Source of the DNA: Calditrichota bacterium
Lineage (GTDB): Bacteria; Calditrichota; Calditrichia; RBG-13-44-9; J042
Direction of reading: 5' to 3'
Length of the DNA stretch: 35,011 bases
NCBI GenBank assembly: GCA_013150955.1
Contig: JAADJD010000044.1
Coordinates: 1 to 35,011, forward strand
Shown here: in pieces, positions 1 to 35,011 of the stretch
Layout: each line of letters opens with the position of its first letter
How positions within the stretch are numbered: the stretch's first letter is position 1
Translations under genes and position numbers: made by a program
Notes under the pieces: generated by a model
The model's database searches: none
What the model saw: only the letters and a program-made list of their open reading frames with translations
What the model was told of the DNA's origin: nothing

Positions 1-205
1 GTTAGATAATCTGGCGGTTACGCTCAACTGCATTGCAGTTGAATCGAAATTAGCGCCCGATTAGCCCCTAAATTGGAGCAAATGCCCCTTAACCAGCGAT
101 CGGCCTCTGATTTTGTGGGGAAATGACCGGCGATTTCGTTGGAAATTTATCAGGCCTCTGACATAATTTCAGAATGTCAGAGGAATCAGGAGGGGGAGTA
201 CGCTC
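1..205. repeat. Unassigned palindrome-rich stretch
   Basis: No convincing gene is seen. Two strong palindromes are visible: 25-41 has 8-bp arms (CAACTGCA/TGCAGTTG) around one base, and 155-183 has 10-bp arms (CCTCTGACAT/ATGTCAGAGG) around 9 bases. The word GGCCTCTGA occurs directly repeated at 102-110 and 153-161. The stretch begins where the broken PIN gene loses similarity to its family. It may be another repeat or the end of an insertion sequence running out of the window, but I cannot name it. Confidence 0.4.
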
Positions 206-221
206 TAATGCATTATTTGGG

Positions 222-747
222 TTCAAATGTTTTGGATTACGGGTCACAATACAGTCAGCACCAATATGGCGGGCAGATTCATAAATAACAGCATCTTCAA
301 AGTCTGTAAAATCGTCCGTTAGAGCCTCTTCCAGTACCAGACGATTTACCGGTGCCACTTCAAATAAACCCGAATAATGCATTAAACCGCGAATTACGCG
401 AATGAAACCAAAAAATATCTACAAAATCGTGAATAAACCCTGGAACGCATTTTCATCCAGATATCATCAAATGGATTTTATTATTTTTATTCGTTTTAAT
501 TCGTGTGATTCGTAGGCTAACGTATAATCTGGGATAAAGATAATAATGAAGAAATATGCTTATTAGCGTCCTCAGTTCCTAATGCCTTTTTCACAAGATA
601 GTGGATCGTCGTCACGGTGGTCGCGCATATATATCCGTTCAATTCAGCGTATTCAACACGTGCAAACAAATTAGCAGCAATATCGGAAAATGGCTGTCTA
701 TCCAGAAGGAAATCCAATACGACGTTGGTATCAAACAGGACTTTCAT
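222..747 (-). pseudogene. PIN-domain (VapC-like) toxin, split by an inserted element
   Basis: This was a PIN-domain ribonuclease toxin paired with the antitoxin just upstream. The N-terminal half (747 down to 539) starts MKVLFDTNVVLDFLLDR, with the first catalytic Asp at residue 6. The C-terminal half (363 down to about 222) carries DFEDAV and ADCIVTRNPKHL, the later acidic residues of the fold. A 165-bp element (369-533) flanked by ATAAA separates the halves. Deleting the element and one ATAAA joins the codons as SLLSLFEV in frame, giving a normal PIN sequence. The 3' end also looks lost: after RNPKHLN the sequence runs into a second element end (206-221) instead of the usual last dozen residues. 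As it stands the toxin should be inactive. The toxin ATG overlaps the antitoxin stop as ATGA. Confidence 0.88.
369..533 (-). mobile_element. Element E copy 1, inserted in PIN toxin gene
   Basis: This is a 165-bp member of the window's main repeat family. It begins CCCGAATAATGCATTAAACC and ends with the imperfect inverted copy TAATCTGGG. It is flanked by the 5-bp direct repeat ATAAA at 364-368 and 534-538, read as a target-site duplication. It has no coding capacity. Orientation is called minus because the core word CTGGATGAAAATG lies on the minus strand. The host gene becomes in-frame when the element and one repeat are removed, the clearest evidence in the window that E is mobile. Confidence 0.9.
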
Positions 748-986
748 AAGTATTTCTTTTCAATATATTCTTTGTAATCGTCTTCAGTAATGGTTTTATT
801 TTTCAATATGCCTTTCAAAGAAGAAACAGTTGGCGGCAAGCTCGATTGATCTTTCGTGTAATCGCGTTGGATTATTTTGAAAAAGTCAGCTACCAGACGT
901 GAGAGCGATATTCCTTTTTCGCGGGAATATTTTCTGGCTGTTTTAATTAAGTCACTGTTTAATCGAAGGGTGAGTTTGGTATTCAT
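744..986 (-). CDS. Antitoxin of a VapBC-type pair, DUF6364-like
   Basis: This is a small (80 aa) DNA-binding antitoxin paired with the interrupted PIN toxin. The N-terminus MNTKLTLRLNSDLIKTARKY followed by SREKGISLSRLVADFF is the ribbon-helix-helix pattern of this family. The C-terminal part is charged and would wrap the toxin. I chose the ATG at 986 because GAGG lies 6 bases upstream; a start four codons earlier overlaps that site. The stop overlaps the toxin ATG (ATGA), the usual translational coupling. An inverted repeat at 1002-1042 lies directly upstream and suits autoregulation. The gene is intact although its partner is broken, so selection on it is probably relaxed or it has another role. 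Confidence 0.75.
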   Translation of the reverse strand: MNTKLTLRLNSDLIKTARKYSREKGISLSRLVADFFKIIQRDYTKDQSSLPPTVSSLKGILKNKTITEDDYKEYIEKKYL

Positions 987-1001
987 AATCGACCTCAAAA
1001 T

Positions 1002-1042
1002 ATATTTGGCGTATATATGGATTCAAAATATACGTCAAATAT
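1002..1042 (-). promoter_or_regulatory. Toxin-antitoxin operator/promoter
   Basis: A 15-bp inverted repeat with one mismatch has arms at 1002-1016 (ATATTTGGCGTATAT) and 1028-1042 (ATATACGTCAAATAT), separated by 11 bases. Read on the minus strand, the distal arm contains TTGACG (-35-like) and the proximal arm TATATACG (-10-like). A ribbon-helix-helix protein bound here would block the promoter. Site and promoter are inferred from sequence only. Confidence 0.6.
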
Positions 1043-1090
1043 GTGATCAGAGCAATAGGTCACCTTTTCCTATTCCCAACTAAAAATAAT

Positions 1091-1165
1091 CCCAAATAAT
1101 GCGTTATTTGGGATTATTTTGTTTGCATGAATTCGTGCCATTCGAAGGCGAATACATAATCTGGG
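1091..1165. mobile_element. Element E copy 2, internally deleted
   Basis: Both ends of element E are recognisable (CCCAAATAATGCGTTA at the left, CATAATCTGGG at the right) but only 75 bp remain, so about 90 bp of the core is missing. Flanks are ATAAT and ATAAA, a 4/5 match. The left end now forms a 13-bp perfect hairpin (TAATCCCAAATAA with TTATTTGGGATTA, 1087-1116), which might also act as a weak terminator. Confidence 0.6.
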
Positions 1166-1286
1166 ATAAAGCTGGAGACCTAAAAGGGATCTCATTATCG
1201 GATCCGTGCCAGAAAGGTTTCAATGTGTTGCACTCGACCAAAATCCCCGTCATTCGATTTAGGGTTGCCAGGATGCTGATTTTCAA

Positions 1287-3707
1287 TCATAGAAATCTGG
1301 GATATCGCCGGGGATCGGCTTCGTGCATCAATTCATACACAACTTCAAAGATATCTTCCGCGTTGGGTTTAGAGAAGTAATCACCATCCGAACCGTAGGC
1401 GGGTCGATGCGGTTGGGCGCTTAGAGTACGCGGTTCTGCATCCAGCCAGTAGTATCCTCCCTGTTTTTCAATGACTTCCTGCATCATGTAGGCAGTGGTT
1501 CCACCCGGCACGTCTTCATCCACAAATACAATGCGGTTGGTTTTTTTCAGGGATTCCAGGATGATGCCGTTTCGGTCAAAAGGTAGCAGCGATTGTACAT
1601 CGATGACCTCCACATCAATTCCCACCGGGGCCAGGCGTTCGGCTGCCTGTAGGGCAATGCGGCACAGGGCACCGTAGGTAACCAGTGTCACATCTTTTCC
1701 CGGGCGTAAAATATCCGGTACCCCCAAGGGTACCGTGAATTCTCCGATATTATCCGGCAGGCGCTCCTTCAGGCGGTATCCGTTTAACACTTCCACGATG
1801 ATGGCCGGTTCATCAGACTGGAGCAGGGTGTTGTAAAATCCCGCTGCCTGGGTCATGTTTCGGGGAACCAGCACGTGCATGCCCCGCACCAGATGGATGA
1901 TTCCCGCCATCGGCGAGCCTGAATGCCAGATGCCTTCCAGCCGGTGTCCCCGCGTGCGCACAATGACCGGTGCCTTCTGCCCCCCTTTGGTTCGCCAGTG
2001 CAGGGTGGCCAGATCGTCGGACATCAGTTGCAGGGCGTAGAGCAGGTAGTCCAGGTACTGGATTTCTGCAATGGGGCGCAGTCCCCGCATGGCCAGGCCA
2101 ATGGCCTGCCCCAGAATGGTGATCTCCCGGATGCCGGTGTCTGCCACCCGCAGTTCCCCGTATTTGGCCTGTAATCCCCGAAATGCCTGATTCACATCAC
2201 CCAGACGCCCCACGTCTTCACCAAACGCCACGATGCGCGGATCCCGTTTCAGCGCTGCATCGAAGCAGGCATTAAGCACTTCGAATCCGTACACCAGGGG
2301 AGAATCCTCGGAATATTGCGGCGGGATGGGCTCTACCTGCAGGGCCGATTCGGAAGACTGGCTGTAGAGGTGGGAACTATAGCGTTCTCGATTGCGTTTG
2401 CGCTCCCGATTTCGCCAGACAATTAATTCCTGTCGGGCAGGGATGGATTCATCCCGCGTGGCGATCAGTACCTGCTGAACGGTTTCAAAGATGTCCCGGC
2501 GCAAGGCAATCGGTGCCCGGAGTAATTTTTGTTTCATTGTGTTCAGCTCGCTGCCATGGCGTGAAGCGGCCGCAATCCGATCGATAATGGTAACAACCTG
2601 TTGCCGTTCTTCCCGGATGGGTTTCTGGAACGCTTCCCAGGCTTCGTCCCGAATGGTTTCCACCAGCTGGCGGTCTTCGGCTTCCCAGGCAGCCAGTTCC
2701 GCTTCCGTGGCAATGCCTTCGGCAAGCATCCATTCGCGCATTTTCTTGATGCAGTCGTGTTCCCGTTCCCATTCCAGCCGTTCTTTCGATTTGTACCGTT
2801 CGTGACTACCCGATGTTGAATGGCCCTGCGGCTGGGTGAGCTCAACCACGTGGATAAGGGCCGGAACATGATCTTTGCGAGCAACATCGGCAGCCCGGAT
2901 GTACGTTTCCACCAGGGTGGGGTAATCCCAGCCTTTCACCGTATAAATGTCGAAACCGTCCTTGCTCCCCCGTTGACGTTTGAAGCCTTTTAAGATTTCA
3001 CTCAGATTGCCTTTAGTAACCTGGTGTTCGTTGGTCACGGATATGCCGTAATCGTCGTCCCAGATGGAGATAATCACGGGTATTTTCAGTACCCCGATGG
3101 CATTGACCGTTTCCCAGAACATGCCTTCTGCACAGGAGGCGTTCCCGATGGTACCAAAAGCAATCTCGTTCCCATTGTTGGAGAATTGTTTGAAGGCTTT
3201 GAGAGCCTCCAGCTCCCGGTAAAGTTTGGAGGCCAGTCCCAATCCCACCAGACGCGGCATCTGCGAGGCCGTGGGGGAGAGATCCGCTGCCGAGTTGTGG
3301 ATTTCCATCAGATTTTTCCAGCTGCCATCGGTATTCAGGCTTCGGGTAGCAAAGTGGCAATTCATCTGGCGACCGGCGCTGGCGGGATCATACGCCTCGT
3401 CCGGGTGCGCGTAAAGCTGGGCAAAAAACTGGTGAATGTTGGATTCCCCCAGTGCAAACATCAGCGTCTGGTCGCGGTAATATCCCGATCGGAAATCCCC
3501 TTTCCGAAAGGCCTTTGCCAGGGCCAGCTGGGCCACTTCCTTACCATCTCCAAAAATGCCAAATTTTGCCCGGCCACTCATCACTTCTTTGCGACCCAGG
3601 ATGCTGGCGTGGCGACTACGTACTGCCAGCCGATAGTCTTGAATAATCTGCTCTGCCGTTAAGACGATCGATTTTAATTTGATGACATTTTGCCTGGCGT
3701 TAATCAT
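1287..3707 (-). CDS. Fused alpha/beta E1 of branched-chain 2-oxoacid dehydrogenase
   Basis: This thiamine-diphosphate E1 decarboxylates a 2-oxo acid (branched-chain 2-oxo acids most likely, pyruvate possible) and passes the acyl group to the lipoyl E2. At 806 aa it fuses two normally separate subunits. Residues about 1-430 are the alpha half, with GNASCAEG followed by WDDDYGISV as the diphosphate-binding region. Residues about 475-806 are the transketolase-like beta half, with [19 protein letters not shown] and the C-terminal domain [18 protein letters not shown]. The same fusion is known in Bacteroidota and relatives. The listed start is the ATG at 3707, with AGGGGA 8 bases upstream; a TTG sits one codon earlier. 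No E2 or E3 gene is adjacent, so those subunits must be encoded elsewhere. The gene stands alone on the minus strand and diverges from the transhydrogenase operon. Confidence 0.88.
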
Positions 3708-3750
3708 CAATGAAATCCCCTAATTTTCTGTTTCTTACCGGTGTTGATGC

Positions 3751-3779
3751 GTTACACTGCCGGGTCGAATCTATGGCAA
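3751..3779 (-). promoter_or_regulatory. Possible promoter of the fused E1 gene
   Basis: On the minus strand TTGCCA (3774-3779) and TGTAAC (3751-3756) are 17 bases apart, upstream of the E1 start. This is a sigma-70-like match by eye only. Confidence 0.3.
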
Positions 3780-4136
3780 AATGGGGGTTGGTTTTTCACC
3801 GCCGAACAATATCCACTATCCAGAATGCCCCGCGTTCCGCTCCCGATGCTTCAGCGTGCTGAGTCCTTGCATCCTCTATTTTTTATCACGCATTGACGCC
3901 GCGAAATTTCAACAACCGGTTATTCCCCAATGTGGGCAGTAATATAAGCAGGCGAGGCGGGATTTTTAAAACGGATTTTTAGTTTTTGCGGGGCAGGGAG
4001 GGGCTTTGTGAAAAGGGTCATAAAATTTTTTAATGCTGGATTTTTTTACTTCTATTTTAAATATTTATTCCTGATTTTTTATGGAGTTCAGGGTATTCAC
4101 CCAATTCCACTTATCAAAATAAAGGGAGAGCATCTT
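3780..4136. other. Divergent intergenic region, E1 / pntAA
   Basis: This is the gap between the divergent E1 and pntAA genes. It is T-rich near 4020-4090 and has the strong ribosome site AAAGGGAGAG at 4121-4130 ahead of pntAA. I see no E or R2 copy and no clear riboswitch or operator. The long upstream reading frame from 4008 is not needed to explain pntAA. Confidence 0.5.
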
Positions 4137-5291
4137 ATGATTGTCGGAGTGCCAAAAGAGACATTTCCGGGCGAGCGGCGGGTGGCGTTGATTCCCGCGA
4201 GTGTCCCGGCGTTAACGAAGGCTGGGTTTGAGGTGTTGGTGCAAGCGGGTGCGGGTCTGGAAGCGGGTTTTCTGGATGCGGAATACCAGGAAAAGGGTGC
4301 CCAGATTGTAACCTCCAGGGAAGAGGTGTTCCAGAAAGCGGATGTCATTTTGCAGGTACGCACCCTGGGTGCCAATCCGCAAAAAGGGATGGATGATCTG
4401 AAGCTGATGCGCGAAGGGCAGGTGATCATTGGGTTTATGGAACCGCTGACGGCTGTGGAACCGCTTCAGGAACTGGCCAAGCGCAATGTGCAGGCGTTTG
4501 CGATGGAGCTCATCCCCCGGATTACCCGGGCCCAGAGTATGGATGCACTGTCGTCCATGGCCACAATTGCCGGATACAAGGCGGTGCTGCTGGCGGCCAA
4601 CCATTTACCGCGCATGTTTCCCATGATGATGACCGCCGCAGGAACCATTGTGGCCGCCAAGGTTTTTGTGGTGGGTGCAGGTGTGGCCGGTTTGCAGGCC
4701 ATTGCCACCGCGCGCCGATTGGGTGCCGTGGTTCAGGCCTATGACGTGCGCCCCGCCGTGAAGGAGCAGGTGATGAGTCTGGGAGCCAAGTTTGTGGAGC
4801 TGGAACTGGAAACGGCCGAAGCTGAGGACAAGGGCGGGTATGCCAAGGCCATGGACGAAGAATTCTACCGCAAGCAGCGCGAGATGATGACCAAGGTGGT
4901 GGCCGAAAGCGACGTGGTGATTACCACGGCGGCGGTGCCGGGCAAAAAAGCGCCCATTCTGATTACCGAGGAAATGGTGAAGGGAATGCAAAAGGGTTCG
5001 GTCATCCTGGATCTGGCGGCAGAACGGGGCGGCAACTGCGAATTGACCCGGCCCGGCGAGGTGGTGGATGCCCATGGGGTCACCATCATTGGGGCATTGA
5101 ATCTTCCCGCAACCATTCCGTATCATGCCTCGCAAATGTACTCCCGAAATATTCAAAACTTTTTATTATTAATGGCCAAAGAAGGGAAGCTGGAAATTAA
5201 CCTGGAAGACGAAATCCTCCGCGAAACGCTGGTAACCCAGAATGGCCAGATTGTAAACGCCCGTGTGAAAGAGATCTTTGGGCTGCAATGA
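4137..5291 (+). CDS. pntAA: NAD(P) transhydrogenase subunit alpha 1 (NAD-binding domain I)
   Basis: This is the soluble NAD(H)-binding part of proton-translocating transhydrogenase, which drives NADP+ reduction by NADH using the proton gradient. The 384-aa product opens MIVGVPKETFPGERRVALIP, the signature of the alanine dehydrogenase/PNT N-terminal domain. A Rossmann motif VGAGVAGLQAIATARRLGA lies near residue 178 and is followed by AYDVRPAVKEQV. The conserved LDLAAERGGNCE and ALNLPATIPYHAS stretches are present. I chose the ATG at 4137 for its ribosome site (AAAGGGAGAG) and family length; a frame from 4008 would add 43 hydrophobic residues not found in the family. It is first in the operon with pntAB (22 bases downstream) and pntB. 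The split alpha1/alpha2/beta arrangement is the three-subunit form, as in Rhodospirillum. Confidence 0.95.
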   Translation: MIVGVPKETFPGERRVALIPASVPALTKAGFEVLVQAGAGLEAGFLDAEYQEKGAQIVTSREEVFQKADVILQVRTLGANPQKGMDDLKLMREGQVIIGFMEPLTAVEPLQELAKRNVQAFAMELIPRITRAQSMDALSSMATIAGYKAVLLAANHLPRMFPMMMTAAGTIVAAKVFVVGAGVAGLQAIATARRLGAVVQAYDVRPAVKEQVMSLGAKFVELELETAEAEDKGGYAKAMDEEFYRKQREMMTKVVAESDVVITTAAVPGKKAPILITEEMVKGMQKGSVILDLAAERGGNCELTRPGEVVDAHGVTIIGALNLPATIPYHASQMYSRNIQNFLLLMAKEGKLEINLEDEILRETLVTQNGQIVNARVKEIFGLQ

Positions 5292-5313
5292 CATTTTGAA
5301 GGAGGGTGATGAT

Positions 5314-5595
5314 ATGACGGATTTTGTAATGATTTTAACCATCTTTGTGCTGGCAATTTTTGTGGGTTTTGAGGTGATCACCAAAGTGCCTCCCATTTTG
5401 CATACCCCGCTTATGTCCGGTTCCAATGCCATTTCGGGAATTACCATTATTGGAGCCATCATTTCAGCGGGGAGCCAGCATACCGCGTTGACAACGATCC
5501 TGGGATTGATGGCGGTGATTTTTGCCACGATCAATGTGGTGGGTGGATTCATGGTGACTCATCGAATGTTGGAAATGTTTAAAAGAAAGGAATGA
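5314..5595 (+). CDS. pntAB: NAD(P) transhydrogenase subunit alpha 2 (membrane)
   Basis: This is the small membrane subunit of the transhydrogenase, contributing helices to the proton channel (domain II). The 93-aa product has about three hydrophobic segments. It also has the conserved KVPPILHTPLMSGSNAISGI loop and the C-terminal TINVVGGFMVTHRMLEMF. I chose the ATG at 5314 because AGGAGG lies about 8 bases upstream; the frame stays open upstream but overlaps pntAA. The stop is 3 bases before pntB. Length and context match the alpha-2 subunit of three-subunit enzymes. Confidence 0.95.
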   Translation: MTDFVMILTIFVLAIFVGFEVITKVPPILHTPLMSGSNAISGITIIGAIISAGSQHTALTTILGLMAVIFATINVVGGFMVTHRMLEMFKRKE

Positions 5596-5598
5596 GCC

Positions 5599-7014
5599 AT
5601 GTCTGAAGCAATAATCAACCTGGCCTATCTTGTGGCTTCGGCGCTGTTTGTATTGGGATTGAAAGGGTTAGCCCATCCCCGAACAGCGGTTCGAGGAAAC
5701 CTGATGGGCGCCCTGGGAATGCTGATTGCTATTGTGGTAACCCTGTTTCATAAGGATATTATTGACTACAAGCTCATCTTCACCGGATTTGTGATTGGTG
5801 GTGCGATTGGGGCCATTCTGGCGGTAAAGATTCAGATGACGGCCATGCCGCAGCTGGTGGGATTGTACAACGGATTTGGTGGCGGCGCGTCGTTGCTGGT
5901 TGCGGGTGCAGCCTGGATCGAAACCCTGACCATGGCCCAGGCCGGCGATGCTCAGGCAATGGCTTTGCTGGGAAATGAACAATTCAGTGTGGCCACCATC
6001 GCATCCGGGATCATCGGTGCGGTCACCTTCTGGGGTAGTCTGGTTGCCTTTGGAAAACTTCAGGGACTGGTCACCGAAAAGCCGGTTCGCTACACCGGGG
6101 AACAGGTGGTGAAAGTGATCTTGCTGGTGGGTTCGATTGTACTGGGCGTGATGTTGATCCAGACCCCGGAACACATCACCTATTACTGGTATATGGTGGC
6201 AGTGGCCTCGGTGCTGGGAATCTTGCTGGTAATGCCCATTGGTGGTGCGGACATGCCGGTGGTGATTGCCCTGTTGAATTCCTATTCTGGTCTGGCGGCG
6301 GCAGCCACGGGGTTTGTGCTGTCCAACAATGTGCTGATCATTGCCGGATCTCTGGTTGGTGCCTCGGGAATTATTCTGACCAACATCATGTGTAAGGCGA
6401 TGAACCGCTCGTTGCTGAATGTGTTGTTTGGTGGGTTTGGCGAAGTGGCCGAGGCGGCCGAAGAAGGCGATATTTACGCTGGGAAAATCAAGGCAACCTC
6501 CCCTGAAGAAGTGGCCATGTTGCTGGAAACGGCGCGACGGGTGGTTATTGTTCCCGGTTACGGAATGGCGGTAGCCCAGGCGCAGCATGCGGTACGTGAC
6601 CTGTTTAACCTGCTGGAATCCAAAGGTGTGACCGTGGAGTTTGCCATCCATCCAGTAGCCGGTCGCATGCCGGGTCACATGAACGTGCTGCTGGCCGAAG
6701 CGGATATTCCTTACGACAAGCTCAAAGAAATGGACGAAATCAATCCGCAGATGGAACAGGTCGATGTGGCCATTGTGCTGGGTGCCAACGACGTGGTGAA
6801 TCCCGTGGCCCGTACCGATCCCAATAGCCCCATTGCCGGTATGCCCATCATCGATGTGGACAAAGCCCGGACGGTTGTGGTGATTAAGCGGAGTTTGAGT
6901 CCGGGGTTTGCCGGCATTCCCAATCCTCTATTCGCCCTGGACAATACCCTCATGCTATTTGGCGATGGGAAAAAGATGATCCAGGAAATCATCAACGCAA
7001 TTAAGGAAGGATAA
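5599..7014 (+). CDS. pntB: NAD(P) transhydrogenase subunit beta
   Basis: This is the beta subunit. The N-terminal part (about residues 1-270) is a bundle of roughly nine membrane helices forming most of the proton path. The C-terminal part (about 300-471) is the NADP(H)-binding domain III. Visible signatures are VVIVPGYGMAVAQAQHAVRDL, the HPVAGRMPGHMNVLLAEA loop and LGANDVVNPVARTDP. The 471-aa length is typical. The start at 5599 has AAAGGA upstream and follows pntAB by 3 bases, implying translational coupling. A hairpin just after the stop (7037-7060) ends the operon. Subcellular site: inner membrane, domain III in the cytoplasm. Confidence 0.95.
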   Translation: MSEAIINLAYLVASALFVLGLKGLAHPRTAVRGNLMGALGMLIAIVVTLFHKDIIDYKLIFTGFVIGGAIGAILAVKIQMTAMPQLVGLYNGFGGGASLLVAGAAWIETLTMAQAGDAQAMALLGNEQFSVATIASGIIGAVTFWGSLVAFGKLQGLVTEKPVRYTGEQVVKVILLVGSIVLGVMLIQTPEHITYYWYMVAVASVLGILLVMPIGGADMPVVIALLNSYSGLAAAATGFVLSNNVLIIAGSLVGASGIILTNIMCKAMNRSLLNVLFGGFGEVAEAAEEGDIYAGKIKATSPEEVAMLLETARRVVIVPGYGMAVAQAQHAVRDLFNLLESKGVTVEFAIHPVAGRMPGHMNVLLAEADIPYDKLKEMDEINPQMEQVDVAIVLGANDVVNPVARTDPNSPIAGMPIIDVDKARTVVVIKRSLSPGFAGIPNPLFALDNTLMLFGDGKKMIQEIINAIKEG

Positions 7015-7036
7015 TCGATTTCAGAAAGCGGGTGTT

Positions 7037-7060
7037 GGGGAGCTCTGCCAGGAGCTCCCC
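7037..7060 (+). terminator. Terminator after pntB
   Basis: A perfect 9-bp stem (GGGGAGCTC/GAGCTCCCC) with a 6-base loop lies 22 bases after the pntB stop. It is followed by TATTTCAT, so the T-tract is weak. It could also be only an mRNA end-protecting hairpin. Confidence 0.65.
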
Positions 7061-7158
7061 TATTTCATAAATCCATAATTATCAGATAAAAAGGTCTGAA
7101 AGTCCGGAATGATTCCATGGCGATAATTCCCATTGCCCAAAAATTTTTTACGAATGTT

Positions 7159-7187
7159 TTGCATTTGAATTATCCGCTTTATTATAT
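7159..7187 (+). promoter_or_regulatory. Possible promoter of the Alternative Complex III operon
   Basis: TTGCAT (7159-7164) and TTATAT (7182-7187) are separated by 17 bases in an A/T-rich gap of about 320 bases between the pntB terminator and the next gene. The match is by eye. The leader to the first ATG would be roughly 140 bases, long enough to hold regulation, but no known riboswitch was recognised. Confidence 0.4.
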
Positions 7188-7336
7188 TCTTTGCCTATTT
7201 TTTAATTTCTGTTTAAAAATATAGTGATGTTGTAATATTCTGCAAAGATGGGTTCCACAGCGACCGGGTTGTTGGGAACAATGGATTGAAATAAGTCTGT
7301 GGCAATGCGAAAGATCAAAAGTCAGGAGATTCTTCT

Positions 7337-8650
7337 ATGATAATTTGGGATGCACTGATTTCGCAGCCGAGAGCTGACCACCTGATCATTGCAAAATATA
7401 TTGTGATTGTTCTCTCGCTGTTCTTCTTTCCCTATATATCCATCCTGTTTGGTTCGTTGCTATATGCGCTGGGATTAAACGTCAAAGGTCGTGCCGATCA
7501 CAATCCGCTGGAAATTCGCCTGTCTGCAGACATCATGACCACTTTTGGAGGGGGATTGGGCCGGGGCTTTTTCCTGGGGATTCTTCCCCTGATGGTGATC
7601 GGGGTCGCATTTGCCCAGATTTTGTACGATTCGGATTTTAATGTAGTGTTGCACTTTGGTACCATTCTGGTACTGGCAACGCTGGGAATCATTTTCAGTT
7701 TTTTTGCCCGCAATTATGCCCTCGAAATAGAAGCCAAAGAAAAACTCTTTCGGATTACCGCCACACTGGCCATCGTGTTTCTTTTCCTGACCATCTACGG
7801 ATTTGTGGCCACCACCTCGCTGATGTACTATCCTGGAAAATGGGCCACCATGAAGACCGGATTACCGACCCTCTTTTCGGCAATTGTTTTTGTGCGTTTG
7901 TTGTGGGCGCTGACCTTTTCGCTGGGGTTGACCGCCGTGGCGATGTTGTTTTTCTTCTTTATCTGGGGTGACGGATTGGATTTTGGTAGCGATGATTACA
8001 AGCGCTTTGTGCGCTATTTTGTTGCCGGGAATGCCTTTCTGTTCACCCTGCTGCAGCCTCTCTTTGTCGTGTGGGATCTGTATATCTTTCCGGAGATTGG
8101 CAAGACGGCAGCCGTTTACAATCTTTCGGCAGGGTTTGTCTTGTTGCTGATGCTGTGTGGAATTTTCCTGTATCAGGTCATTATCAAGCAGAACGAGCGA
8201 CTGGGTTCGGCGGTGTTTCCGTTGTACATCCTGGGTGTGTTGCTGTTTTTCATCAGTGATCACGCGGGTCGCGAGACGGCCTATCAGGAACATACCAATT
8301 ATTTGCTTGCTCAGGCCGAACAGCTAAAACAGCAGCAGGCAATGGAAGCGGCTCCGGCGGCCGAGGAGGCCGTTTCCAAAATGGAGCTGGGCAAGCAGAT
8401 CTACAATATTCGTTGCGCTGCCTGTCATGCTTTCGATCGGAAAGTGGTGGGGCCGCCGCACTTCGACGTGTTGCCCAAGTATGTGGATAAGAAGGAGGAG
8501 TTGGTCAAGTTTATCCTCAGCCCGGTGCGGGTCAATCCCGAATATCCGCCCATGCCCAGTCTGGGATTGCAACCGCATGAAGCCGAGGCGGTTGCCGAGT
8601 ATCTGCTGGAAGAATTTCAACGGCAAAAACAGGCCTCCGGTCAACAATAG
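7337..8650 (+). CDS. Polytopic membrane protein fused to a C-terminal cytochrome c domain
   Basis: This is the first gene of the Alternative Complex III operon. The 437-aa product has about eight hydrophobic helices (residues about 15-320). An Ala/Gln/Glu-rich linker follows near 330-348. The last 85 residues form a class I cytochrome c domain with one heme motif, CAACH, and a likely Met ligand in PPMPSLGL. Classical operons encode a separate monoheme cytochrome (ActE), which is absent here, so this domain probably takes its role in passing electrons to a soluble carrier or oxidase. That is inference from content and position. I do not recognise the family of the membrane part. It has a good ribosome site (AGGAG, 9 bases before the ATG). 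The next gene follows after 36 bases. Confidence 0.75.
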   Translation: MIIWDALISQPRADHLIIAKYIVIVLSLFFFPYISILFGSLLYALGLNVKGRADHNPLEIRLSADIMTTFGGGLGRGFFLGILPLMVIGVAFAQILYDSDFNVVLHFGTILVLATLGIIFSFFARNYALEIEAKEKLFRITATLAIVFLFLTIYGFVATTSLMYYPGKWATMKTGLPTLFSAIVFVRLLWALTFSLGLTAVAMLFFFFIWGDGLDFGSDDYKRFVRYFVAGNAFLFTLLQPLFVVWDLYIFPEIGKTAAVYNLSAGFVLLLMLCGIFLYQVIIKQNERLGSAVFPLYILGVLLFFISDHAGRETAYQEHTNYLLAQAEQLKQQQAMEAAPAAEEAVSKMELGKQIYNIRCAACHAFDRKVVGPPHFDVLPKYVDKKEELVKFILSPVRVNPEYPPMPSLGLQPHEAEAVAEYLLEEFQRQKQASGQQ

Positions 8651-8686
8651 GTTGTCGATTGGTGAAATAGGAATAAAATTCAGGAG

Positions 8687-9211
8687 ATGGTGGTGAAAGA
8701 AAAAATTATTCCCATCGGGATTGTTGGCTATTTTCTGTTGATGGTTGCCTTGATCGGGGTGCTGGGGTGGTACTGGCAAAATTTTCAGAAAACCCCCGTG
8801 CAGCCCATCGAGTTTCCCCATAACGTGCATGTGGGCAAGTTGAAGCTGGACTGTCAGTTCTGCCATAAATTTCCCTCCAAGTCCAAGTTTGCCACGGTGC
8901 CATCGGTGAAATTGTGTGTGGATTGCCATAAAACGGCGGCAACCGATCGCCCGGAAGTGAAGAAGCTCCTGAAATACTGGGAAGATCAGGTACCCATCGA
9001 ATGGCTGAAGGTGTATAGTTTTCGGAAGAATGCCAATGTGAATTTCAGCCATAAGCCGCATATTCGGGCGGGGGTGGATTGTTCCACCTGCCATGGACGG
9101 GTGGATCAGATGATCACTGCCCGCAAAACCCGGAACATCAATATGGGATTCTGTGTGTCCTGTCACCGACAGGAACGAGCCCCCACGGATTGTTGGACGT
9201 GTCATAAATGA
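8687..9211 (+). CDS. actA: Alternative Complex III pentaheme cytochrome c, ActA-like
   Basis: This membrane-anchored multiheme cytochrome c receives electrons from the iron-sulfur subunit and passes them outward. One N-terminal helix (about residues 8-28) anchors it. Five CXXCH motifs follow: CQFCH (56), CVDCH (77), CSTCH (132), CVSCH (156) and CWTCH (169), the heme number known for ActA. Conserved extra histidines such as FPHNVHVG and FSHKPH are candidate distal ligands. At 174 aa it is a compact member. The start is uncertain: AGGAG directly abuts the ATG at 8687, whereas a GTG two codons later (8693) has the better 6-base spacing. actB begins 20 bases after the stop. Confidence 0.9.
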   Translation: MVVKEKIIPIGIVGYFLLMVALIGVLGWYWQNFQKTPVQPIEFPHNVHVGKLKLDCQFCHKFPSKSKFATVPSVKLCVDCHKTAATDRPEVKKLLKYWEDQVPIEWLKVYSFRKNANVNFSHKPHIRAGVDCSTCHGRVDQMITARKTRNINMGFCVSCHRQERAPTDCWTCHK

Positions 9212-9231
9212 TAGTTTAGCGGAGGAATTCG

Positions 9232-12048
9232 ATGAAAAGACGTGATTTTTTGAAGATAGTCGGTATCGCTTCCAGTGCCACGTTGCTTTCCTCCTGTGGT
9301 GTGGAAAAGGGAACCGAAAAGTTGATCCCCTTTCTGGTGCCACCGGACGAGGATTACATTCCCGGTGTGGCGCAATATTATAGCTCAACCTGTACGGAGT
9401 GTCCCGCCAATTGTGGGGTGTCGGTCAAGGTGGTGGATTTTAATCCCATCAAGCTGGAAGGTCTGGAAGCCAATCCCATAAATCGGGGCGCGCTGTGTTT
9501 GCGGGGACAGTCTTCCATCGTGCGTCTGTATCATCCTGACCGGATCAAGCAACCGCTCAAACGCGGGGCGAATGGTCAGTTTCAGCCCATTGGCTGGGAT
9601 GAGGCCATTCAGCAGGTGGTTCAGGCACTGAAATCTGCGCGCGGGCAGGGCAAGGCCAATGTGTATTTGTCCGGACGCACCACCGGTTCCTTATCCCGCC
9701 TGCTGGATAATTTTGCCAAAGATGCCGAAGTGGAGCGAGTTCCAGAATACGAGCCTTTTGCCCATGCCAACTTGCGAGAAGCCTATCGGCTGGTGTTTGG
9801 TCGCAAAGAAATTCCTTTTTATCGCATAGAGGATGCAGATTTTCTGCTGACGGTGGGTGTGGATTTGGTGGAAACCTTTGTGAGTCCGGTCAGTTATGCC
9901 AAACAGCTGTCGCGGGCAAAGGATCGGGAAAATTTCCGCTGGTTGCACTTCGAGCCTCATGCCTCGTTGACCGGCTTTCAGGCCGATAAGCGCTTCATCG
10001 TCAAACCGGGCAGCGAAGCGTATCTGGTTGGCTTCTTTTTGAATTATATCCTGACCAATGGTCTGAATAAGAAACGAATTCCTCCTGAAATTACCAATGC
10101 ATTACCCAAAATTGATGCCGGCCAGGCCGCAGAAAAGACCGGCCTGGATGCGGACACCTTAAACAAGCTGGCGGCTCAGCTGGCCGAAGCGCGTGCACCG
10201 ATGGTCATCAGTGGTGGAGTGAGTACGCATCAAAAGAACGGGCTGGAAACAGCGGTACTAACGGCCCTGTTGCAGTGGGCACTGGGATTGACCGATCGGC
10301 TGGTGGATTTTGCCCGTGCAGAAAACTACGATCACGTGGGTAGCGTTGCCGATGTGCAACAGCTGGTTAAACGGCTCAATGCAGACGAAATTGGGGTGCT
10401 CTTCCTGGCCCGAACCAATCCCGTGGCCACGTTACCGGCAGCCATTCCGTTTGCCCAGGCCATGGCCCGTGCCAGTTTTAAAGTCGCGTTAACCGACTTT
10501 CTGGATGAGACTGCCGAACAATGTGATCTGATTTTACCGCTTTCCCACAGCCTGGAAAGCTGGGGCGATGCCGAACCCCGGAAGGGCCTGTTGAATTTAA
10601 TCCAGCCCACGGTGGAACCCATCTTTAATACCCTGTCCGAAGGGGATATCCTGCTGGCCATCGCCGATGGCTACCAGGGACGTCCCAATGTATTCTCCTA
10701 TCAGCAGTGGTTGTTGCGGGAATGGAATCGCACCTACGGCGAGGCGTTTGTGGATGAGTTCCTGAAAAAGGGATTCTACGAAGCCCCTGCCAAGGCTGTG
10801 CGCTTAAGCCTGAATACGCGGGCCCTGACCCGTTTCTTGAAGGACGCGAAACTGGATGTTCGGCCTCAGGGTCACATTCTGTATGCCATTCCCTCGTTGC
10901 GCATGTTCGACGGACGCAGCAAGGTATTGAAACTTACCTCGGAGATTCCGGATCCCCTAACCACCATTTCCTACGGGGAATGGATCACCGTTTCCGACGA
11001 AACGGCCGAACGGTTGAAGCTTAAAGACAAAGATGAAGTGGCCTTTCAGGTCAATGGAAACCAGCTGGCACTGCCGGTAAAAGTTCAGCCGGGATTGAAT
11101 GGGGATGTTTCCACCATTCACTGGGATCAGCTGGAACGGGCCTTTCTGGATGTGGATCAGCGGAGCGGTGAGATTCTGGCTGTGGTTTCTGGTGGCCAGA
11201 TGCAGAAGACCGGTAAGAAGATTGCCATTCCCATTCTTTCTGGATCGATGGAAGAAGCGTACGAGCGGGGCATTTTCCCGGATCACAATGGACACGGCAT
11301 GAAGCATCACGCCGATGTGCGCGAGACCCTGTATCCCCCGCATGAGCATCCGGAATACCGCTGGGCGATGACCATCGATCTGGAAAAGTGTATTGGATGT
11401 TCAGCTTGTGTGGCAGCCTGCTATGTGGAAAATAATGTGGCCATCGTCGGTAAAGAAGAGCATCTGATCGGTCGGGAGATGTCCTGGATCCGCATCGAAC
11501 CGTTCTACGGAAAGGATCGCGATCGCGAGATGAACTTCATGGTCATGTTGTGCCAGCAGTGTTGCAATGCCCCCTGCGAGACGGTGTGCCCCGTGTATGC
11601 CACCATGCACAATCCCGAGGGCTTGAACGCAATGGTTTACAATCGCTGCGTGGGTACCCGATACTGCCACAACAACTGCCCCTACAAGGTGCGTCGGTTC
11701 AACTGGTTCGATCATGAATGGGAAACGCCGCTGGATCGGATGCTCAATCCCGATGTATTTGTGCGGCATAAAGGAATCATGGAAAAATGTACCTTCTGCG
11801 TGCAGCGGATCCGTACCGCACGGGATGTGGCCAAGGATGAGAAACGCAAGATTCGCGACGGTGAAGTGATCCCGGCCTGTTCGCAGACCTGTCCGACAGA
11901 TGCCATCGTATTTGGAAATCTGCTGGATGAACAGGCACGGGTCACCAAGCTGGCCCATTCAGATAGATCGTATCGGGTGTTTGAAGAAATTGGTACCGAA
12001 CCAGCTGTGTATTATTTGCGGAAAAAGGAGATAAAGGATGAAGCATAA
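9232..12048 (+). CDS. actB: Alternative Complex III iron-sulfur subunit, ActB-like
   Basis: This large periplasm-facing subunit combines a molybdopterin-oxidoreductase-like domain (residues about 35-690) with a ferredoxin-like domain (about 700-938). The N-terminus MKRRDFLKIVGIASS is a twin-arginine signal and ends in LLSSCG, a lipobox. The C-terminal domain has cysteine groups CIGCSACVAAC, CQQCCNAPCETVC, CVGTRYCHNNC and CTFC with CSQTC, enough for four clusters in the NrfC/ActB pattern. The first domain also keeps a CX2CX3CX27C motif beginning CTECPANC, which would bind one more cluster. The ActB proteins I know lack it, so this copy looks more ancestral. No molybdenum-ligand residue is evident. 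GGAGG is 7 bases before the ATG; the last codons overlap actC. Confidence 0.92.
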   Translation: MKRRDFLKIVGIASSATLLSSCGVEKGTEKLIPFLVPPDEDYIPGVAQYYSSTCTECPANCGVSVKVVDFNPIKLEGLEANPINRGALCLRGQSSIVRLYHPDRIKQPLKRGANGQFQPIGWDEAIQQVVQALKSARGQGKANVYLSGRTTGSLSRLLDNFAKDAEVERVPEYEPFAHANLREAYRLVFGRKEIPFYRIEDADFLLTVGVDLVETFVSPVSYAKQLSRAKDRENFRWLHFEPHASLTGFQADKRFIVKPGSEAYLVGFFLNYILTNGLNKKRIPPEITNALPKIDAGQAAEKTGLDADTLNKLAAQLAEARAPMVISGGVSTHQKNGLETAVLTALLQWALGLTDRLVDFARAENYDHVGSVADVQQLVKRLNADEIGVLFLARTNPVATLPAAIPFAQAMARASFKVALTDFLDETAEQCDLILPLSHSLESWGDAEPRKGLLNLIQPTVEPIFNTLSEGDILLAIADGYQGRPNVFSYQQWLLREWNRTYGEAFVDEFLKKGFYEAPAKAVRLSLNTRALTRFLKDAKLDVRPQGHILYAIPSLRMFDGRSKVLKLTSEIPDPLTTISYGEWITVSDETAERLKLKDKDEVAFQVNGNQLALPVKVQPGLNGDVSTIHWDQLERAFLDVDQRSGEILAVVSGGQMQKTGKKIAIPILSGSMEEAYERGIFPDHNGHGMKHHADVRETLYPPHEHPEYRWAMTIDLEKCIGCSACVAACYVENNVAIVGKEEHLIGREMSWIRIEPFYGKDRDREMNFMVMLCQQCCNAPCETVCPVYATMHNPEGLNAMVYNRCVGTRYCHNNCPYKVRRFNWFDHEWETPLDRMLNPDVFVRHKGIMEKCTFCVQRIRTARDVAKDEKRKIRDGEVIPACSQTCPTDAIVFGNLLDEQARVTKLAHSDRSYRVFEEIGTEPAVYYLRKKEIKDEA

Positions 12049-13378
12049 AGAGGTTGATACCGCCAAACCCATGACGCCACGAGAGAAGATCGATTATCAG
12101 AACGAGATCGAAGAGCGTGTACTCAGCGCCATGCGCAAGCCGACCCCCCTGTACTGGATCGGTCTGGGGATCAGCCTGTTGATGGTTCTGATTGGAGCCA
12201 TCTCCTGGGCGCACCAGATCCGCACCGGAATGGGGGTCGCTGGCATTACCAATCCGGTGGGCTGGGGGGTCTACATTACCGACTTTGTGTTCTGGGTGGG
12301 AATTGCCCACTCCGGCACCCTGATTTCCGCCATTTTGTTTTTATTTCGGGCCAAGTTCCGAAGCCGCTTCAACCGCTCGGCGGAAGCCATGACCGTATTC
12401 GCCGTGTTAACGGCCGGATTGTTCCCCCTCATCCACCTGGGACGGGTCTGGTTCGCTTACTGGCTGTTTCCTTATCCCAACCAGCGTCTGCTGTGGGTCA
12501 ATTTCCGTTCCCCGCTAATCTGGGACGTCTTTGCCGTAAGCACCTACCTGACCGTGAGCGCCATCTTCTTTTACGTGGGGATGATCCCCGATCTGGCCAT
12601 CGTGCGTCGGTTTAAAAAAGGGTTTGCCAAGCGCATCTACAGCATCCTTTCGCTGGGCTGGACGGGTACCTTTAAGGAATGGCAACATTACAATCAGTTA
12701 TACAAATACCTGGCCGCTCTGGCCACACCGCTGGTAATTTCGGTACACTCGGTGGTGTCCTGGGACTTTGCCATGAGTGTGATCCCCGGATGGCATACCA
12801 CCATCTTTGCGCCCTACTTTGTGGCCGGGGCAATCTTTTCCGGTTGTGCCATGGTGATTACCCTGGTGGTTCCCATGCGCAAGATGTTTAAACTGGAGAA
12901 GATCATCACCATCGACGATTTTGACAAGCTGGCCCAAATCCTTTTGTTTACCTCGTTGATCGTGGGCTATGCCTACATTGTGGAATACACCATCGCTTTC
13001 TGGAGCGGCAATGTATTCGAGGAATCTCAATTTATTTACCGGGTGGTGGGGGAGTACAAATGGTTCTATTATCTGATGTTTTTCTGTAACGTGATTCTGC
13101 CGTTAACCCTCTTTTCCAGCAAACTTCGGCGGAATATCAAGTACCTGTTTGTCGTGTCCATCTTCGTGAACATCGGTATGTGGTTCGAGCGATTTAACAT
13201 CATTGTCATGTCGCTGGCCCACGATTTTGATCCATACGCCTGGGGCTTTTACATGCCCAGTCTGGTCGAATTTGGTATTACTCTGGGAAGTTTTGGCTGG
13301 TTCTTTACCTGGTTCCTGATTTTCGCCAAAACACTGCCCATCGTTTCCATTACCGAGCTAAAGGAGGAAGTGGCATGA
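12038..13378 (+). CDS. actC: Alternative Complex III membrane subunit, NrfD family (ActC-like)
   Basis: This is an integral membrane quinol-oxidising subunit of the NrfD/PsrC family. It has 446 aa with about ten hydrophobic helices after a charged N-terminal tail. Recognisable stretches are GVYITDFVFWVGIAHSGTLISAILFL, MTVFAVLTAGLFPLIHLGR, and HSVVSWDFAMSVIPGWHTTIFAPYFV (quoted in parts from roughly residues 70-260), typical of ActC. It should carry no heme and form a quinol site near the iron-sulfur subunit. The ATG lies inside the end of actB (11-base overlap), preceded by AAGGAGATAAAGG. The stop overlaps actD as ATGA, so the operon is translationally coupled. Confidence 0.93.
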   Translation: MKHKEVDTAKPMTPREKIDYQNEIEERVLSAMRKPTPLYWIGLGISLLMVLIGAISWAHQIRTGMGVAGITNPVGWGVYITDFVFWVGIAHSGTLISAILFLFRAKFRSRFNRSAEAMTVFAVLTAGLFPLIHLGRVWFAYWLFPYPNQRLLWVNFRSPLIWDVFAVSTYLTVSAIFFYVGMIPDLAIVRRFKKGFAKRIYSILSLGWTGTFKEWQHYNQLYKYLAALATPLVISVHSVVSWDFAMSVIPGWHTTIFAPYFVAGAIFSGCAMVITLVVPMRKMFKLEKIITIDDFDKLAQILLFTSLIVGYAYIVEYTIAFWSGNVFEESQFIYRVVGEYKWFYYLMFFCNVILPLTLFSSKLRRNIKYLFVVSIFVNIGMWFERFNIIVMSLAHDFDPYAWGFYMPSLVEFGITLGSFGWFFTWFLIFAKTLPIVSITELKEEVA

Positions 13379-13815
13379 AGGAAGAATATAAATTTGAAGA
13401 TCGGGAAGAGTTTCTCAAGAAGCTGGAAGAAGTTCTGGCCAGCGGAATTTCTCCCAGAAAGGTGAATGCCATCTTCCCGCATCCCGATCACGAAGTGGAA
13501 GAAATCTTTGAGAAATACGTGCCCAAGAGTAAGCTGAAATTTTTTACCTTGTTGGGGGGATTATCGGGAACCATCAGCGGGTTTGCGTTGACCATTTTGA
13601 CCGTACTCCACTGGCCATTGATTACTGGTGGAAAACCGTTGATTTCCATCCCGGCTTTCATTGTCATTGCCTTCGAAATGACCATTTTGTTTGGGGCATT
13701 GGCCTCTGTCACCGGTTTTGTATTGCTGTCCCGGATTCCAAACTTCAAGCGCATTCTATATCCGGAAGATTATGGAAACGAGTATGTGTTACAAATTGAG
13801 AGAGAGGATCAGTAA
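13375..13815 (+). CDS. actD: Alternative Complex III subunit ActD (DUF3341)
   Basis: This is a small membrane subunit of the complex. The 146-aa product has a soluble N-terminal part (about 1-55) and two hydrophobic helices, near residues 57-80 and 95-122. The loop between them, HWPLITGGKPLISIPAFIV, holds the W-P-x-x-x-G-G-K-P core of DUF3341. It is shorter than many ActD proteins because the N-terminal region is reduced. Its start overlaps the actC stop and its stop overlaps the actF start, a compact arrangement that supports assembly as one complex. Confidence 0.9.
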   Translation: MKEEYKFEDREEFLKKLEEVLASGISPRKVNAIFPHPDHEVEEIFEKYVPKSKLKFFTLLGGLSGTISGFALTILTVLHWPLITGGKPLISIPAFIVIAFEMTILFGALASVTGFVLLSRIPNFKRILYPEDYGNEYVLQIEREDQ

Positions 13816-14858
13816 TGAGGGAAACAAATAGCAAGTTGTTGCAATTTACCATTGTGTTTCTGGTTGCCAGTGCACTGGTGTATTTGATTGAATATTTTAT
13901 CCCTTCCGGAAAAGGCGGCTCCTTATTGTTTAATCTTTTGTTCTGGGTGTCCATTGTCGAGGGGGCCATTGCGGTGGTTGCCGCAGCCGAAGTGACCAAT
14001 GGAAAATGGATTGCTCCCTATAGACGCGATTTGCTGGGCGTTTATCCCCTGTTGTTGCTGATTACGTTCTTGTTTGTAGCCTTCATTCCCCGAATTGAGT
14101 ATTATCCCTGGGTGCACGAACCGGGCATCTGGTTGAATAAAAATTTATTTATCATTCGCTGCATTCTCTTTTTGCTGGCGGCCTTTTATTCGGCCCATCT
14201 GTTTGCGCGGGAGACCCTGCGTGGTGGACCAAAAAAACGATTTTATGCGGTAATTTACCTGTTCGTGTACGTGATTTCGCAAACGTCTGTGGCATTCGAC
14301 TGGGTCATGTCCCTGAACTATCCCTGGTACAGCACCCTGTTTGGTGGATACTTTTTCATCGAAGCGTTTTATACAGGATTGGCACTGGGGGGCATTCTGA
14401 CTTACGTGTATTACCAGCGTTATCAGCAGATCGAAGGATTCCCCAAGGCACAGATGGATATGGCCACGCTGTTATTTGCCTTTAGCGTGTTCTGGGGTTC
14501 GCAGTTTTACACCCAGTATCTGGTGATCTGGTATGGTAATTTGCCAGAGGAAGTTTCATTGATCGTGCATCGCATTTCCCACTCGCCCACCCGCGAATTT
14601 TCCTATTTGATTATTGTTCTGCTATTTGTGGTGCCCTTTTTGACGCTGATCTCTCGCAAGCTGAAAGCCAATCCGCGATTTCTATTGTTTATCTCGCTGG
14701 TGGTTTGGTTGGGGATTGCCATTGAGCGATTGGTGTTGATTGGCCCGGTGCTGACGGTGCATCCCATTCCGCTGATCATTGAGTTCGTGCTGGTGGGCGG
14801 ATTGTTCTTGTGGGTGTTCCGGCAGCGGGATCAATTTCTGGTTACGGCAGAAGCTTAA
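13815..14858 (+). CDS. actF: Alternative Complex III membrane subunit ActF
   Basis: This is the second NrfD-like integral membrane subunit, paired with ActC in the membrane core and proposed to take part in proton movement. It has 347 aa and about ten hydrophobic helices. The signature VISQTSVAFDWVMSLNYPW with YSTLFGGYFFIEAF near residue 155-190 is diagnostic of ActF. The ATG overlaps the actD stop by one base (TAATG). It is the last gene of the operon and a strong hairpin terminator follows 56 bases after the stop. No cytochrome oxidase gene follows, unlike many such loci. Confidence 0.9.
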   Translation: MRETNSKLLQFTIVFLVASALVYLIEYFIPSGKGGSLLFNLLFWVSIVEGAIAVVAAAEVTNGKWIAPYRRDLLGVYPLLLLITFLFVAFIPRIEYYPWVHEPGIWLNKNLFIIRCILFLLAAFYSAHLFARETLRGGPKKRFYAVIYLFVYVISQTSVAFDWVMSLNYPWYSTLFGGYFFIEAFYTGLALGGILTYVYYQRYQQIEGFPKAQMDMATLLFAFSVFWGSQFYTQYLVIWYGNLPEEVSLIVHRISHSPTREFSYLIIVLLFVVPFLTLISRKLKANPRFLLFISLVVWLGIAIERLVLIGPVLTVHPIPLIIEFVLVGGLFLWVFRQRDQFLVTAEA

Positions 14859-14914
14859 ATGTTGCGTGATCTGGATTTTTGACAGATTTGATTTTAATAG
14901 GAAGAATGGATTAT

Positions 14915-14941
14915 CCCCGGAAATTTTCCGGGGATTTTTTG
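14915..14941 (+). terminator. Terminator of the Alternative Complex III operon
   Basis: An 8-bp perfect stem (CCCCGGAA/TTCCGGGG) with a 3-base loop at 14915-14933 is followed by ATTTTTTG. This is a textbook intrinsic terminator 56 bases after actF. Confidence 0.9.
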
Positions 14942-14976
14942 TGTCCCATCAGGGCGGCGGTTGTTAATCGGTTTAA

Positions 14977-15135
14977 CCCAAATAATGCATTAAACCGCGA
15001 ATCACGCCAATGAAACCTAACCATATCCACAAAATCGCGAATACACCCCGAAATAAATTTTCATTTAGATCTGATCTAAAGTATTTGATTATTTGTGTTC
15101 ATTCGTGTAATTCGTGATCTAATGCGTGATCTGGG
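14977..15135 (-). mobile_element. Element E copy 3
   Basis: A 159-bp copy starts CCCAAATAATGCATTAAACC and ends GCGTGATCTGGG. Flanks are TTTAA and ATAAA (3/5), so the direct repeat has decayed or was never perfect. It lies between the actF terminator and the CBS gene; about 165 bases remain between it and the CBS start. Core orientation is minus. Confidence 0.8.
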
Positions 15136-15302
15136 ATAAAATCTGTCCGAGACGATCAAACCGTATACCCATCTCATTTAAGAAAAAATGCCTCACCGCC
15201 CGCTTATGACTTGCGGTTTTCATGGATTTTTTTCATATTAAATAAAGAACAGACAAATACGGCGGGGAATTCGTCAATTCAATTATTAACAGGAGGGCTT
15301 AT

Positions 15303-15743
15303 ATGAAAGTATACGATATTTTAAAGTCCAAAGGCAGCCACGTACACACCATTCATCAGGATTTAACGGTGTACGATGCGGTGTGTCAGCTGGTGGAACA
15401 CAATATTGGGGCTCTGGTGGTGACAGATGACCAGAGCAACGTGGTGGGGATTATTTCCGAACGCGATATTTTGCGTACCGCGCATAAGAATCTGGAACAA
15501 TTAAAGCAAATACCCATCCGGGATGTTATGACACGAGACCTGATTGTCGGTACCCCGGAGGATGATATTGAATATGTGGAGAAGGTTATGACGGTGAACC
15601 GCATCCGCCATTACCCGATCTTCCACGATGGCAAGTTGGCCGGAATCATCTCCATTGGTGATGTGGTGAAACATAAGCTCACCGATCTCACCGTGGAAAA
15701 CCGCCACCTGCGAAATTACATTGTGGGCAAATATCCAGCCTGA
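15303..15743 (+). CDS. Two-CBS-domain protein
   Basis: This 146-aa cytoplasmic protein consists of two CBS domains (about residues 8-60 and 73-132) and nothing else. Such Bateman modules bind adenine nucleotides and usually sense energy state or regulate partners. Visible marks are YDAVCQLVEHNIGALVVTDD with IISERDILR in the first repeat, and VMTRDLIVGTPEDDIEYVEKVM with IISIGDVVKHKL in the second. AGGAGGG lies 7 bases before the ATG. It is monocistronic, with a terminator at 15795-15827. No fused catalytic domain exists and no neighbour points to its target. Confidence 0.9.
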   Translation: MKVYDILKSKGSHVHTIHQDLTVYDAVCQLVEHNIGALVVTDDQSNVVGIISERDILRTAHKNLEQLKQIPIRDVMTRDLIVGTPEDDIEYVEKVMTVNRIRHYPIFHDGKLAGIISIGDVVKHKLTDLTVENRHLRNYIVGKYPA

Positions 15744-15794
15744 GTGATGGGCATGGACACCTGAAAAAACCGGGGGGTTCCTTCCAGAGAAAAT

Positions 15795-15827
15795 GCCTGC
15801 AGCCATTTCGGTTGCGGGCATTTTTTT
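15795..15827 (+). terminator. Terminator of the CBS gene
   Basis: A 10-bp stem allowing two G-T pairs (GCCTGCAGCC/GGTTGCGGGC) has a 5-base loop at 15805-15809 and is followed by a run of seven T. Confidence 0.85.
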
Positions 15828-15939
15828 AATACCCGAATTTTACCATAGAAGAAGCGAGACCATGGCGAATTATTGAAAGAACGGATGGTTTGTTTGGAAA
15901 CGGCTTCACCCAGATGGAGATCTTACGAGCTGGATTTAT

Positions 15940-16104
15940 CCCAAATAATGCGTTAAACCATGAATCACGTGAATAAATTCGAATCATATCAACAAAATAA
16001 CGAATGTATCCGGGAAAACATTTTCATCCAGATAGAATCAAATGCATTCTTTTATTTTTATTGGTGTTCATTCGTGTAATTCGTAGGCTAATGCATAATA
16101 TGGG
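15940..16104 (-). mobile_element. Element E copy 4, inserted in an R2 repeat
   Basis: A 165-bp copy (CCCAAATAATGCGTTAAACC to GCATAATATGGG) is flanked by perfect TTTAT direct repeats at 15935-15939 and 16105-16109. The sequence outside reads GGATTTAT and then TTTATTTCTTTCCG. With one TTTAT removed this becomes GATTTATTTCTTTCCG, exactly the uninterrupted text of R2 copies at about 16523 and 18824. Core orientation is minus. Confidence 0.9.
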
Positions 16105-16484
16105 TTTATTTCTTTCCGAAACATTCCGCAGGCATAAAGCCTGCGGCTACCGGGTCTGTACTATTCCGCTGTCAGGGTAGGCACAGGCTTTATGCCTGCG
16201 CTTGCTGATATTACCTAACTTTCCAGATTCAGTAGGGACTTCGAGCACGCTGGCGCTGGCACCCGCTAAGAAGGCGGGGATACAATACGCTCGCAACGGC
16301 CCTTGAGTGCCAGGCTGCAAAAAGCCCCCTTTCTTTGGCAAAGGAGAGGGGGTTGGAAGTAAATTTACTTTGCGAATAAACCGCAGAAGCGGTTGGACAT
16401 TTATGAGCTCGCTGTCGCTCACACCGACTCTGGAGAGTCGGGCTACAATGCGCTTTGCACCCGCTTAGAGAGCGGGGGTACAGG
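16105..16484 (+). repeat. R2 hairpin-string repeat, copy a
   Basis: This copy opens TTTATTTCTTTCCGAAACATT and then carries a series of short hairpins. They include CCGCAGGC/GCCTGCGG followed by GGCTACC, then GCACAGGC/GCCTGCGC, then CCGACTC/GAGTCGG followed by GGCTACAA at 16424-16447. Between them are decayed text blocks shared with the other copies, such as GATTCAGTAGGGACTTC. There is no credible coding frame. Confidence 0.75.
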
Positions 16485-16830
16485 TAACATGACTCTCTGT
16501 GTGGTTCTCCCCGCTTTGCGGTGATTTATTTCTTTCCGAAACATTCCGCAGGCACAAAGCCTGCGGCTACCGGATTTGAGCCGTTCTTTTTTCGGGGTAG
16601 GCGTATGCCCTACGCCTGCGCTTGCTAATATTACCTAACTTTCCAGATTCAGTAGGGACTTCGGGCTCGCTGGTGCTCGCACCGACTCTGGAGAGTCGGG
16701 CTACAATGTGCTTGCACCCGTTCAGAGGGCGGGGGTACCAATAGCTCCCTCCTTTTGGTAAAAGAAGGAAGGGTGCAGTGCGAGTAAGCTGCTGAAAAGT
16801 TGGTGAAAATTGGTGGTGAAGGGGAGGCGT
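16485..16830 (+). repeat. R2 hairpin-string repeat, copy b
   Basis: This second direct copy includes a CCGCTTTGCGG hairpin, then GATTTATTTCTTTCCG (the empty site for element E copy 4). It continues with CCGCAGGC/GCCTGCGG, AGGCGTA/TACGCCT, and CCGACTC/GAGTCGG with GGCTACAA. It closes with a pyrimidine-rich CTCCCTCCTTTTGG block. Relative to copy a the second stem has changed sequence on both sides but still pairs. Confidence 0.75.
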
Positions 16831-16995
16831 TTCTATTCGCCGCCAGTTTTGGAGTACACGGCTACATGGTTTTGACTTTTTTATTGGTTTTCCAGGGCAG
16901 GTGATTTCAGAAAGGCGTTGGGGGATGTTCCTCCGGAGATATCCGGTATAATCCCAATTCGAAGCTCGGTTAGATCTTAGCATTTAAAGATTGGT

Positions 16996-18336
16996 TTACT
17001 CTAACATTACCTGTTCTTTAGAAGGTAGTAATAAAAACAACCACAGCGGAATGAGTTGAAGACGCCGTCCTGACTCCTGCACCATTTCCGAATGATTTCG
17101 GGTAACCATGATTCCCTTTTTTAGATTATGTTTTTCCAGATAGTAAAATAAGCCATTGTATTCCCGCTCCGGTATGTTGTCCCCTGTGGTTACATTGATC
17201 GGCGTCCCATCGGATAACACAAAATCAATCTCAACCTTTTCTTTCCAGAAAAAGACTTCTTCTTTCCACTGGAATTTCAGATGCTGGAACACCAGATTCT
17301 CTGCCAACCGTCCAACATCTGATGTGTGTGTCGCACTGAGTGCAGTGTAAAAACCATTATCCACACAATATACTTTGCGGGGCTTTTTGGTGTTCAACCG
17401 TTCATTCAGTGAAAAAGAAAAATTGGTGGTGAAAAATAGTAAATACACTTCGTTGAAATAATTAAAAAGTTCCAGGACGGTGGCACGGTGCAAATTTAAT
17501 AAATGCGCTATCCGTAGCACTTTCACTTCATTGGCCATATTGGTTATCAAATAGCGTCCCAGTTCCAATAGGGATGCCATTTTCCGAATATGATGTCGCA
17601 GGGCAATGTCTTTAAAAAGAATATCCTGAAAGTAGTGTTGCAAAAGCAGAAGAGCCTCGGTGTTAAAGGGATGTTTCAGGATTTCGGGGAATCCCCCCTG
17701 GCGAAGATACCGCTGCAATAAGGGCTGAATTTCGGATGCCAGGTTATCTATTTCCCTTTCAGCAATCGATACCTTTTGAAGATGTTGCATCAGTTCTGGT
17801 TTTTTTACAGCAACATATTCGGCAAACGAAAACGGGTAAACTTCGATTCCCAGATGTCGACCGGTGAGCAACGTGGCCATCTCCCGGGAAAAAATGTGAG
17901 ATGTGGAACCGCTGATAATGAATTTGATTTCTGGTGAAAGTTCGTATTGCGTGCGCAACCATTGCTCAAATCGGCTCGCCCGTTGAATTTCATCAATAAA
18001 AAAGAATATTTGTCCGGTCGGATGCTGCATCTGGCGGTACGTATAGAGAATTTCTGTCAGTCCTTCAGGATTTAAATAAGGTTCCAGGCGGTAGTCTTCC
18101 AGGTTTACCAGACAAACATTGGCGGGCGCGACACCGTTTTGGAGCAGATTCTTGATGGCGAGACGCATGAGGCTGCTTTTGCCGCTGCGTCGTATACCCT
18201 GAACGACCAGAATCTCCGGCCGTGACCAGAGTGTTTGCATTTGTTCCAGATAAAATGGGCGGGGGATTAACTTTAGTGCCCTCTGCTTCTTTCTTTGCCA
18301 GTGTGGATTGTAATCCTGTAAAATGGTTGGTAGCAT
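16996..18336 (-). CDS. AAA family ATPase with C-terminal DUF4143
   Basis: This 446-aa protein has an N-terminal AAA_14 ATPase domain (about 20-170) and a C-terminal DUF4143 domain (about 210-400). Walker A is GIRRSGKSS (near residue 47) and Walker B is FFFIDEIQ. The arginine-containing ISGSTSHIFSRE sensor stretch follows. DUF4143 resembles a degraded restriction-nuclease fold; VEIDFVLSDGTPINV near residue 365 keeps the acidic E-D-F-V pattern. The role of this family is not established; it is often found scattered in accessory DNA. The ATG at 18336 lacks a clear ribosome site and the 5' flank is very A/T-rich. It sits alone between R2 repeats, consistent with recent acquisition or a mobile cargo gene. 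Confidence 0.85.
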   Translation of the reverse strand: MLPTILQDYNPHWQRKKQRALKLIPRPFYLEQMQTLWSRPEILVVQGIRRSGKSSLMRLAIKNLLQNGVAPANVCLVNLEDYRLEPYLNPEGLTEILYTYRQMQHPTGQIFFFIDEIQRASRFEQWLRTQYELSPEIKFIISGSTSHIFSREMATLLTGRHLGIEVYPFSFAEYVAVKKPELMQHLQKVSIAEREIDNLASEIQPLLQRYLRQGGFPEILKHPFNTEALLLLQHYFQDILFKDIALRHHIRKMASLLELGRYLITNMANEVKVLRIAHLLNLHRATVLELFNYFNEVYLLFFTTNFSFSLNERLNTKKPRKVYCVDNGFYTALSATHTSDVGRLAENLVFQHLKFQWKEEVFFWKEKVEIDFVLSDGTPINVTTGDNIPEREYNGLFYYLEKHNLKKGIMVTRNHSEMVQESGRRLQLIPLWLFLLLPSKEQVMLE

Positions 18337-18559
18337 TTATTGTCTATTTTATTGTTCACTTTTACATATGTCGTTTATAATATACATCATTATTTTTTCA
18401 AAACAATATATAAGAGAGAATTTTAAGCGAGATTATTGAAGTACGATAGGTTGTTACGAGATTTGCATGGATGAATAAATTGGGTTCAAAGTTCAGATCA
18501 CTTGTGGCAATTTTGTGAACTCGAAAATAATGGAGCACGGCTCTTTGGGTTCGATAGTT

Positions 18560-18784
18560 CAGCAAGGCAGGATGTTTTCAGCGCGCTGGCGCTTTCACCG
18601 ACTCTGGAGAGCGGAGCTTCCAATAGTCCCCCTCTTTTCGGCAAAAAAAGGAGTGTTTATTTGGCGTGGAAGCGCCATTGGAAATCGCTGAAGCGGTTAT
18701 CTTATCGTTACGTTGCCCTATCCCACCGCACTGAAGTGCGGTGTTAATGGATGATGTTTTCGTGTTTGTACCGGCCCGGAAAAG
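18560..18784 (+). repeat. R2 hairpin-string repeat, degraded copy d
   Basis: This contains CGACTCTGGAGAGCGG and a TCCCCCTCTTTTCGGC block. It also has GCTGAAGCGG, a CCGCACTGAAGTGCGG hairpin and other pieces seen in copies b and c, but it is diverged and lacks the GAAACATTCCGCAGG opening. No gene is supported here. Confidence 0.6.
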
Positions 18785-19160
18785 GTAACACGACTCTCTG
18801 AGTGTTTCTCCCCGCTTTGCGGGGATTTATTTCTTTCCGAAACATACCGCAGGCCTAAAGCCTGCGGCTACCGGGTTTGAGCCGTTCTTTTTTCGGGGTA
18901 GGCGTATGCCCTACGCCTGCGCTTGCTGATATTATATTGTCCAACTTTTCGGATTCAGTAGGGACTTCCAGCTCGCTGTCGCTTGCACCGATTCTGGAGA
19001 GTCGGGCTACAAGGCGCTCGCACCCGCTCAGAGGGCGGGGCTACCCATAGCTCCCTCTTTTTGGCAAAAGAACGGGAGAATTCATTTTGCCCGGAAGTAC
19101 CATCGGAAACCGCTGAAGCGGTTGATGAGCTATGAAAGGTGCCAGGTTCTCCGGGATAAA
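18785..19160 (+). repeat. R2 hairpin-string repeat, copy c
   Basis: This is the best preserved copy. In order it holds CCCCGCTTTGCGGGG, GATTTATTTCTTTCCGAAAC, CCGCAGGC/GCCTGCGG plus GGCTACC, and AGGCGTA/TACGCCT. Then come CGATTCTGGAGAGTCG plus GGCTACAA, CCCGCTCAGAGGGCGGGG plus CTACCC, and AACCGCTGAAGCGGTT. Seven short stems occur in under 400 bases. A gap to 19344 follows in which I see nothing definite. Confidence 0.75.
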
Positions 19161-19344
19161 TTGTGGTGTTAGTAAACGATAAACTAACGGACATGCTTGA
19201 TGTTCACAAATTGCTTGCTGGCCCTTACCCTCCGCCAGGGAAAGCCAGGTAATGATCGTTTGCGTGTGAGCTAATATCGATGAGCACAGGGGTGAAATTT
19301 GAAAATCGGGTTTGGAGGAAAGAGAATAAAATCAGAGATCCGCT

Positions 19345-19383
19345 CCCTATACCCTATACCCTATACCCTATACCCTATACCCT
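19345..19383. repeat. CCCTATA heptamer tandem repeat
   Basis: Five perfect copies of the heptamer CCCTATA plus a final CCCT form a 39-bp microsatellite in non-coding DNA. Slippage makes the copy number likely to vary between strains. The telomere-like look is superficial. The surrounding gap is otherwise featureless down to the promoter at 19508. Confidence 0.9.
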
Positions 19384-19507
19384 TCTTACCCCTCTATATA
19401 CATTATTTCCCTATTCCATCTTTCCTTTTTTCGTCTTTATGGTTTAAAGTATTCATTTAAAAGCTTCGTGGTAAAAAACGATAGTATTCTTGTATTTTAA
19501 CAATTTC

Positions 19508-19551
19508 TTGGATCTGTCAATATTTTGCTATATTTTATTTTTGTCGGACAA
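19508..19551 (+). promoter_or_regulatory. Possible promoter and operator of the AbrB/PIN operon
   Basis: TTGGAT (19508-19513) and TATTTT (19531-19536) are 17 bases apart. Five bases further is the 11-bp palindrome TTGTCGGACAA (19541-19551), just before the ribosome site. It is a natural candidate for antitoxin binding. Both assignments are by eye. Confidence 0.45.
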
Positions 19552-19573
19552 TTGAAATTAAAGGAGAGCTTAC

Positions 19574-19828
19574 ATGTATACAGCGACCATATCCGCTAAA
19601 GGTCAGATTACCATCCCGGCTCGGGTAAGAAAAAAACTGGGGGTGAAACCCAATGATAAAGTCGTACTTATTTTTCGGGGAGATGAAGTCATTTTAAAAC
19701 CCCTAAAAGGTGATATTAAAAGCCTGCGGGGTATTATTCCTTCACGCCAAAAACCGGAAGATTTCGAAGTAATACGGGAAAAAGTAAAGCAGGAAATTGG
19801 TAGAAAAAAACAGGGAAAGAAGGTATGA
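19574..19828 (+). CDS. AbrB/MazE-family antitoxin
   Basis: This 84-aa swapped-hairpin DNA-binding antitoxin starts MYTATISAKGQITIPARVRK, followed by KLGVKPNDKVVLIF, the standard SpoVT/AbrB domain (residues 1-48). The Lys-rich C-terminal tail (50-84) would bind and inhibit the PIN partner. AAAGGAGAG lies upstream of the ATG. The stop overlaps the toxin ATG (ATGA), so the two are cotranslated. Unlike the pair at the start of the window, this module looks intact. Confidence 0.9.
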   Translation: MYTATISAKGQITIPARVRKKLGVKPNDKVVLIFRGDEVILKPLKGDIKSLRGIIPSRQKPEDFEVIREKVKQEIGRKKQGKKV

Positions 19829-20235
19829 ACTCCTATTTCATTGATACCAACATTTTTCTCCGTTACTTAACAAATGATGATCCCGCCAAAGCCGATCGGA
19901 TTGAAAAATTATTCAATCGAGCTAAGCAGGAAAATTTACGCCTGGTTACCAGCCATCTGACAATTGCCGAACTGGTGTGGACCCTCGACTCGTATTACAA
20001 ACTCAAACCGTCAACAATTGAGGATATTCTGTTAAAAATTATCAATACACCTTTCATTGAAATTCCCCACGTAGATTTGATCCTGCAGGCCCTGGATTTG
20101 TATGTCACAGCAAATATCGATTTTATCGACGCTTATAATGCCCATTTCATGCGAGAAATGGATTTAACGTGTATATACACCTATGACACCAGGCACTTCA
20201 AGCGTGTGGAATGGGTTGAAATCATGCAACCCTGA
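19825..20235 (+). CDS. PIN-domain toxin (VapC family)
   Basis: This 136-aa PIN-domain ribonuclease should cut RNA when freed from the AbrB-type antitoxin. Acidic active-site residues fit: Asp7 in YFIDTNIFLRYL, Glu in TIAELVWTL near residue 49, and Asp in DFIDAYNAHFMRE near residues 96-99. The fourth position is probably Asp in YTYDTRHFKRV near the C-terminus. Length is normal. Its start overlaps the antitoxin stop by 4 bases. The pair lies inside the repeat island, a common setting for plasmid- or island-stabilising modules. Confidence 0.92.
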   Translation: MNSYFIDTNIFLRYLTNDDPAKADRIEKLFNRAKQENLRLVTSHLTIAELVWTLDSYYKLKPSTIEDILLKIINTPFIEIPHVDLILQALDLYVTANIDFIDAYNAHFMREMDLTCIYTYDTRHFKRVEWVEIMQP

Positions 20236-20343
20236 TTACTGGGTTTATTTTGTTTGTTCCGTTCATCGCCATTCCTCAAAATGAATCCAGCACCCTTTAT
20301 CCGGACTAAGGAATATATAAAAACTGAAACCGGAGGACAATCC

Positions 20344-20511
20344 ATGCAGAGCGATTTTCTCCGCGGGGGAAGTGTAACGGAGGCACTTTTGAAAAACACT
20401 GAGGCGTTTTGGGAGTACATTGCCCCTGGTTTACCGTCCAGAAGCGCGGTGGGAATGGATGCTGCTTGGGAGACAGAGGGACAAAAGAGCGCGACACTCC
20501 GAGTCGTTTAA
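20344..20511 (+). CDS. Possible small or truncated ORF
   Basis: The only support is a good ribosome site (CCGGAGG, 7 bases before the ATG) and an open frame of 55 codons starting MQSDFLRGGSVTEALLKN. I do not recognise it. Its 3' end runs into R2-type repeat sequence at about 20500. The likeliest readings are the 5' stub of a gene cut off by repeat insertion, or chance. Confidence 0.25.
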   Translation: MQSDFLRGGSVTEALLKNTEAFWEYIAPGLPSRSAVGMDAAWETEGQKSATLRVV

Positions 20512-20514
20512 GCC

Positions 20515-20690
20515 GCGTTGGTGGTTATATCTGCTCGCTGTCGCTCGCACCGACTCTGGAGAGTCGGGCTACAATATCGGGAGAGCCGGGATGCAAAAAG
20601 CCTCTTCTTTTTGGAAAAGAAGGGGGTGGGGGTGAGTTCACTTCTCCAGAAGGGCATGCGGGAAACCGCGAAAGCGGTTAATAGAATGTT
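20515..20690 (+). repeat. R2 hairpin-string repeat, partial copy e
   Basis: This carries CTCGCTGTCGCTCGCACCG, the CCGACTC/GAGTCGG hairpin with GGCTACAA, a TCTTCTTTTTGGAAAAGAAG block and AACCGCGAAAGCGGTT. It matches the 3' half of copy c. Short reading frames crossing it follow the repeat and are not taken as genes. Confidence 0.65.
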
Positions 20691-20774
20691 CGGTTGCTTC
20701 TGTTTTACTGCGCTGGAAGACGGTGGCAATGGATGCCTTTTTGGAGAATGACTTATTCACTCTGTTGTTTTAAT

Positions 20775-20939
20775 CCCAGATTATGCATTAGACCACAAAT
20801 TACACGAATTAACTCGAATAAAATTAACAAAATACACTGGATTATTTCTGGATGAAAATGTAATTCGAGGTTTATTCGCGATATCATTGATATTTATTGG
20901 TTTCATTCGTGTGATTCGCGGTTTCATGTATTATTTGGG
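20775..20939 (+). mobile_element. Element E copy 5
   Basis: A 165-bp copy in the opposite orientation to copies 1, 3 and 4 starts CCCAGATTATGCATTAGACC and ends CATGTATTATTTGGG. It has perfect TTAAT direct repeats at 20770-20774 and 20940-20944. The core CTGGATGAAAATG is on the plus strand. Confidence 0.9.
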
Positions 20940-20994
20940 TTAATAGATGTTTTTTGTCCTTTCCGGCCCTAATCTGAGTTTAAAATCCATTCAT

Positions 20995-21161
20995 CCCATA
21001 TGAAGCGTTAAAACCACGAATCACGCAAATGAATTCGAATCGTATCAACAAAAAAACGAATGTATCCGGGAAAACATTTTCATCCAGATAGAATCAAGTG
21101 TATTCTATTATTTTTACTGGTGTTAATTCGTGCAATTCGTGGTTCTAATGCACAATCCGGG
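20995..21161 (-). mobile_element. Element E copy 6
   Basis: A 167-bp copy has a slightly decayed left end (CCCATATGAAGCGTTAAAACC) and right end AATGCACAATCCGGG. Flanks are TTCAT and TTTAT, a 4/5 match. It lies only 55 bases from copy 5, in inverted orientation to it. Confidence 0.85.
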
Positions 21162-21235
21162 TTTATTTTCGTTTGCATCTGATTGGGTTGATGGTTTCGC
21201 GTTACTTCATGTCCTCTGCCCCTCTCTCCGGCATG

Positions 21236-22723
21236 CTAATGGGTGGAAACGGGACGTTTCACCGGTAAATCGGTTTCGCTTAATAAATAGGTGAGGATGG
21301 CCATGGCGGCACTCCCCAGCTCCAATTCTCGCGGATGAACCGCCTCGAACACATCGTTGGCGGAGTGGTGAACATCAAAATAGCGCTGGCTGTCCGGTAC
21401 AAAACCGAATTTTAATGGACAGTTGGGGATTCGGGAAACGTCGGCGCCACTGCCTCCCTGGCGGATCCATTCGATGCCCGCTTTTTTCAGTATGGGAATC
21501 CAGGCCTGCATGGCGGCAATAAGCACACTATCCGCCGTTACCGAAAATCCACGGGGTGTAAATGCCCCGCGATCCGACTCGATGGCCGCGTAATGGAACT
21601 CCCCTTCCTGTTCCACGTAACGGGCGTAAACACGGGCGCCCCGCATACCGTTTTCTTCATTGATGAAAAAGACACAGCGTATGGTTCGGCGGGGACGGAT
21701 GTTCAAACGCAAAAACAATTCCGCGGCTTCCAGCGCCTGAATGCACCCCGCTCCGTCGTCATGTGCACCATGTCCCACATCCCAGCTATCGAAATGTCCA
21801 CCCACCACAATAATTTCATCGGGTCGTTCGTGCCCACGAATCTCCCCAATCACGTTGTAGGACAGAGTATCCGGCAGGGTGCGGCAGGACAATTTCAGTT
21901 GCAGTTGAACGTCCGGGTGTTCATTCAGCAGCTGTTCTAGTCGATTGGCACTTTGCCAGCCCAGCGCCGCCGCGGGAATGCGGGGAATGGTGTCGGCATA
22001 GAACATCACTCCCGTGTGGGGCACATCGTCGTAACGGGTGGTGATGGAGCGCATCACCATTCCAACAGCGCCCAGTTTGGCTGCTTCGATGGCCCCGTAA
22101 ACCCGATATCGAACCGCTTCCCCATAACCGGCGAAGGTGTACACTTTACCGGCATCCATACGGAAGTTAAAGAAGACGATTTTACCGGCAACCTCTGCTG
22201 CCCGTCGTTTCAATTCTTCAAATGAATTTATTTGAATGACCGGCGCCTGCACGCCTTCCGGTGGGGTGCCCACACTGCCTCCCAACGCCAGCACGGATAG
22301 GGGAATGCCACCGGGTGAATCGCCGGTGTAGGCAATGGTGGTTTCCCGTTCGCCACGTTCCCACCGGGGAACCATCACCGGTTGCAGCCAGACGCGATCG
22401 AAACCCAGCGATTCCATCCTGGCACGTGCCCATTCAATGGCCCTGAACGAATTTTCAGATCCGCTTAACCGTGGGCCGATTTCGCTCAATTCCTTCAACC
22501 AGCTGTAACCTTTCCGATCCACCAGTGCCCGCCGAATGAACGCTTCGGCAACCGTTTCTGCGGATTGGGGAGGAGAAACGCTCTGCGCGGAAACCATCAG
22601 CTGGGTGGTGAGCAGAACGATCCACAACCAGTGCCAGCGTCTTTTTTGAAGACCAATCAAAATGCTACCGCTATTTTGAAAAGCGTGCATGGCCGGGATG
22701 ATTCGAGTAAACATCGGGTTCAT
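21236..22723 (-). CDS. M28-family metallopeptidase with PA domain (carboxypeptidase Q-like)
   Basis: This is a secreted zinc aminopeptidase/carboxypeptidase of 495 aa. After a long N-terminal signal (hydrophobic WLWIVLLTTQLMVSA near residues 32-46) comes the start of the catalytic domain, a PA-type insert (about 140-290), and the rest of the di-zinc domain. Zinc and catalytic motifs are visible: GGHFDSWDVGHGAHDDGAG (about 313-331; first His, bridging Asp), EENG (general base Glu and ligand), ESDRG, and HHSAND near the C-terminus. The set matches plasma glutamate carboxypeptidase relatives. The ATG at 22723 has AGGAG upstream. It lies downstream of the DUF72 gene on the same strand, 144 bases away, with no clear link in function. 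Confidence 0.92.
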   Translation of the reverse strand: MNPMFTRIIPAMHAFQNSGSILIGLQKRRWHWLWIVLLTTQLMVSAQSVSPPQSAETVAEAFIRRALVDRKGYSWLKELSEIGPRLSGSENSFRAIEWARARMESLGFDRVWLQPVMVPRWERGERETTIAYTGDSPGGIPLSVLALGGSVGTPPEGVQAPVIQINSFEELKRRAAEVAGKIVFFNFRMDAGKVYTFAGYGEAVRYRVYGAIEAAKLGAVGMVMRSITTRYDDVPHTGVMFYADTIPRIPAAALGWQSANRLEQLLNEHPDVQLQLKLSCRTLPDTLSYNVIGEIRGHERPDEIIVVGGHFDSWDVGHGAHDDGAGCIQALEAAELFLRLNIRPRRTIRCVFFINEENGMRGARVYARYVEQEGEFHYAAIESDRGAFTPRGFSVTADSVLIAAMQAWIPILKKAGIEWIRQGGSGADVSRIPNCPLKFGFVPDSQRYFDVHHSANDVFEAVHPRELELGSAAMAILTYLLSETDLPVKRPVSTH

Positions 22724-22867
22724 GGATTGGGCTCCTGTTAACGTTCAAAGATCCAAATTTAATACATTTTTCGGGAAATGCCGATGAAAAGTTTGTTGGC
22801 ATATATTTTTAAACCGGTACCACCCTGTGAAGCGAGAAGAAAATTTTACGGAAGAGGTCAACGCATT

Positions 22868-23611
22868 TTAAGGATCGCTTTCCAGCAGCTGTTTAAAGCG
22901 CCGGGCATCGTTCCACATGGAAAGATTGTTAAACAGGCAGTAAATGGGTTTACCCGACTGGGAATATTGCTTGACTTTTTGTTGCAGGGATTGGAGATCG
23001 GCGTCAGTGTACTGGTAGCGGTACATCGCCTTACCGGGGGGTGACCCGTGTAGCCGCAAATAAGTGATGTTGCCACAAACTGGATCTTCCTTGAAGGGAT
23101 CCACACAATGGCTGAGGTGTAAATCAGCACACAGGGTTTTGATGGTGGCCGGCTGCCATGCTGCCCGAAATTCAATGACCAGGTGAAAATCGCTGCCGGG
23201 AATGCGCTGGAAAAATTGGTAAAGATTGTCCCGATGGGCTTCGGATTCCTGAAAGCCCGGTGGACATTGAAACACAATCACTTTTGCCTGCAGGATGCGA
23301 GCGATCTCAGCGGTGCGCTCCCAGGCCTCCCGAACGGTGGCAGAAGGTTGGAAGAATCCCGCGGCGTCACCAACCTGGCGCCGCACACGGTCACTCATCC
23401 GGCGATAGGTGGGGGAGGATGGGGGATGAGTGATGACCTGCCAGGCTTTGAGGGTAAATTCCAGGGTGTCCGGGGCGTCCTCCCGCCATCTGCGTGCCGT
23501 CTCTGCTTTAGGCAGCTGATAAAACGTGTTTTGCAGCTCCACCACCGGGAAGGTCTGATAATATTCCGGTCGGGAGACGGGAAATCCACAACAGCCAATT
23601 TGAATGTTCAT
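22868..23611 (-). CDS. DUF72 protein
   Basis: This 247-aa cytoplasmic protein of the YecE/DUF72 family has a TIM-barrel-like fold of unknown biochemical role. It starts MNIQIGCCGFPVSRPEYYQ and has VELQNTFYQLP, FTLKAWQVITHPPSSPTY, VIVFQCPPGF, VIEFRAAW and the C-terminal YCLFNNLSMWNDA, all family landmarks. CCGF replaces the more common G-T-S/C-G-W-x-Y opening seen in many bacterial members. GGAGG lies 6 bases before the ATG. Element E copy 7 begins 30 bases upstream of its start, so the promoter lies in or beyond the element. Confidence 0.9.
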   Translation of the reverse strand: MNIQIGCCGFPVSRPEYYQTFPVVELQNTFYQLPKAETARRWREDAPDTLEFTLKAWQVITHPPSSPTYRRMSDRVRRQVGDAAGFFQPSATVREAWERTAEIARILQAKVIVFQCPPGFQESEAHRDNLYQFFQRIPGSDFHLVIEFRAAWQPATIKTLCADLHLSHCVDPFKEDPVCGNITYLRLHGSPPGKAMYRYQYTDADLQSLQQKVKQYSQSGKPIYCLFNNLSMWNDARRFKQLLESDP

Positions 23612-23641
23612 GGAAGACCTCCTCCCGTTAGCATTTTTTAA

Positions 23642-23805
23642 CCGATATAATGCAATACACCGCGAATCACGCGAATGAAATCAATAAATATCAATGAAAT
23701 CGCAAATAAACCTCGAAACACATTTTTATCCAGAAATCATCCAATGGATTTTATTAATTCTATTAGTGTTCATTCGTGTCAGTCGTGGTCGGATGCATAT
23801 TCGGG
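23642..23805 (-). mobile_element. Element E copy 7
   Basis: A 164-bp copy has its first triplet mutated to CCG (CCGATATAATGCAATACACC); the right end is GATGCATATTCGGG. Perfect TTTAA direct repeats lie at 23637-23641 and 23806-23810. It sits directly upstream of the DUF72 gene, in the divergent region with the permease gene. Confidence 0.88.
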
Positions 23806-23971
23806 TTTAATTTACAATTCGCTGAGGAAATGCCAAACACCTGACGGGCAAATTTTATTTCCGGTTGTAATTGGCCACGCTTTGCCGTTATTATTTCTCC
23901 TGGAATTTACCGTATGGCAGTGCCCGGTTAAACAACGAATGGGTTAACCAGTAGATGAGCGAGTACGCAAG

Positions 23972-24724
23972 ATGGATCTCTGGCAGTTAGGATTGCTTTT
24001 TCTGGTGGGATCGTTTGCCGGTTTTATCAATGTCATGGCGGGAGGCGGCTCCACCATCACCTTACCGGTGCTCATATTCATGGGGTTAAACAGTGCACTG
24101 GCCAATGGGACGAATCGGCTGGCCATTTTCATTCAGAACATTTTTGCCATCTGGTCGTTTCGTCGGCAGCGGGTGCATGCCTTTCGGGAAAGCCTGAAGT
24201 TATCGGTGTGGACGCTTCCGGGGGCCATTGCCGGGGCTCTGCTGGCGGTTCGCATCAGCGATGTGTGGTTTCAGCGGATCCTGGCGCTGGTCATGATTGC
24301 TATTGTGGTGTCTATGTTTCTGCCCGGCGCCCAATATCATCAATCGCGGGAAGATCAGCCCCTGCGCAAATCCTGGTTCATTTATCCCGCCCTGTTTGGC
24401 ATCGGGTTTTATGGGGGATTCATCCAGGCGGGGGTGGGGTTCCTGTTTATGGCGGCATTGTATCATCTCCTAAAAGTAAACCTGGTCTATGTGAACATGC
24501 ATAAGGTGTTCATCGTGTTTATTTACATGTTTCCCACCTTATTGATTTTTATTGTAACCGGGAATGTGGATTGGCTGATGGGCCTGAGTTTAGCCGCGGG
24601 GAATGCTTTTGGTGCCTGGTGGTCTGCCCGCCTGGCTGTCAGGGGAGGAGAAAAAGTCATCCGCTGGGTGCTGGCCATTGCACTCATCCTGATGGCTGGA
24701 AAATTACTGGGAATTTATGGGTGA
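23972..24724 (+). CDS. TauE/SafE (TSUP) family membrane transporter
   Basis: This 250-aa inner-membrane protein has about eight hydrophobic helices in two similar halves. The family signature GFINVMAGGGSTITLPVLIFMG, given here as two parts (GFINVMAGGG and STITLPVLIFMG), lies near residues 17-38. The second-half counterpart is FYGGFIQAGVGFLFMAAL near residue 148. Family members move sulfite, sulfoacetate, taurine-derived or other small organic anions; the substrate here cannot be told from context. The ribosome site is weak (GAGCGAG). The gene ends 73 bases before the next start, so the two may be cotranscribed. Confidence 0.9.
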   Translation: MDLWQLGLLFLVGSFAGFINVMAGGGSTITLPVLIFMGLNSALANGTNRLAIFIQNIFAIWSFRRQRVHAFRESLKLSVWTLPGAIAGALLAVRISDVWFQRILALVMIAIVVSMFLPGAQYHQSREDQPLRKSWFIYPALFGIGFYGGFIQAGVGFLFMAALYHLLKVNLVYVNMHKVFIVFIYMFPTLLIFIVTGNVDWLMGLSLAAGNAFGAWWSARLAVRGGEKVIRWVLAIALILMAGKLLGIYG

Positions 24725-24797
24725 GGATAGGACAATTTCCGGAACGGGAAAATGTTTCAATACAGGGCGCATATGGCTTAATCAGGAGGTACGTTTT

Positions 24798-26456
24798 ATG
24801 AAGAAAATGGGTTATCTTTTGTTGACATTCTGGATGGGGGTGATGCTTATAAGCTGTGGAACATCGCGAACCTGGACGGATGAAGAAGCGCGGGAAATTG
24901 AATACCGCATGAAAAAGTACGTGATTACGCCCATGACCTACGATTTGAGCCACTATTCCCCACGGGAGAAGGAGCTGCTCAAAACGCTGATTGAGGTGGG
25001 GAAGCTGGCCGATGAGATTTTCTGGCGACAAACCTACTACGACAACATTCGCCTGCGGGAAGAGATTGTCCGCACCCGCAGCGAGGAGGATCCTGTCCGA
25101 CGCTTCTTCTTTTTGCAGGCCGGGCCGTATGATCGCCTGGCTCACAACGAGCCCTTTCTGGACGTTCCCCCAAAGCCGCCCACAGCGGGGTTCTATCCCC
25201 CGGATCTTACCAAAGAAGAATTCGAACGCTGGATTGAAACCCATCCCCAGGACAGGGAAGCCTTTCTCAGCCCGTACACAGTGATTCAACGGGATGGCGA
25301 TCGATTGATCGCGGTGCCCTACCACAAGGTGTATCGGGAGTGGGTTCGTCCCATGGCCGATAAGTTGCGCCGGGCAGCGGAATTGACCGAAAATGCCAGC
25401 TTTCGTAAATATTTACTGACCAAGGCGGAGGCCATCCTGACGGATCGCTATTTCGAGACCGATGTGGCCTGGATTGATGTAAAGGATTCGAAATTCGACA
25501 TGGTGATTGGCCCCTTTGAAGTGTATGAAGATGAATTGAATAATCTGAAGGCTGCTTACGAAGCGAGTGTGGAGATTGTGGATCAGGAGGAAAGCCGCAA
25601 ACTGGACGTCTACACGCGGCATCTGCAGGCCCTGGAGCAGTACCTGCCCTACCCGGAAAAATATAAGAATAAGAATGCCCGATTAACTTCTGCCTTTGTC
25701 ATCGTACGGGATATTTATCGCGGTGGGGACATTCGGGTGGGCTATCAGCCGGTGGCCGCCAATTTGCCGAACGATCCCGAAGTCCACTCCCGGAAAGGTT
25801 CCAAAAAAACTTTCTGGAAGAATGTGCTGGAGGCCCGGGTGAATCAGATCATTTTGCCCATCGGGGAACGATTGATTGCGCCGGGTCAGTTGCCGTATCT
25901 GACCGGACAGGGTTTCTTTGACTTTGTGCTAATGCACGAAATTGCCCATGGATTGGGGCCGCGCTACGTCCACGGCACCCGAACTCCCGTAAATGTCGCC
26001 CTGAGGGAATTGTATTCCTGGATTGAAGAAAATAAAGCCGATCTGGTGGGACTGCACAGCCTGCGTTATTTCCGGGAAAAAGGAATACTGGATGCAGAAA
26101 TGAAAGCCCAGCATCTGGTAAGTTTCCTGGGCAGCATTTTCCGCACCATCCGCTTTGGGATCGGTGAAGCCCATGGGAAGGCAGCCATGGTAACCCTGAA
26201 CTTTTTCCTGGAGAAAGGAGCCATCCGGTACAACAACCATGAAGGGCGCTACGCCATCAATTTCGATGAAATCGATGAAGCCATCACCGAATTAACCCAC
26301 ATCTTGCTTATGATCGAGGCCGAAGGCGATTACGAGCGGGCAAAGGAACTGGAACGCCGCTACGCCAGTATGCCACCTTTTGTGAAAGAATCGCTGCAGC
26401 GGTTGTCGGATTTGCCCATCGATTTAATTCCCGATTATCGGATCAAGTGGGAGTAA
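24798..26456 (+). CDS. Dipeptidyl peptidase III-like zinc lipoprotein (M49)
   Basis: This 552-aa zinc exopeptidase of the M49 type should remove dipeptides from peptide N-termini. The N-terminus MKKMGYLLLTFWMGVMLISC is a lipoprotein signal with Cys20 as the lipidation site, so the enzyme is probably membrane-tethered outside the cytoplasm. The zinc motif is H380-E-I-A-H384 followed by G, with the third ligand in E410-E-N-K-A-D415 (Glu411). Most M49 enzymes have a six-residue HEXXGH; a five-residue HEXXH is known from the smaller Caldithrix abyssi enzyme, which this matches in motif, position and size. I chose the ATG at 24798 because AGGAGGT lies 7 bases upstream. No partner peptidase is adjacent. 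Confidence 0.85.
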   Translation: MKKMGYLLLTFWMGVMLISCGTSRTWTDEEAREIEYRMKKYVITPMTYDLSHYSPREKELLKTLIEVGKLADEIFWRQTYYDNIRLREEIVRTRSEEDPVRRFFFLQAGPYDRLAHNEPFLDVPPKPPTAGFYPPDLTKEEFERWIETHPQDREAFLSPYTVIQRDGDRLIAVPYHKVYREWVRPMADKLRRAAELTENASFRKYLLTKAEAILTDRYFETDVAWIDVKDSKFDMVIGPFEVYEDELNNLKAAYEASVEIVDQEESRKLDVYTRHLQALEQYLPYPEKYKNKNARLTSAFVIVRDIYRGGDIRVGYQPVAANLPNDPEVHSRKGSKKTFWKNVLEARVNQIILPIGERLIAPGQLPYLTGQGFFDFVLMHEIAHGLGPRYVHGTRTPVNVALRELYSWIEENKADLVGLHSLRYFREKGILDAEMKAQHLVSFLGSIFRTIRFGIGEAHGKAAMVTLNFFLEKGAIRYNNHEGRYAINFDEIDEAITELTHILLMIEAEGDYERAKELERRYASMPPFVKESLQRLSDLPIDLIPDYRIKWE

Positions 26457-26475
26457 GCCTGAATTATACTTTAAA

Positions 26476-26638
26476 CCCAAATATTGCGTTAAACCGCGAA
26501 TCACGCGAATGAGTCCAAAAAATATCCACAAAATCACGAATAAACTCCGAAAGAAATTTTCATGCAGATATATTCAAAACGCATTTTATTTTTGTTCGTG
26601 TTAATGGGTGTTATTCGTAGGCAAATACAAAATCTGGG
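26476..26638 (-). mobile_element. Element E copy 8
   Basis: A 163-bp copy (CCCAAATATTGCGTTAAACC to ATACAAAATCTGGG) is flanked by perfect TTAAA direct repeats at 26471-26475 and 26639-26643. It fills nearly the whole gap between two genes, starting 20 bases after one stop and ending 25 bases before the next ATG. Confidence 0.9.
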
Positions 26639-26662
26639 TTAAAAACAGGGGAGGGATTGGCC

Positions 26663-27529
26663 ATGCTTGGATTCATCGGTACGGGATTAATGGGATTCCC
26701 CATGGCTCGGCGGTTGTTGCAGGCCGGGCATGATCTGATCGTTTACAATCGAACCCGGGAAAAAGCGCTGCCACTTGGGGAGCAGGGGGCAAAATTAGCC
26801 GATGCCCCGGATGAAGTGTTCCGTCGGGCGGATGTGGTGTTTCTGATGTTGACCGATGCTCCGGCCACCCGGGAGGCACTCCAGTCCGTTTCCCGGACGG
26901 AACGGTCCCGGAAAACCCTGATCCAGATGGCAACCATTTTACCGACAGAAAGTCAGGAGTTTTCTCGCTGGATGGAAGAGGCGGGCGGAACCTACCTGGA
27001 AGCACCCGTGCTGGGCAGTACCCCGGAAGCACGGGATGGGAAATTGATCGTCATGGTCGGCGGATCCCGGGCGGTGTTTCAGCAGGTTCAGCCGTTGCTT
27101 CAACATTTTGGTCCCGATCCAGTGTACCTGGGAGAGGTGGGAAAAGCCACGGCGGCTAAACTGGCACTTAACCAGCTGATTGCTTCCCTGATCACCGCGT
27201 TTTCGGTAAGCCTGGGCATGGTTCAGGCGCATGGCGTGGAGGTGCAGGCGTTTATGGACATTCTCCGGCGCAGCGCCCTGTATGCCCCCATGTTCGATAA
27301 GAAGCTGGAGCGGTTATTAACGCGCCATTTTGATCAGCCCAACTTTCCGGTCAAACATCTGCTAAAGGATGTCAATTTGATCACCACCGCTGCAAAGCAG
27401 GCTGGGGTGAACAGCCGCGTGCTGGAAAGCATCCGACAATTGTTGACGCGGGCCATGGATAAGGGGTTACAGGATCAGGATTACTCGGCCATTTTTCAGG
27501 TCATTTACCCGGGTGAAGCGCAAGATTAA
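26663..27529 (+). CDS. Beta-hydroxyacid dehydrogenase, glyoxylate/succinic semialdehyde reductase-like
   Basis: This NAD(P)-dependent 288-aa dehydrogenase belongs to the 3-hydroxyisobutyrate/6-phosphogluconate superfamily. The N-terminal Rossmann motif is GFIGTGLMGFPMARRL. The substrate-binding stretch LEAPVLGSTPEARDGKLIVM near residue 115 resembles glyoxylate/succinic semialdehyde reductases more than 3-hydroxyisobutyrate dehydrogenases (which have D-A-P-V-S-G-G). The catalytic Lys lies in GKATAAKLALNQL. The substrate is inferred. I chose the ATG at 26663 with GGGAGGG 7 bases upstream; a TTG two codons earlier overlaps that site. The stop codon TAA is part of the 5-bp repeat flanking element E copy 9, so the element landed exactly at the gene's end. 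Confidence 0.88.
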   Translation: MLGFIGTGLMGFPMARRLLQAGHDLIVYNRTREKALPLGEQGAKLADAPDEVFRRADVVFLMLTDAPATREALQSVSRTERSRKTLIQMATILPTESQEFSRWMEEAGGTYLEAPVLGSTPEARDGKLIVMVGGSRAVFQQVQPLLQHFGPDPVYLGEVGKATAAKLALNQLIASLITAFSVSLGMVQAHGVEVQAFMDILRRSALYAPMFDKKLERLLTRHFDQPNFPVKHLLKDVNLITTAAKQAGVNSRVLESIRQLLTRAMDKGLQDQDYSAIFQVIYPGEAQD

Positions 27530-27696
27530 CCCGGATTATGCAATAGCCTACGAATTACACGAATTCACACCAATAAAACCAATAAAATACATTGGATTGT
27601 TTCTGGATGAAAATGTGTTCCAGGGGTTATTCGCGATTTTGAAGGATATTTTTTGGGTTTTATTCGAGTGATTCGCGGTTGAATACATTATCTGGG
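27530..27696 (+). mobile_element. Element E copy 9, abutting a stop codon
   Basis: A 167-bp copy in plus orientation runs CCCGGATTATGCAATAGCC to ACATTATCTGGG. Flanks are ATTAA (27525-27529, containing the upstream gene's TAA stop) and ACTAA (4/5). Confidence 0.85.
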
Positions 27697-27806
27697 ACTA
27701 ACCAGATTGGCGCAGGGGAATGCCTGATCGTCTGGGATCGTTTCATCCCTTTATGGCCGCTTCCTGAACTTTCCGGTGGGTGTTTCCTTGAAAACGAAAC
27801 CTTTCG

Positions 27807-27835
27807 TTGTTTTTGGCCACCCCACGGCATAAATT
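27807..27835 (+). promoter_or_regulatory. Possible promoter of the YceI gene
   Basis: TTGTTT (27807-27812) and TAAATT (27830-27835) are 17 bases apart, ending 43 bases before the YceI ATG. By eye only. Confidence 0.35.
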
Positions 27836-27878
27836 TTACACGTTTAAAAATTTCAACAACATAAAACAGGAGGTGGCT

Positions 27879-28490
27879 ATGAAGCGCTTGCATCGCATTA
27901 TCATAGGGTTGATGGTTGGTGCGTTGCTATTGACAGGCCGGCTTCAGGCCCAGGAAAAATTTGTCATCGATCCCTCGCACACGTATATCGGATTCAGCGT
28001 GACCCACATGGTGATTACCAAGGTGCATGGCAAGTTCGATGAATACGAAGCGGTGTTTTATCTGGATCGCGAAAACATCACCAACAGCCGGGCCGAGGCG
28101 CGCATCAAAGTGGCCAGTATCAATACCGAAAATCAAAAACGAGACGATCACCTTCGCAGTAAGGACTTTTTTGATGCGGAGACGTATCCTGAAATTACTT
28201 TTAAGACCACCCGCATCGAAAAAACCGACGAAGGTTACGTGGCAGTGGGACAGTTGACCATCAAAGGGATCACCCGGGAAATCCGCCTGCCATTTGTGCT
28301 GAATGGCCCCATTACCGATCCCTGGGGAAATGAACGGTTTGGGATTGAAGCGGAGGCCAAAATCAATCGCCAGGATTTTGGCATTAAATGGAACAAAACC
28401 ATGGACAATGGTGGACTGGTGGTGGGCAACACGGTTACTCTTCGGATTAACGCAGAATTCATCAAGGCAAAAGAGACTACCAGTCGATAG
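27879..28490 (+). CDS. YceI-family periplasmic lipid-binding protein
   Basis: This 203-aa secreted lipocalin-like protein of the YceI family binds polyisoprenoid or similar lipids in a beta-barrel. A signal peptide (MKRLHRIIIGLMVGALLLTG then RLQAQ) precedes the mature domain starting near EKFVIDPSHTYIGFSVTHM. Further family landmarks are HLRSKDFFDAETYPEITFKT, GQLTIKGITREIRLPF and NRQDFGIKWN. I chose the ATG at 27879 because CAGGAGGTGG lies 6 bases upstream; the open frame from 27807 has no signal. The gene is followed by a strong terminator and is monocistronic. Homologs are often induced by base or oxidative stress. Confidence 0.93.
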   Translation: MKRLHRIIIGLMVGALLLTGRLQAQEKFVIDPSHTYIGFSVTHMVITKVHGKFDEYEAVFYLDRENITNSRAEARIKVASINTENQKRDDHLRSKDFFDAETYPEITFKTTRIEKTDEGYVAVGQLTIKGITREIRLPFVLNGPITDPWGNERFGIEAEAKINRQDFGIKWNKTMDNGGLVVGNTVTLRINAEFIKAKETTSR

Positions 28491-28500
28491 TTCCCTTTCC

Positions 28501-28524
28501 GGCGGGCCGCAGCCCGCCTTTTTT
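28501..28524 (+). terminator. Terminator of the YceI gene
   Basis: A 7-bp all-G/C stem (GGCGGGC/GCCCGCC) with CGCA loop is followed by TTTTTT, 11 bases after the stop. Confidence 0.92.
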
Positions 28525-28538
28525 ATTTCCCCATTAAA

Positions 28539-28750
28539 CCCGGATTATGCATAAGACCACGAATGACACGAACGAACATAAATAAACCCAGATTTGCATT
28601 CGCCTACGAATGACACGAATCAACGCGAACAAAAATAATAAAAACCGTTTGATTATATCCGGATAGAAATGTGTTCCGGGATTTAATCGCCATTTTGTTG
28701 ATATTTTTAGGATTCATTCATGGGATTCGCGGTTGAATGTATACTTTGGG
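28539..28750 (+). mobile_element. Element E copy 10 with duplicated left end
   Basis: A full-length copy lies at 28587-28750 (CCCAGATTTGCATTCGCC to TATACTTTGGG). In front of it is a 48-bp extra left end (28539-28586, CCCGGATTATGCATAAGACC) in the same orientation. ATTAA flanks the compound unit on both sides (28533-28537, one base before the first CCC, and 28751-28755). This suggests one element inserted into or recombined with another. Confidence 0.8.
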
Positions 28751-28755
28751 ATTAA

Positions 28756-29029
28756 GTGGACAATCGTTTCAGTTCCGAATTGGCTGCGATTGGAACCCTG
28801 TGGAAAATAAAAAAGCCTTGATTTTTTTCTGCGGTTATGTAATTTCATTAAAGACTTGACGTGGTCCGGGGCGGTGAAACGGGATTGGGAGCGATAAGTC
28901 AGGAGTTGCGAATAGTGCGTATATTTCTCTTCAACACAACGGATCTCACGCATCCGTTTCTTTCCCACAATCTATCCATACCCCATCCAACGGATTTTTC
29001 CAACAGTCAAAACAGAAGGAGGTAGAGCC
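28756..29029. other. Leader region of sdhCAB
   Basis: This is the gap between element E copy 10 and sdhC. No repeat copy, gene or clear promoter is seen. An AAGGAGGT ribosome site at 29016-29023 is the only firm signal. Confidence 0.5.
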
Positions 29030-29716
29030 ATTAATACCTTGAGTCAATTTATTCGGTCCAGTGTGGGAAAAAAGGTGATCATGGCGCTCGCCGGACTCTT
29101 CTGGATCCTTTTCCTGATCATTCACCTGTTGGGTAACTTAACCATTCTGACTGGCAATCCAGCAACGTTAAACCTCTACTCCCACAAATTGCTCAGTACC
29201 GGGCCGTTGTTATATTTCCTGGAAGCGTTATTGGTGATAGCCCTGGTCTTACATATGATTTATGGTGTCACCGTGTTCCTGGACAAGCGCCGGGCCCGAC
29301 CTCAGAAATACGAACGGCTACGCAGCAAGGGAGCGCCCAGCAAGGAGAATATCTCTTCACTGACCATGATTTACAGCGGCGTTTTGTTATTCGTTTTCCT
29401 GGTGGTTCATCTGCTCAATTTTAAATATGGGAAGGTGTACACCGTGGAATACGATGGTGTGGTGGTGCGAGACCTGTATCGATTGGTTGTGGAAACATTC
29501 CACCAGCCGCTGTATGTGGTGTTTTATGTGGTCATCATGATTCTACTGTTTTCACATCTGCGACACGGGTTCTGGAGTGCGTTTCAATCGCTGGGATTGG
29601 CGCATCCACGGTATACCCCCATTATTTATGCCATTGGCATTCTGTTGGCCATTGTTCTGGCGGTGGGGTACATTTTGTTACCCATTTATGTGTACTTTTT
29701 TGTACCGCTGCCCTGA
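29030..29716 (+). CDS. sdhC: Succinate dehydrogenase/fumarate reductase cytochrome b subunit (type B)
   Basis: This is the single membrane anchor of a type-B complex II, binding two b hemes and exchanging electrons with menaquinone. It has about 228 aa and five hydrophobic helices. Candidate heme ligands are the His residues in IIHLLGNL, VLHMIYG, VVHLLNF and SHLRHGFW. The family opening FIRSSVGKKVIMALAGL is clear. The start is unusual. The AAGGAGGT site is followed after 6 bases by ATT (29030), then in frame by TTG (29039, 15 bases away), and no ATG or GTG is suitably placed. I list the ATT position; TTG gives a protein shorter by three residues. sdhA follows after 64 bases and no sdhD exists, as expected for type B. 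Confidence 0.88.
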   Translation: MNTLSQFIRSSVGKKVIMALAGLFWILFLIIHLLGNLTILTGNPATLNLYSHKLLSTGPLLYFLEALLVIALVLHMIYGVTVFLDKRRARPQKYERLRSKGAPSKENISSLTMIYSGVLLFVFLVVHLLNFKYGKVYTVEYDGVVVRDLYRLVVETFHQPLYVVFYVVIMILLFSHLRHGFWSAFQSLGLAHPRYTPIIYAIGILLAIVLAVGYILLPIYVYFFVPLP

Positions 29717-29780
29717 AATCCAGTCAGGGCTGGCAAAAGGTGAAACCTTCGAATAACTATTTTTAGAGATGAGGTGACCT

Positions 29781-31730
29781 ATGGCTTTCAGTGTGGATAA
29801 AATTAAAGAAGCCCAAACTTTAGACGGACGATTACCGGATGGTCCAATCGAACAAAAATGGGATCGCCGGAAGAATGAGCTGAAGGTGGTGAGTCCCGCT
29901 AACAAGCGGAAATACACGATTCTGGTGGTGGGTACGGGATTGGCCGGTGCCTCTGCCGCGGCAGCACTGGGTGAATTGGGGTACAATGTCAAGAGCTTTT
30001 GCATTCAGGATTCGCCTCGAAGGGCACACAGCATTGCCGCCCAGGGAGGAATCAACGCGGCAAAAAATTATCAAAACGATAACGACAGCATCTTTCGCCT
30101 GTTTTATGATACCATCAAGGGGGGCGATTTTCGGGCGCGCGAGCCCAATGTGTATCGCCTGGCACAGCTCAGCCTGGATATTATCGATCATGCGGTTGCC
30201 CAGGGTGTTCCGTTTGCCCGGGAGTACGGTGGATTGCTGGCCAATCGCTCCTTTGGCGGGGTGCTGGTTTCGCGAACTTTTTACGCCCGGGGACAAACCG
30301 GTCAGCAATTGCTGCTGGGGGCATACGGTGCTTTGATGCGCCAGGTGGACCTGGGTCAGGTGGAAATCTTCCCCCGACGCGAAATGCTGGACTTGATCCT
30401 GATCGATGGCAAGGCCCGTGGCATCGTGGTGCGCAATCTGGTCACCGGGGCCATCGAATCGTACGTGGGCGATGCGGTTATCCTGGCAACAGGCGGATAC
30501 TCCAACGTGTATTTCCTATCCACCAATGCGAAGAACTCCAATGCCACTGCCATCTGGCGGGCTTATAAACGCGGTGCTTATTTTGCCAATCCCTGCTTTA
30601 CCCAGATTCATCCCACCTGTATTCCCCAGAGCGGCGATTATCAATCCAAGCTTACACTGATGAGTGAAAGTTTGCGTAACGATGGAAGAGTGTGGGTGCC
30701 CAGGAAGAAAGGGGACAAACGCCATCCCAACGAGATTCCGGAAGAAGAACGCGATTATTACCTGGAACGGAAATATCCCTCGTACGGGAATCTGGTGCCC
30801 CGGGATGTGGCCTCCCGCAATGCCAAAATGGTGTGTGATGAAGGGCGCGGCGTAGGGGAGTACGGACGGGCGGTGTATCTGGATTTTGCCGATGCCATCC
30901 GCAGGCGGGGTATCGATTATATCCGCGATAAGTACGGTAACCTGTTCGAGATGTACGAGAAGATCACCGGGGAAAATCCCTATGAAGTGCCCATGCGGAT
31001 TTATCCCGCTCCTCACTACACCATGGGCGGATTGTGGGTGGACTACAATCTGATGAGTAACATTCCCGGATTGTTTGTGCTTGGGGAGGCGAATTTTTCG
31101 GATCACGGGGCGAATCGTCTGGGTGCCAGCGCGTTAATGCAGGGACTGGCCGATGGCTATTTCGTCATCCCCTATACGCTGGGCGATTATCTGGCCAGTG
31201 TGGATCTGCCGGCGGTTTCCACAGAGGAAAAAGAATTTAAAGAGAGCCAGAAGGCCATCGAAGAACAGGTGAAACGATTGCTTTCCGTTAAAGGAAACAA
31301 AACGGTTCTGGAGTTTCATCGGGAACTGGGGCAGTTGTTGTGGGACGAAGTGGGAATGTCCCGAAATGAAAAGGGACTGAAAATGGTGCTGGAGCGGATC
31401 CCGGAAATGAAAAAAGAGTTTTGGAAGCAGGTGAACGTGCCGGGTAGTGATAAAGATTTGAATAAATCGCTGGAATTTGCCGGTCGGTTGATCGATTACT
31501 TTGAACTGGGCGAATTAATGGCCCTGGATGCCCTGCATCGCAACGAAAGCTGTGGCGGTCATTTCCGGGAGGAATATCAAACACCCGAAGGCGAAGCCTT
31601 GCGCGACGATGAACATTTCAGTTATGTGGCGGCCTGGGAATATCCCGGAGATGACGAGACCACGCCCATCTTGCACAAAGAACCGCTAACATTTGAGTAT
31701 GTGAAACCAACCCAGCGAAGCTATAAGTAA
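29781..31730 (+). CDS. sdhA: Succinate dehydrogenase/fumarate reductase flavoprotein
   Basis: This is the catalytic FAD subunit interconverting succinate and fumarate on the cytoplasmic face. The 649-aa product starts with a 45-residue extension, then the dinucleotide motif [20 protein letters not shown]. The covalent-FAD His83 lies in [15 protein letters not shown]. Active-site stretches [31 protein letters not shown] and the [13 protein letters not shown] loop are present. Sequence style is of the type-B group, in which direction in the cell cannot be told from sequence. GATGAGGTGACCT precedes the ATG. sdhB follows after 13 bases. Confidence 0.95.
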
Positions 31731-31743
31731 GGAGTTCGTCTCG

Positions 31744-32493
31744 ATGAAAAAATTGAATTTGACCTTACGAATCTGGCGTCAGCGGAATGCCAACAGCCCA
31801 GGGAAGTTCGAGACCTATCAGGTACGTGATATATCACCGGAGATGTCGTTCCTGGAAATGCTGGATGTGCTGAATGAAGAATTGACTAAAAAGGGCGAAG
31901 AACCCATTGAATTTGATAACGATTGTCGCGAGGGGATTTGTGGGATGTGCAGTCTGGTTATCAATGGCATTCCGCACGGGAAACTGCATCGTACGGCAAC
32001 CTGTCAGCTTCACATGCGGCATTTTAAAGATGGAGAAACAATTACCATTGAGCCGTTTCGGGCAAAGGCCTTTCCGGTGATCAAAGATCTGGTGGTGGAT
32101 CGCAGCGCGTTCGATCGGATTATTGCAAAGGGTGGGTACATATCGGTAAACACCGGCAGCGCACCGGATGCCAATGCCATTCCGGTGCCCAAGGAGGCGG
32201 CCGATGCAGCCATGGATGCCGCCGAATGCATTGGATGCGGTGCCTGTGTGGCCGCCTGTCCCAATGCATCGGCATCATTGTTTGTGGCGGCCAAGGTTTC
32301 TCAATATACCTTCCTCCCTCAGGGACAACCCGAACGCAAACGGCGGGTATTACGCATGGTGGAGCAGATGGATCGGGAAGGCTTTGGGAATTGCTCCAAC
32401 CATGGCGAATGCGAAGCCGTCTGTCCCAAAGGCATTTCCATTATGAACATCGCTCGCATGCGACGGGAATACATTAAGGCCAGTTTTTCCTGA
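31744..32493 (+). CDS. sdhB: Succinate dehydrogenase/fumarate reductase iron-sulfur subunit
   Basis: This subunit passes electrons from FAD to the membrane anchor through three clusters. The 249-aa product has the [2Fe-2S] cysteines in [12 protein letters not shown] with a later Cys in RTATCQLHM. The [4Fe-4S] motif is [12 protein letters not shown], and the second group [15 protein letters not shown] serves the [3Fe-4S] and remaining ligands. The spacing is of the Bacteroidota/Epsilon type-B kind. The start has AAGGAGTTCGTCTCG upstream. It is the last gene of sdhCAB, and a terminator follows. Confidence 0.95.
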
Positions 32494-32524
32494 TCGAAAT
32501 CGAGAAGGCTCCTGATCGCAAAAA

Positions 32525-32567
32525 CCCCGTCATGGGAAAAGAGGATTTTCTCCTGGCGGGGTTTTTT
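32525..32567 (+). terminator. Terminator of sdhCAB
   Basis: An outer stem CCCCGTCA/TGGCGGGG (one G-T pair) closes an A/T-rich inner hairpin, followed by TTTTTT, about 30 bases after the sdhB stop. Confidence 0.88.
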
Positions 32568-32593
32568 CTTTTCTCCTCAAATTCCCATCTGAT

Positions 32594-32965
32594 CCCGGAT
32601 GATGCACTGGCCCACGAATGACACGAGTGAACACGAACAAAACGAATAAACCCGGATTATGCATTAGACCACAAATTGTACGAATTAACACAAATAAAAA
32701 TAATCAGATACATCAGATCTGAATGAAATTTGTTTCGGGGTATATTCGCGATTTTGTGGATATGGTTTGGTTTCATTCGCGTGATTCGCGGTTTAATGTA
32801 TTAATAAAATGCGTTGGATTATATCTGGATGAAAATGTGTTTCAAGGTCTATTCGCAATTTTGTGAGTATATTTTAGATTCATTTGCTTGATTGGTGATT
32901 TATTACATCATTTGGGTTAATATCTTTTGATTCATTCGTGTGATTCGTGGTTTCGAACGTCATAT
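32594..32965 (+). mobile_element. Element E concatemer (copy 11 and partial ends)
   Basis: At least four pieces lie in a row. There is a partial left end at 32594-32650, then a left end and core from 32651. A degraded right end follows near 32790-32806, joined to a second core (CTGGATGAAAATGTGTTTC) that reaches GGG at 32914-32916. A further right-end fragment (CATTCGTGTGATTCGTGG) follows at about 32932-32950. All are in plus orientation. Such head-to-tail fragments suggest nested insertions followed by decay or recombination between copies. Confidence 0.75.
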
Positions 32966-32983
32966 GCACTTAACCGACTGGTC

Positions 32984-33160
32984 ATGTGGAGTGCCTGTCT
33001 CGGGTTTGTTGGCTATTTGATTGGCAAAGCGGCTGATCCCTGGCAGATCGTTTACGTGGCTCCCGGAGCGGCTATCTATCACCCGTATCATGGTATTTTT
33101 GATATCGGTGAGTGGATTGGTAAGTATCCAGGGGATGTGAAAAAGTTTATGGGAGATTAA
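32984..33160 (+). pseudogene. Unrecognised 58-codon ORF, probably a 5'-truncated gene
   Basis: The open frame MWSACLGFVGYLIGKAADPW to GEWIGKYPGDVKKFMGD has a gene-like composition with one hydrophobic segment and a Tyr/Pro/His-rich middle. It has no ribosome site. Immediately upstream the frame runs back into element E fragments, so an original 5' end may have been overwritten. I do not recognise the family. Confidence 0.3.
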
Positions 33161-33163
33161 GTA

Positions 33164-33190
33164 CATCCCCCGGCCAGAAACCGGGGGATG
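33164..33190. terminator. Strong hairpin between converging genes
   Basis: A 10-bp perfect stem (CATCCCCCGG/CCGGGGGATG) with a 7-base loop lies between the two facing genes, 5 bases beyond the peroxiredoxin stop. No T-run follows on either strand, so it may protect mRNA ends rather than terminate. Confidence 0.55.
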
Positions 33191-33195
33191 ACCAA

Positions 33196-33798
33196 TTATT
33201 CGGCAAGGGCCTCGTACACGTGGCCAACCAGCTCCTCGGAAGGTTTCAGGGTTTTCTTGCCGGGTTCCCATTTTGCGGGACAGGCCTCGTCGGGATGATC
33301 GGCCAGGTAGACGTTTGCCTTCATTTTACGCAATAATTCGGCGGCATTCCGTCCAACATTGTAAAAATTGATTTCCGCGCTCACCAGAATGCCTTCCGGG
33401 TTGATAATGAACGTGCCTCGTAGTGCCAGGCCGGTGGCTTCGTCGTAAACGCCGAACAATCGGGACACTTTGCCCAGTGGATCGGCACCCATGGGGAAGG
33501 TTACTTTTTCCAGCAATTTTTCGTCCTGTTTCCAGGCCAGGTGGACAAATTTGGTATCGGTGGAAACGGAAACCACTTCGGCACCAAGGGATTTCAGCTC
33601 GTCGTAAACGTCGGCCAGGTCGGCCAGTTCGGTGGGGCAAACAAAGGTAAAGTCCGCAGGATAAAAGAACAGGATCGTCCACTTGCCGGCTTTGCGGGCC
33701 TTTTCCAAAGAAAATTCGCCAAACTTTCCCGTTGCCGGCTCGTAGGTTTCCAGCTCAAAATCCGGAACCTTTTGACCAATGAGAATTACCTCTGCCAT
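33196..33798 (-). CDS. 2-Cys peroxiredoxin (AhpC-type)
   Basis: This 200-aa cytoplasmic peroxidase reduces hydrogen peroxide and organic peroxides. The peroxidatic Cys is in DFTFVCPTE near residue 51. The resolving Cys is in DEACPAKW near residue 171. LRGTFIINPEGI and the active-site Arg region are typical. A short linker (ETYEPATGKFGEF) replaces the usual N-terminal strand spacing. AAGGAGGATGGACA lies upstream of the ATG. It is monocistronic. No AhpF or thioredoxin reductase is beside it, so its reductant is encoded elsewhere. I saw no convincing PerR or OxyR site in the A/T-rich upstream region. Confidence 0.94.
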   Translation of the reverse strand: MAEVILIGQKVPDFELETYEPATGKFGEFSLEKARKAGKWTILFFYPADFTFVCPTELADLADVYDELKSLGAEVVSVSTDTKFVHLAWKQDEKLLEKVTFPMGADPLGKVSRLFGVYDEATGLALRGTFIINPEGILVSAEINFYNVGRNAAELLRKMKANVYLADHPDEACPAKWEPGKKTLKPSEELVGHVYEALAE

Positions 33799-33949
33799 TG
33801 TCCATCCTCCTTGCGTTTTGGTTTTCCCTTCTCAGCGCGAAGAAATTAAAAAGAAACCCCACCGGTTGTCCAGCAAAGAATTATTTTTTTGGAATATTTC
33901 TTTTTTAAGAATAATTATTGTTTTTGCAAATTAATAAATTCCCGCCGTG

Positions 33950-34262
33950 GTTGGGTAGCAACTCGGGGAGTCGTGTTACCGTACCCTCGCTCTCCAGAGC
34001 GGGTGTGTGTGAATTGTAGCCCGACTCTCCAGAGTCGGTGCAAGCGTTAAAGAGCTCAAAATCTCCATGCGCAGGCGTAAAGCCTGCGCCTACACTGACA
34101 GCGGAATAATACAGACCCGGTAGCCGCAGGCTTTATGCCTGCGGAATGTTTCGGAAAGAAATAAATTCCCTAACTGAGGGGCAAACGACTCTGGAGAATC
34201 ATGCTACAGTAACACCGCTCTCTGAGCGGTTGCGAGCGCCAGCGAGCAGAATGCTTTCCCGG
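33950..34262 (-). repeat. R2 hairpin-string repeat, inverted copy f
   Basis: This is the reverse-strand copy of R2. It carries GTAGCCCGACTCTCCAGAG, GCGCAGGC/GCCTGCGC, GTAGCCGCAGGCTTTATGCC and the closing GTTTCGGAAAGAAATAAA, the mirror of the R2 opening. A further CACCGCTCTCTGAGCGGTTG hairpin lies near 34213. No gene is supported. Confidence 0.75.
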
Positions 34263-34278
34263 ATAGTGTTTGGTTTAA

Positions 34279-34444
34279 CCCAAAAAGTGCATTTAACCGC
34301 GAATCACACGAATTAAACCAAAATGCATCCACAAAATTACGAATAAATCACGAAAACAAGTTTTCATCCAGATTCAATTCAATTTATTTCATTAATTTTA
34401 TTTTTGTTAATTCGTGTAATTTGTAGGTTATTGCATAATCTGGG
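34279..34444 (-). mobile_element. Element E copy 12
   Basis: A 166-bp copy (CCCAAAAAGTGCATTTAACC to ATTGCATAATCTGGG) has flanks TTTAA and ATTAA (4/5). It lies between two inverted R2 copies. Confidence 0.87.
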
Positions 34445-34625
34445 ATTAAGAAGCCCCGCTGGAGAGTCGTGTTACAGTAGCCCCGTTCTCTGAGCGGGTG
34501 CTTTCGAAGCGAGCTCAAAATCTCCATGCGCAGGCGTAAAGCCTGCGCCTACCCCGACAGCGGAATAATACAGACCCGGTAGCCGCAGGCTTTATGCCTG
34601 CGGTATGTTTCGAAAAGAAATAAAT
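34445..34625 (-). repeat. R2 hairpin-string repeat, inverted copy g
   Basis: This is the reverse-strand copy with GTAGCCCCGTTCTCTGAGCG, GCGCAGGC/GCCTGCGC, CCGCAGGC/GCCTGCGG and the closing TTTCGAAAAGAAATAAA. From CTCAAAATCTCCATGCGCAG to the closing block it is almost identical to copy f, suggesting recent duplication. Confidence 0.75.
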
Positions 34626-34689
34626 CCACTACCTTTTACTTTAATTACCCGACTATCTCTTCAAAAAAGCAGGTGTGAAAATCATCGAA

Positions 34690-34920
34690 GGGGGTGGGAT
34701 TCCCTGCCTGCCTCGCAGCAGTCAGGCAGGGAACCCACGTCCCGCGGAAGCGGGAAGCGGTTTTCAAGATCGCCGCCTAAATCACTCGGCCACCTCTCCA
34801 GATGTGCGAGGAATGAAACTTGGCGGAGGGGGTGGAATTCCCTGCCTGCCTCTTGGCATTCAGGCAGGGAACCCACGTCCCGCGAAAGCGGGAAGCGGTT
34901 TTCAAGACTACCGCCTTAAA
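34690..34920 (+). repeat. R3 tandem pair of three-stem modules
   Basis: Two direct units (34690-34781 and 34828-34920, period 138 bp) are about 85-90 percent identical by eye. Each has three consecutive stems. The first is a 16-bp stem (GTGGG-TTCCCTGCCTG with CAGGCAGGGAACCCAC, one bulge in unit 1). The second is a 5-bp stem CCCGC/GCGGG closed by GGAA in unit 1 and GAAA in unit 2. The third is GCGG/CCGC around a 12-base loop. Both tetraloops fit the GNRA class. Element E copy 13 starts immediately after unit 2. Reading frames across it are repeat-driven and not called. Confidence 0.8.
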
Positions 34921-35011
34921 CCCAAATAATGCACTAAAACCACGAATCACGCGAATGAATCCAATAAATATCAACAAAATAGCGATTAAATCCCGGAACA
35001 CAGTTTTTATC
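34921..35011 (-). mobile_element. Element E copy 13, cut by window end
   Basis: The first 91 bp of a copy (CCCAAATAATGCACTAAAACC onward) are preceded by TTAAA at 34916-34920. The right end is outside the window, so the direct repeat cannot be checked. Confidence 0.82.

Follow-up and report, generated by a model that had tools for sequence, protein, structure and literature searches.

What carries electrons out of an Alternative Complex III (ACIII) whose operon has no separate monoheme ActE, and what is the membrane protein joined there to a cytochrome c domain? The question is raised by a 35,011-nucleotide stretch of a Calditrichota genome (the window, meaning the whole of the DNA analysed), in which a gene for such a fusion protein precedes a set of act genes. 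The sites and genes of the locus are:

7037–7060, + strand: terminator-like G+C-rich hairpin between pntB and the fusion gene (consensus match only)
7158–7185, + strand: weak sigma-70-like promoter match (consensus match only)
7337–8650, + strand: fusion gene, 437 aa, bd-superfamily-like membrane domain plus class I cytochrome c
8687–9211, + strand: actA, 174 aa, five CxxCH motifs, one N-terminal transmembrane (TM) helix, no sixth heme
9232–12048, + strand: actB, 938 aa, molybdopterin-like and iron-sulfur domains (PDB ACIII ActB chains, best E 5.8e-122)
12038–13378, + strand: actC, NrfD-type quinone-binding subunit (6f0k_C, E 3e-136)
13375–13815, + strand: actD, short relative to the canonical form (PF11821, E 9.8e-31)
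13815–14858, + strand: actF (6btm_F, E 3.1e-18)

The identities of all five downstream ACIII genes, actA-B-C-D-F, are confirmed, with the four known ACIII ActB chains as the best PDB matches of the actB product. On the 3' side of the fusion gene the gaps are 36 nt and 20 nt, followed by overlaps; on its 5' side 322 nt separate it from pntB, and this gap houses both the hairpin and the promoter match, neither of which belongs to a class of site that exceeds shuffled sequences by much. An AGGAG resembling a ribosome-binding site also lies upstream. The fusion gene is the head of the operon, as a preliminary description of this DNA had stated, and that description was also right that actE is missing: the operon contains no separate monoheme actE, a situation known from some other act clusters (PMC8552683). 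A separate actE elsewhere in the genome was looked for as well, and no ActE-like gene is found among the Cytochrome_CBB3 profile matches of the whole genome, which is 99.7% complete. There are five such matches: the fusion gene itself, a cbb3-oxidase (CcoP-like) subunit on contig C11, a 150-aa lipoprotein-like cytochrome c on contig C61, apparently in a nos cluster, and two on C51 that sit in frames without a CxxCH gene. Heme c is borne in addition by subunit II of a caa3-type oxidase on contig C62; the oxidase cluster of this genome lies on that contig, without a fusion gene, and no cox gene is near the fusion in the window.

Two side observations concern this neighborhood. Directly 5' of the fusion gene lie pntA and pntB (window 4008–7014), encoding a proton-translocating transhydrogenase, and judging by gene sizes and starts the same pair is 5' of the fusion in loci L021, L022, and L130. 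Within ActB, residues 50–90 of the window protein keep an N-terminal CxxCxxxCx(n)C iron-sulfur motif (CTECPANCG...GALC), which is also present in 8 of the 9 fusion-type ActB proteins checked and in the second ActB of genome G007, and is missing from two canonical Calditrichota ActB proteins (L126 and L128).

The fusion protein itself is divided as follows:

7373–8290, + strand: membrane domain, residues 13–318, eight helices, CydA'-like (AlphaFold, hhalign, Foldseek)
8291–8377, + strand: linker, residues 319–347, with model confidence lowest around 340–346 (AlphaFold)
8378–8638, + strand: class I cytochrome c domain, residues 348–434, c551/c552-like (Pfam, profile matches)
8414–8428, + strand: CAACH heme-attachment motif, residues 360–364, with C360 and H364 (sequence)
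8546–8569, + strand: PPMPSLGL loop, residues 404–411, with Met406 the predicted sixth heme ligand (sequence)

Open reading frame, Pfam, and AlphaFold agree that a cytochrome c domain and an eight-helix protein are fused here, as first described; the boundaries of the frame are exactly 7337–8650 (+ strand) and its product has 437 aa. Residues 349–424 match Pfam Cytochrome_CBB3 and Cytochrom_C above the curated cut-offs, and the features of a class I cytochrome c are present, namely CxxCH, a C-terminal helix, a Met ligand, and the fold (c6 structural matches). Eight membrane-spanning helices appear in both AlphaFold models, built from 14 sequences (mean pLDDT 86) and from 48 (mean pLDDT 91). The loops hold 8 Lys and Arg inside versus 4 outside, a modest positive-inside bias that suggests an N-out, C-out topology and thus a periplasmic heme domain.

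The preliminary description regarded the membrane part as unrecognised, and direct searches do leave it unnamed: residues 1–338 match no family in scans of Pfam and NCBIfam, and the membrane-domain profile has no match among PDB sequences. It is nevertheless recognizable as a CydA'-like relative of cytochrome bd with most ligands lost. A profile search of the Calditrichota phylum, covering 40 genomes, retrieved distant cytochrome-free homologues (L082, L083, and L084) that adjoin CydA-like proteins with cytochrome c motifs, one of which is a Pfam Cyt_bd_oxida_I match (E 1.3e-9). These CydA'-like relatives we take to be of the OR-type subfamily. In profile–profile comparisons the fusion membrane domain matches the OR-type CydA'-like proteins with E 5e-28 over 303 columns and their CydA-like partners with E 4.8e-9; the CydA'-like and CydA-like proteins match each other (E 4.4e-10), and the CydA-like partners match canonical CydA (E 1.7e-6). 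Compared directly with canonical CydA, the membrane domain reaches only E 0.04, which is not significant, so the link to bd has to run via these OR-type intermediates. Control profiles are flat, at 0.045 for CydB, 0.1 for ActC, 0.074 for ActF, 0.12 for COX1, and 0.049 for CtaB.

Structural comparison points the same way and calls for one alternative to be weighed, that a diverged NrfD/ActF-type subunit, or some unrelated helix bundle, makes up the N-terminal domain and resembles bd by convergence. The best PDB matches of both AlphaFold models are cytochrome bd chains, with Foldseek probability 1.00 and TM to target up to 0.60, and nothing matched belongs to a family unrelated to respiration; the E-values are only 0.003–0.04, however, and ActF and ActC chains stand lower in the same lists, at TM about 0.4. 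At low TM-scores bd, NrfD, and other helix bundles can resemble each other, so the chain of sequence comparisons outweighs the fold search, and there the ActC and ActF profiles reach only 0.074–0.1 against 5e-28 for the CydA'-like proteins across the whole domain. On that profile comparison an NrfD/ActF duplicate was rejected, and convergence is highly improbable. Taking fold and ancestry together, we consider it very likely that the membrane domain goes back to a CydA'-like subunit from the branch of the bd superfamily that uses cytochrome c, the OR-type.

OR-type (OR-N/OR-C) CydAA' subfamilies are attributed to Murali, Gennis and Hemp 2021 in the excerpt of PMC10839748 that cites them. The membrane domain of OR-type CydAA' is homologous to that of the fusion, with a full-length alignment, and some OR-type proteins also carry cytochrome c domains; in a tree the OR-type group and the ACIII/oxidase-linked group are split by a branch of 1.61 with support 100/100. 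Two OR-type loci were observed beside the main result. In L064 (GN15) a CydA-like protein and a CydA'-like protein, each fused to cytochrome c, are adjacent and group with the OR-type oxidases; the ACIII-linked fusion may have arisen from an arrangement like this pair. In L131 (G032, 2678–5332) an OR-type CydA-like protein of 885 aa has eight CxxCH motifs with MtrC/MtrF-like and c7-like matches and adjoins a CydA'-like gene, apparently a bd-like oxidase fused to a multiheme wire.

Does the membrane domain still work as a bd-type redox unit? H19 and H186 of CydA are heme ligands, and the corresponding positions of the window protein are:

7424–7426, + strand: F30, the helix-1 His position of bd-type relatives, aligned with E. 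coli CydA H19; His lost
7904–7906, + strand: W190, the second conserved His position of OR-type CydA' (helix 5); His lost

The equivalence of position 190 to H186 is less certain than that of position 30 to H19. All six OR-type relatives have His at both positions, and among the 53 ACIII/oxidase-linked fusions His30 is present in 6, His190 in 11, and both in 3 (L064, a row that falls within the OR-type group, is assigned to it and is not one of the 53). The ligands of heme c (Cys, Cys, His, and Met), by contrast, are invariant (54 of 54). The OR-type CydA'-like proteins differ from the fusion family in more than ligands: they adjoin a CydA-like gene with cytochrome c, keep both His, and have no act genes in the stretches examined, whereas the window fusion has no CydA partner, and belongs to a family in which the ligands are mostly lost and the gene lies in the ACIII/oxidase cluster. 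A domain that still carried heme b or d and reacted with quinol or oxygen would make the fusion a minimal cytochrome-c-oxidizing oxidase joined to ACIII, as its clear OR-type descent might suggest; since three of the 53 fusions retain both bd-type His, some members might indeed still bind heme b. For the family and the window protein this reading is very unlikely: most members, the window protein included, lack both His, and the other membrane-domain His residues of the window protein are peripheral, at helix ends or in loops. A functional bd oxidase is recognized by a paired CydA/CydB or CydA/CydA' gene, and there is no such partner in the operon; Cyt_bd_oxida_I matches the genome at one place only, a canonical cydAB on contig C66.

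The cytochrome c domain has an ActE-like property, being a monoheme c with predicted His/Met ligands (CAACH and Met406) that are both invariant in the family. The ActE of Rhodothermus and Flavobacterium is likewise a monoheme c with Met/His ligation at the electron exit of ACIII, but it is lipid-anchored and unrelated, and in F. johnsoniae there is an extra heme on ActA (PMC5928083, PMC8552683); the anchor of the fusion is its eight-helix membrane domain rather than a lipoprotein or single-TM anchor as in ActE. A profile of the fused c domain matches c551/c552-type cytochromes and gives no score for three canonical ActE or two ActD-ActE fusions tested, so that by its sequence the domain is c551-like, not ActE-like. 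The idea that it represents a displaced ActE was dropped for this reason: the profile scores other cytochromes c but not ActE or ActDE. Ignavibacteriota, moreover, possess an ActD-ActE fusion and a separate cytochrome c in addition to the bd-like fusion, whose gene lies there on the oxidase side of the cluster. The fusion is therefore not a simple ActE replacement, and since other heme c domains coexist with it there, its role in that group may be partly redundant. The separate Ignavibacteriota cytochrome c was considered as a second ActD-ActE fusion and rejected, its blast match being only via the shared c domain.

A survey of other genomes for a fusion adjoining actA, as had been proposed, found it in Calditrichota, Desulfuromonadales, and others. 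Within the window's order, 15 of 16 genomes carry a fusion of the same length, with membrane-domain identities of 27–82%, which excludes a chance origin; the one genome without it is 62% complete, and actD is not detectable in it either. In the remaining families of the class ACIII is mostly canonical, with a longer ActD and no such fusion, and in the canonical loci L126 and L128 a separate ActE and cox genes are in the same cluster. Genome G007 was seen to hold both types, a fusion-type ACIII (L017) and a canonical ActE-containing one (L127), the latter with no oxidase genes in the stretch examined. A scan of genome contigs with a profile built from four close sequences gave 44 family loci, two of them covering only the end of the fusion, plus three cytochrome-only matches (L065–L067) that were left out because they hardly extend beyond the cytochrome c part. 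The deposited titles of the scan records name Ignavibacteria/Melioribacter, Bacteroidetes/Chlorobi, Latescibacterota, Nitrospinae, Krumholzibacteriia, Holophagales, GN15, Kapabacteria, Desulfuromonadales, and Calditrichaeota; in the order of the Desulfuromonadales match, 19 of 78 sampled genomes had a match with E < 1e-9.

Gene order ties the family to ACIII and to heme-copper oxidase alike. A pentaheme gene is directly 3' of the fusion in all 14 full-length Calditrichota cases and in 6 further loci, and directly adjacent (actA downstream) in 12 of 12 fetched Desulfuromonadales loci; the fusion–actA pair is kept in the Calditrichota of the window's order and in Desulfuromonadales. In L036, L058, and L061 the order is SCO-COX1-COX3-COX2-ctaB-FUSION-actA-actB, with the fusion exactly between oxidase and ACIII, and the L036 and L061 clusters continue actC-actD-actF; in Ignavibacteriota it is ActDE-ActF-...-SCO-COX1-COX3-COX2-ctaB-FUSION. 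As an observation apart, four Desulfuromonadales loci (L160, L163, L168, and L171) have a second five-CxxCH protein immediately 5' of the fusion, with the usual pentaheme ActA 3'.

These arrangements could also mean that the fusion belongs to the cytochrome c oxidase, as an extra membrane cytochrome c subunit or assembly partner, and that its act neighbors are incidental. The fusion is the last gene of the cox cluster in Melioribacter, ctaB is directly 5' of it in 37 of 41 loci, and 28 of them include COX1. In Calditrichota and Desulfuromonadales, however, the invariant neighbor is the pentaheme actA directly 3', and in the window genome fusion and oxidase are apart, with no cox gene near the one and no fusion in the C62 cluster of the other. 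We consider a purely oxidase-bound protein unlikely, and favor a carrier that belongs to the ACIII chain.

Two members of the family seem to have been described before under other names. The Pelobacter carbinolicus act cluster was reported to contain an eight-TM monoheme "ActE", which was called unique and for which a cysteine channel was proposed (excerpt of PMC3543383); this protein has the same architecture as the fusion, and the excerpt makes no mention of bd homology. Our locus L166, with 8 Cys in the first 330 residues, is probably its gene or a close relative. In Melioribacter roseus, MROS_0033, a "class I soluble cytochrome c551/c552", was proposed as the shuttle between ACIII and oxidase (PMC3534657, PMC5492636),; its reliable detection was confined to aerobic cells, in which CoxI, CoxII, ActC, and ActDE were found as well, and it was assigned as the redox partner of the oxidase (PMC5492636). 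By gene order it is the same family, and although it was described as soluble, its homologues in genomes labelled M. roseus bear the eight-TM domain. Both the Pelobacter "8-TM ActE" and the Melioribacter "soluble c551/552" are thus probably members of the fusion family.

The mechanism suggested for the Pelobacter protein in that excerpt, a cysteine-lined redox channel leading to a cytoplasmic disulfide carrier, finds some echo in Desulfuromonadales, where residues 1–330 of some members contain 6–11 cysteines. In the window protein C274 is the sole cysteine that does not belong to the heme motif, and the family alignment contains no conserved membrane-domain cysteine; as a general mechanism we reject the channel, since most members are without such cysteines, and for the protein studied here it is scarcely credible.

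Taken with this evidence, the fusion protein probably serves the ACIII respiratory chain as a membrane-integral electron carrier on a tether, and the first suggestion, that it could anchor the electron exit or add another membrane module, holds up. What the computation shows is the architecture, the descent from bd, the loss of ligands in the membrane domain, the constancy of those of heme c, and the linkage of the gene to ACIII and oxidase; physical membership of the complex, the path of the electrons, and the non-catalytic role of the scaffold we infer. Menaquinol would be oxidized at ActC/ActB and the electrons would then run along the ActA hemes, where the c551-like domain, in the periplasm on a linker of about 30 residues, could collect them from the pentaheme wire. 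The tethered domain might deliver them to the CuA or cytochrome c domain of a heme-copper oxidase or to another high-potential acceptor; in the window genome the acceptor is probably the caa3-type enzyme on another contig, a guess in so far as the oxidase is encoded away from the act cluster. The bd-derived domain, with both His lost in the window protein, would be a membrane scaffold rather than a redox enzyme and might dock ACIII and oxidase together. Whether it forms a stable linker between the two is a suggestion that we put forward with less than even confidence. The fusion would then do what other systems divide among ActE, soluble cytochrome c, and a mobile sixth heme on ActA. When actE is deleted in Flavobacterium johnsoniae, electrons still reach aa3, and the extra mobile heme domain of ActA is thought to feed aa3 (PMC8552683).

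In the literature searched, which excluded the main paper on bd evolution and subscription reviews of ACIII, we found no statement of a bd-superfamily origin for the membrane part. The origin, the decay of the ligands, and the breadth of the family appear to be new here, while an eight-TM "ActE" as such had been noticed once before. The chemistry is ordinary and the construction unusual.

Known ACIII complexes release electrons through ActE, through an extra ActA heme, or with an unexplained lack of either, and the fusion family would add a further, widespread way, linked through gene order to both ACIII and oxidase; the one system in which genetics is possible can dispense with ActE (PMC8552683). 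The identification corrects two annotations in cultured organisms, the "soluble" c551/552 and the "unique" ActE, and the fusion can serve as a marker for actE-less ACIII clusters in metagenomes. Tentatively, and with rather less assurance than we have in the carrier role, we suggest that a captured bd subunit, having lost most of its hemes, became a "pseudo-oxidase" hub of a supercomplex, and that it marks a second, actE-less subtype of ACIII present in multiple phyla. This would be an uncommon case in which a subunit of a respiratory enzyme has seemingly given up its cofactors and taken on a scaffolding role.
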